From: a virus | Direction: 5' to 3' (one strand) | Virus record (IMG/VR): IMGVR_UViG_3300042509_002091 | Location: 1-30,087 of that record | Length of the DNA: 30,087 bases | Part shown: positions 1 to 30,087 of the stretch, piece by piece | How positions within the stretch are numbered: the stretch's first letter is position 1 | Layout of the letters: each line of letters begins with the position of its first letter | Position numbers and translations under genes: made by a program | The notes under the pieces: generated by a model | Databases searched by the model: none | The model's input: the letters and a program-made list of their open reading frames with translations, nothing else | Told to the model about the DNA's origin: nothing

Positions 1-1262
1 TTCGGCGCGTACAGGTCTCCTGCGTCGCCGATGCTGCCTTGCGTGAGGATTGAACCGGCCTTCGTCCAAGTCCCGTTTATGGTGGTAGCTGTGGCCTTGC
101 ACAGCGTAACGTTGTCTCCACTAAGGTCCAACGGCGGCGTGGCGTTGCCCTGGTAAAACATCACGAATTTCGTGCCATCCCACCACGTATTGCCGGACTG
201 CGCATCACCAGCGTCGACAGCAGGATCGGTGCCAAGCGCAATAATCGGCCCCACAGGGTCTATCGTCCAGCTCGAAAGATTGGTGCTTTTTGCAAGCCCG
301 ATTTGGTCGTAGTCCGTGCCGACGTTATTGTCCCCATTAAACGTCATGAAGACATAGCCGCCGCTCTCGTAAGGCGTGCGGTCCAGATTGCGGACGATCT
401 GCCCGCAATAAACATTCTCCGATGCCCATGCAGAAGAACCGCCGCTCGACGGCATGGTAAACGCTGGCGACGATTGCCGGGTCCATGTCAGCGTTTCAAT
501 GAATTGATCCTGCGGCGGATCGTAGGGCGTGCCGGAATAGGCGTCGTTGTAATATTCCCGAGCGATGACAATTCCCGAGGCCCCTGCCGCGCCATTGCGG
601 GTCGTCGCTGCACCAGCGGCACCAGCCGCCCCACCGCCGTAACCCTTGCCTGCAATGCCGTTGCCGTTGCTCGATGCTGCCACGCGAGGCGCTAGAGGAT
701 TGCCGCCTCCGTAGCCTGAAGGCAATCTAGTGCCGCTATAGACGAAGGCTATCCCGCCTTGATCGCCAAGCACCCGCAAGGCGTCTTCTGTGCCCGGCGT
801 TCCCGCTGCTCCCGGAGTTGCAAGGAGAGTGCTTGCTGTGGACGTTTGCCCAGGACTGCCTTTGCCGCCAGTGGCCGTTACATGCGAGCCAAATGATGAG
901 GACGAGCCATCAGAGCCACTTGTTCCGGTCGTATCGCCACCAGCCCCGCCCGCGCCAACTGTGACCGCTTCGGTATCACCTAGGCCGGTTTCCACCGTGA
1001 TGTACTTGCGCGCCCATTCGCCCGCGCCGCCACCACCAGTAACACCTGATCCGGTGGTGCCAGTAATTCCGCCGCTGCCGCCACCCCCGCCTGTTAATTC
1101 CACCTCAACAGCAACGCAGCCCGAGGGCCGATCCCATGTATAAGTACCGGCATCAGTAAAAACGATTTCACCGCCGTAGACGGGCCGACCTGTCGCGCCG
1201 ATATTCTCCCGCGCTCTTTGCTGCTCGGGTATCGTGATGGCTGGCCAGTATTTGGTCAGCAT
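1..1262 (-). CDS. Polyglycine adhesin with glycosidase-like propeller domain (3' end outside window)
   Basis: The frame starts at an ATG at 1262 that overlaps the stop of the upstream gene (ATGA) and is still open at position 1, giving more than 420 residues. Residues of about 30-235 form a glycine-rich domain beginning GTYTWDRPSGC and rich in GGGG, GGAGG and GYGGG runs. It resembles the glycine-rich domain of the gene at 2421-3737 and polyglycine-sandwich receptor-binding proteins. From about residue 290 it changes to a beta-propeller-like style (IGLAKSTNLSSW, then WWDGTKFVMFYQGN), which recalls five-bladed GH32/GH43-type propellers that bind or cleave glycans. I infer a tail-tip or fibre protein recognising the host surface. 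No catalytic residues can be assigned because the C-terminus is missing. Confidence 0.75.
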   Translation of the reverse strand, partial: MLTKYWPAITIPEQQRARENIGATGRPVYGGEIVFTDAGTYTWDRPSGCVAVEVELTGGGGGSGGITGTTGSGVTGGGGAGEWARKYITVETGLGDTEAVTVGAGGAGGDTTGTSGSDGSSSSFGSHVTATGGKGSPGQTSTASTLLATPGAAGTPGTEDALRVLGDQGGIAFVYSGTRLPSGYGGGNPLAPRVAASSNGNGIAGKGYGGGAAGAAGAATTRNGAAGASGIVIAREYYNDAYSGTPYDPPQDQFIETLTWTRQSSPAFTMPSSGGSSAWASENVYCGQIVRNLDRTPYESGGYVFMTFNGDNNVGTDYDQIGLAKSTNLSSWTIDPVGPIIALGTDPAVDAGDAQSGNTWWDGTKFVMFYQGNATPPLDLSGDNVTLCKATATTINGTWTKAGSILTQGSIGDAGDLYAP

Positions 1263-1558
1263 CAGTTGACGCCAGCCAGAAATGACGTGACGGACGTAGG
1301 CGTGCCGCTGAAATTGACCCGATAGTGCCCCGCGCCAAGGTCAATCCCACTAAGCCCGCCGTTGGCAGACAGCGCCGCGCTTTCCACGTCGTACCATGTG
1401 GTCCCGCCATCGGGAGAGCGTTGCAGGGTCGCCGTGGCGCTGTTCCAAGTGCCATAGGCTTCCCAATTGTACCTGCCGCCCTTCTTGACTTCGACAGCCG
1501 TAGTCGCGCCTGTGGCGGACGCTGCACTACACAGCGTCACCATGTTCTGAGCGTCCAT
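1262..1558 (-). CDS. Small beta-sandwich virion protein
   Basis: A 98-residue protein. I chose the ATG at 1558 because AGAGG sits about 7 bases ahead of it; a TTG lies one codon earlier. The middle has the motif RSPDGGTTWYDV followed by short strands and LGAGHYRVNFSGT. This pattern occurs in many small phage structural proteins placed between tail or fibre genes. The stop overlaps the start of the next adhesin gene, so the two are probably translated together. I take it to be a minor virion or neck component; the exact role cannot be read from sequence. Confidence 0.65.
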   Translation of the reverse strand: MDAQNMVTLCSAASATGATTAVEVKKGGRYNWEAYGTWNSATATLQRSPDGGTTWYDVESAALSANGGLSGIDLGAGHYRVNFSGTPTSVTSFLAGVN

Positions 1559-1573
1559 CAATGCACCTCTAGG

Positions 1574-2419
1574 TTATGCCGCCAGCAATAGAAGAAGCTC
1601 GTCGTCTTCTTCCTCTGCTTTTCTTCGACGTTCGGCCTCGTATTCATTCACGAGCCGCATGATTTCTGTGAGTGACGCCTGAATGCCGCTCATATCGGCG
1701 ACAGGCAGGACCGCCGCTGCTATTTCCCGCTTTTCCGCGACCGTAACAGGCTCAGTTGTTCCACCTGCAACAGCTACGAAAGCGTCCTCGATGATCCGTT
1801 TGAGATCGTCGCGCCATTCCTTCTGGCGCTTTTCGTATTCTTTCCTGCCCGAACCGCCGCCGCGCTGAATGATTTGCGGCTGCGCCGGGGTGTACGTGAG
1901 ATTGAGCGAACCGCCCGTGAGGGTTATTGTCCCCGGATGGGATAGCGTTATCCCGTATGCACCGGGAACCGTGTGGACGAAACTTACGTCTTGACCTGTT
2001 ACAGCGACACTAGCGGGGCTAACTGCCAGCTTTCGGCCTGCCAGAAGCGATACGCTCTGACCTGCAAGAGATACAGACGCCAGGCTGACCGAAAGCCTGC
2101 GCGCCGCCCTGAGTGCTACATCCTGTCCAGTGAGTGATACCGCCGCCGCAGTTACGGAGAGCCGATAGCCCCTGCGGAACGTTACGTTCTGGCCTGCCAG
2201 GGTGACAAAAGCGGCAGTAACCGCCAGCTTCCGTTCTACTCTAAGCCCTACAGTCTGCCCGGTTAGTGTAATCGATGCTGCTGTGACAGACAGCGTATAT
2301 CCTGCGCCGCCAGTTGAAGCACCTTCAACAAAATCCTCATCAAACCAGCCAAGCGGAATAACTGTTTCGTCGAACCATGCGCCGGGTACTAAAAGTGGGT
2401 CGAAAATCCCGTCCGCCAT
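1574..2419 (-). CDS. Virion protein with five 22-residue beta repeats and a charged helical tail
   Basis: A 281-residue protein. After an aromatic, acidic N-terminus (GAWFDETVIPLGWFDEDFVEG) come five tandem 22-residue units at about residues 41-150 with consensus L(S/A)V(T/S)-A-V-(S/T)L(T/A)GQ-V-L. Each unit looks like a pair of beta strands and ends near a GQ turn. A sixth, diverged unit follows, then a Gly-rich hinge (QRGGGSGRKEY) and a helical tail of about 85 residues ending in an acidic stretch and a run of leucines. Similar LTGQ repeats occur in alphaproteobacterial phage tail proteins, so a fibrous or spacer role is likely. It sits between two adhesin-type genes in the late operon. Confidence 0.7.
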   Translation of the reverse strand: MADGIFDPLLVPGAWFDETVIPLGWFDEDFVEGASTGGAGYTLSVTAASITLTGQTVGLRVERKLAVTAAFVTLAGQNVTFRRGYRLSVTAAAVSLTGQDVALRAARRLSVSLASVSLAGQSVSLLAGRKLAVSPASVAVTGQDVSFVHTVPGAYGITLSHPGTITLTGGSLNLTYTPAQPQIIQRGGGSGRKEYEKRQKEWRDDLKRIIEDAFVAVAGGTTEPVTVAEKREIAAAVLPVADMSGIQASLTEIMRLVNEYEAERRRKAEEEDDELLLLLAA

Positions 2420-2420
2420 G

Positions 2421-3737
2421 CTACCAAGTCGTCACGATGCAGTAGCCAGCGCCGCCCGTACCGCCTGCGCCGCCAAGGCCGGGGTTCATGCCGACGCCCC
2501 CGCCGCCGCCACCACCGCCGCCGCGACCCCCGGCACCACCAGCGCCGCCTGCTGTTGACGCTGTTACCGTAGTGCCGCCACCGCCTCCGCCGTGGCCCCC
2601 GCGTGCGGAGTTGCCGTTAGCGCCAGTGCCGCCCGCTGTAGGAGCCGCGCCATCTGTGCCAACTGTACCGCCGCCGCCCGTTGTGTACGTGCCAGAGCGC
2701 CCGCCAGCGCCGCCCGCGATGTTCGCAGGAGTTGCGGAGTGAGAGCCGCCAGCCCCGCCGCCGCCGCCGCCCATAAGCGACGATCCGCCGTTTGACGCAG
2801 CAACAGGGGTTGCCGCTATGCCTGCGCCGCCCGCGCCGCCAAATTCTCCACTATGCGATGTAGAGACAGCCGCGCTGCCCGTAATACCTTGCGTGCCAAC
2901 GCCGTTAGTAGCTCCGGTTGGTGTCCCGCCTGTACCAGCAGACGTGGATCCAGTTGACCCCGCGCTACCCGCTCCGCCGCCACCACCACCGCCAGTCACA
3001 GCGGCAGATATCGCGCCACCCGCGCCACCGCCACCGCCGAAGGCAGTTAGCAAGGAGCCGAACGTCGAAGACTGACCGATACCACCCGCGCCGCCCGCCG
3101 CGCCAGCAACACCCGGCGCTCCTGCCGTTCCACCGTTGCCGATTGTAACTGCCTCAGTCGATGCGAGGTCGCTGGCAAGAAAATCGCGCTGCATATAAGC
3201 GCCGCCGCCGCCGCCGCCGCCACCCTTGGCAACTACAGCAGTTGCAAGCGATGCTCCTGCACCGCCGCCGCCGCCAGCGCCCCACAACTGCACACGCACA
3301 ACTTTAGGCGTAAATGCAGTTGGCTTGGTCCATGTGCCTGTGCTGTCGAAAACCTGCACATTTGGATAGGTCATCTGCGCAGTGCCGACGACTTCCCAGC
3401 CCGTGCCTTCCGTGAATTGTAGCGCCTGTCCCGCCGCCAGCGTCACACGCCATAGCAGCCGGTTAGTTCCGCTCGTGTCGATCTGGACAGTGATCCCGCA
3501 AGCGTCAGCCGTTTCCTTGTTGAAGATATGGATATGCTTGACGTTGCGCACATAACCGGACGATGGAGCCGCGACAATATCCGTCGTGGTCGCCGTCGTG
3601 ATGCTGGCGCGAGCCGGTGCCGGGACGGACGGCGTATTTGTCGCCGTTTCTATGTCCACGAAGGACGCGACAACATCAATCTGTTCCGCCGCGTCAGTGA
3701 CTATCTCGATTTTATCGCTGGACGAAAGAAACAGCAT
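2421..3737 (-). CDS. Glycine-rich tail adhesin
   Basis: A 438-residue protein. Residues 1-130 look like a beta domain common at the start of phage tail proteins (NVKHIHIFNKET, then LLWRVTLAAGQALQFTEGTGWEVV). From about residue 145 (FDSTGTWTKPT, then VRVQLWGAGGGGGAG) the rest is a glycine-rich domain with many GGGG runs ending in GYCIVTTW. This resembles polyglycine-sandwich receptor-binding proteins such as gp38-type adhesins of T-even phages. The coding strand carries a seven-copy GCC/GGC triplet run near 3201-3221 that encodes glycine and could vary in length. The start overlaps the stop of the 142-residue gene. I infer a receptor-binding role. Confidence 0.75.
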   Translation of the reverse strand: MLFLSSSDKIEIVTDAAEQIDVVASFVDIETATNTPSVPAPARASITTATTTDIVAAPSSGYVRNVKHIHIFNKETADACGITVQIDTSGTNRLLWRVTLAAGQALQFTEGTGWEVVGTAQMTYPNVQVFDSTGTWTKPTAFTPKVVRVQLWGAGGGGGAGASLATAVVAKGGGGGGGGAYMQRDFLASDLASTEAVTIGNGGTAGAPGVAGAAGGAGGIGQSSTFGSLLTAFGGGGGAGGAISAAVTGGGGGGGAGSAGSTGSTSAGTGGTPTGATNGVGTQGITGSAAVSTSHSGEFGGAGGAGIAATPVAASNGGSSLMGGGGGGAGGSHSATPANIAGGAGGRSGTYTTGGGGTVGTDGAAPTAGGTGANGNSARGGHGGGGGGTTVTASTAGGAGGAGGRGGGGGGGGGVGMNPGLGGAGGTGGAGYCIVTTW

Positions 3738-4165
3738 CAGGCCACCGTCAGCAGGCTTGCGCCGAAGTCGAGCGTGAAGGTCTCCGTATCGGCCAATGTG
3801 ATGCTTGACCCGTAGTCCAGATAGCCGACCAGAGCATCCGTAGGGCTGGACGCCGTGTCGTTGTAGATCACCACATAGCGGAACGGCCCGACAGTACCAC
3901 CGGAAGCCGTTAGGGTAGCGTCTGTCGCCGTCATAGTGCCCGTGCCGCCCGTTTCCGTGTAGCCTGTCGTGAGGGCTATTCCACCGCCAGCGCCGCCCGT
4001 ATAGCCACCGCCCGTCGAAAGCTGCGTAATGTCGGAAAGCTGGACATGCGTTGCCGCATTCGGCGCGCTATTGGTCAATGCAGCCTTGAACGTATTCGAG
4101 GCGAGGTTATGCACGCCCTTGCCAAGCTGTTCCTTGAAGTCCTGATAGAGCGTCAATGTCGCCAT
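3737..4165 (-). CDS. Small beta-rich phage structural protein
   Basis: A 142-residue protein starting MATLTLYQDFKEQLGKGVHNL and continuing with NTFKAALTN and a GGGYTGGAGGG segment, then alternating short strands. This N-terminal pattern (a small helix, GVHN, ALTN, then LSDITQ) is familiar from phage structural proteins of unassigned function, usually near portal or tail genes. It starts right at the end of the portal gene (TAATG-type junction at 4165). I read it as a virion protein, perhaps a decoration or neck component. It is too short for a major capsid protein and lacks the helix-rich HK97-like profile. Confidence 0.65.
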   Translation of the reverse strand: MATLTLYQDFKEQLGKGVHNLASNTFKAALTNSAPNAATHVQLSDITQLSTGGGYTGGAGGGIALTTGYTETGGTGTMTATDATLTASGGTVGPFRYVVIYNDTASSPTDALVGYLDYGSSITLADTETFTLDFGASLLTVA

Positions 4166-6546
4166 TAGTTCATCACCGTTTCAACGCCCATCACGCGCCC
4201 GTCAGGGCCGCGAACAGCACGCTTGGGAGCCGATATCGCCTTAACCAAGGTAGCCAAGACTTCCTCGGACTTGTCCTGTCGCTGGTCCAGCTTATCAATT
4301 GCCGCAACGAGCTTTTGAGAGACTTCATTGATAGCCGTGGAATGTTGGGCACGCTGTTCGCTATCCGTGGCATCCGCTTCCGTTTTGCGGCCTTCGTTTT
4401 CAAGCTGGCGCTTTTTGCCTTCCAGATCGACCTTGGAATGTTCAACCTTGAGCATCCTGTCTTCTTCTTCCAGCGAATCGGGGCCGGGTTCGGGCTTGCT
4501 TAACTCGCGGTCTTTAAGTTCAAGCTCACGACCTTTCATCTGGCTTTCCTGACCCTTCAATTGAAGTTCGATTTCCTTCAACCGCAGGTCCATTTGCTTG
4601 AGCTTCAATTCCTCGCCCTTAATGGCGATTTCAGCCTGTGACTTGCGCTCTTCGCCAGCCATCCGGCGTTCTTCCATCGCCGCTTCATGCTTCATCTTCT
4701 CAACTTCGGGATTAGGCGGCTTTGGCTGCGAAGCGATTTGCTTCACATTGTCCGCAAATTCCTCGATTGCGCCTTCAAGCTGCCTGCCAGCCCTGAACCC
4801 TGCCGCCACGAATTTAAGCGTCTCTGTCGCCAAGGGAGCCGCCTGCGGCATGGCCTGAACGAGCGGAAACGCCTGCTGGATAAAGCCGCCGATGGCCGTC
4901 ACGAACTCCGTCCGGCGCTGCTTTTCAGCATTCTCGTCCGGCGTAATCGTGCTGTCCGTCTCGATATCAATGACGCAGGGCCGGGTACGCTCTTGGCGTA
5001 GCAGATTGACAACCTGCTCAATCGTTACCGGCAGCTTGGGTTGCGGTGGGGGCGGCACAGGCTGGCCGCTCATCTTGGCCTGCAATGCCGCGCTTTGATA
5101 CTGCTGCTGTATCTGCGCCATCTGCTGCTGATTGGCCGCTTCCGTCGCCATATCCATCTGCGACATGGTGAGCAAGGTTTGCGGCTGGAAGTTCTCAGCG
5201 ATAATCTCAGCGCCGATCCGGGTCAGGTCACGGGCAACGCGGACCATTTCGGCTTGGCGTTCCTTGATCCTGATTGACCCATACTGCGATTTAAGCTGCT
5301 GCGCTCCGAGTGTTTCGCTGGCTTCCGTATCGCCCCGCATAATATCTGATATGCCGGTAATCTGGTAAACGTCGCTGATGATTTCCTTGCGGAGCGCGAC
5401 CAGTTCCTTGATGGTGATAGCGACTTCCTGCACGGGAAGCCACAGCACCGAATCCTTGAGCGAACCACCGGCTATCAAATGCGCCGCGACGGGCACTAGA
5501 ATGGCCGAATTGTCCTGCGTCTTGAGCGCCTTTTCAATCGCGCCGGTTACGCCTTCCTCGCCATTGGCATAAAAGCCCTTCATGCGCAGGGAATTGGCTA
5601 GTCCGGCAATGCGCCCGGTCAGCTCGTTTATTTCTTCAATCTGGTCCCGATAGTACACATAATCAGGAACCGGAATGAGCGTCCCGCGCTGTAACGTGCC
5701 ATAGGCAGGCTTGGGACAGGGAAAAAACCCGTCAAGGCTTAGAAACGGCTCCTGAATGTCGAGAACAGATTCAACACCCTTCGACACCCAAACGACGAGA
5801 CGCTTGCTCTTGGACCAGAGTTCCCAGACAGCCGCTTTTTTCTCAGCGTCGTAGCTTGCGCCATCGTCCGGCTTGTATTCGCGGTATTCCATCGACGTAA
5901 CAAGCGACAGTTTACCCTTGTCAATCTCTTGCGTCTCAGGATCGGTCGCGAACCGCTTGATGGCTTCATCGCGGGACAGGAACGAACGGCGACCAACCCA
6001 GCCGACCTCTTTCCACTTGCGCGCGGGTTCATGCAGGAAGTCCTTGCGGTCGATATGGTCGTAACAGACCTTCTCCTCCGCGCCGCCGTCGTCGTAATTA
6101 TAAACCTCATACCGCGCCCATGCGCAGCCACGGCCAGTGATGGCAAGGTCGTCACGAACCTCTTTCAACGCCTCATGGACGTTATCCAGATCGAAGTTCG
6201 TTGACAGCGTGCGTTCGAGGATTTCACTAGCTGCCCTCGGCAGTTCGCGAAGGTCTTTGAACCTCGGCACAACCACGGGCTGCGGAGCGCGGGCGTAGAT
6301 GGAAGGCTTGATGACTTCCAGATTGGCCCAAAACATCTGGAATTCGCGGTCTGTTTTCAGCTTCGCCTTTTCTTCCAGATTTGAATAGAGCTTCTCGATG
6401 CTGTCGCACTTCTCCTGGTAGGACTGAAAAGCCTTCTCAGCCGCCGTTATGGCGTCCAGCCACGGCTTGGCGTCCTGCATGTCTGCAAAACGGGCATCCG
6501 CTGCCGGGTCTGTAGCTGGTTTGCTGCTTTCAGCGCCTTGTTCCAT
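4165..6546 (-). CDS. Portal protein, P22-like
   Basis: A 793-residue protein directly after the large terminase gene. The first 520 residues look like a portal of the P22/podovirus type: an early helical segment (FQSYQEKCDSIEKLYSN), then a long mixed region containing PDYVYYRDQIEEINELTGRI and QITGISDIMRGDTEASETLG, the latter typical of the portal stem and crown. Residues from about 590 to 790 are long charged helices with repeated KQMDLRLKEIELQLK-type heptads, longer than in many portals, possibly an extended barrel or a coiled coil. The portal forms the dodecameric ring at the capsid vertex through which DNA is packaged. No scaffold or capsid gene follows it, which is unusual. Confidence 0.88.
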   Translation of the reverse strand: MEQGAESSKPATDPAADARFADMQDAKPWLDAITAAEKAFQSYQEKCDSIEKLYSNLEEKAKLKTDREFQMFWANLEVIKPSIYARAPQPVVVPRFKDLRELPRAASEILERTLSTNFDLDNVHEALKEVRDDLAITGRGCAWARYEVYNYDDGGAEEKVCYDHIDRKDFLHEPARKWKEVGWVGRRSFLSRDEAIKRFATDPETQEIDKGKLSLVTSMEYREYKPDDGASYDAEKKAAVWELWSKSKRLVVWVSKGVESVLDIQEPFLSLDGFFPCPKPAYGTLQRGTLIPVPDYVYYRDQIEEINELTGRIAGLANSLRMKGFYANGEEGVTGAIEKALKTQDNSAILVPVAAHLIAGGSLKDSVLWLPVQEVAITIKELVALRKEIISDVYQITGISDIMRGDTEASETLGAQQLKSQYGSIRIKERQAEMVRVARDLTRIGAEIIAENFQPQTLLTMSQMDMATEAANQQQMAQIQQQYQSAALQAKMSGQPVPPPPQPKLPVTIEQVVNLLRQERTRPCVIDIETDSTITPDENAEKQRRTEFVTAIGGFIQQAFPLVQAMPQAAPLATETLKFVAAGFRAGRQLEGAIEEFADNVKQIASQPKPPNPEVEKMKHEAAMEERRMAGEERKSQAEIAIKGEELKLKQMDLRLKEIELQLKGQESQMKGRELELKDRELSKPEPGPDSLEEEDRMLKVEHSKVDLEGKKRQLENEGRKTEADATDSEQRAQHSTAINEVSQKLVAAIDKLDQRQDKSEEVLATLVKAISAPKRAVRGPDGRVMGVETVMN

Positions 6547-7901
6547 TAAATGCGAATCCTGTAATCGCCTGATATCGGGTCAGGCGGGCCGGGCAGATAG
6601 ACTTGCCCCGGCTGTGGTTTCGGCTTGTCGTCGGCTATCTCTGTCGGTGCTGAACGCCATGCCATCGCCATGTAGCGAAAGGCATCCGCCGCGTGACTGG
6701 TCCAGTCATGCACAGGGTTCATACCGAACGTGCGGGCGTCCTCGTCCCATTCACGCCGGTATTGCTCCAAGGCTTCGATGCCGTTGTTTGTGCGAGGGTG
6801 GAACACACAGAGCGGCAAGGTTTTACGAGCCGCCGCGATACCGTCCAAGACCTTGTTCTGTGGCAGGACAACCGGCTTCAAGCCACAATCCCGCATTTGC
6901 TCAACCCGCCCGCGCTTCATACCCCAAATCTGTTGCCGGGCATCGTGCGGTACATAGTCAATGCCTCTAGCCCAAGGCTTGGACAGGCAGACCTCGGCGT
7001 AATGCTCGATATCTGCCCCGTGGCTCATGTAGAAGTCGAGAATGAATATCTGGCTTCCGACAACCTGAAACCACCAGATGGCCGTGCTATCGACCTTGCC
7101 CAAGTCCCATGCTGTATGGACGGGACGGGACGGGTCAGGCGCTATCTCGTCAATCCTGCCCTCAGTCCGTACCGCCAGCATTTGCTTGGCGTAGAAGGCC
7201 CCGAGAATGGCCGCATTGAACGAGCAATGATATTCCTGATCTATCTGCGCTTGGGCTAGGTCTTCGTCCCCATATAGCCCGATGTAGTCAGACAGCGCCG
7301 CGTCAATCTGCTCTTTCGTGAGGGCGTTCGTGGCACTGACGGGAGATAGCTCGGCAAACCAGCGGTCTTTGTTCCGCATGGCTTCGTTGTACATATTGTA
7401 GGCGTGGTTGCGACCGCGTGGCGTGGTGATGAATGCCGCCCAACCGTCGTTCTCCTCAACCATTGGCCTGTGGTAGCCCCAGGCATTGGGGTTAGCCAAA
7501 GCCCATTCGGAATAGACTATGCCGACCGGCCCTGCCCCCACCGTGGCGTCATAGCGGTCTGAGCCGATAAGCTGCCAAGTGGACCCGCATTTGAAGCGGA
7601 TGAACATTTCTTGGTCGTTCGTGCTGTCCCTGATTTCAGGGGGAAACGCCTCGTCTATCCTTCGCTTGCCGGTATGGGCGTTTACGCTGGTCCAGATGGC
7701 CTTGCGAGCCTGTGCGTATTCAGGCAGGCAATGCCAATAGGTGCCGATCCGCTTATGTGCCCAATCGCGAGTAGCGTTCAGGGCTATTTCGTCCTTGCCC
7801 CATCGCCTATGGGCTATTTCAATCAGGCGCTTTTTACTACCAGATACCCATGTCTTATGAAATGCTTGCTGATATGGCCGGACGCGGAATTGATGGATCA
7901 T
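6546..7901 (-). CDS. terL: Terminase large subunit
   Basis: A 451-residue packaging motor. The ATPase domain has a Walker A-like motif HRRWGKDE (residues 31-38), and a Walker B-like stretch VGIVYSEWA with the likely catalytic Glu at about 132. The C-terminal nuclease domain shows AWDLGKVDST (Asp at about 266 and 271) and DWTSHAADAFRY near residue 405, the usual acidic cluster of the RNase H-like terminase nuclease. The start overlaps the small-subunit stop (ATGA at 7901), and the stop overlaps the portal start (TAATG at 6546), so the three are tightly coupled. Together with the small subunit it recognises, cuts and pumps phage DNA into the prohead. Confidence 0.92.
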   Translation of the reverse strand: MIHQFRVRPYQQAFHKTWVSGSKKRLIEIAHRRWGKDEIALNATRDWAHKRIGTYWHCLPEYAQARKAIWTSVNAHTGKRRIDEAFPPEIRDSTNDQEMFIRFKCGSTWQLIGSDRYDATVGAGPVGIVYSEWALANPNAWGYHRPMVEENDGWAAFITTPRGRNHAYNMYNEAMRNKDRWFAELSPVSATNALTKEQIDAALSDYIGLYGDEDLAQAQIDQEYHCSFNAAILGAFYAKQMLAVRTEGRIDEIAPDPSRPVHTAWDLGKVDSTAIWWFQVVGSQIFILDFYMSHGADIEHYAEVCLSKPWARGIDYVPHDARQQIWGMKRGRVEQMRDCGLKPVVLPQNKVLDGIAAARKTLPLCVFHPRTNNGIEALEQYRREWDEDARTFGMNPVHDWTSHAADAFRYMAMAWRSAPTEIADDKPKPQPGQVYLPGPPDPISGDYRIRI

Positions 7902-8170
7902 TCATAGATCGTCTGGAATACGATTGCGCCGCCGTCGGGACCGGAAACCTTATTGTCCACCGAGGCAAGCCGGGCGTGAACGTAAGGCGCAGCGGCCTTT
8001 GCCGCGTCCAGCCTCACGCCAAACTCTTTGTTCTCGTCCCTCATAGCCGCAAGCAGGAAGTCCAAGGGCAATTCGCCGCCCTGTACCGCCTTGGCCCGCG
8101 CCTCTGCGTTTAGCTGATTTGCCCCGCCAGCCTTGCGACCAGCGTTCTGCCTAGCTCCTCCGCGCGGCAT
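7898..8170 (-). CDS. terS: Terminase small subunit
   Basis: A 90-residue protein starting MPRGGARQNAGRKAGG, the typical basic N-terminus of many small terminases, followed by GELPLDFLLAAMRDEN and AAKAAAPYVHARLASVDNK, also characteristic of this family. I placed the start at the ATG at 8170; a TTG at 8194 would add eight residues but has its GAGG far too close. The gene overlaps the upstream 72-residue frame and its stop overlaps the large terminase start. Small terminases bind the packaging site as oligomers and deliver DNA to the large subunit. Confidence 0.82.
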   Translation of the reverse strand: MPRGGARQNAGRKAGGANQLNAEARAKAVQGGELPLDFLLAAMRDENKEFGVRLDAAKAAAPYVHARLASVDNKVSGPDGGAIVFQTIYE

Positions 8171-8369
8171 TTTGAATCTTTGAAAGTTTTTCAAAGCCTC
8201 GGGTGGCTTCGACTATCTTGCGGCGGTCTGACCTCGCTTCGTGCATGGCCTGATAAATGGCCTGAACGATACGTTCGGCAGTCCAGCAGCCATCTTCCCG
8301 ATGAATAGAATATTGGATTTGATCATACCGGCTCACGCCAGCTTCGATCTGCTTTTTCGATAGCAGCAT
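8151..8369 (-). CDS. Small helical protein upstream of the terminase genes
   Basis: A 72-residue, charged, helix-rich protein (SKKQIEAGVSRYDQIQYSIHRE, then CWTAERIVQAIYQAMHEARSDRRK). The ATG at 8369 has GAGGT 7 bases ahead. Its end overlaps the first 20 bases of the small terminase gene, so the two are probably coupled. I do not recognise the family. Being first in the packaging group it could assist packaging or be a late regulator, but nothing in the sequence shows which. Confidence 0.55.
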   Translation of the reverse strand: MLLSKKQIEAGVSRYDQIQYSIHREDGCWTAERIVQAIYQAMHEARSDRRKIVEATRGFEKLSKIQNAARRS

Positions 8370-8533
8370 GATTTACCTCGCCGGTCTGAGCGGCAGCGAT
8401 TACGCTGTGTGTTGCCTCACGGGTATATCCGCCTATGGGGCGGGGAGAACTAGACCATATACGCTTTCGCGTTTCGCGAATTGCCGAATATGCTCCATAT
8501 CCCTAGCTTGCTTTAGCTGGCCCCGGAGGGGGA
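8370..8533. other. Short non-coding gap with hairpins
   Basis: No convincing gene. It contains a CCGCC / GGCGG hairpin near 8430, the 8-bp palindrome TTCGCGAA near 8472-8480, and a CCCC-GGA-GGGG inverted repeat near 8521-8532. On the minus strand these lie between the zinc-binding-type gene and the 72-residue gene and could be an attenuator or leader structure of the late transcript. Confidence 0.3.
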
Positions 8534-8698
8534 TTAGGCTGAAATCCGTATCGCCTTGTACCGCCGCATTTCCTTTATATCCGCAGAACGGCGCAGCTTA
8601 GATCGGAAATCGGTGGCGTCACAGCACATGCAAGCCAGCATCTTGGTCCGCTTGCCTCTGAGGTTGATATTGCCGCAATGCCTGTAAGAGGATTTCAT
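8534..8698 (-). CDS. 54-residue Cys/His zinc-binding-type protein
   Basis: A small frame beginning MKSSYRHCGNINLRGKRTK. The ATG at 8698 follows GACGAGGG with good spacing. His7-Cys8 and a later ACMCCDATDF cluster look like a compact zinc ribbon or knuckle, and the rest is basic and helical (KLRRSADIKEMRRYK). I have seen short phage proteins with this C-G-C-C plus basic tail arrangement, usually annotated as hypothetical. It lies between the NusG paralog and the packaging genes in a region with regulatory-looking sites, so a nucleic-acid-binding role is possible but unproven. Confidence 0.55.
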   Translation of the reverse strand: MKSSYRHCGNINLRGKRTKMLACMCCDATDFRSKLRRSADIKEMRRYKAIRISA

Positions 8699-9007
8699 GA
8701 CACCCTCGTCGCCCCTTCGGGCCGATAGATTATCGCCTTGATTATCAAATCAGGTCGATAGTGATAATCAAACAAACTTGATTGCAACAAGACGAACTCA
8801 AGGGCTGATTGGTCCCCGGATATAGCGCCGGGGGCGCTGGAATTGGATGCCCCATCATGCCCGGCTAGGTGCACCACCGAACAGACGCCCCGTACTCGGG
8901 CGGCGGCTTGACGATCCTGTTTCCCTTGCGGGCGATCCATCAGAGGCCGGGACCATTCTTGAATTGCAGCAGCACAGGCGCATCTTTCGATGCCCTGCGC
9001 TTTAAAG
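8699..9007. other. Region without a clear gene between NusG paralog and late genes
   Basis: An 81-residue minus frame (8695-8940) spans most of it and ends in ATGA shared with the next gene, but its composition looks only partly protein-like. In another minus frame a more protein-like stretch (PVLLQFKNGPGL, a TGA stop, then WIARKGNRIVKPPPEYGASV) suggests a decayed small gene. The AT-rich part at 8724-8790 carries repeated GATTATC/GATAATC sites and looks regulatory. I cannot choose firmly between a real 81-residue gene and a leader region. Confidence 0.3.
8728..8784 (-). promoter_or_regulatory. Cluster of GATTATC/GATAATC sites, possible late promoter or operator
   Basis: An AT-rich island in GC-rich sequence. 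GATTATC occurs at 8728-8734 and at 8740-8746, the latter inside the odd palindrome TTGATTATCAA (8738-8748). The inverted form GATAATC is at 8763-8769, and a partial TTGATTG is at 8778-8784. Repeats in both orientations next to the start of the packaging genes suggest a protein-binding site or promoter for leftward late transcription. No consensus -35/-10 pair is clear. Confidence 0.35.
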
Positions 9008-9688
9008 CTAAGCCGGTGCGCGGCTGTGCCGACTGGCTACCCGCTCAACCTGTTCGATCTCAAATTCCGTGGGTACGGACTGACCGAACAAGCTCAAGAA
9101 TACGCCGATCCGGTCCGGCCTGTCAACCTTGTGGATAAGAGCTTCCACACCCGCGAATGGCCCAACTGTCGGCCTGACCACATCGCCAACCTTGTACGGG
9201 TTCGTCTGCTCAACCTTGAACGGCCCCGCGTTCCGGAATGGCGCTATCTGGCTATCAGGGACGACCGTAGGCAGGCCGTCTTCGGAAACCGACACAATGC
9301 CGAGTATTCCGTCTTCGCCCATCAGCGCCCGCCACAGACGCCCACACATGGCAAGGCGGACGAAGATGTAGCCGGGGAAGTACGCCCGCTCGATGGACTT
9401 GAATTGCAGCTTTCCCCTGGTACGCCCGCGACCGTTCCGGATGGCAAAGGTCAGCTTTTCGATGGGCGTAAACGCCTCGTACTTGTGGGCTATCAGCTTT
9501 TCGACCATCGCCTTTTCGTTTCTAGGCATGGTCTGGACAGCGTACCAGCCCTCCTTGCCTATCCAGCCATCTTGCCCGCTCCCTTGCGATAGAAATAGCC
9601 CACGAGCGCCCTTGCGTGCTTTGGCAAGGCGCTCGACATAATCGGGAAGCTCATACTCTACGCGGTGGCCGAGGCCGGTTGGAGTCAA
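9008..9688 (-). CDS. NusG-family transcription factor (phage paralog, likely antiterminator)
   Basis: A 226-residue protein with both NusG domains. The NGN domain spans about residues 46-132 (GWYAVQTMPRNEKAMVEKL, YFPGYIFVRL, then WRALMGEDGILGIV). A KOW-type SH3 domain lies at about 163-215 (YKVGDVVRPTVGPFAGVEAL, ending FEIEQVERV). The first 45 residues are an extra basic, mostly helical extension. The start is a TTG at 9688 overlapping the previous stop (TTGA), with GGAG 8 bases ahead. NusG paralogs such as RfaH and LoaP bind RNA polymerase and let it read through terminators of chosen operons. Its place, last in the early leftward operon and just ahead of the late genes, is where lambda has Q, so I infer control of late transcription. 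Confidence 0.88.
   Translation of the reverse strand: MTPTGLGHRVEYELPDYVERLAKARKGARGLFLSQGSGQDGWIGKEGWYAVQTMPRNEKAMVEKLIAHKYEAFTPIEKLTFAIRNGRGRTRGKLQFKSIERAYFPGYIFVRLAMCGRLWRALMGEDGILGIVSVSEDGLPTVVPDSQIAPFRNAGPFKVEQTNPYKVGDVVRPTVGPFAGVEALIHKVDRPDRIGVFLSLFGQSVPTEFEIEQVERVASRHSRAPA
9130..9138 (-). promoter_or_regulatory. Perfect DnaA box inside the NusG-paralog gene
   Basis: TTATCCACA on the minus strand, an exact match to the DnaA-box consensus. It codes for part of LIHKV in the KOW domain, so it may be chance. It is one of two exact boxes seen in the window; the other is at 11877-11885 in the same orientation. Confidence 0.4.
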
Positions 9689-9948
9689 GCGGATGGCTCC
9701 TTTGGGAGAATGTCTGCGATATCTCGTATGCAGGCATGGGCAGCATCTACACCTGCCGCCGCTTGATGGTCGCCGCCGTTATTGGCCTCGTCCCAGTCCT
9801 CATAAACAGCACTGCACTTATGCATTGCAGCCTTTAGAGCGTCACGCTGGATAGCGCGGATGAAGCCAGCCACCCCGCCGTATTGTTCGATTAGCTGCGG
9901 GATTTCCGTTTGCTCAAATTCCGCGTGCCATTCCTCTGCGCTTTTCAT
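9685..9948 (-). CDS. Small hypothetical phage protein
   Basis: An 87-residue, acidic, mostly helical protein (KSAEEWHAEFEQTEIPQLIEQ, then FIRAIQRDALKAAMHKCSAVYEDWDEA). Its ATG overlaps the methyltransferase stop and its own stop overlaps the TTG of the NusG paralog, so it is translated between them. Short proteins with an MKSAEEW start are common in phage replication operons, but I know no assigned function. The tight coupling to the NusG paralog is the only hint of a role. Confidence 0.6.
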   Translation of the reverse strand: MKSAEEWHAEFEQTEIPQLIEQYGGVAGFIRAIQRDALKAAMHKCSAVYEDWDEANNGGDHQAAAGVDAAHACIRDIADILPKEPSA

Positions 9949-10622
9949 ATCAAGCTCTCCTGCTTTGGCTTCGGTTGCGGGGCGGGGATGAATAGGTCAG
10001 GCCGCTTTAAGGCGTCCTCTATGCGGCGGCAGGCTATGTCGAAGTATTTCGGCTCGCGCTCGATGCCGATGAACTTGCGACCGAGTTTGACAGCGGCGAG
10101 GCCAGTGCTGGCCGATCCCATAAACGGGTCCAGCACAGTTCCGACGTCGACGGGCAAATGGCCAATAACCCATTCCATGACCGCAAGCGGCTTTTGCGTC
10201 GGGTGAAATTTGCCGCGATAGTCGCCCCGAGCCAGAGGGTCATAAACCAGAGTGCGGGCGTTCATGTTCATGCTGCACCACGCTAACTCGCACTCAGCAT
10301 AGGACCGATTCTTGAACCCCGCTCCCTTGTCCCAAACCAAAAAGCCCCTCGATGGCGGCAGATCAAAATAGTTGCCGCCAAAGATAATTTGATGCCTGCA
10401 TCGTTCACGTATCAGGGCTATATGCGCATGGCCGATTGGTTCATTATCCCAATTGAGCTTCTCAAAATCGTTTGCACCCTTGTAGCCCACGTTGCCGCCG
10501 TCCATCCCAATCCCATACGGCGGATCGGTCACGCAGGCATCGAACTCCCCAAGCGTAGGGAGGATTTCGAGCATGTCGCCCATCCAGCACTCGACCCCAT
10601 CGGCTAGAATTTCCCGCCTCAT
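9945..10622 (-). CDS. DNA adenine-N6 methyltransferase (beta-type motif order)
   Basis: About 225 residues when started at the ATG at 10622, which has GAGG 5 bases ahead and overlaps the preceding stop (ATGA). A longer upstream frame exists but is less likely. Motif IV is DPPYGIG (residues 33-39) and the AdoMet-binding motif I, DPFMGSASTGLAA, comes later (about residue 170); this order is that of beta-class N6-adenine or N4-cytosine enzymes. A GKFHPTQKP segment is also typical. No restriction gene is nearby, so it is an orphan enzyme, probably used to protect phage DNA or to mark control or replication sites. The target sequence cannot be read here. Confidence 0.85.
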   Translation of the reverse strand: MRREILADGVECWMGDMLEILPTLGEFDACVTDPPYGIGMDGGNVGYKGANDFEKLNWDNEPIGHAHIALIRERCRHQIIFGGNYFDLPPSRGFLVWDKGAGFKNRSYAECELAWCSMNMNARTLVYDPLARGDYRGKFHPTQKPLAVMEWVIGHLPVDVGTVLDPFMGSASTGLAAVKLGRKFIGIEREPKYFDIACRRIEDALKRPDLFIPAPQPKPKQESLI

Positions 10623-10792
10623 GCCTGCCTCGCGCAAATGAACTCGCCCAATGCACTCCACCGCCCATGCACAGGGCCAAGCGGCCACAGTTTGAACCCG
10701 CACCACCAGACCTGACAGAACAAGCCGTGCTTACCCTTCTCAAACTTGCCCGCCTCATGCAGCGGTATGTAGCGGATGAAGTCGCGGTTCAT
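10619..10792 (-). CDS. 57-residue Trp/Cys-rich small protein
   Basis: A small frame starting MNRDFIRYIPLHEAGKFEKG. Its ATG (10792) overlaps the stop of the replication protein (ATGA) and its TGA overlaps the methyltransferase start (ATGA), so it fits the operon exactly. The middle has CQVWWCGFKLWPLG, rich in Trp and Cys, which could be a small folded or zinc-associated motif. I do not recognise it. The perfect fit between its neighbours is the main support for its being real. Confidence 0.5.
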   Translation of the reverse strand: MNRDFIRYIPLHEAGKFEKGKHGLFCQVWWCGFKLWPLGPVHGRWSALGEFICARQA

Positions 10793-11499
10793 GCTGCACC
10801 TAGTTGCTGTTCTGGCGGAAACTCGCTCGGAAATACCCATCCGTCCGCCTTGTGGTCTTTCGAGAACGTGGTCGGCAGCGTCTTGCCCCGATACACCTGC
10901 CAAGCGTGCCAAGCCTCCGTGTCCTTCGCCACGAACACCTGACCGGGGCGCTCAATCGGACCAGGGGGCAGGTTTGACGCCGAAGTGATCGACGCAGGCT
11001 GGTCTAGCCACCGATCCTGATTGAGCCACGTCGATGGGTTGCACCACGCCCGGTCATCCGGCTTTCCGGCGATGTACCGCCGCAGGCCGTCCAGCATCGG
11101 GGCCAACTCCGACCGCTTCCGAGCGCGTTCGAACGCTTTCAGCGCATCCGCCTTGCCGACCTTGTGCGGATAGGCTGGCCAAAACTGATTTTCGAATTCG
11201 AGAGCGAGCGAAGCGCGTTCACGCGCGTTTTTTTCGGGGGGAGGGTTTGGGGGATTATAGGGGGGGGTGTGGGGGGGGGAAAAAGGGGGAAGGGAGGGGG
11301 GTGCTTTTTCTGCGGAATCTGCGGAATTCTGCGGAATGTTATTGCGCTTACGTTCCCTGTCAGCAGCGCGACGGCGTTCTGCCTGCTCGTCCTTAATGAC
11401 AACAGCATCGCGCTTCGCAAGTGCCTCCGCAACGCGACCAACCAATTCAGGGTCAGTCCCGGCGCGAACGAGGTCTGCTATCAGGGAAGCAACGCTCAT
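10789..11499 (-). CDS. O-like phage replication protein
   Basis: A 236-residue protein in three parts. The N-terminus (1-60) is helical and ends in a basic run (AERRRAADRERKRN). Residues of about 65-95 are a proline-rich linker (LPPFSPPHTPPYNPPNPPP). The C-terminal half has FWPAYPHKVGKADALKAFERARK, GLRRYIAGKP and WCNPSTWLNQDRWLD, a domain I know from replication proteins of alphaproteobacterial phages. A second short motif, EAWHAWQVYRGKTLPTTF followed by GWVFPSEFPP, ends the protein. I infer an origin-binding or helicase-loading role by position and resemblance. No DnaB-like helicase or primase is present, so the host replisome is probably recruited. Confidence 0.6.
   Translation of the reverse strand: MSVASLIADLVRAGTDPELVGRVAEALAKRDAVVIKDEQAERRRAADRERKRNNIPQNSADSAEKAPPSLPPFSPPHTPPYNPPNPPPEKNARERASLALEFENQFWPAYPHKVGKADALKAFERARKRSELAPMLDGLRRYIAGKPDDRAWCNPSTWLNQDRWLDQPASITSASNLPPGPIERPGQVFVAKDTEAWHAWQVYRGKTLPTTFSKDHKADGWVFPSEFPPEQQLGAA
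11236..11301 (+). other. Tract of G-runs with quadruplex potential
   Basis: Eight runs of G (lengths 6, 3, 5, 8, 9, 5, 3 and 6) separated by short A/T-containing spacers on the plus strand, that is, C-runs on the coding strand. It encodes the proline-rich linker of the replication protein. The density of runs far exceeds what proline codons require. It could form G-quadruplexes or act as a purine tract at an origin. Confidence 0.5.
11310..11337. repeat. Three 9-bp direct repeats (iteron-like)
   Basis: CTGCGGAAT occurs at 11310-11318, 11319-11327 and 11329-11337. The third copy is shifted by one base relative to the codon frame, so the repetition is at DNA level rather than a protein repeat. 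It lies next to the G-tract within the replication gene, a place that would suit an origin, as the iterons of lambda lie within gene O. Confidence 0.4.
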
Positions 11500-12011
11500 T
11501 CAGTTGCTTCCTTCGCCTTGCGGTCACGCATCTTGTGGTAGGCGTGCACTAAAGATGAGTGGTCCCGGTTCATAATCTTCCCCATTTGCGGGAAGCTCAG
11601 CATGGTTTCGTTCTTGATCCGCCAGACGCATTGGTGGCGGGCTTCGACAATGTTATTGTTCCGGCGAATGGACAGAATGTCTTTGACTGTAACCTGATAT
11701 TCTTCCGCGACTTCGGCTATAATGTCGCGAGCGGTCTTGCGCTTCTTGCCATGTGGCGGCCAGTCTTGGCCTTGTTCGTCATCAGATGGTCGAAGCAAAT
11801 CAGTCATAGCTAAATTTATAACATCGCGAGGCCCCTGAAAACGCTGTGGCGCAACTACTTCTTGTTTCTCCAAACGTGTGGATAACTTGTTCATGTACGA
11901 GGCGCGCTTGCGTGCTTCTATCTCTCGCGCCCTGCGCAGTATCGAATCCACATCGCCTATCTCGGCTGCTGTTGGCTTGAGGGCGTTTACCCGTGTGGCG
12001 AGCGTACTCAT
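11496..12011 (-). CDS. Stand-alone DnaA domain IV (DnaA-box binding) protein
   Basis: A 171-residue protein without any AAA+ ATPase domain. Residues of about 94-165 match DnaA domain IV: ARDIIAEVAEEYQVTVKDIL, then RRNNNIVEARHQCVWRIK, FPQMGKIMNRDHSSLVHAY. The RDHSS segment aligns with the DnaA signature RDHTT/RDHST that contacts the DnaA box. The N-terminal 90 residues are charged and contain no known domain. Overlaps with both neighbouring genes (ATGA) place it in the replication operon. I infer that it binds DnaA boxes to help start phage replication or to compete with host DnaA. A perfect DnaA box lies within its own gene. Confidence 0.82.
   Translation of the reverse strand: MSTLATRVNALKPTAAEIGDVDSILRRAREIEARKRASYMNKLSTRLEKQEVVAPQRFQGPRDVINLAMTDLLRPSDDEQGQDWPPHGKKRKTARDIIAEVAEEYQVTVKDILSIRRNNNIVEARHQCVWRIKNETMLSFPQMGKIMNRDHSSLVHAYHKMRDRKAKEATE
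11877..11885 (-). promoter_or_regulatory. Perfect DnaA box inside the DnaA-domain gene
   Basis: TTATCCACA on the minus strand, spanning codons for the KLST part of NKLSTR. It exactly matches the DnaA-box consensus and sits inside the gene for a DnaA domain IV protein, about 540 bp from the CTGCGGAAT repeats. It is a candidate binding site for that protein or for host DnaA. Confidence 0.5.
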
Positions 12012-12397
12012 GGATGCAAAACCTCCGTTACTTGGACACCGTAGTAGAGTTCGAACGCCTTCTTGCGGAGGCGATAAGCAGGGTCTTTGCGCGTGCCCGA
12101 CGACTTCACATCTTCAAATACTTGTTGGCCTGTAGCAGTCACGTATTCAGCGTCAGGCGTGTATTTCGTGTAGAAGCCGCCGTTAATCTCAATGGGGTAA
12201 CTTTTCTTGCGGGTTAGCTGGCTAATCAGCCCCGCCATTTGCTTGATCCGCAAGTTCTGCCAGCGCAGCATTTCCCGCTTACTGTCAAACGTCTCACCGT
12301 CCAATGTGCGGTCAGCCTTCGGCGCGCGTGGATAGCGGCCTTTCTTGGCAGGCTTTGCTTGTTCTAGGTATTGCGCGGGCGTCATGTGTTCTGTCAT
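12008..12397 (-). CDS. DUF1064 nuclease (PD-(D/E)XK fold)
   Basis: A 129-residue protein. It has DSKREMLRWQNLRIKQMAGLI (the F-x-SK-E-type N-terminal helix), then YTPDAEYVTATGQQVFEDVKS with the Asp and the E-x-K pair of a PD-(D/E)XK nuclease, and RLRKKAFELYYGVQVTEV. This is the DUF1064 pattern, a family found in phage replication modules and thought to act on branched or recombination DNA, similar in place to Holliday-junction resolvases. It overlaps the ParB gene start side and the DnaA-domain gene. The catalytic role is inferred from the motif only. Confidence 0.78.
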   Translation of the reverse strand: MTEHMTPAQYLEQAKPAKKGRYPRAPKADRTLDGETFDSKREMLRWQNLRIKQMAGLISQLTRKKSYPIEINGGFYTKYTPDAEYVTATGQQVFEDVKSSGTRKDPAYRLRKKAFELYYGVQVTEVLHP

Positions 12398-13185
12398 GGC
12401 TGCGCAATCCTCCGCATCGCAGCGATGACTTCCTTTGGCTTCGTGCCCTCAAGCCATGAAATGATGGTCGGCATTTCGGAGAGGTCAGTGCGCGCCATAA
12501 TCCAATTGGCGAAGTCCTCCGCAGCCGTCAGCTTGATTACCGCGTCAGTGTCGCGGTTCAGGGCCTCCGCCTCTTTGCGGGCCTTCTCTGCCTCACGGCG
12601 GGCATGTTCAGCGCGAAGGAACGCAACGTCATCCGGGGCGCGACGAGCGGCCTCTAACACCGCCTGATTATCATCAAGGCCGGTCTCTTTCGCCGCCGCC
12701 TTTGCTTCGTCAGAGAGCTTATCAACTGTAACAGCGCGCCGCACTGTTCGTTCTGGCAAGTTCAATTCACGAGCAGCGTGAGACGCATCGCCGGGCCTGC
12801 CCGCCCGAGTTTCGGCCAAGTTGGCCGAAAGTCTTACCCATTCCGCAATGTGTTCCGACCGTTGCAAGGCTGTAAGTTCCGCCCGATGCAGGTTTTCCGA
12901 TATCTCCCACATGCGGGCTTCGTCGTCGCTTTCGTGGTCAACGACAAAGCATTCGATCTGCTGCCAGCCGATGGCCTTTGCGGCTTCCAGCCTGTGTAGG
13001 CCGGAAACCAGCATTGGTTCGCTGATAGCATCCGCATCCATCATGCGAACGGTTATCGGAGTGCGCAGACCGATTTTCTCAATCGACGCCCGCAACGAAG
13101 CAACCGCTTCCGGGTTTACTTGTCTGAGGCGGTCCCCAAGTTGAATAGCGTCAACGTCAATAAGTTCGGTCTTGCGCGCAAGCAT
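12394..13185 (-). CDS. ParB-family DNA-binding protein
   Basis: A 263-residue protein. The ParB N-terminal domain shows LGDRLRQVNPEAVASLRASI, LRTPITVR and the box SGLHRLEAAKAIGW (residues 61-74), with ISENLHRAELTALQRSEHI following. An HTH comes next (HAARELNLPERTVRRAV), and a long charged helix (about 175-215) leads to a C-terminal segment with NWIMARTDLSEMPTIISWL. Plasmid and phage ParB proteins bind centromere-like sites, and many such phage proteins are regulators instead. No ParA gene is in the window, so partition is not supported. The neighbouring gene encodes a second ParB-like fold. Confidence 0.82.
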   Translation of the reverse strand: MLARKTELIDVDAIQLGDRLRQVNPEAVASLRASIEKIGLRTPITVRMMDADAISEPMLVSGLHRLEAAKAIGWQQIECFVVDHESDDEARMWEISENLHRAELTALQRSEHIAEWVRLSANLAETRAGRPGDASHAARELNLPERTVRRAVTVDKLSDEAKAAAKETGLDDNQAVLEAARRAPDDVAFLRAEHARREAEKARKEAEALNRDTDAVIKLTAAEDFANWIMARTDLSEMPTIISWLEGTKPKEVIAAMRRIAQP

Positions 13186-13188
13186 CTA

Positions 13189-14307
13189 TCAGCCCTCCAC
13201 GGATGGCCAAGACTTCGGCACGGGAAGGGATCGCGTGACAGGCACGTCTTTGCGCCAGGCGTTCCAATGCGCAAGGATCAAGCCGCAGCGCTCATGTGCG
13301 CCGAGGCGCTGGTCTGAAATGACCATCAGGCGAGCGCGCAAGGCGAGTATGGGGCTGGTGCGCTTGAGGCCGACACCATCAGACAAGCGCGCAAAGAACG
13401 TCTCAGCCATCGCCGGATTGGCGCGGTTGCAGAGCATGAACGCCACGCCCCACGCTGGCACGCCAGCATAACGAGATACACCGTCCTTGCTTGCGCAAGC
13501 CACGCCTGCCCGGCTCGCGGCCTCGTCCATGTCCTTCGCGTTCTTCCGGTAAACGTCCAGAAGATAGGTCTTGGTCTGCCCAGGTATCTTGCGCGCATAG
13601 ACGCCGCGATTGAATGTGTCATAGAGGCGCGAGATAGATGCAACGTGGTTGTAATTCTTGACGCCACGCATTCCGAGAAAATCGCCGGTCGTGCGGGGCA
13701 TTCCCATGTCCACGGTGTAGCGAGTGTCGCGATCCACGCCGAACACGATCATCGTAGAGATTGGCTGACCTGCCTCGATAACAGCCCATAGCCGGTGCTG
13801 GCCATCGTTCAGCGAACCGTCCTTGGCAACGATGATTGTCTCGCCGTTGACCTTCCAGCGACCGCCCTTGATATCGCCTGCAATCTCCTGAACCTTGGCA
13901 TCGTACACGCGGCGATTGTCGGGATTGTAGTCGAGTATATGGCGGGCGATAGATGGCGTGATTGTCGCCACTTCGGAGAACGCGCCGGAATTGCCACGCC
14001 CTACACGTTGGGCGAACCAAGACAATTCCCTGTTTTCGCCAAACGTCTTTTCGACCGTTTCGCTTGCAGTCTTCACGTTGTTACGGAACTTATCAAGCAG
14101 CATGTTATCGTCCTCGATGATGCGCGGTTTCGTAGCCGAAGGGTTCCGGCCAATGTGAAAGCCGCCACACACCGCGCAATAATATGTGGATGGCTTTCCC
14201 TGAGACGCCCGATTGAGCAGGCTTATCGCTGCCTGAACCGCCGCTGCGTTGTTTGCGTATTGACGCTTGCCACTGCATCCGCTGATGCGCTCACTTCGGT
14301 TTTGCAT
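13189..14307 (-). CDS. ParB/Srx-like protein with fused Cys-His N-terminal domain
   Basis: A 372-residue protein. Residues 1-55 hold a small Cys/His motif (CSGKRQY, then YYCAVCGGFHIG), a style usually seen as a separate small phage protein. The main part, from about residue 69, contains the ParB-like nuclease pattern: NPDNRRVYDAKVQEIAGDI, GRWKVNGETIIVAKDGSLND and GQHRLWAVIEAG, followed by DRDTRYTVDMGMPRTTGDFL. An internal ATG at 14103 has GAGG 8 bases ahead and could start a shorter form of only the ParB-like part. I know this domain from many phages but not its reaction; binding and an NTP- or nuclease-type activity have been proposed for relatives. Confidence 0.72.
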   Translation of the reverse strand: MQNRSERISGCSGKRQYANNAAAVQAAISLLNRASQGKPSTYYCAVCGGFHIGRNPSATKPRIIEDDNMLLDKFRNNVKTASETVEKTFGENRELSWFAQRVGRGNSGAFSEVATITPSIARHILDYNPDNRRVYDAKVQEIAGDIKGGRWKVNGETIIVAKDGSLNDGQHRLWAVIEAGQPISTMIVFGVDRDTRYTVDMGMPRTTGDFLGMRGVKNYNHVASISRLYDTFNRGVYARKIPGQTKTYLLDVYRKNAKDMDEAASRAGVACASKDGVSRYAGVPAWGVAFMLCNRANPAMAETFFARLSDGVGLKRTSPILALRARLMVISDQRLGAHERCGLILAHWNAWRKDVPVTRSLPVPKSWPSVEG

Positions 14308-14312
14308 CGGAA

Positions 14313-14684
14313 CTAATCCTCTCGGACAGGTCTACGATCCACCACGCTAATCGCCTCAATTGTCGGGCGATAAAATTCTTCGTCCGTCGCCAGTAGTAGG
14401 TTTTCAAGTCGCGCAATCCTTTCACGTAGTTGCGCCACTTCATTTGTCGCCTCGTGTTCTTCTTGTGCGAGCTTTGCGGCCCGCCTCAGTTGTTTCATTT
14501 CATCAGCGTCAACGACCGTCCGATCCTCCTGATACCAAACGGCTTTTATGTGCCGATAGGACCAAGGGAGCTTGCGGGACAAGGCTTGTAAGGCACGTTT
14601 ACCGCCATACGGCGAAGCCATTGACCGCAAGATACTGGACGCTTCAACTAACGCTGCACTCACGTTGGACACCTTTTCCGACAT
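14313..14684 (-). CDS. Coiled-coil hypothetical protein
   Basis: A 123-residue protein with a short N-terminal helix pair (VSAALVEASSILRSMASPY, then QALSRKLPWSYRHIKAVWYQE) that looks like a DNA-binding unit, and a long coiled coil at about 60-105 (KQLRRAAKLAQEE, VAQLRERIARLENLL). The ATG at 14684 follows GAGGAG. The arrangement recalls small regulators that dimerise by a coiled coil, but I do not recognise a family. A CATGTT/AACATG inverted repeat just upstream could be its own binding site. Confidence 0.55.
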   Translation of the reverse strand: MSEKVSNVSAALVEASSILRSMASPYGGKRALQALSRKLPWSYRHIKAVWYQEDRTVVDADEMKQLRRAAKLAQEEHEATNEVAQLRERIARLENLLLATDEEFYRPTIEAISVVDRRPVRED

Positions 14685-14697
14685 AGCGGACGCTCCT

Positions 14698-14717
14698 CAT
14701 GTTTTAGTCACAACATG
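14698..14717. promoter_or_regulatory. Inverted repeat CATGTT / AACATG
   Basis: Six-base arms at 14698-14703 and 14712-14717 with an 8-base spacer, just upstream of the coiled-coil gene on the minus strand. It could be an operator for this gene or a leader hairpin. Confidence 0.3.
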
Positions 14718-14800
14718 AAAAGCAGGAACACACACAAGCAGAAACGAACGATATCTCTTGGAGATCAGGCCAGAGCTATCGTTGACAGATTGAAGATGAC

Positions 14801-14835
14801 GCGGACGGCGGCAGGGGAGGACCACCGCCGTCCGC
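14801..14835. terminator. Perfect 11-bp hairpin in the leftward operon
   Basis: Arms GCGGACGGCGG (14801-14811) and CCGCCGTCCGC (14825-14835) pair perfectly around a 13-base loop. It lies in the 224-bp gap after the DUF551 gene on the minus strand. No U-run follows in the leftward direction, so it is not a classic intrinsic terminator. It may be an attenuator, a pause site or a binding structure, in about the place where lambda has tR1. The rest of the gap (14685-14908) shows no gene I can support. Confidence 0.4.
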
Positions 14836-14908
14836 AGGCTGGCGCGCGGGAGGGAGTGCAGGCCAGCAAAGAGGGTGAAGGGAATGACGGGAGGACAGGG
14901 CCACCATG

Positions 14909-15211
14909 TTACGCCCACGGCATAAGGTGGCGGATCACGTCTAAGTCGTGGTCGCAAATAATTGTGGGGTCGTAGCCGCTATTTTTAGGCGGCGGCGGAA
15001 TGGGCATCCAATGCGTACAATGACAAGACCCGTCTGTCGGATTCGTAGGCTCTTGGCCTTCGGGAACGGTTGCAGACCAACACTGTTGATTGCTGCTCAT
15101 TGACCGCTTCACGGCAACGTGAGGGTCATTAGTTAAATGCGCCAGCGGACGATAGTATATCGCCATCCGCCCATCCTTCGGCGCTGTGCTTATGTCTTGC
15201 CACTCGCTCAT
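14909..15211 (-). CDS. DUF551-domain protein
   Basis: A 100-residue protein. It opens SEWQDISTAPKDGRMAIYY and ends its domain with CHCTHWMPIPPPPKNSG, the two hallmarks (W-x-DI-x-(T/S)-AP-x-DG and THWMP-PP) of the DUF551 family, common in phages and of unknown function. The domain is followed by a short extension of about 22 residues. The start overlaps the stop of the Cro-like gene (ATGA), so it belongs to the first part of the leftward operon. Confidence 0.75.
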   Translation of the reverse strand: MSEWQDISTAPKDGRMAIYYRPLAHLTNDPHVAVKRSMSSNQQCWSATVPEGQEPTNPTDGSCHCTHWMPIPPPPKNSGYDPTIICDHDLDVIRHLMPWA

Positions 15212-15447
15212 GCTGCCTGTCCTTCTGAAGGGGTGGGCATACGAAAGTCAGAAAGCTCGCAGCCGATGCCGCGCCGCTCGCATTCTTCCCAAAGGATTTT
15301 GATGACCGTTCCCGGCAACTCACGGTCACGACGCCATATCTTTTCGGCGTGGTGCGTCGGGCGCGGGCTATCAAAATGGGAACGTGCGGCGGCGATCACA
15401 TCGAGCGCCGCATCTTTCCCGCCAAGTTTGTCGAAGATTGGAAACAT
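15208..15447 (-). CDS. Cro-like small DNA-binding protein (tentative)
   Basis: A 79-residue protein beginning MFPIFDKLGGKDAALDVIAA, then KIWRRDRELPGTVIKILWEECERRGIGCELSDF. The order (FD-LGG, a Trp, a short linker with ELPG, and a helix ending ERRGI followed by DF) resembles small Cro-like HTH proteins of alphaproteobacterial phages with W-x-R-x-x-(I/L)P. It is the first leftward gene, divergent from the CI-like repressor, just where Cro would be. No Shine-Dalgarno is visible and the operator palindrome ends only 8 bases before the ATG, so its transcript may be nearly leaderless. Confidence 0.5.
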   Translation of the reverse strand: MFPIFDKLGGKDAALDVIAAARSHFDSPRPTHHAEKIWRRDRELPGTVIKILWEECERRGIGCELSDFRMPTPSEGQAA

Positions 15448-15454
15448 GCAGACA

Positions 15455-15471
15455 GGGTAATTCTATTACCC
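15455..15471. promoter_or_regulatory. Left operator: 17-bp perfect palindrome
   Basis: GGGTAAT-TCT-ATTACCC. With the flanking GG it contains ATTACCCGG, the reverse of the half-site CCGGGTAAT that is also found at 16074 and 16094. It overlaps a -10-like TAGAAT on the minus strand (15465-15460) for the Cro-like gene; no good -35 is apparent. It is the likely binding site of the CI-like and Cro-like proteins. Confidence 0.7.
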
Positions 15472-15499
15472 GGTCATTGCAAGAATTTTCTTCGCCTCC

Positions 15500-15518
15500 C
15501 CCGCAAATTTTTCGCGGG
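15500..15518 (+). promoter_or_regulatory. Small stem-loop ahead of the repressor gene
   Basis: CCCGC (15500-15504) and GCGGG (15514-15518) pair around an AT-rich 9-base loop. It lies 15 bases before the repressor ATG, so it may be part of its promoter or leader. No strong ribosome binding site is visible for the repressor. Confidence 0.3.
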
Positions 15519-15533
15519 CTACATGGTAAACGC

Positions 15534-15962
15534 ATGACCAGCCGCCCGAGTCGTTCCAGGGACGCGCTCGACTTTTCCAGCACAATCAGACGGTTGATGG
15601 ACGAGAGGGGCCTAACCCGCGCCGCATTGGCAAAGCGCCTTGGGAAAACCGAGGACGCTGTAAAAAAGCTATTGGCTGGGCAAGCTCAGGTTCAGTTCGA
15701 AAAACTGTCCGAGCTTGCCGCCGCGCTTGGGACAACGCCCAATACGCTCTTGGGCTTTAGTGAAGCTGGCGACCGCGCGGCTCTTTTGGCCGCTTTGGCT
15801 GTGAGCTATGAGGCTCTTGGTCTGGACCCGGAGTCGGCTGCGGATTTGAGCGAAATAATTTTGCAAGCCGTTGCAGACGCAAATATTCATCGGTCTGATA
15901 TTCCGTCACCCGCTGCCGCCCGTGTTTTAGCTTCTCTAGCCGTTTCGAAATTTCGGAAATAA
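15534..15962 (+). CDS. CI-like XRE-family repressor
   Basis: A 142-residue protein from the ATG at 15534. Longer in-frame starts would run back through the operator, so I reject them. Residues of about 15-70 are an XRE-type HTH: IRRLMDERGLTRAALAKRL, GKTEDAVKKLLAGQ, then SELAAALGTTPNTLLGF. The rest is helical and small (about 70 residues), with no peptidase-type Ser/Lys pair of LexA-like repressors, so induction would not be by RecA-type self-cleavage. It sits between two sets of CCGGGTAAT operators controlling the divergent leftward and rightward operons, as expected of the lysogeny repressor. Confidence 0.78.
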   Translation: MTSRPSRSRDALDFSSTIRRLMDERGLTRAALAKRLGKTEDAVKKLLAGQAQVQFEKLSELAAALGTTPNTLLGFSEAGDRAALLAALAVSYEALGLDPESAADLSEIILQAVADANIHRSDIPSPAAARVLASLAVSKFRK

Positions 15963-16073
15963 TCCCCCGTCGAATATTGTCATTCGACATGTCGGCTCCC
16001 CCCCCCCTTTCTCGTAAGTCAAAAATCGTAAGCCCAACAATGGCTTAGGGTCAATGCTAAAAAATACCCTGTG
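15963..16073. other. Gap after the repressor with two inverted repeats
   Basis: No gene seen. GTCGAAT (15969-15975) and ATTCGAC (15982-15988) form a 7-bp inverted repeat right after the repressor stop, followed by a run of nine C. TAAGCC (16029-16034) and GGCTTA (16042-16047) form another. Neither has a U-run, so they are weak terminator candidates or protein-binding sites. Confidence 0.35.
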
Positions 16074-16112
16074 CCGGGTAATTTTTTTCTTGACCGGGTA
16101 ATAAAATTCCCG
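16074..16112 (+). promoter_or_regulatory. Right operator pair inside the early promoter
   Basis: CCGGGTAAT occurs at 16074-16082 and again at 16094-16102, exactly 20 bp apart (about two helical turns). The second copy extends into an imperfect palindrome CGGGTAATAAAATTCCCG (16095-16112) that fills the space between the -35 and -10 boxes. A repressor bound here would block RNA polymerase. Confidence 0.65.
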
Positions 16113-16118
16113 CATAGT
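16090..16118 (+). promoter_or_regulatory. Rightward early promoter
   Basis: TTGACC (16090-16095) and CATAGT (16113-16118) are separated by 17 bp, so transcription would start near 16125. The next gene has GGGAGACGG before its ATG at 16145. The match to a sigma-70 promoter is good at -35 and moderate at -10. Confidence 0.6.
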
Positions 16119-16144
16119 CTCTCCCATAGCAACGGGAGACGGAA

Positions 16145-16591
16145 ATGAGCGGCAAGCTATTTCAGGACACAGACGGGGCCTGCGCGGCATCACAGGCGGT
16201 TCTTGCCTACCTGCGCAAGCGAAGCATCGAGCCATCATGGAACGCCGAACGCCGCGAGTATGACGCCGAGCCGCGCGTATCGCGTTGGGAAAACGGGCGC
16301 GAGCAAGGCTATGTCGTTTGGCTTCGCGTGCCGTCCTACACCGGCCCGCAATTGAACATCGCGTTCTTTGAACATCGCAACAGCAACGAGATTTGCGCTG
16401 TTGAGTTTGAGGCTTCGACATGGAACTCGCCCCGCCTTGACGACATTCCGGAAAGCCACCCGTACCACAACAGCAAGTGGGCGGCGTCGCATACCGTTCG
16501 CTACAACCAAGCCTACGAGATGGCTGATTGGATTACTGAACGCCTGACCGCTCATTGGGTCAAGCATAGCCAGCCCGCCAAAGCCGCCTAA
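16145..16591 (+). CDS. First gene of the rightward early operon, unknown function
   Basis: A 148-residue protein following a good ribosome binding site. It is a soluble alpha/beta-looking protein with WENGREQGYVVWLRVPSYTG, LNIAFFEHRNSNEICAVEFEA and a C-terminal helix (YEMADWITERLTAHWV). I do not recognise the family. Being the first gene under the repressor-controlled promoter, it would be made at once on infection or induction, a place where phages often keep host-takeover or anti-defence proteins; that is only positional inference. Confidence 0.65.
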   Translation: MSGKLFQDTDGACAASQAVLAYLRKRSIEPSWNAERREYDAEPRVSRWENGREQGYVVWLRVPSYTGPQLNIAFFEHRNSNEICAVEFEASTWNSPRLDDIPESHPYHNSKWAASHTVRYNQAYEMADWITERLTAHWVKHSQPAKAA

Positions 16592-16613
16592 TCCCCATCT
16601 CCAGGAGAGTGAC

Positions 16614-16886
16614 ATGAGCAATCATCCAGCCAAGCGCGCGGCAATCGTGCAGGGCCTCGCAGAATGGGCGGGGAAATATGCGGACGCAGCCGAACTGCTG
16701 TTTTCCAGCCCCGAAGAATACGTTGAGCGGGTTGTCGATTGCAGAAGCCAGATACACGGCAAATACGCATCCGAGCTGGACGATGAAGATTACGAGGAAC
16801 TTGAATACTGGCACATGGCCGACTTGAAACGCGCGGACATGGTGAAGGCTATCGAGGCTTCATTTCAACTCAAAGCAGCGGAGTAA
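16614..16886 (+). CDS. Small acidic early protein
   Basis: A 90-residue protein, helical with a basic start (NHPAKRAAIVQGLAEWAGKY) and an acidic middle (ASELDDEDYEELEYWHMAD). AGGAG lies upstream of the ATG. Not recognised; charge pattern and size resemble other early phage proteins that bind host proteins, but this is no more than resemblance. Confidence 0.6.
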   Translation: MSNHPAKRAAIVQGLAEWAGKYADAAELLFSSPEEYVERVVDCRSQIHGKYASELDDEDYEELEYWHMADLKRADMVKAIEASFQLKAAE

Positions 16887-16891
16887 GGCAC

Positions 16892-17119
16892 ATGCGAGAC
16901 AAGATTTACTTTTGCAAAGTCCGCTACCAAGCAGAACAAATTGCGTCGGCTTCATCTGCTGCATATTGGGCTGATGACAGCCGCGACCACTTGGAACGCG
17001 AGGTTCACGACGCATTCAAGAAGCTTGCCGACGAACTCGGTTATGACATTGAAAAGCGGCAAGAAAATGTATTGCCCGCGCTTATTGAGACGATACCGCA
17101 GGAGCGCGCCAATGTCTGA
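16892..17119 (+). CDS. Small early protein
   Basis: A 75-residue protein (MRDKIYFCKVRYQAEQIASA, then a helix HDAFKKLADELGYDIEKRQEN). AAGG precedes the ATG. Not recognised. Its last eight bases overlap the start of a 26-residue membrane peptide in another frame. Confidence 0.55.
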   Translation: MRDKIYFCKVRYQAEQIASASSAAYWADDSRDHLEREVHDAFKKLADELGYDIEKRQENVLPALIETIPQERANV

Positions 17120-17192
17120 CCAGATGCGTTTCTTTAATTACGCCATCGCGTTCAGCGTTGTCTGTCACATGATTGCTCTGGTGATGCCATGA
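17112..17192 (+). CDS. 26-residue membrane peptide
   Basis: A tiny frame starting MSDQMRFFNYAIAF and continuing with a hydrophobic stretch (SVVCHMIALVM). It starts within the previous gene and its TGA overlaps the ATG of the next gene (ATGA), so it fits the operon exactly. It is a single hydrophobic helix, a possible inner-membrane peptide. Its shortness makes chance possible. Confidence 0.35.
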   Translation: MSDQMRFFNYAIAFSVVCHMIALVMP

Positions 17193-17458
17193 CAGAGACA
17201 GCCATTCCCCTAACCCTTGCGATCCTATGGGTTGTCGGCGCGTTCCTTGCCGGATGCCTTGTTGTTTATATCCTCGATGGCCGCATTCAGCGCAATCTAC
17301 AGCGCGCCAATGACGCCGACGAGGAAAGCTACAACGTCCCCGATCCTCGCATTCGGGAATTGAATAAGAAGATCGAAGCCGAACGCGCAAAGCATAAGCC
17401 GGTGAAGCATCTTATGCGGCAAAGGACGGAAATCGCACACGAAGGATTGAGGCAATGA
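17189..17458 (+). CDS. Single-pass membrane protein
   Basis: An 89-residue protein with one N-terminal membrane helix (PLTLAILWVVGAFLAGCLVV, about residues 7-28) and a charged, helical cytoplasmic part (ELNKKIEAERAKHKPVKHLM). It is coupled to its neighbours by ATGA overlaps on both sides. Phages often carry such early membrane proteins for superinfection exclusion or host alteration, but no specific family is visible. Confidence 0.6.
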   Translation: MTETAIPLTLAILWVVGAFLAGCLVVYILDGRIQRNLQRANDADEESYNVPDPRIRELNKKIEAERAKHKPVKHLMRQRTEIAHEGLRQ

Positions 17459-17811
17459 CCGAATGGCAATTCTGGCAGGACCAGCTTGCGGGACGCCAGC
17501 CCGAGACTACACCAGGAACCCCTCACGCTGGCTATTACATCAATCGCAATCGCCAGACCTACAGGAACCCGAACCCGCGCCCCGGCGATCCTCGCCACAA
17601 GGTCAGCACCACTTACGAACCCGTTGCCATCTGGCACGACGAAGCAGGCTGGCATTGCATGATCCACGGCAAGAGCGGCATCCGCGAACTGAACGACACC
17701 GACGCAATCGACAACCTGTTCTCCTACGTCTGTCGAACTGCCATCCCCTACATGGAATACATCGACCGCGTTGCTGAATACGAAAAGGAGTATAGCCTTG
17801 AACACGTCTGA
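17455..17811 (+). CDS. Hypothetical early protein
   Basis: A 118-residue protein, soluble, with TEWQFWQDQLAG, a proline-rich stretch (NPNPRPGDPRHK), and a domain with EPVAIWHDEAGWHCMIHGKSG followed by a helix. Not recognised. The start overlaps the membrane protein stop (ATGA) and the end overlaps the ERF gene by 14 bases, so it is likely a genuine operon member. Confidence 0.6.
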   Translation: MTEWQFWQDQLAGRQPETTPGTPHAGYYINRNRQTYRNPNPRPGDPRHKVSTTYEPVAIWHDEAGWHCMIHGKSGIRELNDTDAIDNLFSYVCRTAIPYMEYIDRVAEYEKEYSLEHV

Positions 17812-18430
17812 AATCATCAATGAAATCGCAACTGCACTTGCCAAGGCGCAAGGCGAGATTGCCAACCCCACGAAGGAAGCGGAAAACCCGCACTTTCGCA
17901 GCCGATATGCAGACCTTGCTTCCGGCATTAATGCTGTGAAGAACGCGCTGTCTGCTAACGGTATTGCAGTCGTTCAAGCGACTTACATGAGCGAAGATGT
18001 TATGATGCTGTCCACCCGCCTTGTTCATTCGAGCGGGCAATGGTTCGGGTCTGAATATCCCGTGATTAAGTTCCCCTGCAAGCATCAGGAAGCCGGTAGT
18101 GCTCTGACCTATTCCCGGCGTTACGCATTGTTCGCCCTCGCTGGCATTGCTGGCGATGATGACGACGGCAACGAAGCCAGCAAGTCAGAGACGCCCGCGC
18201 CCGCCAAGCGCAAGGCCGCCCCTCCACCGCCTGTCAACCCTCAGTTACCTTCCGAGACAGAGATTATGGCGCTGATGCAGACAGGTGACGACAAGGCAAA
18301 TGATGGCGTTGTGGCCTTGCAGAACTGGTGGAAGGGCCTGACCGGAGCACAGCGTTACGCGCTTGGTGAAAAACAGAAAGACGAATGGAAACTGATGGCC
18401 GAGCGCCGTGAACAAGGAATAGCTGCATGA
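17798..18430 (+). CDS. erf: ERF-family single-strand annealing recombinase
   Basis: About 210 residues from a TTG at 17798, chosen because AAGGAG lies 7 bases ahead. The ERF domain is clear: INEIATALAKAQGEIANPTK, NPHFRSRYADLASGINAVK, STRLVHSSGQWFGSEYP and GSALTYSRRYALFALAGI followed by DDDDGNE. A proline-rich linker (APAKRKAAPPPPVNPQ) leads to a C-terminal helical part. ERF proteins coat single strands and anneal complementary DNA, as Erf of P22, and would help circularise or repair phage DNA. It heads a recombination group with an SSB-like protein, NinB and an HNH nuclease. Confidence 0.87.
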   Translation: MNTSEIINEIATALAKAQGEIANPTKEAENPHFRSRYADLASGINAVKNALSANGIAVVQATYMSEDVMMLSTRLVHSSGQWFGSEYPVIKFPCKHQEAGSALTYSRRYALFALAGIAGDDDDGNEASKSETPAPAKRKAAPPPPVNPQLPSETEIMALMQTGDDKANDGVVALQNWWKGLTGAQRYALGEKQKDEWKLMAERREQGIAA

Positions 18431-18711
18431 CAACGCGATATGACTGCCTTTCACCACGCCCCGGACGCGAAGGTAAAACCTACTGGCACAAGGTCGGGTC
18501 TGCTTTCCAGAGCCGCGATGGCGGGATGCAGGTATATCTTGATAGCCTGCCGATCCCTGATGAAAAGGGCAAGGTCTCGTTCATCATCCGAGAAGCAAAA
18601 GCAAAAGACGACGCGCTGCAACACGTCAACCCGCCACAGCGCCAGCCGCAGAGAGCCGCTTATGCGAATGGCCGCGACCCAATCAATGACGACGTGCCTT
18701 TCGATAAGTGA
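18427..18711 (+). CDS. SSB-like small protein downstream of ERF
   Basis: A 94-residue protein coupled to ERF (ATGA). It has RYDCLSPRPGREGKTYWHKVG and GGMQVYLDSLPIPDEKGKVSFIIRE, which looks like a small OB-like or beta-rich fold, then a flexible linker and the acidic end INDDVPFDK. That end resembles the DDIPF tip of bacterial SSB, which recruits repair proteins. Function as a single-strand-binding partner of ERF is inferred from this tip and the gene order, not from a recognised SSB domain. Confidence 0.55.
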   Translation: MTTRYDCLSPRPGREGKTYWHKVGSAFQSRDGGMQVYLDSLPIPDEKGKVSFIIREAKAKDDALQHVNPPQRQPQRAAYANGRDPINDDVPFDK

Positions 18712-18714
18712 CGC

Positions 18715-19104
18715 ATGGCAGACAGCGCAACCATAGTCCTGAACACAGGCGCGGATCGCGACAAGGCAATCCGCTGGTGTTCTCAAATCCGAGACGGGAC
18801 GCGGGTTACGTTCAAAGCCCCGCGCCGGTCCTTAGATCAAAATGCAAAAATGTGGTCGATGCTGACCGACATTTCGCGACAAGTGAAATGGCACGGCTAT
18901 GACCTGTCGCCGGACGATTACAAGTGCTTGTTTACGGCAGGACTGCGAAAGGCTTTCGTTGTGCCAGACCTTGAGAACACGAGCTTTGTCATGTTGGGGC
19001 TTCGGACTTCCGACATGAGCGTTGAAGAAATGTCAAACATGATTGAACTGATGTTCAAGTTCGGCGCTGAACACAACGTCACCTGGACTGATCCCAATGC
19101 CTGA
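18715..19104 (+). CDS. ninB: NinB recombination mediator
   Basis: A 129-residue protein matching the NinB (Orf) family: APRRSLDQNAKMWSMLTDIS, QVKWHGYDLSPDDYKCLFTA, then VVPDLENTSFVMLGLRTSDM and EEMSNMIELMFKFGAEHNVTW. In lambda, Orf binds single-stranded DNA and helps load recombinases. It sits between the SSB-like protein and an HNH nuclease, and its end overlaps the HNH start by eight bases. Confidence 0.85.
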   Translation: MADSATIVLNTGADRDKAIRWCSQIRDGTRVTFKAPRRSLDQNAKMWSMLTDISRQVKWHGYDLSPDDYKCLFTAGLRKAFVVPDLENTSFVMLGLRTSDMSVEEMSNMIELMFKFGAEHNVTWTDPNA

Positions 19105-19465
19105 GAAGCGCCACAAGCACAGCAAAAAGGAACGGGCTTACCTGTTCCAATTGCGCGGCGGGGTTTGTCACTTGTGCAACGGACGGATTGAGGCAGTTGA
19201 AGGCTATGACATTTCGCATCCCATACCGCTATCGGCTGGCGGGGAAGATACTGAAAGCAACTGGTATTTGGCTCATAGGAAGTGTCACCGCCATCATACG
19301 GCGACTGTGGACGCGCCGGTAATAGCCAAGACACGGCGAATGAAGATGAAACATGAAGGGCATACGCGGCCCAAGGGAACCCTGAGAGGCCAAACATTCA
19401 ACCGCCGCCCTCCGCAGAACAGCGCGACAAGGCCACTGAGTAAACCAGCAGCATGGAGGCAATAA
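19097..19465 (+). CDS. HNH endonuclease
   Basis: A 122-residue basic protein with a classic HNH core: CHLCNGRIEAVEGYDISHPIP, then NWYLAHRKCHRHH. The CxxC pair at the start and the later CxxHH suggest zinc binding around the nuclease. The C-terminal third is basic and unstructured (RRMKMKHEGHTRPKG, FNRRPPQNS). The frame begins inside the NinB gene. NinB with an HNH protein is a common phage pair; in this setting a role in recombination or packaging is more likely than homing. Confidence 0.8.
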   Translation: MPEKRHKHSKKERAYLFQLRGGVCHLCNGRIEAVEGYDISHPIPLSAGGEDTESNWYLAHRKCHRHHTATVDAPVIAKTRRMKMKHEGHTRPKGTLRGQTFNRRPPQNSATRPLSKPAAWRQ

Positions 19466-19471
19466 CGCGCC

Positions 19472-19825
19472 ATGATAGCACTTCCCGAAGCCGCTCAACG
19501 GTTCAGGTTAAGCCCAAGGACTTTTATGGAGAAGGTCCGCAAGTACGGCGTCCCCTATGTGGACAACGGACGCGCTCATCTGTTCACTGAGGCAGCATTG
19601 GTACAGTTACAGGAGGCTATGACGTGCCGCTCTATCTCCAAGCCCCGAGGCCGGGCAGGACGCGCAACTGGCACATTCGGGGTACTTACTACGGGGTCAC
19701 GGTCAACCGAAGTGCAGGAAGCCCTGACCGCCGCGTTGCAGCGCAGGCGCTCGCAGCAATCAAGCGACAGATCGAAAGTGGTGCCTTTGCCGAGGTCGCA
19801 GGACCGACATGGGAGGACGCCGTGA
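19472..19825 (+). CDS. Excisionase-like HTH protein overlapping the integrase gene
   Basis: A 117-residue frame. Residues 1-50 are a small winged-HTH of the excisionase/MerR type: IALPEAAQRFRLSPRTFMEK, VPYVDNGRAHLFTEAALVQL. The rest is Ser/Arg-rich and low in complexity, and overlaps the integrase gene for 202 bases in another frame. I recall that relatives in alphaproteobacteria have the same arrangement (HTH start, then CRS-rich tail overlapping integrase), so the overlap may be conserved rather than a false extension. The likely role is directing excision and controlling integrase. Confidence 0.65.
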   Translation: MIALPEAAQRFRLSPRTFMEKVRKYGVPYVDNGRAHLFTEAALVQLQEAMTCRSISKPRGRAGRATGTFGVLTTGSRSTEVQEALTAALQRRRSQQSSDRSKVVPLPRSQDRHGRTP

Positions 19826-20589
19826 TTTCCTACCTGAACGCCGGGGGCGATCCGCGCTTTCTCGACCGACTGACCAGCTATTGGGGGAATACGAAGCTGG
19901 AAGCCATCACGCAGGCCCGGCTGGACGAATGCGCTATGGAGCTTTACCCGAACGCGACCGCCGCCACCCGTAACAGGCAGGTCTATACGCCCCTGTCCGC
20001 CGTGCTGAAACACGCTGGCGTCGATATGGCGTTCCGCAGGCCCAAGGGAAGCCGCAGCGAGCCGCGTATTCACTGGCTAAGGACTTCTCAGGCTTATAGG
20101 CTTCTTGACGCCTGTGAGGCCGCTAATGCCCGTTTCGGGGCCATGTGCACTTACATGCTCTACACGGGTTCCAGGCTGTCGGAAGCCTGCAATCTGACAT
20201 GGGCTGACGTTCGGCTACAGGAAGCGACCGCGACGGCCCGAGATACGAAGAACGGGGCGGATCGGCTGGTACATCTGCCGCCCGTGGTGGTAGCAGCGCT
20301 GGCGGGGCTGGAACAGCGGGAAGGCCGCGTGTTCGGCTACCGCAAGTCCGGCAGGCTCTACAAGCTGCTAGCGCTAGCCGAAGCCGCGTCCGGGGTCCAG
20401 ATACCCGAGGGCATTAGCTTTCACATCTTCCGTCACACCTACGGCGCTTGGATGACCCGCCTCGGCGCTCGATTAGACAAGACCGGGGCATGGAAGGACC
20501 GTCAGGCAGCGGCGGTTTACGAGCATATCGACACGAACGAGGAAGCAAGGAAGGCGGACATGCTACCCGTCAGGAAGGCGCGAAAATGA
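19624..20589 (+). CDS. int: Tyrosine-recombinase integrase
   Basis: A 321-residue protein starting at a GTG preceded by AGGAGG 7 bases away. The catalytic residues are visible: Arg184 in TGSRLSEACNL, Lys209 in DTKNGADRLVHL (likely), His267-x-x-Arg270 with His271 in SFHIFRHTYGAW, and Tyr299 in AAVYEHID. The N-terminal part has an arm-binding start (RNWHIRGTYYGVTVNRSAG) and a SAM-like core-binding domain. The region between the HxxR box and the Tyr is GARLDKTGAWKDRQAAAV, different from the usual LGH. It would integrate the phage genome into the host chromosome, with the overlapping excisionase-like protein. Confidence 0.9.
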   Translation: MPLYLQAPRPGRTRNWHIRGTYYGVTVNRSAGSPDRRVAAQALAAIKRQIESGAFAEVAGPTWEDAVISYLNAGGDPRFLDRLTSYWGNTKLEAITQARLDECAMELYPNATAATRNRQVYTPLSAVLKHAGVDMAFRRPKGSRSEPRIHWLRTSQAYRLLDACEAANARFGAMCTYMLYTGSRLSEACNLTWADVRLQEATATARDTKNGADRLVHLPPVVVAALAGLEQREGRVFGYRKSGRLYKLLALAEAASGVQIPEGISFHIFRHTYGAWMTRLGARLDKTGAWKDRQAAAVYEHIDTNEEARKADMLPVRKARK

Positions 20590-20747
20590 AGCGCTGCGCA
20601 ATAGCTGACTTCGTTGAGAAGTGCCTAAAGGAACTGGAGCAACGCCCGCCACTTCGGCGTGGCGCTTTCCTGTTTCCGGATATTCCGTACAAACCTAAAA
20701 AACAAAGGCGCAAGGCGGATCATCTGCCGGTAAGGAGAGTAAAATGA
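20586..20747 (+). CDS. 53-residue basic small protein
   Basis: A short frame starting MKRCAIADFVEKCLKELEQR and ending in a basic run (KPKKQRRKADHLPVRRVK). Its ATG overlaps the integrase stop (ATGA) and its TGA overlaps the next ATG, so both junctions are coupled. Not recognised. The basic tail suggests nucleic-acid binding. Confidence 0.5.
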   Translation: MKRCAIADFVEKCLKELEQRPPLRRGAFLFPDIPYKPKKQRRKADHLPVRRVK

Positions 20748-21226
20748 CGAAGTATGAAAGCATGACAGTTCAGGACCAAATTTTGGTTCGTTCCAACCAA
20801 GCGCCGTTTCGGGCTTTCTTTTCGAATTTCTACGAAGTGGATTGCCGAACTCAAGAACAAGCCTGCCATAATACCCTAAGGTACATAGATAGGGGCGGCG
20901 GCACCGACCACGAAAAGCGGATGCGCTGGCTGGAAATCGACAAGGCGTACCTCGATTGGCGCGACGACGGCCAGACCGATGACGACAGCGACCCCATGAT
21001 CCGGGTGATGATGCACCTGATCGAAATGAACAACACGGGCGGTAAGCGTGATGCCTTCCAGTACATGTACGAAATCATCTTCTCCCTGATTGCAGTGATG
21101 ACCGGCCCTGCCTTTGGCGTCACCGAGGACAAGGTAAAGGCCATGCTGGTTGAGGCCGTTGATGCGGTCGGGGACGAAGAAACGCAGAAGCAGCTCAAGG
21201 CGGCGGCACGTGACAGGCTTAACTGA
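20744..21226 (+). CDS. Hypothetical helical protein
   Basis: A 160-residue acidic, helix-rich protein (CRTQEQACHNTLRYIDRGGG, RMRWLEIDKAYLDWRDD, FQYMYEIIFSLIAVMTG, then EDKVKAMLVEAVDAVGDEET). It has no clear membrane segment despite one hydrophobic stretch near residue 112. Coupled to the preceding small gene (ATGA). I do not recognise a family; its place after the integrase gives no firm hint. Confidence 0.55.
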   Translation: MTKYESMTVQDQILVRSNQAPFRAFFSNFYEVDCRTQEQACHNTLRYIDRGGGTDHEKRMRWLEIDKAYLDWRDDGQTDDDSDPMIRVMMHLIEMNNTGGKRDAFQYMYEIIFSLIAVMTGPAFGVTEDKVKAMLVEAVDAVGDEETQKQLKAAARDRLN

Positions 21227-21239
21227 CGAGGGCATGAAA

Positions 21240-21485
21240 ATGAAAATCCCCACACTAGAAGAAGCAGCAAAGAACTACGCACTTGAGGCGGCCCGCGCGT
21301 CTCATTTGACTGGTGAGCCGTTCGAAATCCTGACGGCCCACATTCTAAAGGCTATCCTGTCTTTTTCAGAAACGGTTCGCATGGAACGCGATGCTCTATC
21401 GTCTTTGCTATTGTCTGTTCAGGAGGAATGTATTTCCGCGAATATACGTGCAGGAGACGTGGAGCGGAAAACTGATGCTAAGTAA
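21240..21485 (+). CDS. Small helical hypothetical protein
   Basis: An 81-residue protein from the second of two close ATGs, which is better spaced from the GAGGG motif. It is mostly helical (PTLEEAAKNYALEAARASHL, EILTAHILKAILSFSETVRM). Not recognised. Confidence 0.5.
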   Translation: MKIPTLEEAAKNYALEAARASHLTGEPFEILTAHILKAILSFSETVRMERDALSSLLLSVQEECISANIRAGDVERKTDAK

Positions 21486-21530
21486 TTCAATCGGTTACAT
21501 GCGAAGCGCGCGCCCTTCACACGGGAACCA

Positions 21531-21544
21531 CTCCCGCGCGGGAG
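21531..21544. repeat. 14-bp palindrome ahead of the tRNA
   Basis: CTCCCGCGCGGGAG is a perfect palindrome 21 bases before the tRNA-Val gene. It could be a recombinase or regulator site, or part of a processing hairpin. Confidence 0.3.
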
Positions 21545-21565
21545 CTACGCAACCGGAAGTTGTCC

Positions 21566-21640
21566 GGGGGTGTAACTCAACGGCAGAGTGCCTCGTTCAC
21601 ATCGAGGAAGTAGCAGGTTCGACCCCTGCCACCCCCACCA
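21566..21640 (+). tRNA. tRNA-Val (anticodon CAC)
   Basis: A complete cloverleaf of 75 bases with the CCA end encoded. Acceptor arms GGGGGTG / CACCCCC (21566-21572, 21630-21636) pair perfectly. The D-stem is ACTC/GAGT, the anticodon stem CCTCG/CGAGG with loop TTCACAT (anticodon CAC at 21598-21600), and the T-stem GCAGG/CCTGC with loop TTCGACC. The discriminator base is A. It may supplement host tRNA or mark an integration site. An endonuclease frame reads through it. Confidence 0.92.
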
Positions 21641-21642
21641 CT

Positions 21643-22110
21643 TTCCTTCCACTTTCCCGGGGACTGTACGCCATCATTGACCGCGAGGACGCTTGGCGCG
21701 TTTCCGCGTATTCATGGTCGGCAAATGCGGTTTCCCCGGGCCGATACTATGCACAGACCAAGATAGCCGGAAAGAACCTGTATCTTCACAGGTTCATAAT
21801 CAATGCCGCGCAAAATCAGCTAGTTGACCATGTTAACGGCGACCGGCTTGATTGCCGCCGCAGTAACTTAAGGTTGGCGACCCCTAGCCAAAACTCAGCC
21901 AATTCCAAGCATCGGCCCGGGAGTTCCGGCTATCGCGGGGTGTATGCGATCTACGGACGTTTCAGAGCCAAAATACGGATTGGGAACCGCCAGAAAACCC
22001 TTGGCTATTTCCACACCGCCGAAGAAGCGGCGCGCGCCTACGACCGGGCAGCAATACAACTTCACGGCGAGTTCGCCGTCCTGAACTTCCCGGGGATGAC
22101 CTATGAGTGA
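21643..22110 (+). CDS. HNH homing endonuclease with AP2 DNA-binding domain (start unclear)
   Basis: The frame shows an HNH domain (LHRFIINAAQNQLVDHVNGD, then RLDCRRSNLRLATPSQN) and a C-terminal AP2-type DNA-binding domain (SGYRGVYAIYGRFRAKIR, LGYFHTAEEAARAYDRAA). Relatives usually start just before the RG-YA motif with a Met; here no ATG, GTG or TTG lies in frame between the tRNA CCA end and this motif. The open frame instead runs back through the whole tRNA to an ATG at 21499. So either it is a fragment lacking its own start, uses a rare start such as CTG (21664) or ATT (21676), or is translated through the tRNA. HNH-AP2 proteins are mobile endonucleases that cut and copy themselves into related phages. 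Confidence 0.75.
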   Translation, partial: FLPLSRGLYAIIDREDAWRVSAYSWSANAVSPGRYYAQTKIAGKNLYLHRFIINAAQNQLVDHVNGDRLDCRRSNLRLATPSQNSANSKHRPGSSGYRGVYAIYGRFRAKIRIGNRQKTLGYFHTAEEAARAYDRAAIQLHGEFAVLNFPGMTYE

Positions 22111-22195
22111 GTGCGCCAAAAGCGCGAACACCTGCGGAACATGGCGCAACGGCGCGTGCAATCCGCGTGGAGCCGCCCCGCCTAGCCACCCTTAA
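22103..22195 (+). CDS. 30-residue Cys-containing small frame
   Basis: Begins within the end of the endonuclease (ATGAGTGA overlap) and ends at a TAA. It contains three Cys (SECAKSANTCGTWRNGACNP). The overlap suggests coupling, but the size and the Pro/Ala-rich end make chance possible. Confidence 0.3.
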   Translation: MSECAKSANTCGTWRNGACNPRGAAPPSHP

Positions 22196-22212
22196 CGGAG
22201 AGGAGGATGAGC

Positions 22213-22437
22213 ATGATTGATGAACTGGCGAAAAGATTGCGTGACCGCGCAGGCAAATACGATGCTCATGACTATCACAGCGACATTGAACGCGAAGCCG
22301 CCGCCCGCATTGAGCAGCTTGAGGCCGAAATCGGAGTCATGCTGAACGCGCCAGAGGAGCAGGCCGGCGGGTTTTCCGCAAAGATGGTTGACTGGCTAAA
22401 AGCACGCGCCCGCGCGGCACTAGGGGAGAAAGCATGA
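22213..22437 (+). CDS. Small helical phage protein
   Basis: A 74-residue protein from the ATG at 22213, six bases after a strong GGAGAGGAGG. The sequence is helical (MIDELAKRLRDRAGKYDAHD, then EREAAARIEQLEAEIGVML, WLKARARAALG) and resembles many small phage coiled-coil proteins without known function. Its stop overlaps an ATG (ATGA) that begins a frame lost under the recombinase gene. Confidence 0.6.
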   Translation: MIDELAKRLRDRAGKYDAHDYHSDIEREAAARIEQLEAEIGVMLNAPEEQAGGFSAKMVDWLKARARAALGEKA

Positions 22438-22469
22438 GCGACAATGAAAATTCACTCCTATTTTCCAGC
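22434..22469 (+). pseudogene. Start of a gene apparently cut by the serine recombinase
   Basis: The frame begins at an ATG overlapping the previous stop (ATGA), the same style as the other operon junctions, and reads MSDNENSLLFSS before entering the antisense recombinase gene, where it becomes a shadow frame. It looks like the first codons of a gene displaced by the recombinase insertion. Confidence 0.3.
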
Positions 22470-23078
22470 CTTGCGCCGCCAGCGTTTTGGACGCCCGGCG
22501 AACTCAAAGTAGTTGTTAATCGTGGTAACGCTGCACTTTACGGCCCGCGCTGTTTCGGCCTTCGTCTCGCCAGCGTTCAGCATTTTCAGAACGGTCTTTG
22601 CCTTCGCGTCGTCCAGGACTGGCTTGCGCCCAGGCTTCCCGCCCCGCGCGATCCATTCGCGCATCCCGGTTGCCGTGCGCTCGCTGATGATGTTGCGCTC
22701 AAACTCGGCCATCGCGGCGAAGATGTGGAACATGAACTTGCCACCCGGCGTCGTCATGTCGATGCTTTCCGTCAGGCTCACAAGGTCCGCCCCCGCCGCC
22801 CTGATGCGCCCGACAATATCAAATAGCTCGATTGCCGACCGTGCCAGCCGGTCGAGCCGCCAGACCACGAAGATGTCACCCTCGCGGATCTCCGAAATGG
22901 CGTGCTCAAGGATCACGCGGCGGCTCTTGCGGGTCGAGACCTTTTCCTCGTGAAGTTCATCGACGCCGAACCGTTTCAAGGCAGCAATCTGCATGTCCAG
23001 GTTCTGCTCGGTCGTGCTGACGCGAGCGTACCCGATCTTGTGGCGTTCTGGCGGGGCGATAATTTTCGACTGTCTCAT
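22458..23078 (-). CDS. Serine recombinase (resolvase/invertase type)
   Basis: A 206-residue protein from the ATG at 23078; a TTG at 23111 would add 11 residues. The catalytic domain is typical: IGYARVSTTEQNLDMQ with Ser21, DIFVVWRLDRLARS, LTESIDMTTPGGKFMFHIF and MAEFERNIISERTATGM. A C-terminal HTH follows (ETKAETARAVKCSVTTINNY), as in resolvases and invertases of about this length. It is antisense to the early operon and separate from the tyrosine integrase. Possible roles are DNA inversion of fibre genes, resolution of multimers, or its own mobility. No ribosome binding site is seen. Confidence 0.88.
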   Translation of the reverse strand: MRQSKIIAPPERHKIGYARVSTTEQNLDMQIAALKRFGVDELHEEKVSTRKSRRVILEHAISEIREGDIFVVWRLDRLARSAIELFDIVGRIRAAGADLVSLTESIDMTTPGGKFMFHIFAAMAEFERNIISERTATGMREWIARGGKPGRKPVLDDAKAKTVLKMLNAGETKAETARAVKCSVTTINNYFEFAGRPKRWRRKAGK

Positions 23079-23111
23079 TGCTTGGGAAGGTACACTTGGA
23101 TTTTGCCCCAA

Positions 23112-23286
23112 TCAACAAAAATCCGTGCCTATTGTTTTCGATTGTTGTTGACGATTGTTTTTGATTGTGGGATTCTTTTTGCTGTCGGTGACGGCGCGAT
23201 GCAGCGGTCACGGGTGCAGCGACGGAGAGCCGAAATTCTAGCCGTCAGCCTTCACGGGGCCAGAGTGAGTTGGGTGCAGCACTAAT
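23112..23286. other. Non-coding stretch with ATTGTT repeats
   Basis: No gene I can support. ATTGTT occurs at 23131, 23141 and 23154, with ATTGTG at 23164, spaced 10, 13 and 10 bp, close to helical phasing. GGGTGCAGC occurs twice (near 23213 and 23273). These lie at the 5' side of the serine recombinase and could be its binding site or promoter elements. Confidence 0.4.
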
Positions 23287-23514
23287 CTGCATCGAATGCC
23301 GGACCCGAGGCCGGTATGCCCGGCAGCGATTGGGACGACCCCATGAAGCTGCCGGGCGCTCAAAAGAGGCCGGATTTCCGGCAAGGAATTAGGAACACGG
23401 GGCCAAACCAGAGGTCTCCCGGCCTGCTAGCGAGGTCGATGGATAGAACTGGCGAGGGGCTAAGGAACGGTCGGATTTGCCCGGCACCCTGTCAACAACA
23501 ATGAAAGGCCCCAA
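23287..23514. other. GC-rich structured non-coding region
   Basis: GCCCGGCAGC (23318-23327) and GCTGCCGGGC (23348-23357) form a perfect 10-bp inverted repeat with a nested TGGG/CCCA stem. GCCGGA-TT-TCCGGC (23369-23382) follows, and another CCCGGCA lies near 23480. A plus-strand frame of 62 codons exists here but looks random. It could be a structured RNA or a recombination site. Confidence 0.45.
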
Positions 23515-23548
23515 ACGAAAAGCGCCCGACGCCTTGTGAGCGCCGGGC
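23515..23548 (-). terminator. Intrinsic terminator of the late operon
   Basis: On the minus strand GCCCGGCG (23548-23541) pairs with CGTCGGGC (23531-23524, one G-U pair) around a 9-base loop, followed by GCTTTTCGTTT. It lies 38 bases beyond the stop of the last holin-like gene, where leftward late transcription should end. Confidence 0.7.
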
Positions 23549-23586
23549 TAGTTTCAGTGTATCCACCGAACGGGGCGAACGGCGAA

Positions 23587-23868
23587 TTAGGCTATACGAA
23601 TAAACCCCGCGACCTTCGCCAATAGCGCCAGAACGGCGGCTACGACAGCACCAACGATTGACCCAATGGCAGCGGCGGCTTTCCATGCGCCTTTTAGCTG
23701 CTCGAATGTGTTGTGATGATTCAATACGGTTTCTTCTACCTTGTCGATACGGGCGTAAACTTCGCCGCGATAGTCGCGCGTTTCCTTGATATGCACTTCC
23801 AGCATTTTCAATAGCTGCTGCTGGATAGCGCGGGTTTCAATCGCTATATCGCGTGTATCATCGCCCAT
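23587..23868 (-). CDS. XhlA-like small holin or membrane protein
   Basis: A 93-residue protein with a long N-terminal amphipathic or coiled-coil part (ETRAIQQQLLKMLEVHIKET, YARIDKVEETVLNHHNTFEQ) and a C-terminal membrane segment (about residues 61-90, IGSIVGAVVAAVLALLAKVA). This design is that of XhlA/hemolysin-type holin partners. It is the last gene of the lysis group. I infer that it makes or regulates the membrane lesion together with the next holin-like protein. Confidence 0.6.
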   Translation of the reverse strand: MGDDTRDIAIETRAIQQQLLKMLEVHIKETRDYRGEVYARIDKVEETVLNHHNTFEQLKGAWKAAAAIGSIVGAVVAAVLALLAKVAGFIRIA

Positions 23869-23881
23869 TCAAATCCCCTAT

Positions 23882-24256
23882 CTATCGCCGCATAATACGG
23901 GTTACATCACTCACAAAATAGAACCCCAACACTATCCAGACCATGACCCATTGATTAGGCGTCAGGTCATCCGTGGCAGAAGTGCCGCCCATTATCACTT
24001 TGTCCCATAGGACAATCTTGGCGAAATAGATCGCGAGGGGGATTGAGAACGCAGCCCGCACAAGGGCGTTTATGGGCGTGTTGGCTTCCGCTATCAGGAC
24101 AGCCTTTCGGGCTTCCAAAGCCGCTATGCGTTCGTCCGAGGCTATCTTTTCCCGGTCGGTCTGTGCCTTGGTTTGTTCAAGGCGGGCTTGTGCCAGCTTT
24201 TCAACGATCCGGGTGACTGGATCAATGAGGCCGAAGATGATTGAGAGAATGCCCAT
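23882..24256 (-). CDS. Holin (three-segment type, tentative)
   Basis: A 124-residue protein. A hydrophobic N-terminus (MGILSIIFGLIDPVTRIVEK), a charged coiled coil (about residues 24-58), and two membrane segments (ALVRAAFSIPLAIYFAKIVL and WVMVWIVLGFYFVSDVTRI) match phage holins of the three-segment type. The start overlaps the stop of the DUF2493 gene (single-base TAATG-type junction at 24256). It sits in the lysis group with endolysin and the XhlA-like protein. Confidence 0.65.
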   Translation of the reverse strand: MGILSIIFGLIDPVTRIVEKLAQARLEQTKAQTDREKIASDERIAALEARKAVLIAEANTPINALVRAAFSIPLAIYFAKIVLWDKVIMGGTSATDDLTPNQWVMVWIVLGFYFVSDVTRIMRR

Positions 24257-24600
24257 TAGTTCACCTCGATAACAGGAACGCCCGCTGCCTTCGCGAGGGC
24301 AACCATGTTGGCAGTCCCCTTGCCACCGGGGAAGGCGATTACAGCGTCAGGTTTCCATTCCAGCATACGGGCATTGCGAAGCGGGCCAGCCTTGCGGCCA
24401 TGCGTTTTCCAATCCGCATTACAGACCCAACGCTTGACTTCGGGGCGGGTAGTCGCCCAACCCTTCGCGAACTCGTCAACGCCTGTCGCGCCACCCTGCA
24501 TAAGTTCCGTGATTGGCGTCTTTGCGTGAATGTCGTCTAGCGCCCTGCACACTTGCGCGGGGCTGCGGAAATTCCTACCACCGCAGACGACAACCTTCAT
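24256..24600 (-). CDS. DUF2493 / SLOG-fold protein in the lysis group
   Basis: A 114-residue protein that begins MKVVVCGGRNFRSPAQVCRA, then MQGGATGVDEFAKGWA, CNADWKTHGRKAGPLRNARM and AVIAFPGGKGTANMVALAKA. This is the YspA-like SLOG (Rossmann-type) family DUF2493, thought to bind nucleotides or nucleotide-derived ligands. GGRNF and the FPGG-GT loop are the expected ligand-binding sites. Its start and stop overlap the endolysin and holin genes, so it is made with the lysis proteins. No lysis function is known for this family; its place here is odd. Confidence 0.82.
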   Translation of the reverse strand: MKVVVCGGRNFRSPAQVCRALDDIHAKTPITELMQGGATGVDEFAKGWATTRPEVKRWVCNADWKTHGRKAGPLRNARMLEWKPDAVIAFPGGKGTANMVALAKAAGVPVIEVN

Positions 24601-25304
24601 TAGATGCCCTCATTAACCGACTTCTGCCAGCGCGAATATATGATATATCCGCCAGCAAGGATTATAACAGTTCCGGCCAAAATAAGCGCGTTCTGCCAAG
24701 GGATTTCCCCAAGTGCAGTAAGTGCAGCAGCCCCGCCGCCAGTTACAATCTGGATAATCTGCGCCCATACGGTTTTCGATTTCAGGATGGGCTTTCCAAC
24801 GGGCTTGTCAGGCACATGAGAGTCAGGCGCGTCGTCGTCCATGCTCTCGCCAGCCGGGGTAATGAATAGCCGCCCTTCCTCTGCCCTGCGGCGCGTGAGG
24901 CCCTTCATGACCTTGCCAGCCGCCTTGTTCCACTGCATGAGGCGCGAAGGGACTTGCCCAAATTGCTTGGCATTGACTGCGCGAAGCACGCCGGACTTTT
25001 GCAAGTTGCCTGGCCCGACGTTGAAGCAGAACGAGACTAGCGCCGAATATTGATTATCGTTCAGAGGGACTTTCACCATGCGCTGAACTTCCGCCTCGAA
25101 TTTGCGAAGGTCGGATTTCAGGATTTCCTCGGCTTGTGCCCGCGTGATACTCATGCCGGGGCGAACCGGAGGCGGTCCAGCGCGTGACGTGTGGCCGTAG
25201 CCGATAGTCCAAGGATCGCCGCCAGTTGCGGGGTCCGGGTAGGCATTGAGCCGAAGCCCCTCATGCGACTTAATCAGATCTAGCCCGTGATCCGTCAGCT
25301 TCAT
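24600..25304 (-). CDS. GH24 endolysin with C-terminal membrane segments
   Basis: A 234-residue protein. Residues 1-150 are a T4-type lysozyme (muramidase, GH24): IKSHEGLRLNAYPDPATGGD and PWTIGYGHTS give the catalytic Glu15 and likely Asp24 and Thr33, with NQYSALVSFCFNVGPGNLQK following. After a Pro/Asp-rich linker (MDDDAPDSHVPDKPVGKP) come two hydrophobic segments (about 180-199 and 204-223, the latter ALILAGTVIILAGGYIIY). So the enzyme is probably membrane-anchored at its C-terminus, unlike SAR endolysins, which have the anchor at the N-terminus. GAGGTGAT precedes the ATG. It cleaves peptidoglycan at lysis. Confidence 0.9.
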   Translation of the reverse strand: MKLTDHGLDLIKSHEGLRLNAYPDPATGGDPWTIGYGHTSRAGPPPVRPGMSITRAQAEEILKSDLRKFEAEVQRMVKVPLNDNQYSALVSFCFNVGPGNLQKSGVLRAVNAKQFGQVPSRLMQWNKAAGKVMKGLTRRRAEEGRLFITPAGESMDDDAPDSHVPDKPVGKPILKSKTVWAQIIQIVTGGGAAALTALGEIPWQNALILAGTVIILAGGYIIYSRWQKSVNEGI

Positions 25305-25313
25305 AGCATCACC

Positions 25314-28300
25314 TCATATCATTTCGCAGTCGAAGAAATCAGGCAGCAAAGGCGATGCGCCACGGACATAAGCGTAGGTATCGCCAACATTCCTGTCTGG
25401 ATAATCGTAGCTTTCGAAGCGGTATTCCCAACGGTTGAAGTCGGGAGAGCTATCGAACCATTCACCGCGCCCGTCCGATCCGGTCTTCTGCGCGTAGCCG
25501 AGTTTTAGCGCGCGTGTAGGCCATTCCTTCAACGTGATTTCAATGATTGAAGGCCGGTCAGGATCGACGGTCACGCTGTCAATGTTGACCCGCTTCGTTC
25601 CGTCCCAAAGCACGAACCCGCCGTCCGGTATGTCCTCGATTGCTGGCGTCATGTAGCCGGAGACGGGAAGCCGCTGCATGGGGTACTGCATGGCGAGGAT
25701 GCCGAGATAGACCTTATTCCCGTGCTGCCATGCGTTGTATATGCGTGGATTGAACCAGTTCTGGCCTAGCACCTGAACATAGTAGCGAGCGCGGGCCTTG
25801 TGCGGACCGTCCGTAGCCGCTCCCCATGCGGTCGGATGTTCAGAACCCGGATCGCCAGAGTTCTGCCCTGCATAGGTCGCAAAGCCGATAACGACATTAT
25901 CCCGCGTGGCTTCCATATCGCGCCATGCCGTGCCGATGGCGTTGCCGTCTTCCTGCCAATTGAGCGAAGGCATGGAAACAACGTGCAAGGGCTTTTCAGT
26001 CGTGGCGTTCTGACCGTAAATATCGACCGCGATTTGGTCGAGATTATCCAGCCACCCGGATATGCCGATGCCCGTGTTATCCGTCCCGCCGTCGCGATAA
26101 TCAGCCTTCCAGTTCTTCGCCCTGTAGCCGCTTTCGCCGTGGTTTATGTCAGCCCCGAGAAACTTGATATTGGAAGCCGAGACACCCCACTGAGTTCCTA
26201 TCTTCGTATAGGTCTGCTGATGCCAGTCCTCATATTGCAGCCACGCATTGCCAGACGTGTCCGATATGGCAGCAATAGAGCCATCTGTAGCCGAACCGAC
26301 CGCACCACCGACAATGCGGAACAGCGGAGACGACTGCCCAAAGCTGTCCATGAGCAAGGCAGCGAACTCATAGCATGACGAAACAATCGGGCTTTCGCCA
26401 ACATAGGAAGTCGATGGGAAACCGTCGCTTTCAACGTCCGAGTTCGTCAGAACTGTATTGCCAGCGTCAATCGTGGCAACCATCGTTTGCAGGGTGTCGT
26501 TACCGGCCCCACCGTCAGTTATAGGGTCAAAATTGTCATCGTTCGAAGCATCGCGCACCGACGCCCCGTGCATAAAGCAGGCAGCGCGCCATGCTTCTTT
26601 CGTCTGTAGCCATTCGTAAGTTGTATAGACCGGGATCGCGCCAAAGGACGACCGCGCGAAGCTCTGCCCCGTGCTGGTTATCACGCCCACATCGGAAGCG
26701 CCCATTTGCACAATGCCGGAGCGCACACGGGCTTTCAGCGTTTCCGCCGCCGCCTGCGTTTCAGCATCGTATGCAGCAAGCTGCGCGTCTGTCAGTTCTT
26801 CCCTGCCAATGCCAGCTATGAACGAAGCCGCGCGCCTAACCGGGGACCAGAAATAGCGCATAAGGTCTGCATTGACGGGGTTTTCGAGGTTCCTGTCCTT
26901 GCCGAGATAGAGATTGGGCGGATTGGATGGCGGGGCAACCGTACCGCTATGCGTGTCAATCGTGGTGCCGTCTTTGCCTATCGAGACGCCCGAAGCATTC
27001 CAGGCTATCCACCACCGGCCCGGTCCTTCGCCGGGGGCTTCACCTGACAGGCTGATAGTCGTTCCCGTGCTGCTGACCAGTTCGGCATAGGCCATCACAA
27101 GGCCATTAACCCGTTGCAGATACATTTCAACGCGATTGTTCGCCGTGCCGTCGTTCAGGCTAAACAGATAATGCCGGACGGGTTCCGTTATGGAATAGGC
27201 CAGTGTCCAGTTGGTATCGCTGAACGTATCGCCTGACGTGTGATCTGTGGCGCAGGAATAGACGGACTCGTTATAGGCTACGTCGTCGCCAATCTCATAG
27301 GCGGTATTGGCTTCCCAACTGTCGGCAAACGATATGCCCATGTCGAGACGGTCGAAGTCAACGGCAATAGTCCCTGCCCGCGTGTTTTGGCCTGTGAAAT
27401 CCTCGATTACATCTTCTGCCGTGAAGTCTTCAACTTCGGAGAATGTCCAGCGCGTACCGGAACCCGCTGCAATCAGGAACGGCGAAAAAACCTCTATTCC
27501 GAATGTCTCGTCTGCCGCGCCATAAGATGGGTAAAGCGTCCAGCGCAAGTTGTCGCCGTCATTGATGTTAGTCAATTCGACAACCACAAGCTGTATATTT
27601 GGATCGCTTGTAGTGACAACTTCCGCCCGAACCGCACCTTGATCCGTGTCGATGCTGGAAACACGCGACCATGTGTTAAAGTGGTTTAGGAAGATATTGG
27701 GCTGCAAAAGCCCGGTTGAATATATCTGAACACGAAAGCGAGATTCGGTAGAACCGGGGTCAGTCTTGAAAAAGAACCCGCCATATACCTTATCCGAGGC
27801 GTCCGTGAGATTGACGATTTCCTGATATTGTACGAAGCCAAAAGTCGATCCGCTGTTATCGTTCAGCGTGTAACTGTCGCCGCTTCCTGCCCATCCGCCG
27901 TTAGCGTTGACTACGGGGGAGCCGACATTCGATAGCGTGACCGTTCCGCCCGTAAAGTCAGTAGTCGATAGCTTGTTAATCCCAGCGCCAAATGCGCCGA
28001 TAGTTGTAGAGCCTGCCAGCGTGTTCCACCTTGCAGAAGTGAGCGGCGCGGGCTTCGGGTGGTAGTCCACCGTCACTGGGAGCTGCGTTAATGCCGGTGT
28101 CGAACCTTTCTCAAGGAACGGCTCGCCAAGGTACATAATCCCTTCCTCGGCTTGGTCCTCCGCATCCCAAACCATTTGAATGGTGGCAATCGTGTTGTCA
28201 TACGAATTGAACTTGATCCATGCAATGCAATGGGTATCGTTTAGCTGCGTGATGTTGGGCTGGAATACATCGTCCAGCGCGATAACGCCGGGCGCTCCTG

Positions 28301-29039
28301 TGCCGGTAATCGAGAAAGCCAGATCATAGCAAACGAGCGTCGATAGGTCGAAGCTACAGTTGGCGACATGCGACCAGCCCGAGCCGGAAAAGATGGGCTT
28401 TAGATAAAAGTGCTTTGCAGTGCTGGCGCGAAGGAAAGGCCAGCCCATCACGTAATCAGTATTCGGCTCTAGCGTGTAATTCGTCTCAACGTGAGTAATC
28501 GAGGCAAAGCCGGTTGTCCCGATTTTTGTGACTCCCCAAATTGTGCCACCGTTCACAAATGGCGTTTTCGTTCCATCGACTGAGGCAGAACAATTCGCAT
28601 AGGTCCAGCCAGCCGCCGTGATATCGTCCGCACCATAAAACAGGTTCTCGAATGGCTTGCGGATGGCAATGCCCGTTACGCTCGCATCAGGACCGCGCCG
28701 GTTTTGGAATACAGGCACATCAGCGGCATATTCCACCGGGAATCCGTCAAGACCGCCGCCCGCTGAAATCGAGTCACGATTGACTGACAGGCCCGCGATA
28801 AAGTTCGATACCGTTTGAACCGAACCTGAAACCCTGCGATAGACATTACCGATAGCATCGCGCGCAATGCCTGCCCCGCCGTCGAGAGCTTCATAAGCCC
28901 AATCATCGGGAACGGGTATAGGGTCAATTGATGACTGCGGTATTTGCCCAAGCGAATTGAGCGTGACGGACGATCCCGGATTTCTCGCAGACAGGATTAC
29001 AGGATTGCCGGACGCGCGGGGCGTGAGTGTCGTTGACAC
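25314..29039 (-). CDS. Large tail fibre/spike with carbohydrate-binding and SGNH-esterase-like domains
   Basis: A 1241-residue protein with a GTG start overlapping the previous stop (TAGTG). In order: an N-terminal virion-linking part (1-130); two carbohydrate-binding-like beta domains (about 140-330 and 340-530); a short chitin-binding-like insert (about 575-615, ANTAYEIGDDVAYNESVYS); a concanavalin-like lectin domain (about 615-740, NNRVEMYLQRVNGLVMAY); and a C-terminal SGNH/sialate-esterase-like domain. In the last, STGQSF (about 787), GADINHGESG (about 966) and DGPHK (about 1077) are candidate blocks I, III and V. I infer recognition and possibly deacetylation of a host surface glycan. 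It is followed by the endolysin gene. Confidence 0.75.
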   Translation of the reverse strand: MSTTLTPRASGNPVILSARNPGSSVTLNSLGQIPQSSIDPIPVPDDWAYEALDGGAGIARDAIGNVYRRVSGSVQTVSNFIAGLSVNRDSISAGGGLDGFPVEYAADVPVFQNRRGPDASVTGIAIRKPFENLFYGADDITAAGWTYANCSASVDGTKTPFVNGGTIWGVTKIGTTGFASITHVETNYTLEPNTDYVMGWPFLRASTAKHFYLKPIFSGSGWSHVANCSFDLSTLVCYDLAFSITGTGAPGVIALDDVFQPNITQLNDTHCIAWIKFNSYDNTIATIQMVWDAEDQAEEGIMYLGEPFLEKGSTPALTQLPVTVDYHPKPAPLTSARWNTLAGSTTIGAFGAGINKLSTTDFTGGTVTLSNVGSPVVNANGGWAGSGDSYTLNDNSGSTFGFVQYQEIVNLTDASDKVYGGFFFKTDPGSTESRFRVQIYSTGLLQPNIFLNHFNTWSRVSSIDTDQGAVRAEVVTTSDPNIQLVVVELTNINDGDNLRWTLYPSYGAADETFGIEVFSPFLIAAGSGTRWTFSEVEDFTAEDVIEDFTGQNTRAGTIAVDFDRLDMGISFADSWEANTAYEIGDDVAYNESVYSCATDHTSGDTFSDTNWTLAYSITEPVRHYLFSLNDGTANNRVEMYLQRVNGLVMAYAELVSSTGTTISLSGEAPGEGPGRWWIAWNASGVSIGKDGTTIDTHSGTVAPPSNPPNLYLGKDRNLENPVNADLMRYFWSPVRRAASFIAGIGREELTDAQLAAYDAETQAAAETLKARVRSGIVQMGASDVGVITSTGQSFARSSFGAIPVYTTYEWLQTKEAWRAACFMHGASVRDASNDDNFDPITDGGAGNDTLQTMVATIDAGNTVLTNSDVESDGFPSTSYVGESPIVSSCYEFAALLMDSFGQSSPLFRIVGGAVGSATDGSIAAISDTSGNAWLQYEDWHQQTYTKIGTQWGVSASNIKFLGADINHGESGYRAKNWKADYRDGGTDNTGIGISGWLDNLDQIAVDIYGQNATTEKPLHVVSMPSLNWQEDGNAIGTAWRDMEATRDNVVIGFATYAGQNSGDPGSEHPTAWGAATDGPHKARARYYVQVLGQNWFNPRIYNAWQHGNKVYLGILAMQYPMQRLPVSGYMTPAIEDIPDGGFVLWDGTKRVNIDSVTVDPDRPSIIEITLKEWPTRALKLGYAQKTGSDGRGEWFDSSPDFNRWEYRFESYDYPDRNVGDTYAYVRGASPLLPDFFDCEMI

Positions 29040-29845
29040 TAGGCAATCTCCACGTATTGCAGGAATGAACCCCTGCGGAATGTCGTCGTGCCGGATGCAC
29101 TGGATTGGGCAATCTGGACTTGCACGGTTCCCGCGTTTGATCCGTTGACCAGAACGCCCTCGATTACGCCGATCACATTAGACCAGCCGACAATAGGGCT
29201 TGCCGCAGATGCGGCACCGGCAGTCGCGACATAGCCGGAATTGATAGGGCTAGTTCCCGATCCCGTATGAGCGCCAACAGTACCGCCGTACCAGATGGAC
29301 GTGGGGCTTGCGGGCGCTGTAAATGCGATACGGGAACCGCCAGCGTCGAAGTTGTCGCAACTAAAGACTAGCCGGAAGCAATAGGTCTTGTTGGCAGCTA
29401 CCGCGAAACTAAACCCGGTCCAGTTTGCAAGTGAAGCCGTCGCAACGACCGATTGATCCGCCGCCGCCGCAACTGCCCGCCATACCTGTGCTGTGTCCAC
29501 ATAAGCCGTAGTTGCTATCTGCGTGCTGTTATTGCCTGCCGAGGCCGTGGGGGCTGTAGGCGTGCCCGTGAGAGCCGGGGAAGCCAAAGGCGCGTATGAG
29601 GCGAGGTTAGCCTTTACATAGGCCGTCGTGGCGATGCTGGTGTCATTATCGGCTGTCGCAGGCGTGGGGGCCTTGGGATCGCCGGTAAATGTCGGACTGG
29701 CAATCGGGGCCAATGTGGACAGGTCAATGGAGGCTATCGCCGTGTCCATCTGCCCCTTGGTTACTGCGTCCGCATCGTCCGTCGCGTCACCTAGACCCTG
29801 TATTTGATGCCCCCCCATCTTGAGGGGTTGAGGGCGGGGGGCCAT
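29039..29845 (-). CDS. Tail fibre protein with collar-type repeats
   Basis: A 268-residue protein. The start has KMGGHQIQGLGDATDDADAV, a common fibre opening. Two repeats follow at about residues 45-120 (LAPIASPTFTGDPKAPTPAT, ATTAYVKANLASYAPLASPA, then ATTAYVDTAQ), the tail-fibre repeat seen in many phages. The C-terminal half is a beta-rich domain (FSFAVAANKTYCFRLVFSCD). TAATG joins it to the gene before it. It probably links or trims the large fibre encoded next. Confidence 0.78.
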   Translation of the reverse strand: MAPRPQPLKMGGHQIQGLGDATDDADAVTKGQMDTAIASIDLSTLAPIASPTFTGDPKAPTPATADNDTSIATTAYVKANLASYAPLASPALTGTPTAPTASAGNNSTQIATTAYVDTAQVWRAVAAAADQSVVATASLANWTGFSFAVAANKTYCFRLVFSCDNFDAGGSRIAFTAPASPTSIWYGGTVGAHTGSGTSPINSGYVATAGAASAASPIVGWSNVIGVIEGVLVNGSNAGTVQVQIAQSSASGTTTFRRGSFLQYVEIA

Positions 29846-30087
29846 TAGAAGCCGCCGTAAACCGCTATATCAAACTTGCCCGGCTCCTGCGCTGCGCCGG
29901 ATGACGTGTTGTACGTGCTGACAGTAAATCCGCTGGTCGTCTTGCTGGTAACGTAGCCAGCAATGCCAAGAGTATCGGTCGTGACGAACACCTGATAATT
30001 CGCACTTGCCAAAGCCGAACTGAACGAAAGCGCGAACGTGCCCGTCGTGCCGTTCGTCACGGATGCACTCATATTGACCGACCCGGT
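29845..30087 (-). CDS. C-terminal end of a fibre protein (5' part outside window)
   Basis: The frame is open to the right edge, so the ATG at 30072 is probably internal. The visible 80 residues are a compact beta domain (FALSFSSALASANYQVFVTT, then SKTTSGFTVSTYNTSSGAA) ending KFDIAVYGGF, typical of the tip domain of phage tail fibre or structural proteins. Its stop overlaps the start of the collar-type fibre gene. Confidence 0.65.
   Translation of the reverse strand, partial: TGSVNMSASVTNGTTGTFALSFSSALASANYQVFVTTDTLGIAGYVTSKTTSGFTVSTYNTSSGAAQEPGKFDIAVYGGF

Follow-up and report, generated by a model that had tools for sequence, protein, structure and literature searches.

The window analysed here, a virus record of 30,087 bases from IMG/VR, carries on its minus strand a nusG paralog that closes the run of early and replication genes (Table 1). 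The order on that strand leads from a replication initiator (phrog_270) through a methyltransferase gene and an 87-aa ORF to nusG, and from there across a 308-nt leader, a 54-aa ORF and a 72-aa ORF to the genes for the small and large terminase subunits (TerS and TerL, about 1.1 kb further on) and the portal protein. The first-pass annotation, made from the letters of the sequence, had described nusG as the last gene before the terminase genes; this holds for the large genes, but strictly the 54-aa and 72-aa ORFs intervene. Scanning of the window genes, including a subset of the small ORFs, brought up no protein resembling N, Q or a sigma factor. Elsewhere in the window, an ORF at 21391-22110 that overlaps a tRNA-Val gene (21566-21640) resembles, with domains assigned by eye, an HNH plus AP2-domain homing endonuclease; it is near the integrase and may mark an attachment site or a homing element. 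The window's most stable short hairpin (14798-14840) sits in the early gene region.

Table 1. Genes and sequence features around the nusG paralog, in the order in which the minus strand is read.
Feature	Position	Strand	Remarks
Replication initiator	10789..11499	minus	phrog_270; in phi3LM21 and Rivra a gene of this PHROG precedes nusG
DNA methyltransferase	9945..10706	minus	profile matches
87-aa ORF overlapping the nusG start	9685..9948	minus	missing from L001
nusG paralog, 226 aa	9008..9688	minus	TTG start; N-terminal extension 1-44, NGN 45-156, KOW 164-220
Candidate promoter-like TTGACA-18-TATTCT, 3' part of nusG	9097..9126	minus	10/12 consensus matches
Leader, nusG to next plausible ORF, 308 nt	8700..9007	minus	folding z-score -3.06
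13-bp hairpin, GAAA loop	8971..9001	minus	begins 6 nt past the nusG stop
10-bp perfect inverted repeat TTGATTATCA-N14-TGATAATCAA	8738..8771	not assigned	
54-aa ORF with CxxC motif	8534..8698	minus	no PHROG match
Pre-terminase 33-nt sequence	8413..8445	minus	100% in L371 (33 nt), 100% in L368 (31 nt)
72-aa ORF	8151..8369	minus	
Terminase small subunit-like (TerS)	7898..8194	minus	phrog_641, 2.3e-8
Terminase large subunit (TerL)	6546..7901	minus	phrog_2, 3.5e-19
Portal protein	4165..6546	minus	phrog_12082, 7e-200

The encoded protein is a member of the NusG superfamily with NGN and KOW domains, and at cutoff it falls outside the NCBIfam subfamilies NusG, RfaH, UpxY and LoaP. Pfam NusG (PF02357) is matched at 50.8 bits (cutoff 22.2, E 2.5e-13), and the 'transcription antiterminator' profile phrog_6386 is matched over its full length (9e-24, residues 43-217, profile positions 10-179 of 179), a match that is non-specific because host NusG is matched by the same profile. 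In the AlphaFold model the NGN domain is confident and compares with RfaH 8pen at Z 12.6 and with Bacillus subtilis NusG at Z 12.0; the KOW domain (about 164-220) forms a beta-barrel (Z 9.1 and 34% identity to the C-terminal domain, CTD, of Escherichia coli NusG), and the extension is mostly of low confidence, with a single helix at residues 15-28. Pfam, phrog_6386 and AlphaFold thus agree with the earlier description of a complete NGN-KOW protein preceded by about 45 extra residues, and the structure prediction of the NGN domain that had been proposed as a check returned a confident NGN fold. Scores against the subfamily models were below cutoff throughout: 64.2 bits for housekeeping NusG (TIGR00922, equivalog cutoff 135.7), 50.8 for RfaH (TIGR01955, equivalog cutoff 144.5), 40.2 for LoaP (NF033641, cutoff 125) and 58.3 for UpxY (NF033644, cutoff 100).

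The length of the extension hinges on the TTG start at 9688. This codon is the earliest start in the open frame, follows an AAAGGAG and overlaps the stop codon of the upstream 87-aa ORF; the next methionine is residue 54, within the NGN domain. The relative L001 lacks the 87-aa ORF and retains the TTG behind a GGAG. Alignment of L001 (1-105) with window positions 9685-9960 places a recombination joint at the nusG start codon, the record being otherwise 99.9% identical to the window.

A profile seeded with the window protein retrieved 63 viral loci, and TerL could be placed in 33 independent records (distances calculated from coordinates, three contigs being taken as circular and measured with wrap-around). 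In 30 of these 33 records TerL is found downstream of nusG, on the same strand and no more than 7 kb away, against 4.8 expected under random placement; on contigs of at least 30 kb the figure is 17/20 against 1.3 expected (P about 2e-18). The three records that break the pattern are L016 (11.9 kb), L059 (8.5 kb) and L065, a record of 193 kb. Distantly related phages therefore share, much more often than expected by chance, the late-antiterminator position that had been assigned to the gene on sight. A side observation concerns record L048, in which the TerL profile matches twice on one strand, at 44541-45194 and 51921-52616 (about 6.7 kb apart), pointing to a terminase gene interrupted by inserted DNA.

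Six named phages were examined: Sinorhizobium phages phi2LM21 and phi3LM21, Rhizobium phage PPF1, Mesorhizobium phage vB_MseS-P1, Agrobacterium phage Rivra and Nostoc phage Nsp-JY10, five of which have Rhizobiales hosts. Throughout, nusG closes the early run, overlaps the preceding gene and precedes the terminase genes (6/6; for PPF1 and Rivra the order was read across the record ends), and the preceding gene is annotated as a replication initiator or HTH protein in five and as hypothetical in the other. The main text of the paper on phi2LM21 and phi3LM21 does not mention antitermination (PMC5537653). In a 2025 paper on phiLM21-like Sinorhizobium prophages, the early region closes with an HNH gene and a gene annotated 'transcription antiterminator'; the paper stays at the level of annotation and its text does not name NusG (PMC12429752). 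Relatives of the window's TerL were accompanied by NusG in three of the 79 loci retrieved, many of these loci being too short to decide.

Comparison of the sequence after nusG across the six named phages revealed a conserved structured block, termed R1, composed of a stem (GCCYUGA/UCARGGC), an inner variable stem and RGUGC-NNN-AGCUAUG, and followed in most of them by a terminator of the form GGCGGCC...GGUCGCC-UUUU. We scanned a 23-nt pattern from this block through IMG/VR without reference to NusG. Among the matches listed, nusG ends 91-154 nt before the element in every one of the 73 loci that offer 700 nt or more upstream (the six named phages included), and an intrinsic terminator lies within 110 nt after the element in 66/75 cases, compared with 9/344 control stretches. 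Columns within the 23-nt pattern are conserved by construction; the pattern has no bearing on the 5' sides of the stems or on the terminator. Across 43 non-redundant element sequences from the matches listed, bases pair in 90.8% of cells, and the stems contain compensatory base changes: both sides changed in 43 cells, against a shuffled mean of 15.1, with none of 500 shuffles as high. Sliding the partners by one column lowered pairing to 44-48%, and an alternative pairing scheme scored worse. A sigma-70-like promoter between nusG and the element was found in none of 43 sequences of the element-bearing clade. The block is a conserved leader RNA without an earlier catalogue entry, the phage leaders having no Rfam match.

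The NusG proteins encoded beside this element form one clade that includes phi3LM21 (support 96/93), and the loci carrying it comprise at least L221-L300, L004 and L214-L218. A covariance model of R1 scored 77.9 bits on phi3LM21, which is a training sequence, and gave six weak matches (≤25 bits) in 385 alphaproteobacterial genomes, none of them near a NusG gene. In this related clade, then, the listed matches tie the gene to a leader RNA ahead of a terminator, in line with the logic of the first-pass annotation, and the arrangement suggests a NusG-based switch for late genes.

The window's own leader folds better than its shuffles and has no Rfam match. The earlier expectation that a matching element would lie in the leader at 8.37-9.0 kb was not borne out by the R1 model, whose best score in the window was 8.8 bits on the wrong strand, and the leader has no recognisable intrinsic terminator. 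A search for divergent R1 copies in the window, L007 and L045 likewise found none. The most stable local structure of the leader is the hairpin with the GAAA loop, which ranks as the eighth most stable 40-nt-window cluster over both strands. Hairpins are not a general feature after phage nusG genes, where z-scores show no difference from those of control genes (P 0.29), and an intrinsic terminator within 500 nt follows 8/56 phage nusG genes against 29/336 controls, so that a terminator is not the general rule outside the R1 clade. The half-site of the inverted repeat has six near-matches in the window, compared with 1.0 expected. The promoter-like sequence in nusG is weak, as seven such sites occur in the region against 4.1 expected. 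Two relatives, L001 and L135, are more than 99% identical to the window and thus too close for footprinting.

Phylogenetically, the window protein groups with that of phage L007 (99/72), outside the R1 clade and among other phage NusGs, a placement that is approximate because branches are long. In L007, its nearest neighbour in the tree, a clear intrinsic terminator follows nusG by 312 nt, before TerS and TerL, which lends some support to the same logic in the window group. The slot itself is exchangeable. In L368 (= L370) a 206-aa protein of phrog_21451 replaces NusG, while the first codons of nusG (window 9655-9687) and a 42-nt segment with the hairpin (window 8959-9000, 97.6% identical) are kept; L371 has the phrog_21451 protein and lacks the hairpin, and the pre-terminase sequence is common to the window, L368 and L371. 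Hairpin and pre-terminase sequence are thus not specific to NusG, since they accompany a non-NusG gene, and the idea that the strongest hairpin of the leader is the matching element is weakened. Two readings fit these exchanges: late regulators may replace one another in the slot, or the common sequences may be mere recombination boundaries. In two further records with related TerL (L137:1519-2085 and L138:5680-6258) the position ahead of the terminase genes is taken by phrog_15385, a candidate for another late regulator. Neither this protein of L137 and L138 nor the phrog_21451 protein of L368 was recognised as a known antiterminator.

The computed features, namely the protein family and fold, the gene position with its recurrence, and the leader RNA and terminator of the related clade, are best explained by a phage-encoded specialised NusG paralog that serves as processive antiterminator of the window's late operon, a reading to which we assign a probability of roughly 0.6. 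It is supported by the intact NGN-KOW architecture, the position relative to TerL, the leader coupling in the R1 clade and the lack of an N- or Q-like protein in the scanned genes, and a different protein in the L368 slot is expected of a swappable regulator. Against it stand a window leader devoid of both the R1 element and an intrinsic terminator, the scarcity of NusG among the retrieved loci with related TerL, many of them too short to decide, together with phrog_15385 in the slot of L137 and L138, and the cis sequences common to L368 and L371 that accompany a non-NusG gene. The reading is better supported for the R1 clade than for the window.

Mechanistically, NusG would be made as the final product of the early/replication operon and recruited through the leader after its own gene, where the NGN domain would bind and clamp the transcribing RNA polymerase during its passage. 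It would then stay on the polymerase while terminators or Rho sites are passed and the genes for terminase, portal and structural proteins are entered; their expression would depend on it, and it would so fill the role of lambda Q. For the R1 clade, we infer that polymerase coming from the early operon transcribes nusG and then the element and halts at the terminator, and that NusG, once accumulated, loads at the element and lets the polymerase read into the late genes. More broadly, temperate phages of a widespread class, chiefly those of Alphaproteobacteria, probably rely on a specialised NusG in place of N- and Q-type antiterminators. This NusG would load via a dedicated leader RNA (the two-stem element with GUGC-NNN-AGCUAUG) that follows nusG and precedes an intrinsic terminator, and the phage of the window would be a diverged member with a different signal.

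The gene could instead encode a phage copy of a general elongation factor, aiding or competing with host NusG on all transcripts, shielding of phage RNA from Rho included, without leader-specific loading. A KOW domain resembling that of E. coli NusG and a window in which no cognate element was found would suit such a factor; we nevertheless regard it as unlikely, given a score far under the NCBIfam NusG cutoff, a conserved pre-terminase position that a general factor does not need, and the dedicated leader RNA alongside the gene in the related clade. We are similarly doubtful of a late promoter in the 3' end of nusG, comparable to lambda pR', from which a short leader RNA would be made and the polymerase modified soon after initiation. 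The TTGACA-18-TATTCT sequence lies on the right strand with the GAAA-loop hairpin about 90 nt downstream, but promoter-like matches in the region are barely above chance, and the element-bearing clade has no sigma-70-like promoter between nusG and the element.

That nusG is a passenger travelling with the packaging module, with no part in late expression, would fit the recombination joints at its start in L001 and L368; since unrelated phages repeatedly have the gene at this position and one clade couples it to a leader element, this is quite improbable. Similarly improbable is that the element of the related clade is a cos or pac DNA packaging site beside the terminase rather than an RNA signal. 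In each of the six named phages the element does separate nusG from the terminase genes, yet its stems show compensatory pair changes, an intrinsic terminator comes directly after it, its association with nusG is strict among the matches listed, and it is conserved in phi2LM21 and phi3LM21 despite TerL proteins only 21% identical (PMC5537653).

If the late-antiterminator reading is true, it would add a third phage route to late antitermination besides the N and Q types and, next to the LoaP hairpin, another RNA cognate to a NusG paralog. It would also provide a compact cognate pair of RNA and terminator, testable in isolated phages such as Agrobacterium phage Rivra, and a function for many phage genes labelled just 'antitermination protein NusG'.

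Specialised NusG proteins serve capsule, antibiotic, virulence and conjugation operons, and in lambda and phage 21 Q is the last early gene, directly before the late genes. The Q proteins differ in having a fold unrelated to NusG and in loading at a promoter-proximal DNA element. Two reviews that were searched for mentions of phages (PMC7819879, PMC7593976) describe no phage in which a specialised NusG switches on that phage's late genes. Phage-like late antitermination in Alphaproteobacteria is represented by GafZ of the Caulobacter gene transfer agent, which is not a NusG and was reported to lack similarity to known antiterminators (PMC11150451). RfaH, also a specialised paralog, has the NGN fold in common with the window protein; its KOW domain forms a helical hairpin, whereas that of the window protein is modelled as a beta-barrel, though a fold-switcher can be modelled either way. 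UpxY of Bacteroides capsule operons is a NusG paralog encoded beside its target operon and acting on the leader (PMC7819879); upxY comes after its leader, phage nusG before. Comparable in layout is LoaP of Bacillus velezensis, likewise a specialised NusG paralog, whose dfn leader presents a hairpin RNA, an intrinsic terminator, that of dfnA, and a long operon, in the order seen in the related phage clade (PMC12691694). LoaP and dfn involve a UNCG hairpin and antibiotic operons, the phage clade a two-stem element with GUGC-NNN-AGCUAUG and phage late genes. The logic proposed for the R1 clade is therefore that of LoaP and dfn (PMC12691694), placed at the position of the Q gene.

Follow-up and report, generated by a model that had tools for sequence, protein, structure and literature searches.

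A stand-alone DnaA domain IV gene among phage replication genes

We analysed a 30,087-nucleotide stretch of viral DNA (IMG/VR record IMGVR_UViG_3300042509_002091, positions 1 to 30,087; hereafter the window). The gene of interest, which encodes the protein P0001 and is here called the DnaA-C gene, lies in an overlapping minus-strand run that passes from ParB-like, DUF1064, DnaA-C and O-like genes on to genes for a methyltransferase, a NusG-like antiterminator, terminase and portal. The features discussed below are as follows:

9008..9688, minus strand: NusG-like transcription antiterminator (Pfam/PHROGs), in the same run as the replication genes
9130..9138, minus strand: exact DnaA box TTATCCACA inside the NusG-like gene 9008-9688; probably coincidental
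9945..10706, minus strand: N6/N4 DNA methyltransferase (Pfam/PHROGs)
10789..11499, minus strand: O-like replication initiation protein or replisome organiser P0002, 236 aa (phrog_270, 1.2e-18; phrog_9327, 8.9e-17)
11236..11301, plus strand: oligo-G tract, eight G runs of 3-9, beside the iterons
11308..11337: three iterons TTCTGCGGAAT (one with a mismatch) in the middle of the O-like gene; candidate phage origin
11496..12011, minus strand: DnaA-C gene, P0001, 171 aa; stand-alone DnaA domain IV (Pfam, PHROGs, AF2, Foldseek)
11877..11885, minus strand: exact TTATCCACA inside the DnaA-C gene, in frame and coding Leu43-Ser44-Thr45; probably coincidental
12008..12397, minus strand: DUF1064 resolvase-like gene (Pfam/PHROGs), with a 4-nt overlap with the DnaA-C gene
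12394..13185, minus strand: ParB-like protein (Pfam/PHROGs), in the same gene run as the replication genes

P0001 matched the Pfam profile Bac_DnaA_C (PF08299) at 59 bits against a curated cut-off of 31.5 (E = 4.8e-16). This was its sole Pfam match at E up to 0.1, and neither an AAA+ ATPase domain III nor any other part of domains I-III was found. Among PHROGs profiles, phrog_27829 matched residues 98-157 (3.9e-6, 27.8 bits), and the closest solved structure by sequence was E. coli DnaA domain IV (1j1v, 1.5e-6). An AF2 model built from 44 sequences placed five confident helices with high pLDDT in domain IV (residues 93-170), joined by a flexible linker to a less certain N-terminal part with a predicted helix at residues 21-50. 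The top PDB matches of this model in Foldseek were the DnaA-DNA complexes 3pvp and 1j1v (rmsd 0.8-0.9 over 73-76 columns). The N-terminal part of about 90 aa had no detectable relative among the fetched loci searched. The initial annotation had read P0001 as a DnaA-box-binding domain without the ATPase domain, and the Pfam, PHROGs and 1j1v matches and the predicted fold bear this out: P0001 is related to DnaA through domain IV only, and its gene belongs to a phage replication module.

To compare DNA-contact residues we used the E. coli DnaA contact positions given in excerpts of PMC5043019 and PMC5742627. P0001 shares the fold of E. coli and M. tuberculosis DnaA domain IV (1j1v, 3pvp) and retains R399, R407, P423, R432, D433 and H434 (E. 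coli numbering); it differs from these proteins in having no domains I-III found and in carrying His for Q408 and Ser for T435. Retention was high among 86 distinct stand-alone proteins, defined here as frames under 400 aa (R399 in 76 of 86, R407 in 86, D433 in 83 and H434 in 82). Judged by these residues, P0001 likely binds DnaA-box-like sites. Q408, in contrast, is kept in only 26 of the 86 stand-alone proteins (38 have His), whereas 23 of 24 full-length DnaA proteins have Gln; the specificity of P0001 and of stand-alone DnaA-C proteins more generally may therefore have shifted. In TnpA-REP-like HuH transposases, which likewise show Bac_DnaA_C re-used by a mobile element, the proteins with such a tail have terminal repeats unlike DnaA boxes, according to excerpts of PMC6006769; these tails are a possible precedent for altered specificity.

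Stand-alone phage DnaA-C proteins are a kind already catalogued, as phrog_27829, and annotated in Rhizobium and Aurantimonas phages. PHROG 27829, a phage family of DnaA-like replication initiation proteins, resembles P0001 in being a small phage protein made of Bac_DnaA_C; its profile spans 72 positions, against the 171 aa of P0001 with its additional N-terminal part. One scan confirmed 248 candidate stretches as DnaA-C relatives, some full-length DnaA among them, and all nine tblastn matches of P0001 were below 60% identity. Our searches of the open-licence literature turned up no work on the function of a stand-alone DnaA-C protein from phages.

The genomic setting recurs in other phages. 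In the window, the DnaA-C gene overlaps both the DUF1064 gene and the start of the O-like gene by 4 nt. Record MW202613 shares the order DnaA-C, replisome organiser, methyltransferase, terminase; in Rhizobium phages RHph_N28_2 and TM3_3_3 the DnaA-C gene follows DUF1064 and DUF1376, and in Aurantimonas phage AmM-1 it lies directly 5' of a primase; in all four, as here, it belongs to a replication operon. The gene was also found in ppBeUSDA76-2 and RHph_I1_23. Where a stand-alone DnaA-C gene was paired with an O-like gene, all 26 distinct pairs lay on the same strand, a placement expected in phage early operons anyway, and 22 of the 26 were less than 2 kb apart. At 38 further DnaA-C loci without an O-like neighbour we examined 113 large nearby ORFs, which included primases (two families, 8 and 4), helicases (6 and 4), primosomal proteins (4 and 3), O-like proteins (4) and methyltransferases, one ORF being able to match several families in these counts. 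Conversely, within the stretch examined, only 12 of 64 O-like loci held a DnaA-C gene; O-like modules therefore do not need DnaA-C. Stand-alone DnaA-C proteins recur in phages, and their replication-module setting offers a tractable test of the ways in which phages interact with the control of initiation in the host.

The closest O-like relatives in named genomes were mostly from Rhizobiales (for example, Martelella and Rhizobium), which hints at the host. One contig 99.9% identical to the window (L212) lacks the stretch of gene 9685-9948 (window 9689-9953), a gap that is mosaic variation in this virus.

Exact DnaA boxes in the window and across relatives

The two exact copies of TTATCCACA reported in the initial annotation, at 11877-11885 and 9130-9138 in the same orientation, are both present; they are the only two in the window, both on the minus strand, 2.7 kb apart and in two different coding genes. 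Dinucleotide shuffles gave 0.12 expected boxes and two or more in 1 of 100 shuffles, and synonymous-codon shuffles of the 35 window ORFs gave 0.144 expected boxes, two or more in 3 of 1000 and a box inside the DnaA-C gene in 1 of 1000; these small p-values are post hoc, the choice of motif having followed the reading of the sequence. In the in-gene box, leucine is encoded by TTA, a rare choice that accounts for 4% of 554 Leu codons. Near-matches showed no excess in the window (allowing at most one mismatch to TTATNCACA, 12 sites against 12.8 expected), and no datA-like cluster of DnaA boxes was found there, only two single exact boxes. Two exact boxes in one window are mildly unusual.

We then assembled a set of phage records together with viral loci, of which 80 contain a DnaA-C-like stretch and 64 an O-like gene. 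For the box counts, stand-alone proteins were taken as frames under 350 aa, giving 87 loci including the window, or 70 after removal of near-duplicates (the window and 69 others). An exact box inside the DnaA-C gene occurred in 1 of these 70, the window alone, with 0.12 expected over all 70, and the box as a conserved operator was rejected. Within 500 bases of DnaA-C genes we saw no enrichment, with 1 exact box against 0.58 expected and 4 relaxed words against 5.3. In the flanks of the 69 DnaA-C loci there were 8 exact boxes against 3.1 expected (relaxed TTWTNCACA, 39 against 38.0), and in those of 47 O-like loci without DnaA-C there were 4 against 1.6 (relaxed, 15 against 20.9); since the exact-box surplus is present in both sets, it is not tied to the DnaA-C gene.

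The searches made found no close relatives for a direct test of box conservation. A viral scan with the P0001 protein gave no confirmed relative; with an E-value limit of 1e-9, scans of 385 genomes of the class and 397 of the order yielded 6 and 10 matches, with a best identity of 45%, and the frame length of several marks them as full-length DnaA. A search with an exact 27-mer from the DnaA-C gene returned no match, and the near-identical contigs L211 and L212 stop short of the gene. Four of 80 loci found through the terminase keep a DnaA-C gene (L214, L227, L228 and L234), and the examined stretches of these four contained no exact box; nor did those of L004 and L195-L198.

Whole-record counts covered a selection of 50 DnaA-C-bearing records from the loci, mostly but not all longer contigs, and 36 comparison records in whose examined stretch no DnaA-C was detected (34 O-like loci and phage records L201 and L291). 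The former held 29 boxes against 11 reversed-word controls, the latter 7 against 5. Fourteen of the 29 boxes sit in four related records (G786, G793, G794 and W01); without these, the count was 15 boxes against 10 controls in 46 records, and the excess was rejected as a real signal because it rests on one related phage group. Part of the 14 boxes, though not all, could be traced to a head-tail adaptor-like gene whose coding sequence is homologous among these records. The same origin accounts for an inverted pair, TTATCCACA-N5-TGTGGATAA, found in G786 and twice in G794 and considered as a dimer site; we rejected it as homologous head-tail adaptor-like coding sequence. The inverted exact-box pair lies in the adaptor-like gene of related phages at these positions:

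L293, 1886-1908: TTATCCACA-N5-TGTGGATAA
L294, 1825-1847: TTATCCACA-N5-TGTGGATAA
L295, 1896-1918: TTATCCACA-N5-TGTGGATAA

A link between DnaA boxes and the DnaA-C protein is thus not supported. The initial annotation had suggested the boxes as targets or as a titration device, and this is not borne out: among the 70 loci the in-gene box is confined to the window, the four terminase-lineage relatives that keep such a gene have none in the stretch examined, nearby enrichment is absent, and the surplus in phage records disappears once one related group is removed. The exact box inside the DnaA-C gene is most likely a chance match, not an operator.

Iterons within O-like genes

The iterons at 11308-11337 start 9-10 bp apart, and three copies of an 8-mer within 60 bases arose in 2 of 2000 synonymous shuffles. 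The adjoining oligo-G tract fits a G-quadruplex pattern, and its complement codes for a Pro-rich linker of the O-like protein. The N-terminal part of P0002 is predicted to contain a long helix (residues 17-54) but no winged helix.

Iterons in the 5' part of the gene were present in 31 of 59 distinct O-like genes, against 0.4 expected by shuffling, and in 0 of 59 length-matched control parts running from the domain onwards; the repeat sequences differ between phages. They occur with and without a DnaA-C gene: the 10 kb contig of L006 contains iterons like those of the window but no DnaA-C gene. The arrangement resembles that of lambda, where iterons lie inside the O gene (described in excerpts of PMC7466680); the window has three, in mid-gene. 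It is unlike lambda in the 9-10 bp spacing and in that no AT-rich stretch was seen beside the window iterons, an oligo-G/C tract standing there instead. From its sequence, the cluster at 11308-11337 is likely to be the phage origin and a likelier candidate than the DnaA boxes. Recurrent iterons in O-like genes offer concrete origin predictions for many phages, mostly alphaproteobacterial where the host is named.

Two further features of O-like genes were seen. A hairpin of the CCCC-TAAA-GGGG type occurs in the linker-coding part of 14 of 59 distinct genes (L006, L007, L008, L012, L013, L015, L017, L021, L023, L024, L026, L027, L029 and L030) and not in the window. Its outer stem pair changes on both sides in L006 and L015 (to A-T) and L024 (to G-C) and is mismatched in L007 and L030; the hairpin may serve at an origin or in priming. 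Very short O-like proteins, of about 110-150 aa with little beyond the C-terminal domain, were found in L078, L087, L120, L121, L135, L145 and RHph_Y25 (L201).

Possible roles of the DnaA-C protein

The explanation we favour, and hold to be about evenly balanced between right and wrong, is that P0001 binds DNA as an accessory protein in a phage replication module of the O type. Such a role would bring together the domain IV without ATPase, the main contact residues, the overlapping run of replication genes, the in-gene iterons and the recurrent setting in related phages, all of which are observed. In such a scheme the targets of P0001 would be DnaA-box-related 9-mers, which it might bind as a dimer or while tethered by its N-terminal helix, and it would help the O-like protein to start phage replication or couple it to host DnaA sites, while the iterons within the O-like gene likely serve as the origin. 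The initial annotation had proposed that P0001 may start phage replication. A replication role is likely, given its relationship to DnaA through domain IV alone and the place of its gene in a phage replication module; what lacks support is that the two boxes are its targets, and the iterons are the better origin candidate.

The likelihoods given to this explanation and to its rivals overlap and need not sum to one. P0001 might instead serve host take-over: lacking an ATPase, it would occupy host DnaA boxes at oriC and DnaA-controlled promoters, so that host initiation is blocked and host replication proteins become available to the phage. The contact residues for TTATNCACA are largely retained, and phages show no reproducible box cluster, so that the targets may be on the host; there is also a precedent for action on host initiation by a prophage protein in YfdR of an E. 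coli cryptic prophage, which binds DnaA according to excerpts of PMC4776307. Placement in replication operons beside O-like, primase or helicase genes nevertheless fits a role on phage DNA at least equally well, and we regard host take-over as rather unlikely. A transcription factor of the phage early operon, regulating its own gene or its neighbours from DnaA-box-like operators, would suit the helix-turn-helix fold and the exact boxes in its own gene and in an antiterminator gene. Only 1 of 70 loci has the in-gene box, and both window boxes are within coding genes and not in intergenic promoter regions; this speaks against such a regulator, which we rate as unlikely. If the two boxes themselves were functional, in autoregulation, tethering or titration of host DnaA, one might point to two exact copies exceeding chance at about 0.003-0.01, to their shared position on the coding strand and to the rare TTA codon; yet they are not common to relatives, they are only two and unclustered, near-matches are at chance and the motif was chosen post hoc, all of which makes functional boxes very improbable.

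A split initiator, in which a DnaA domain IV protein lends origin recognition to an O-like partner without a winged-helix domain of its own, drew on O-like proteins with just 12-30 aa before the conserved domain beside DnaA-C in L078, L087, L120, L121, L135 and L145, and on the predicted structure of P0002, with its long N-terminal helix. Those six loci, however, came from the DnaA-C search, so DnaA-C is present in them by construction. Among new C-only loci from the O-based scan, DnaA-C was present in L204 and L208 but not in L205, and C-only O-like genes also stand without DnaA-C in RHph_Y25 and, in the stretch examined, in L231, L241 and L284; their existence weakens the idea. Long O-like proteins co-occur with DnaA-C too, and we judge a split initiator quite improbable. 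Equally doubtful is a broader proposal, that phages employ DnaA domain IV as an interchangeable module for origin recognition, carried on a separate polypeptide, working with O-like proteins that recruit helicase and aimed at a target near an in-gene iteron origin; its specificity would have shifted from TTATCCACA, because Q408 is lost in most of the proteins. The accessory role in an O-type module is the explanation we retain.

Two observations concern related phages. In L003, L073, L079, L081 and L084, one related phage group, the stand-alone DnaA-C gene has repeat clusters of the TTAGGGCAA, ACTACCCAA and AATGTAAAC types some 2.5-3.2 kb upstream, possibly the real DnaA-C targets there. Record G794 (72555 bases) apparently holds two similar, non-identical copies of one phage, about 37.4 kb apart.
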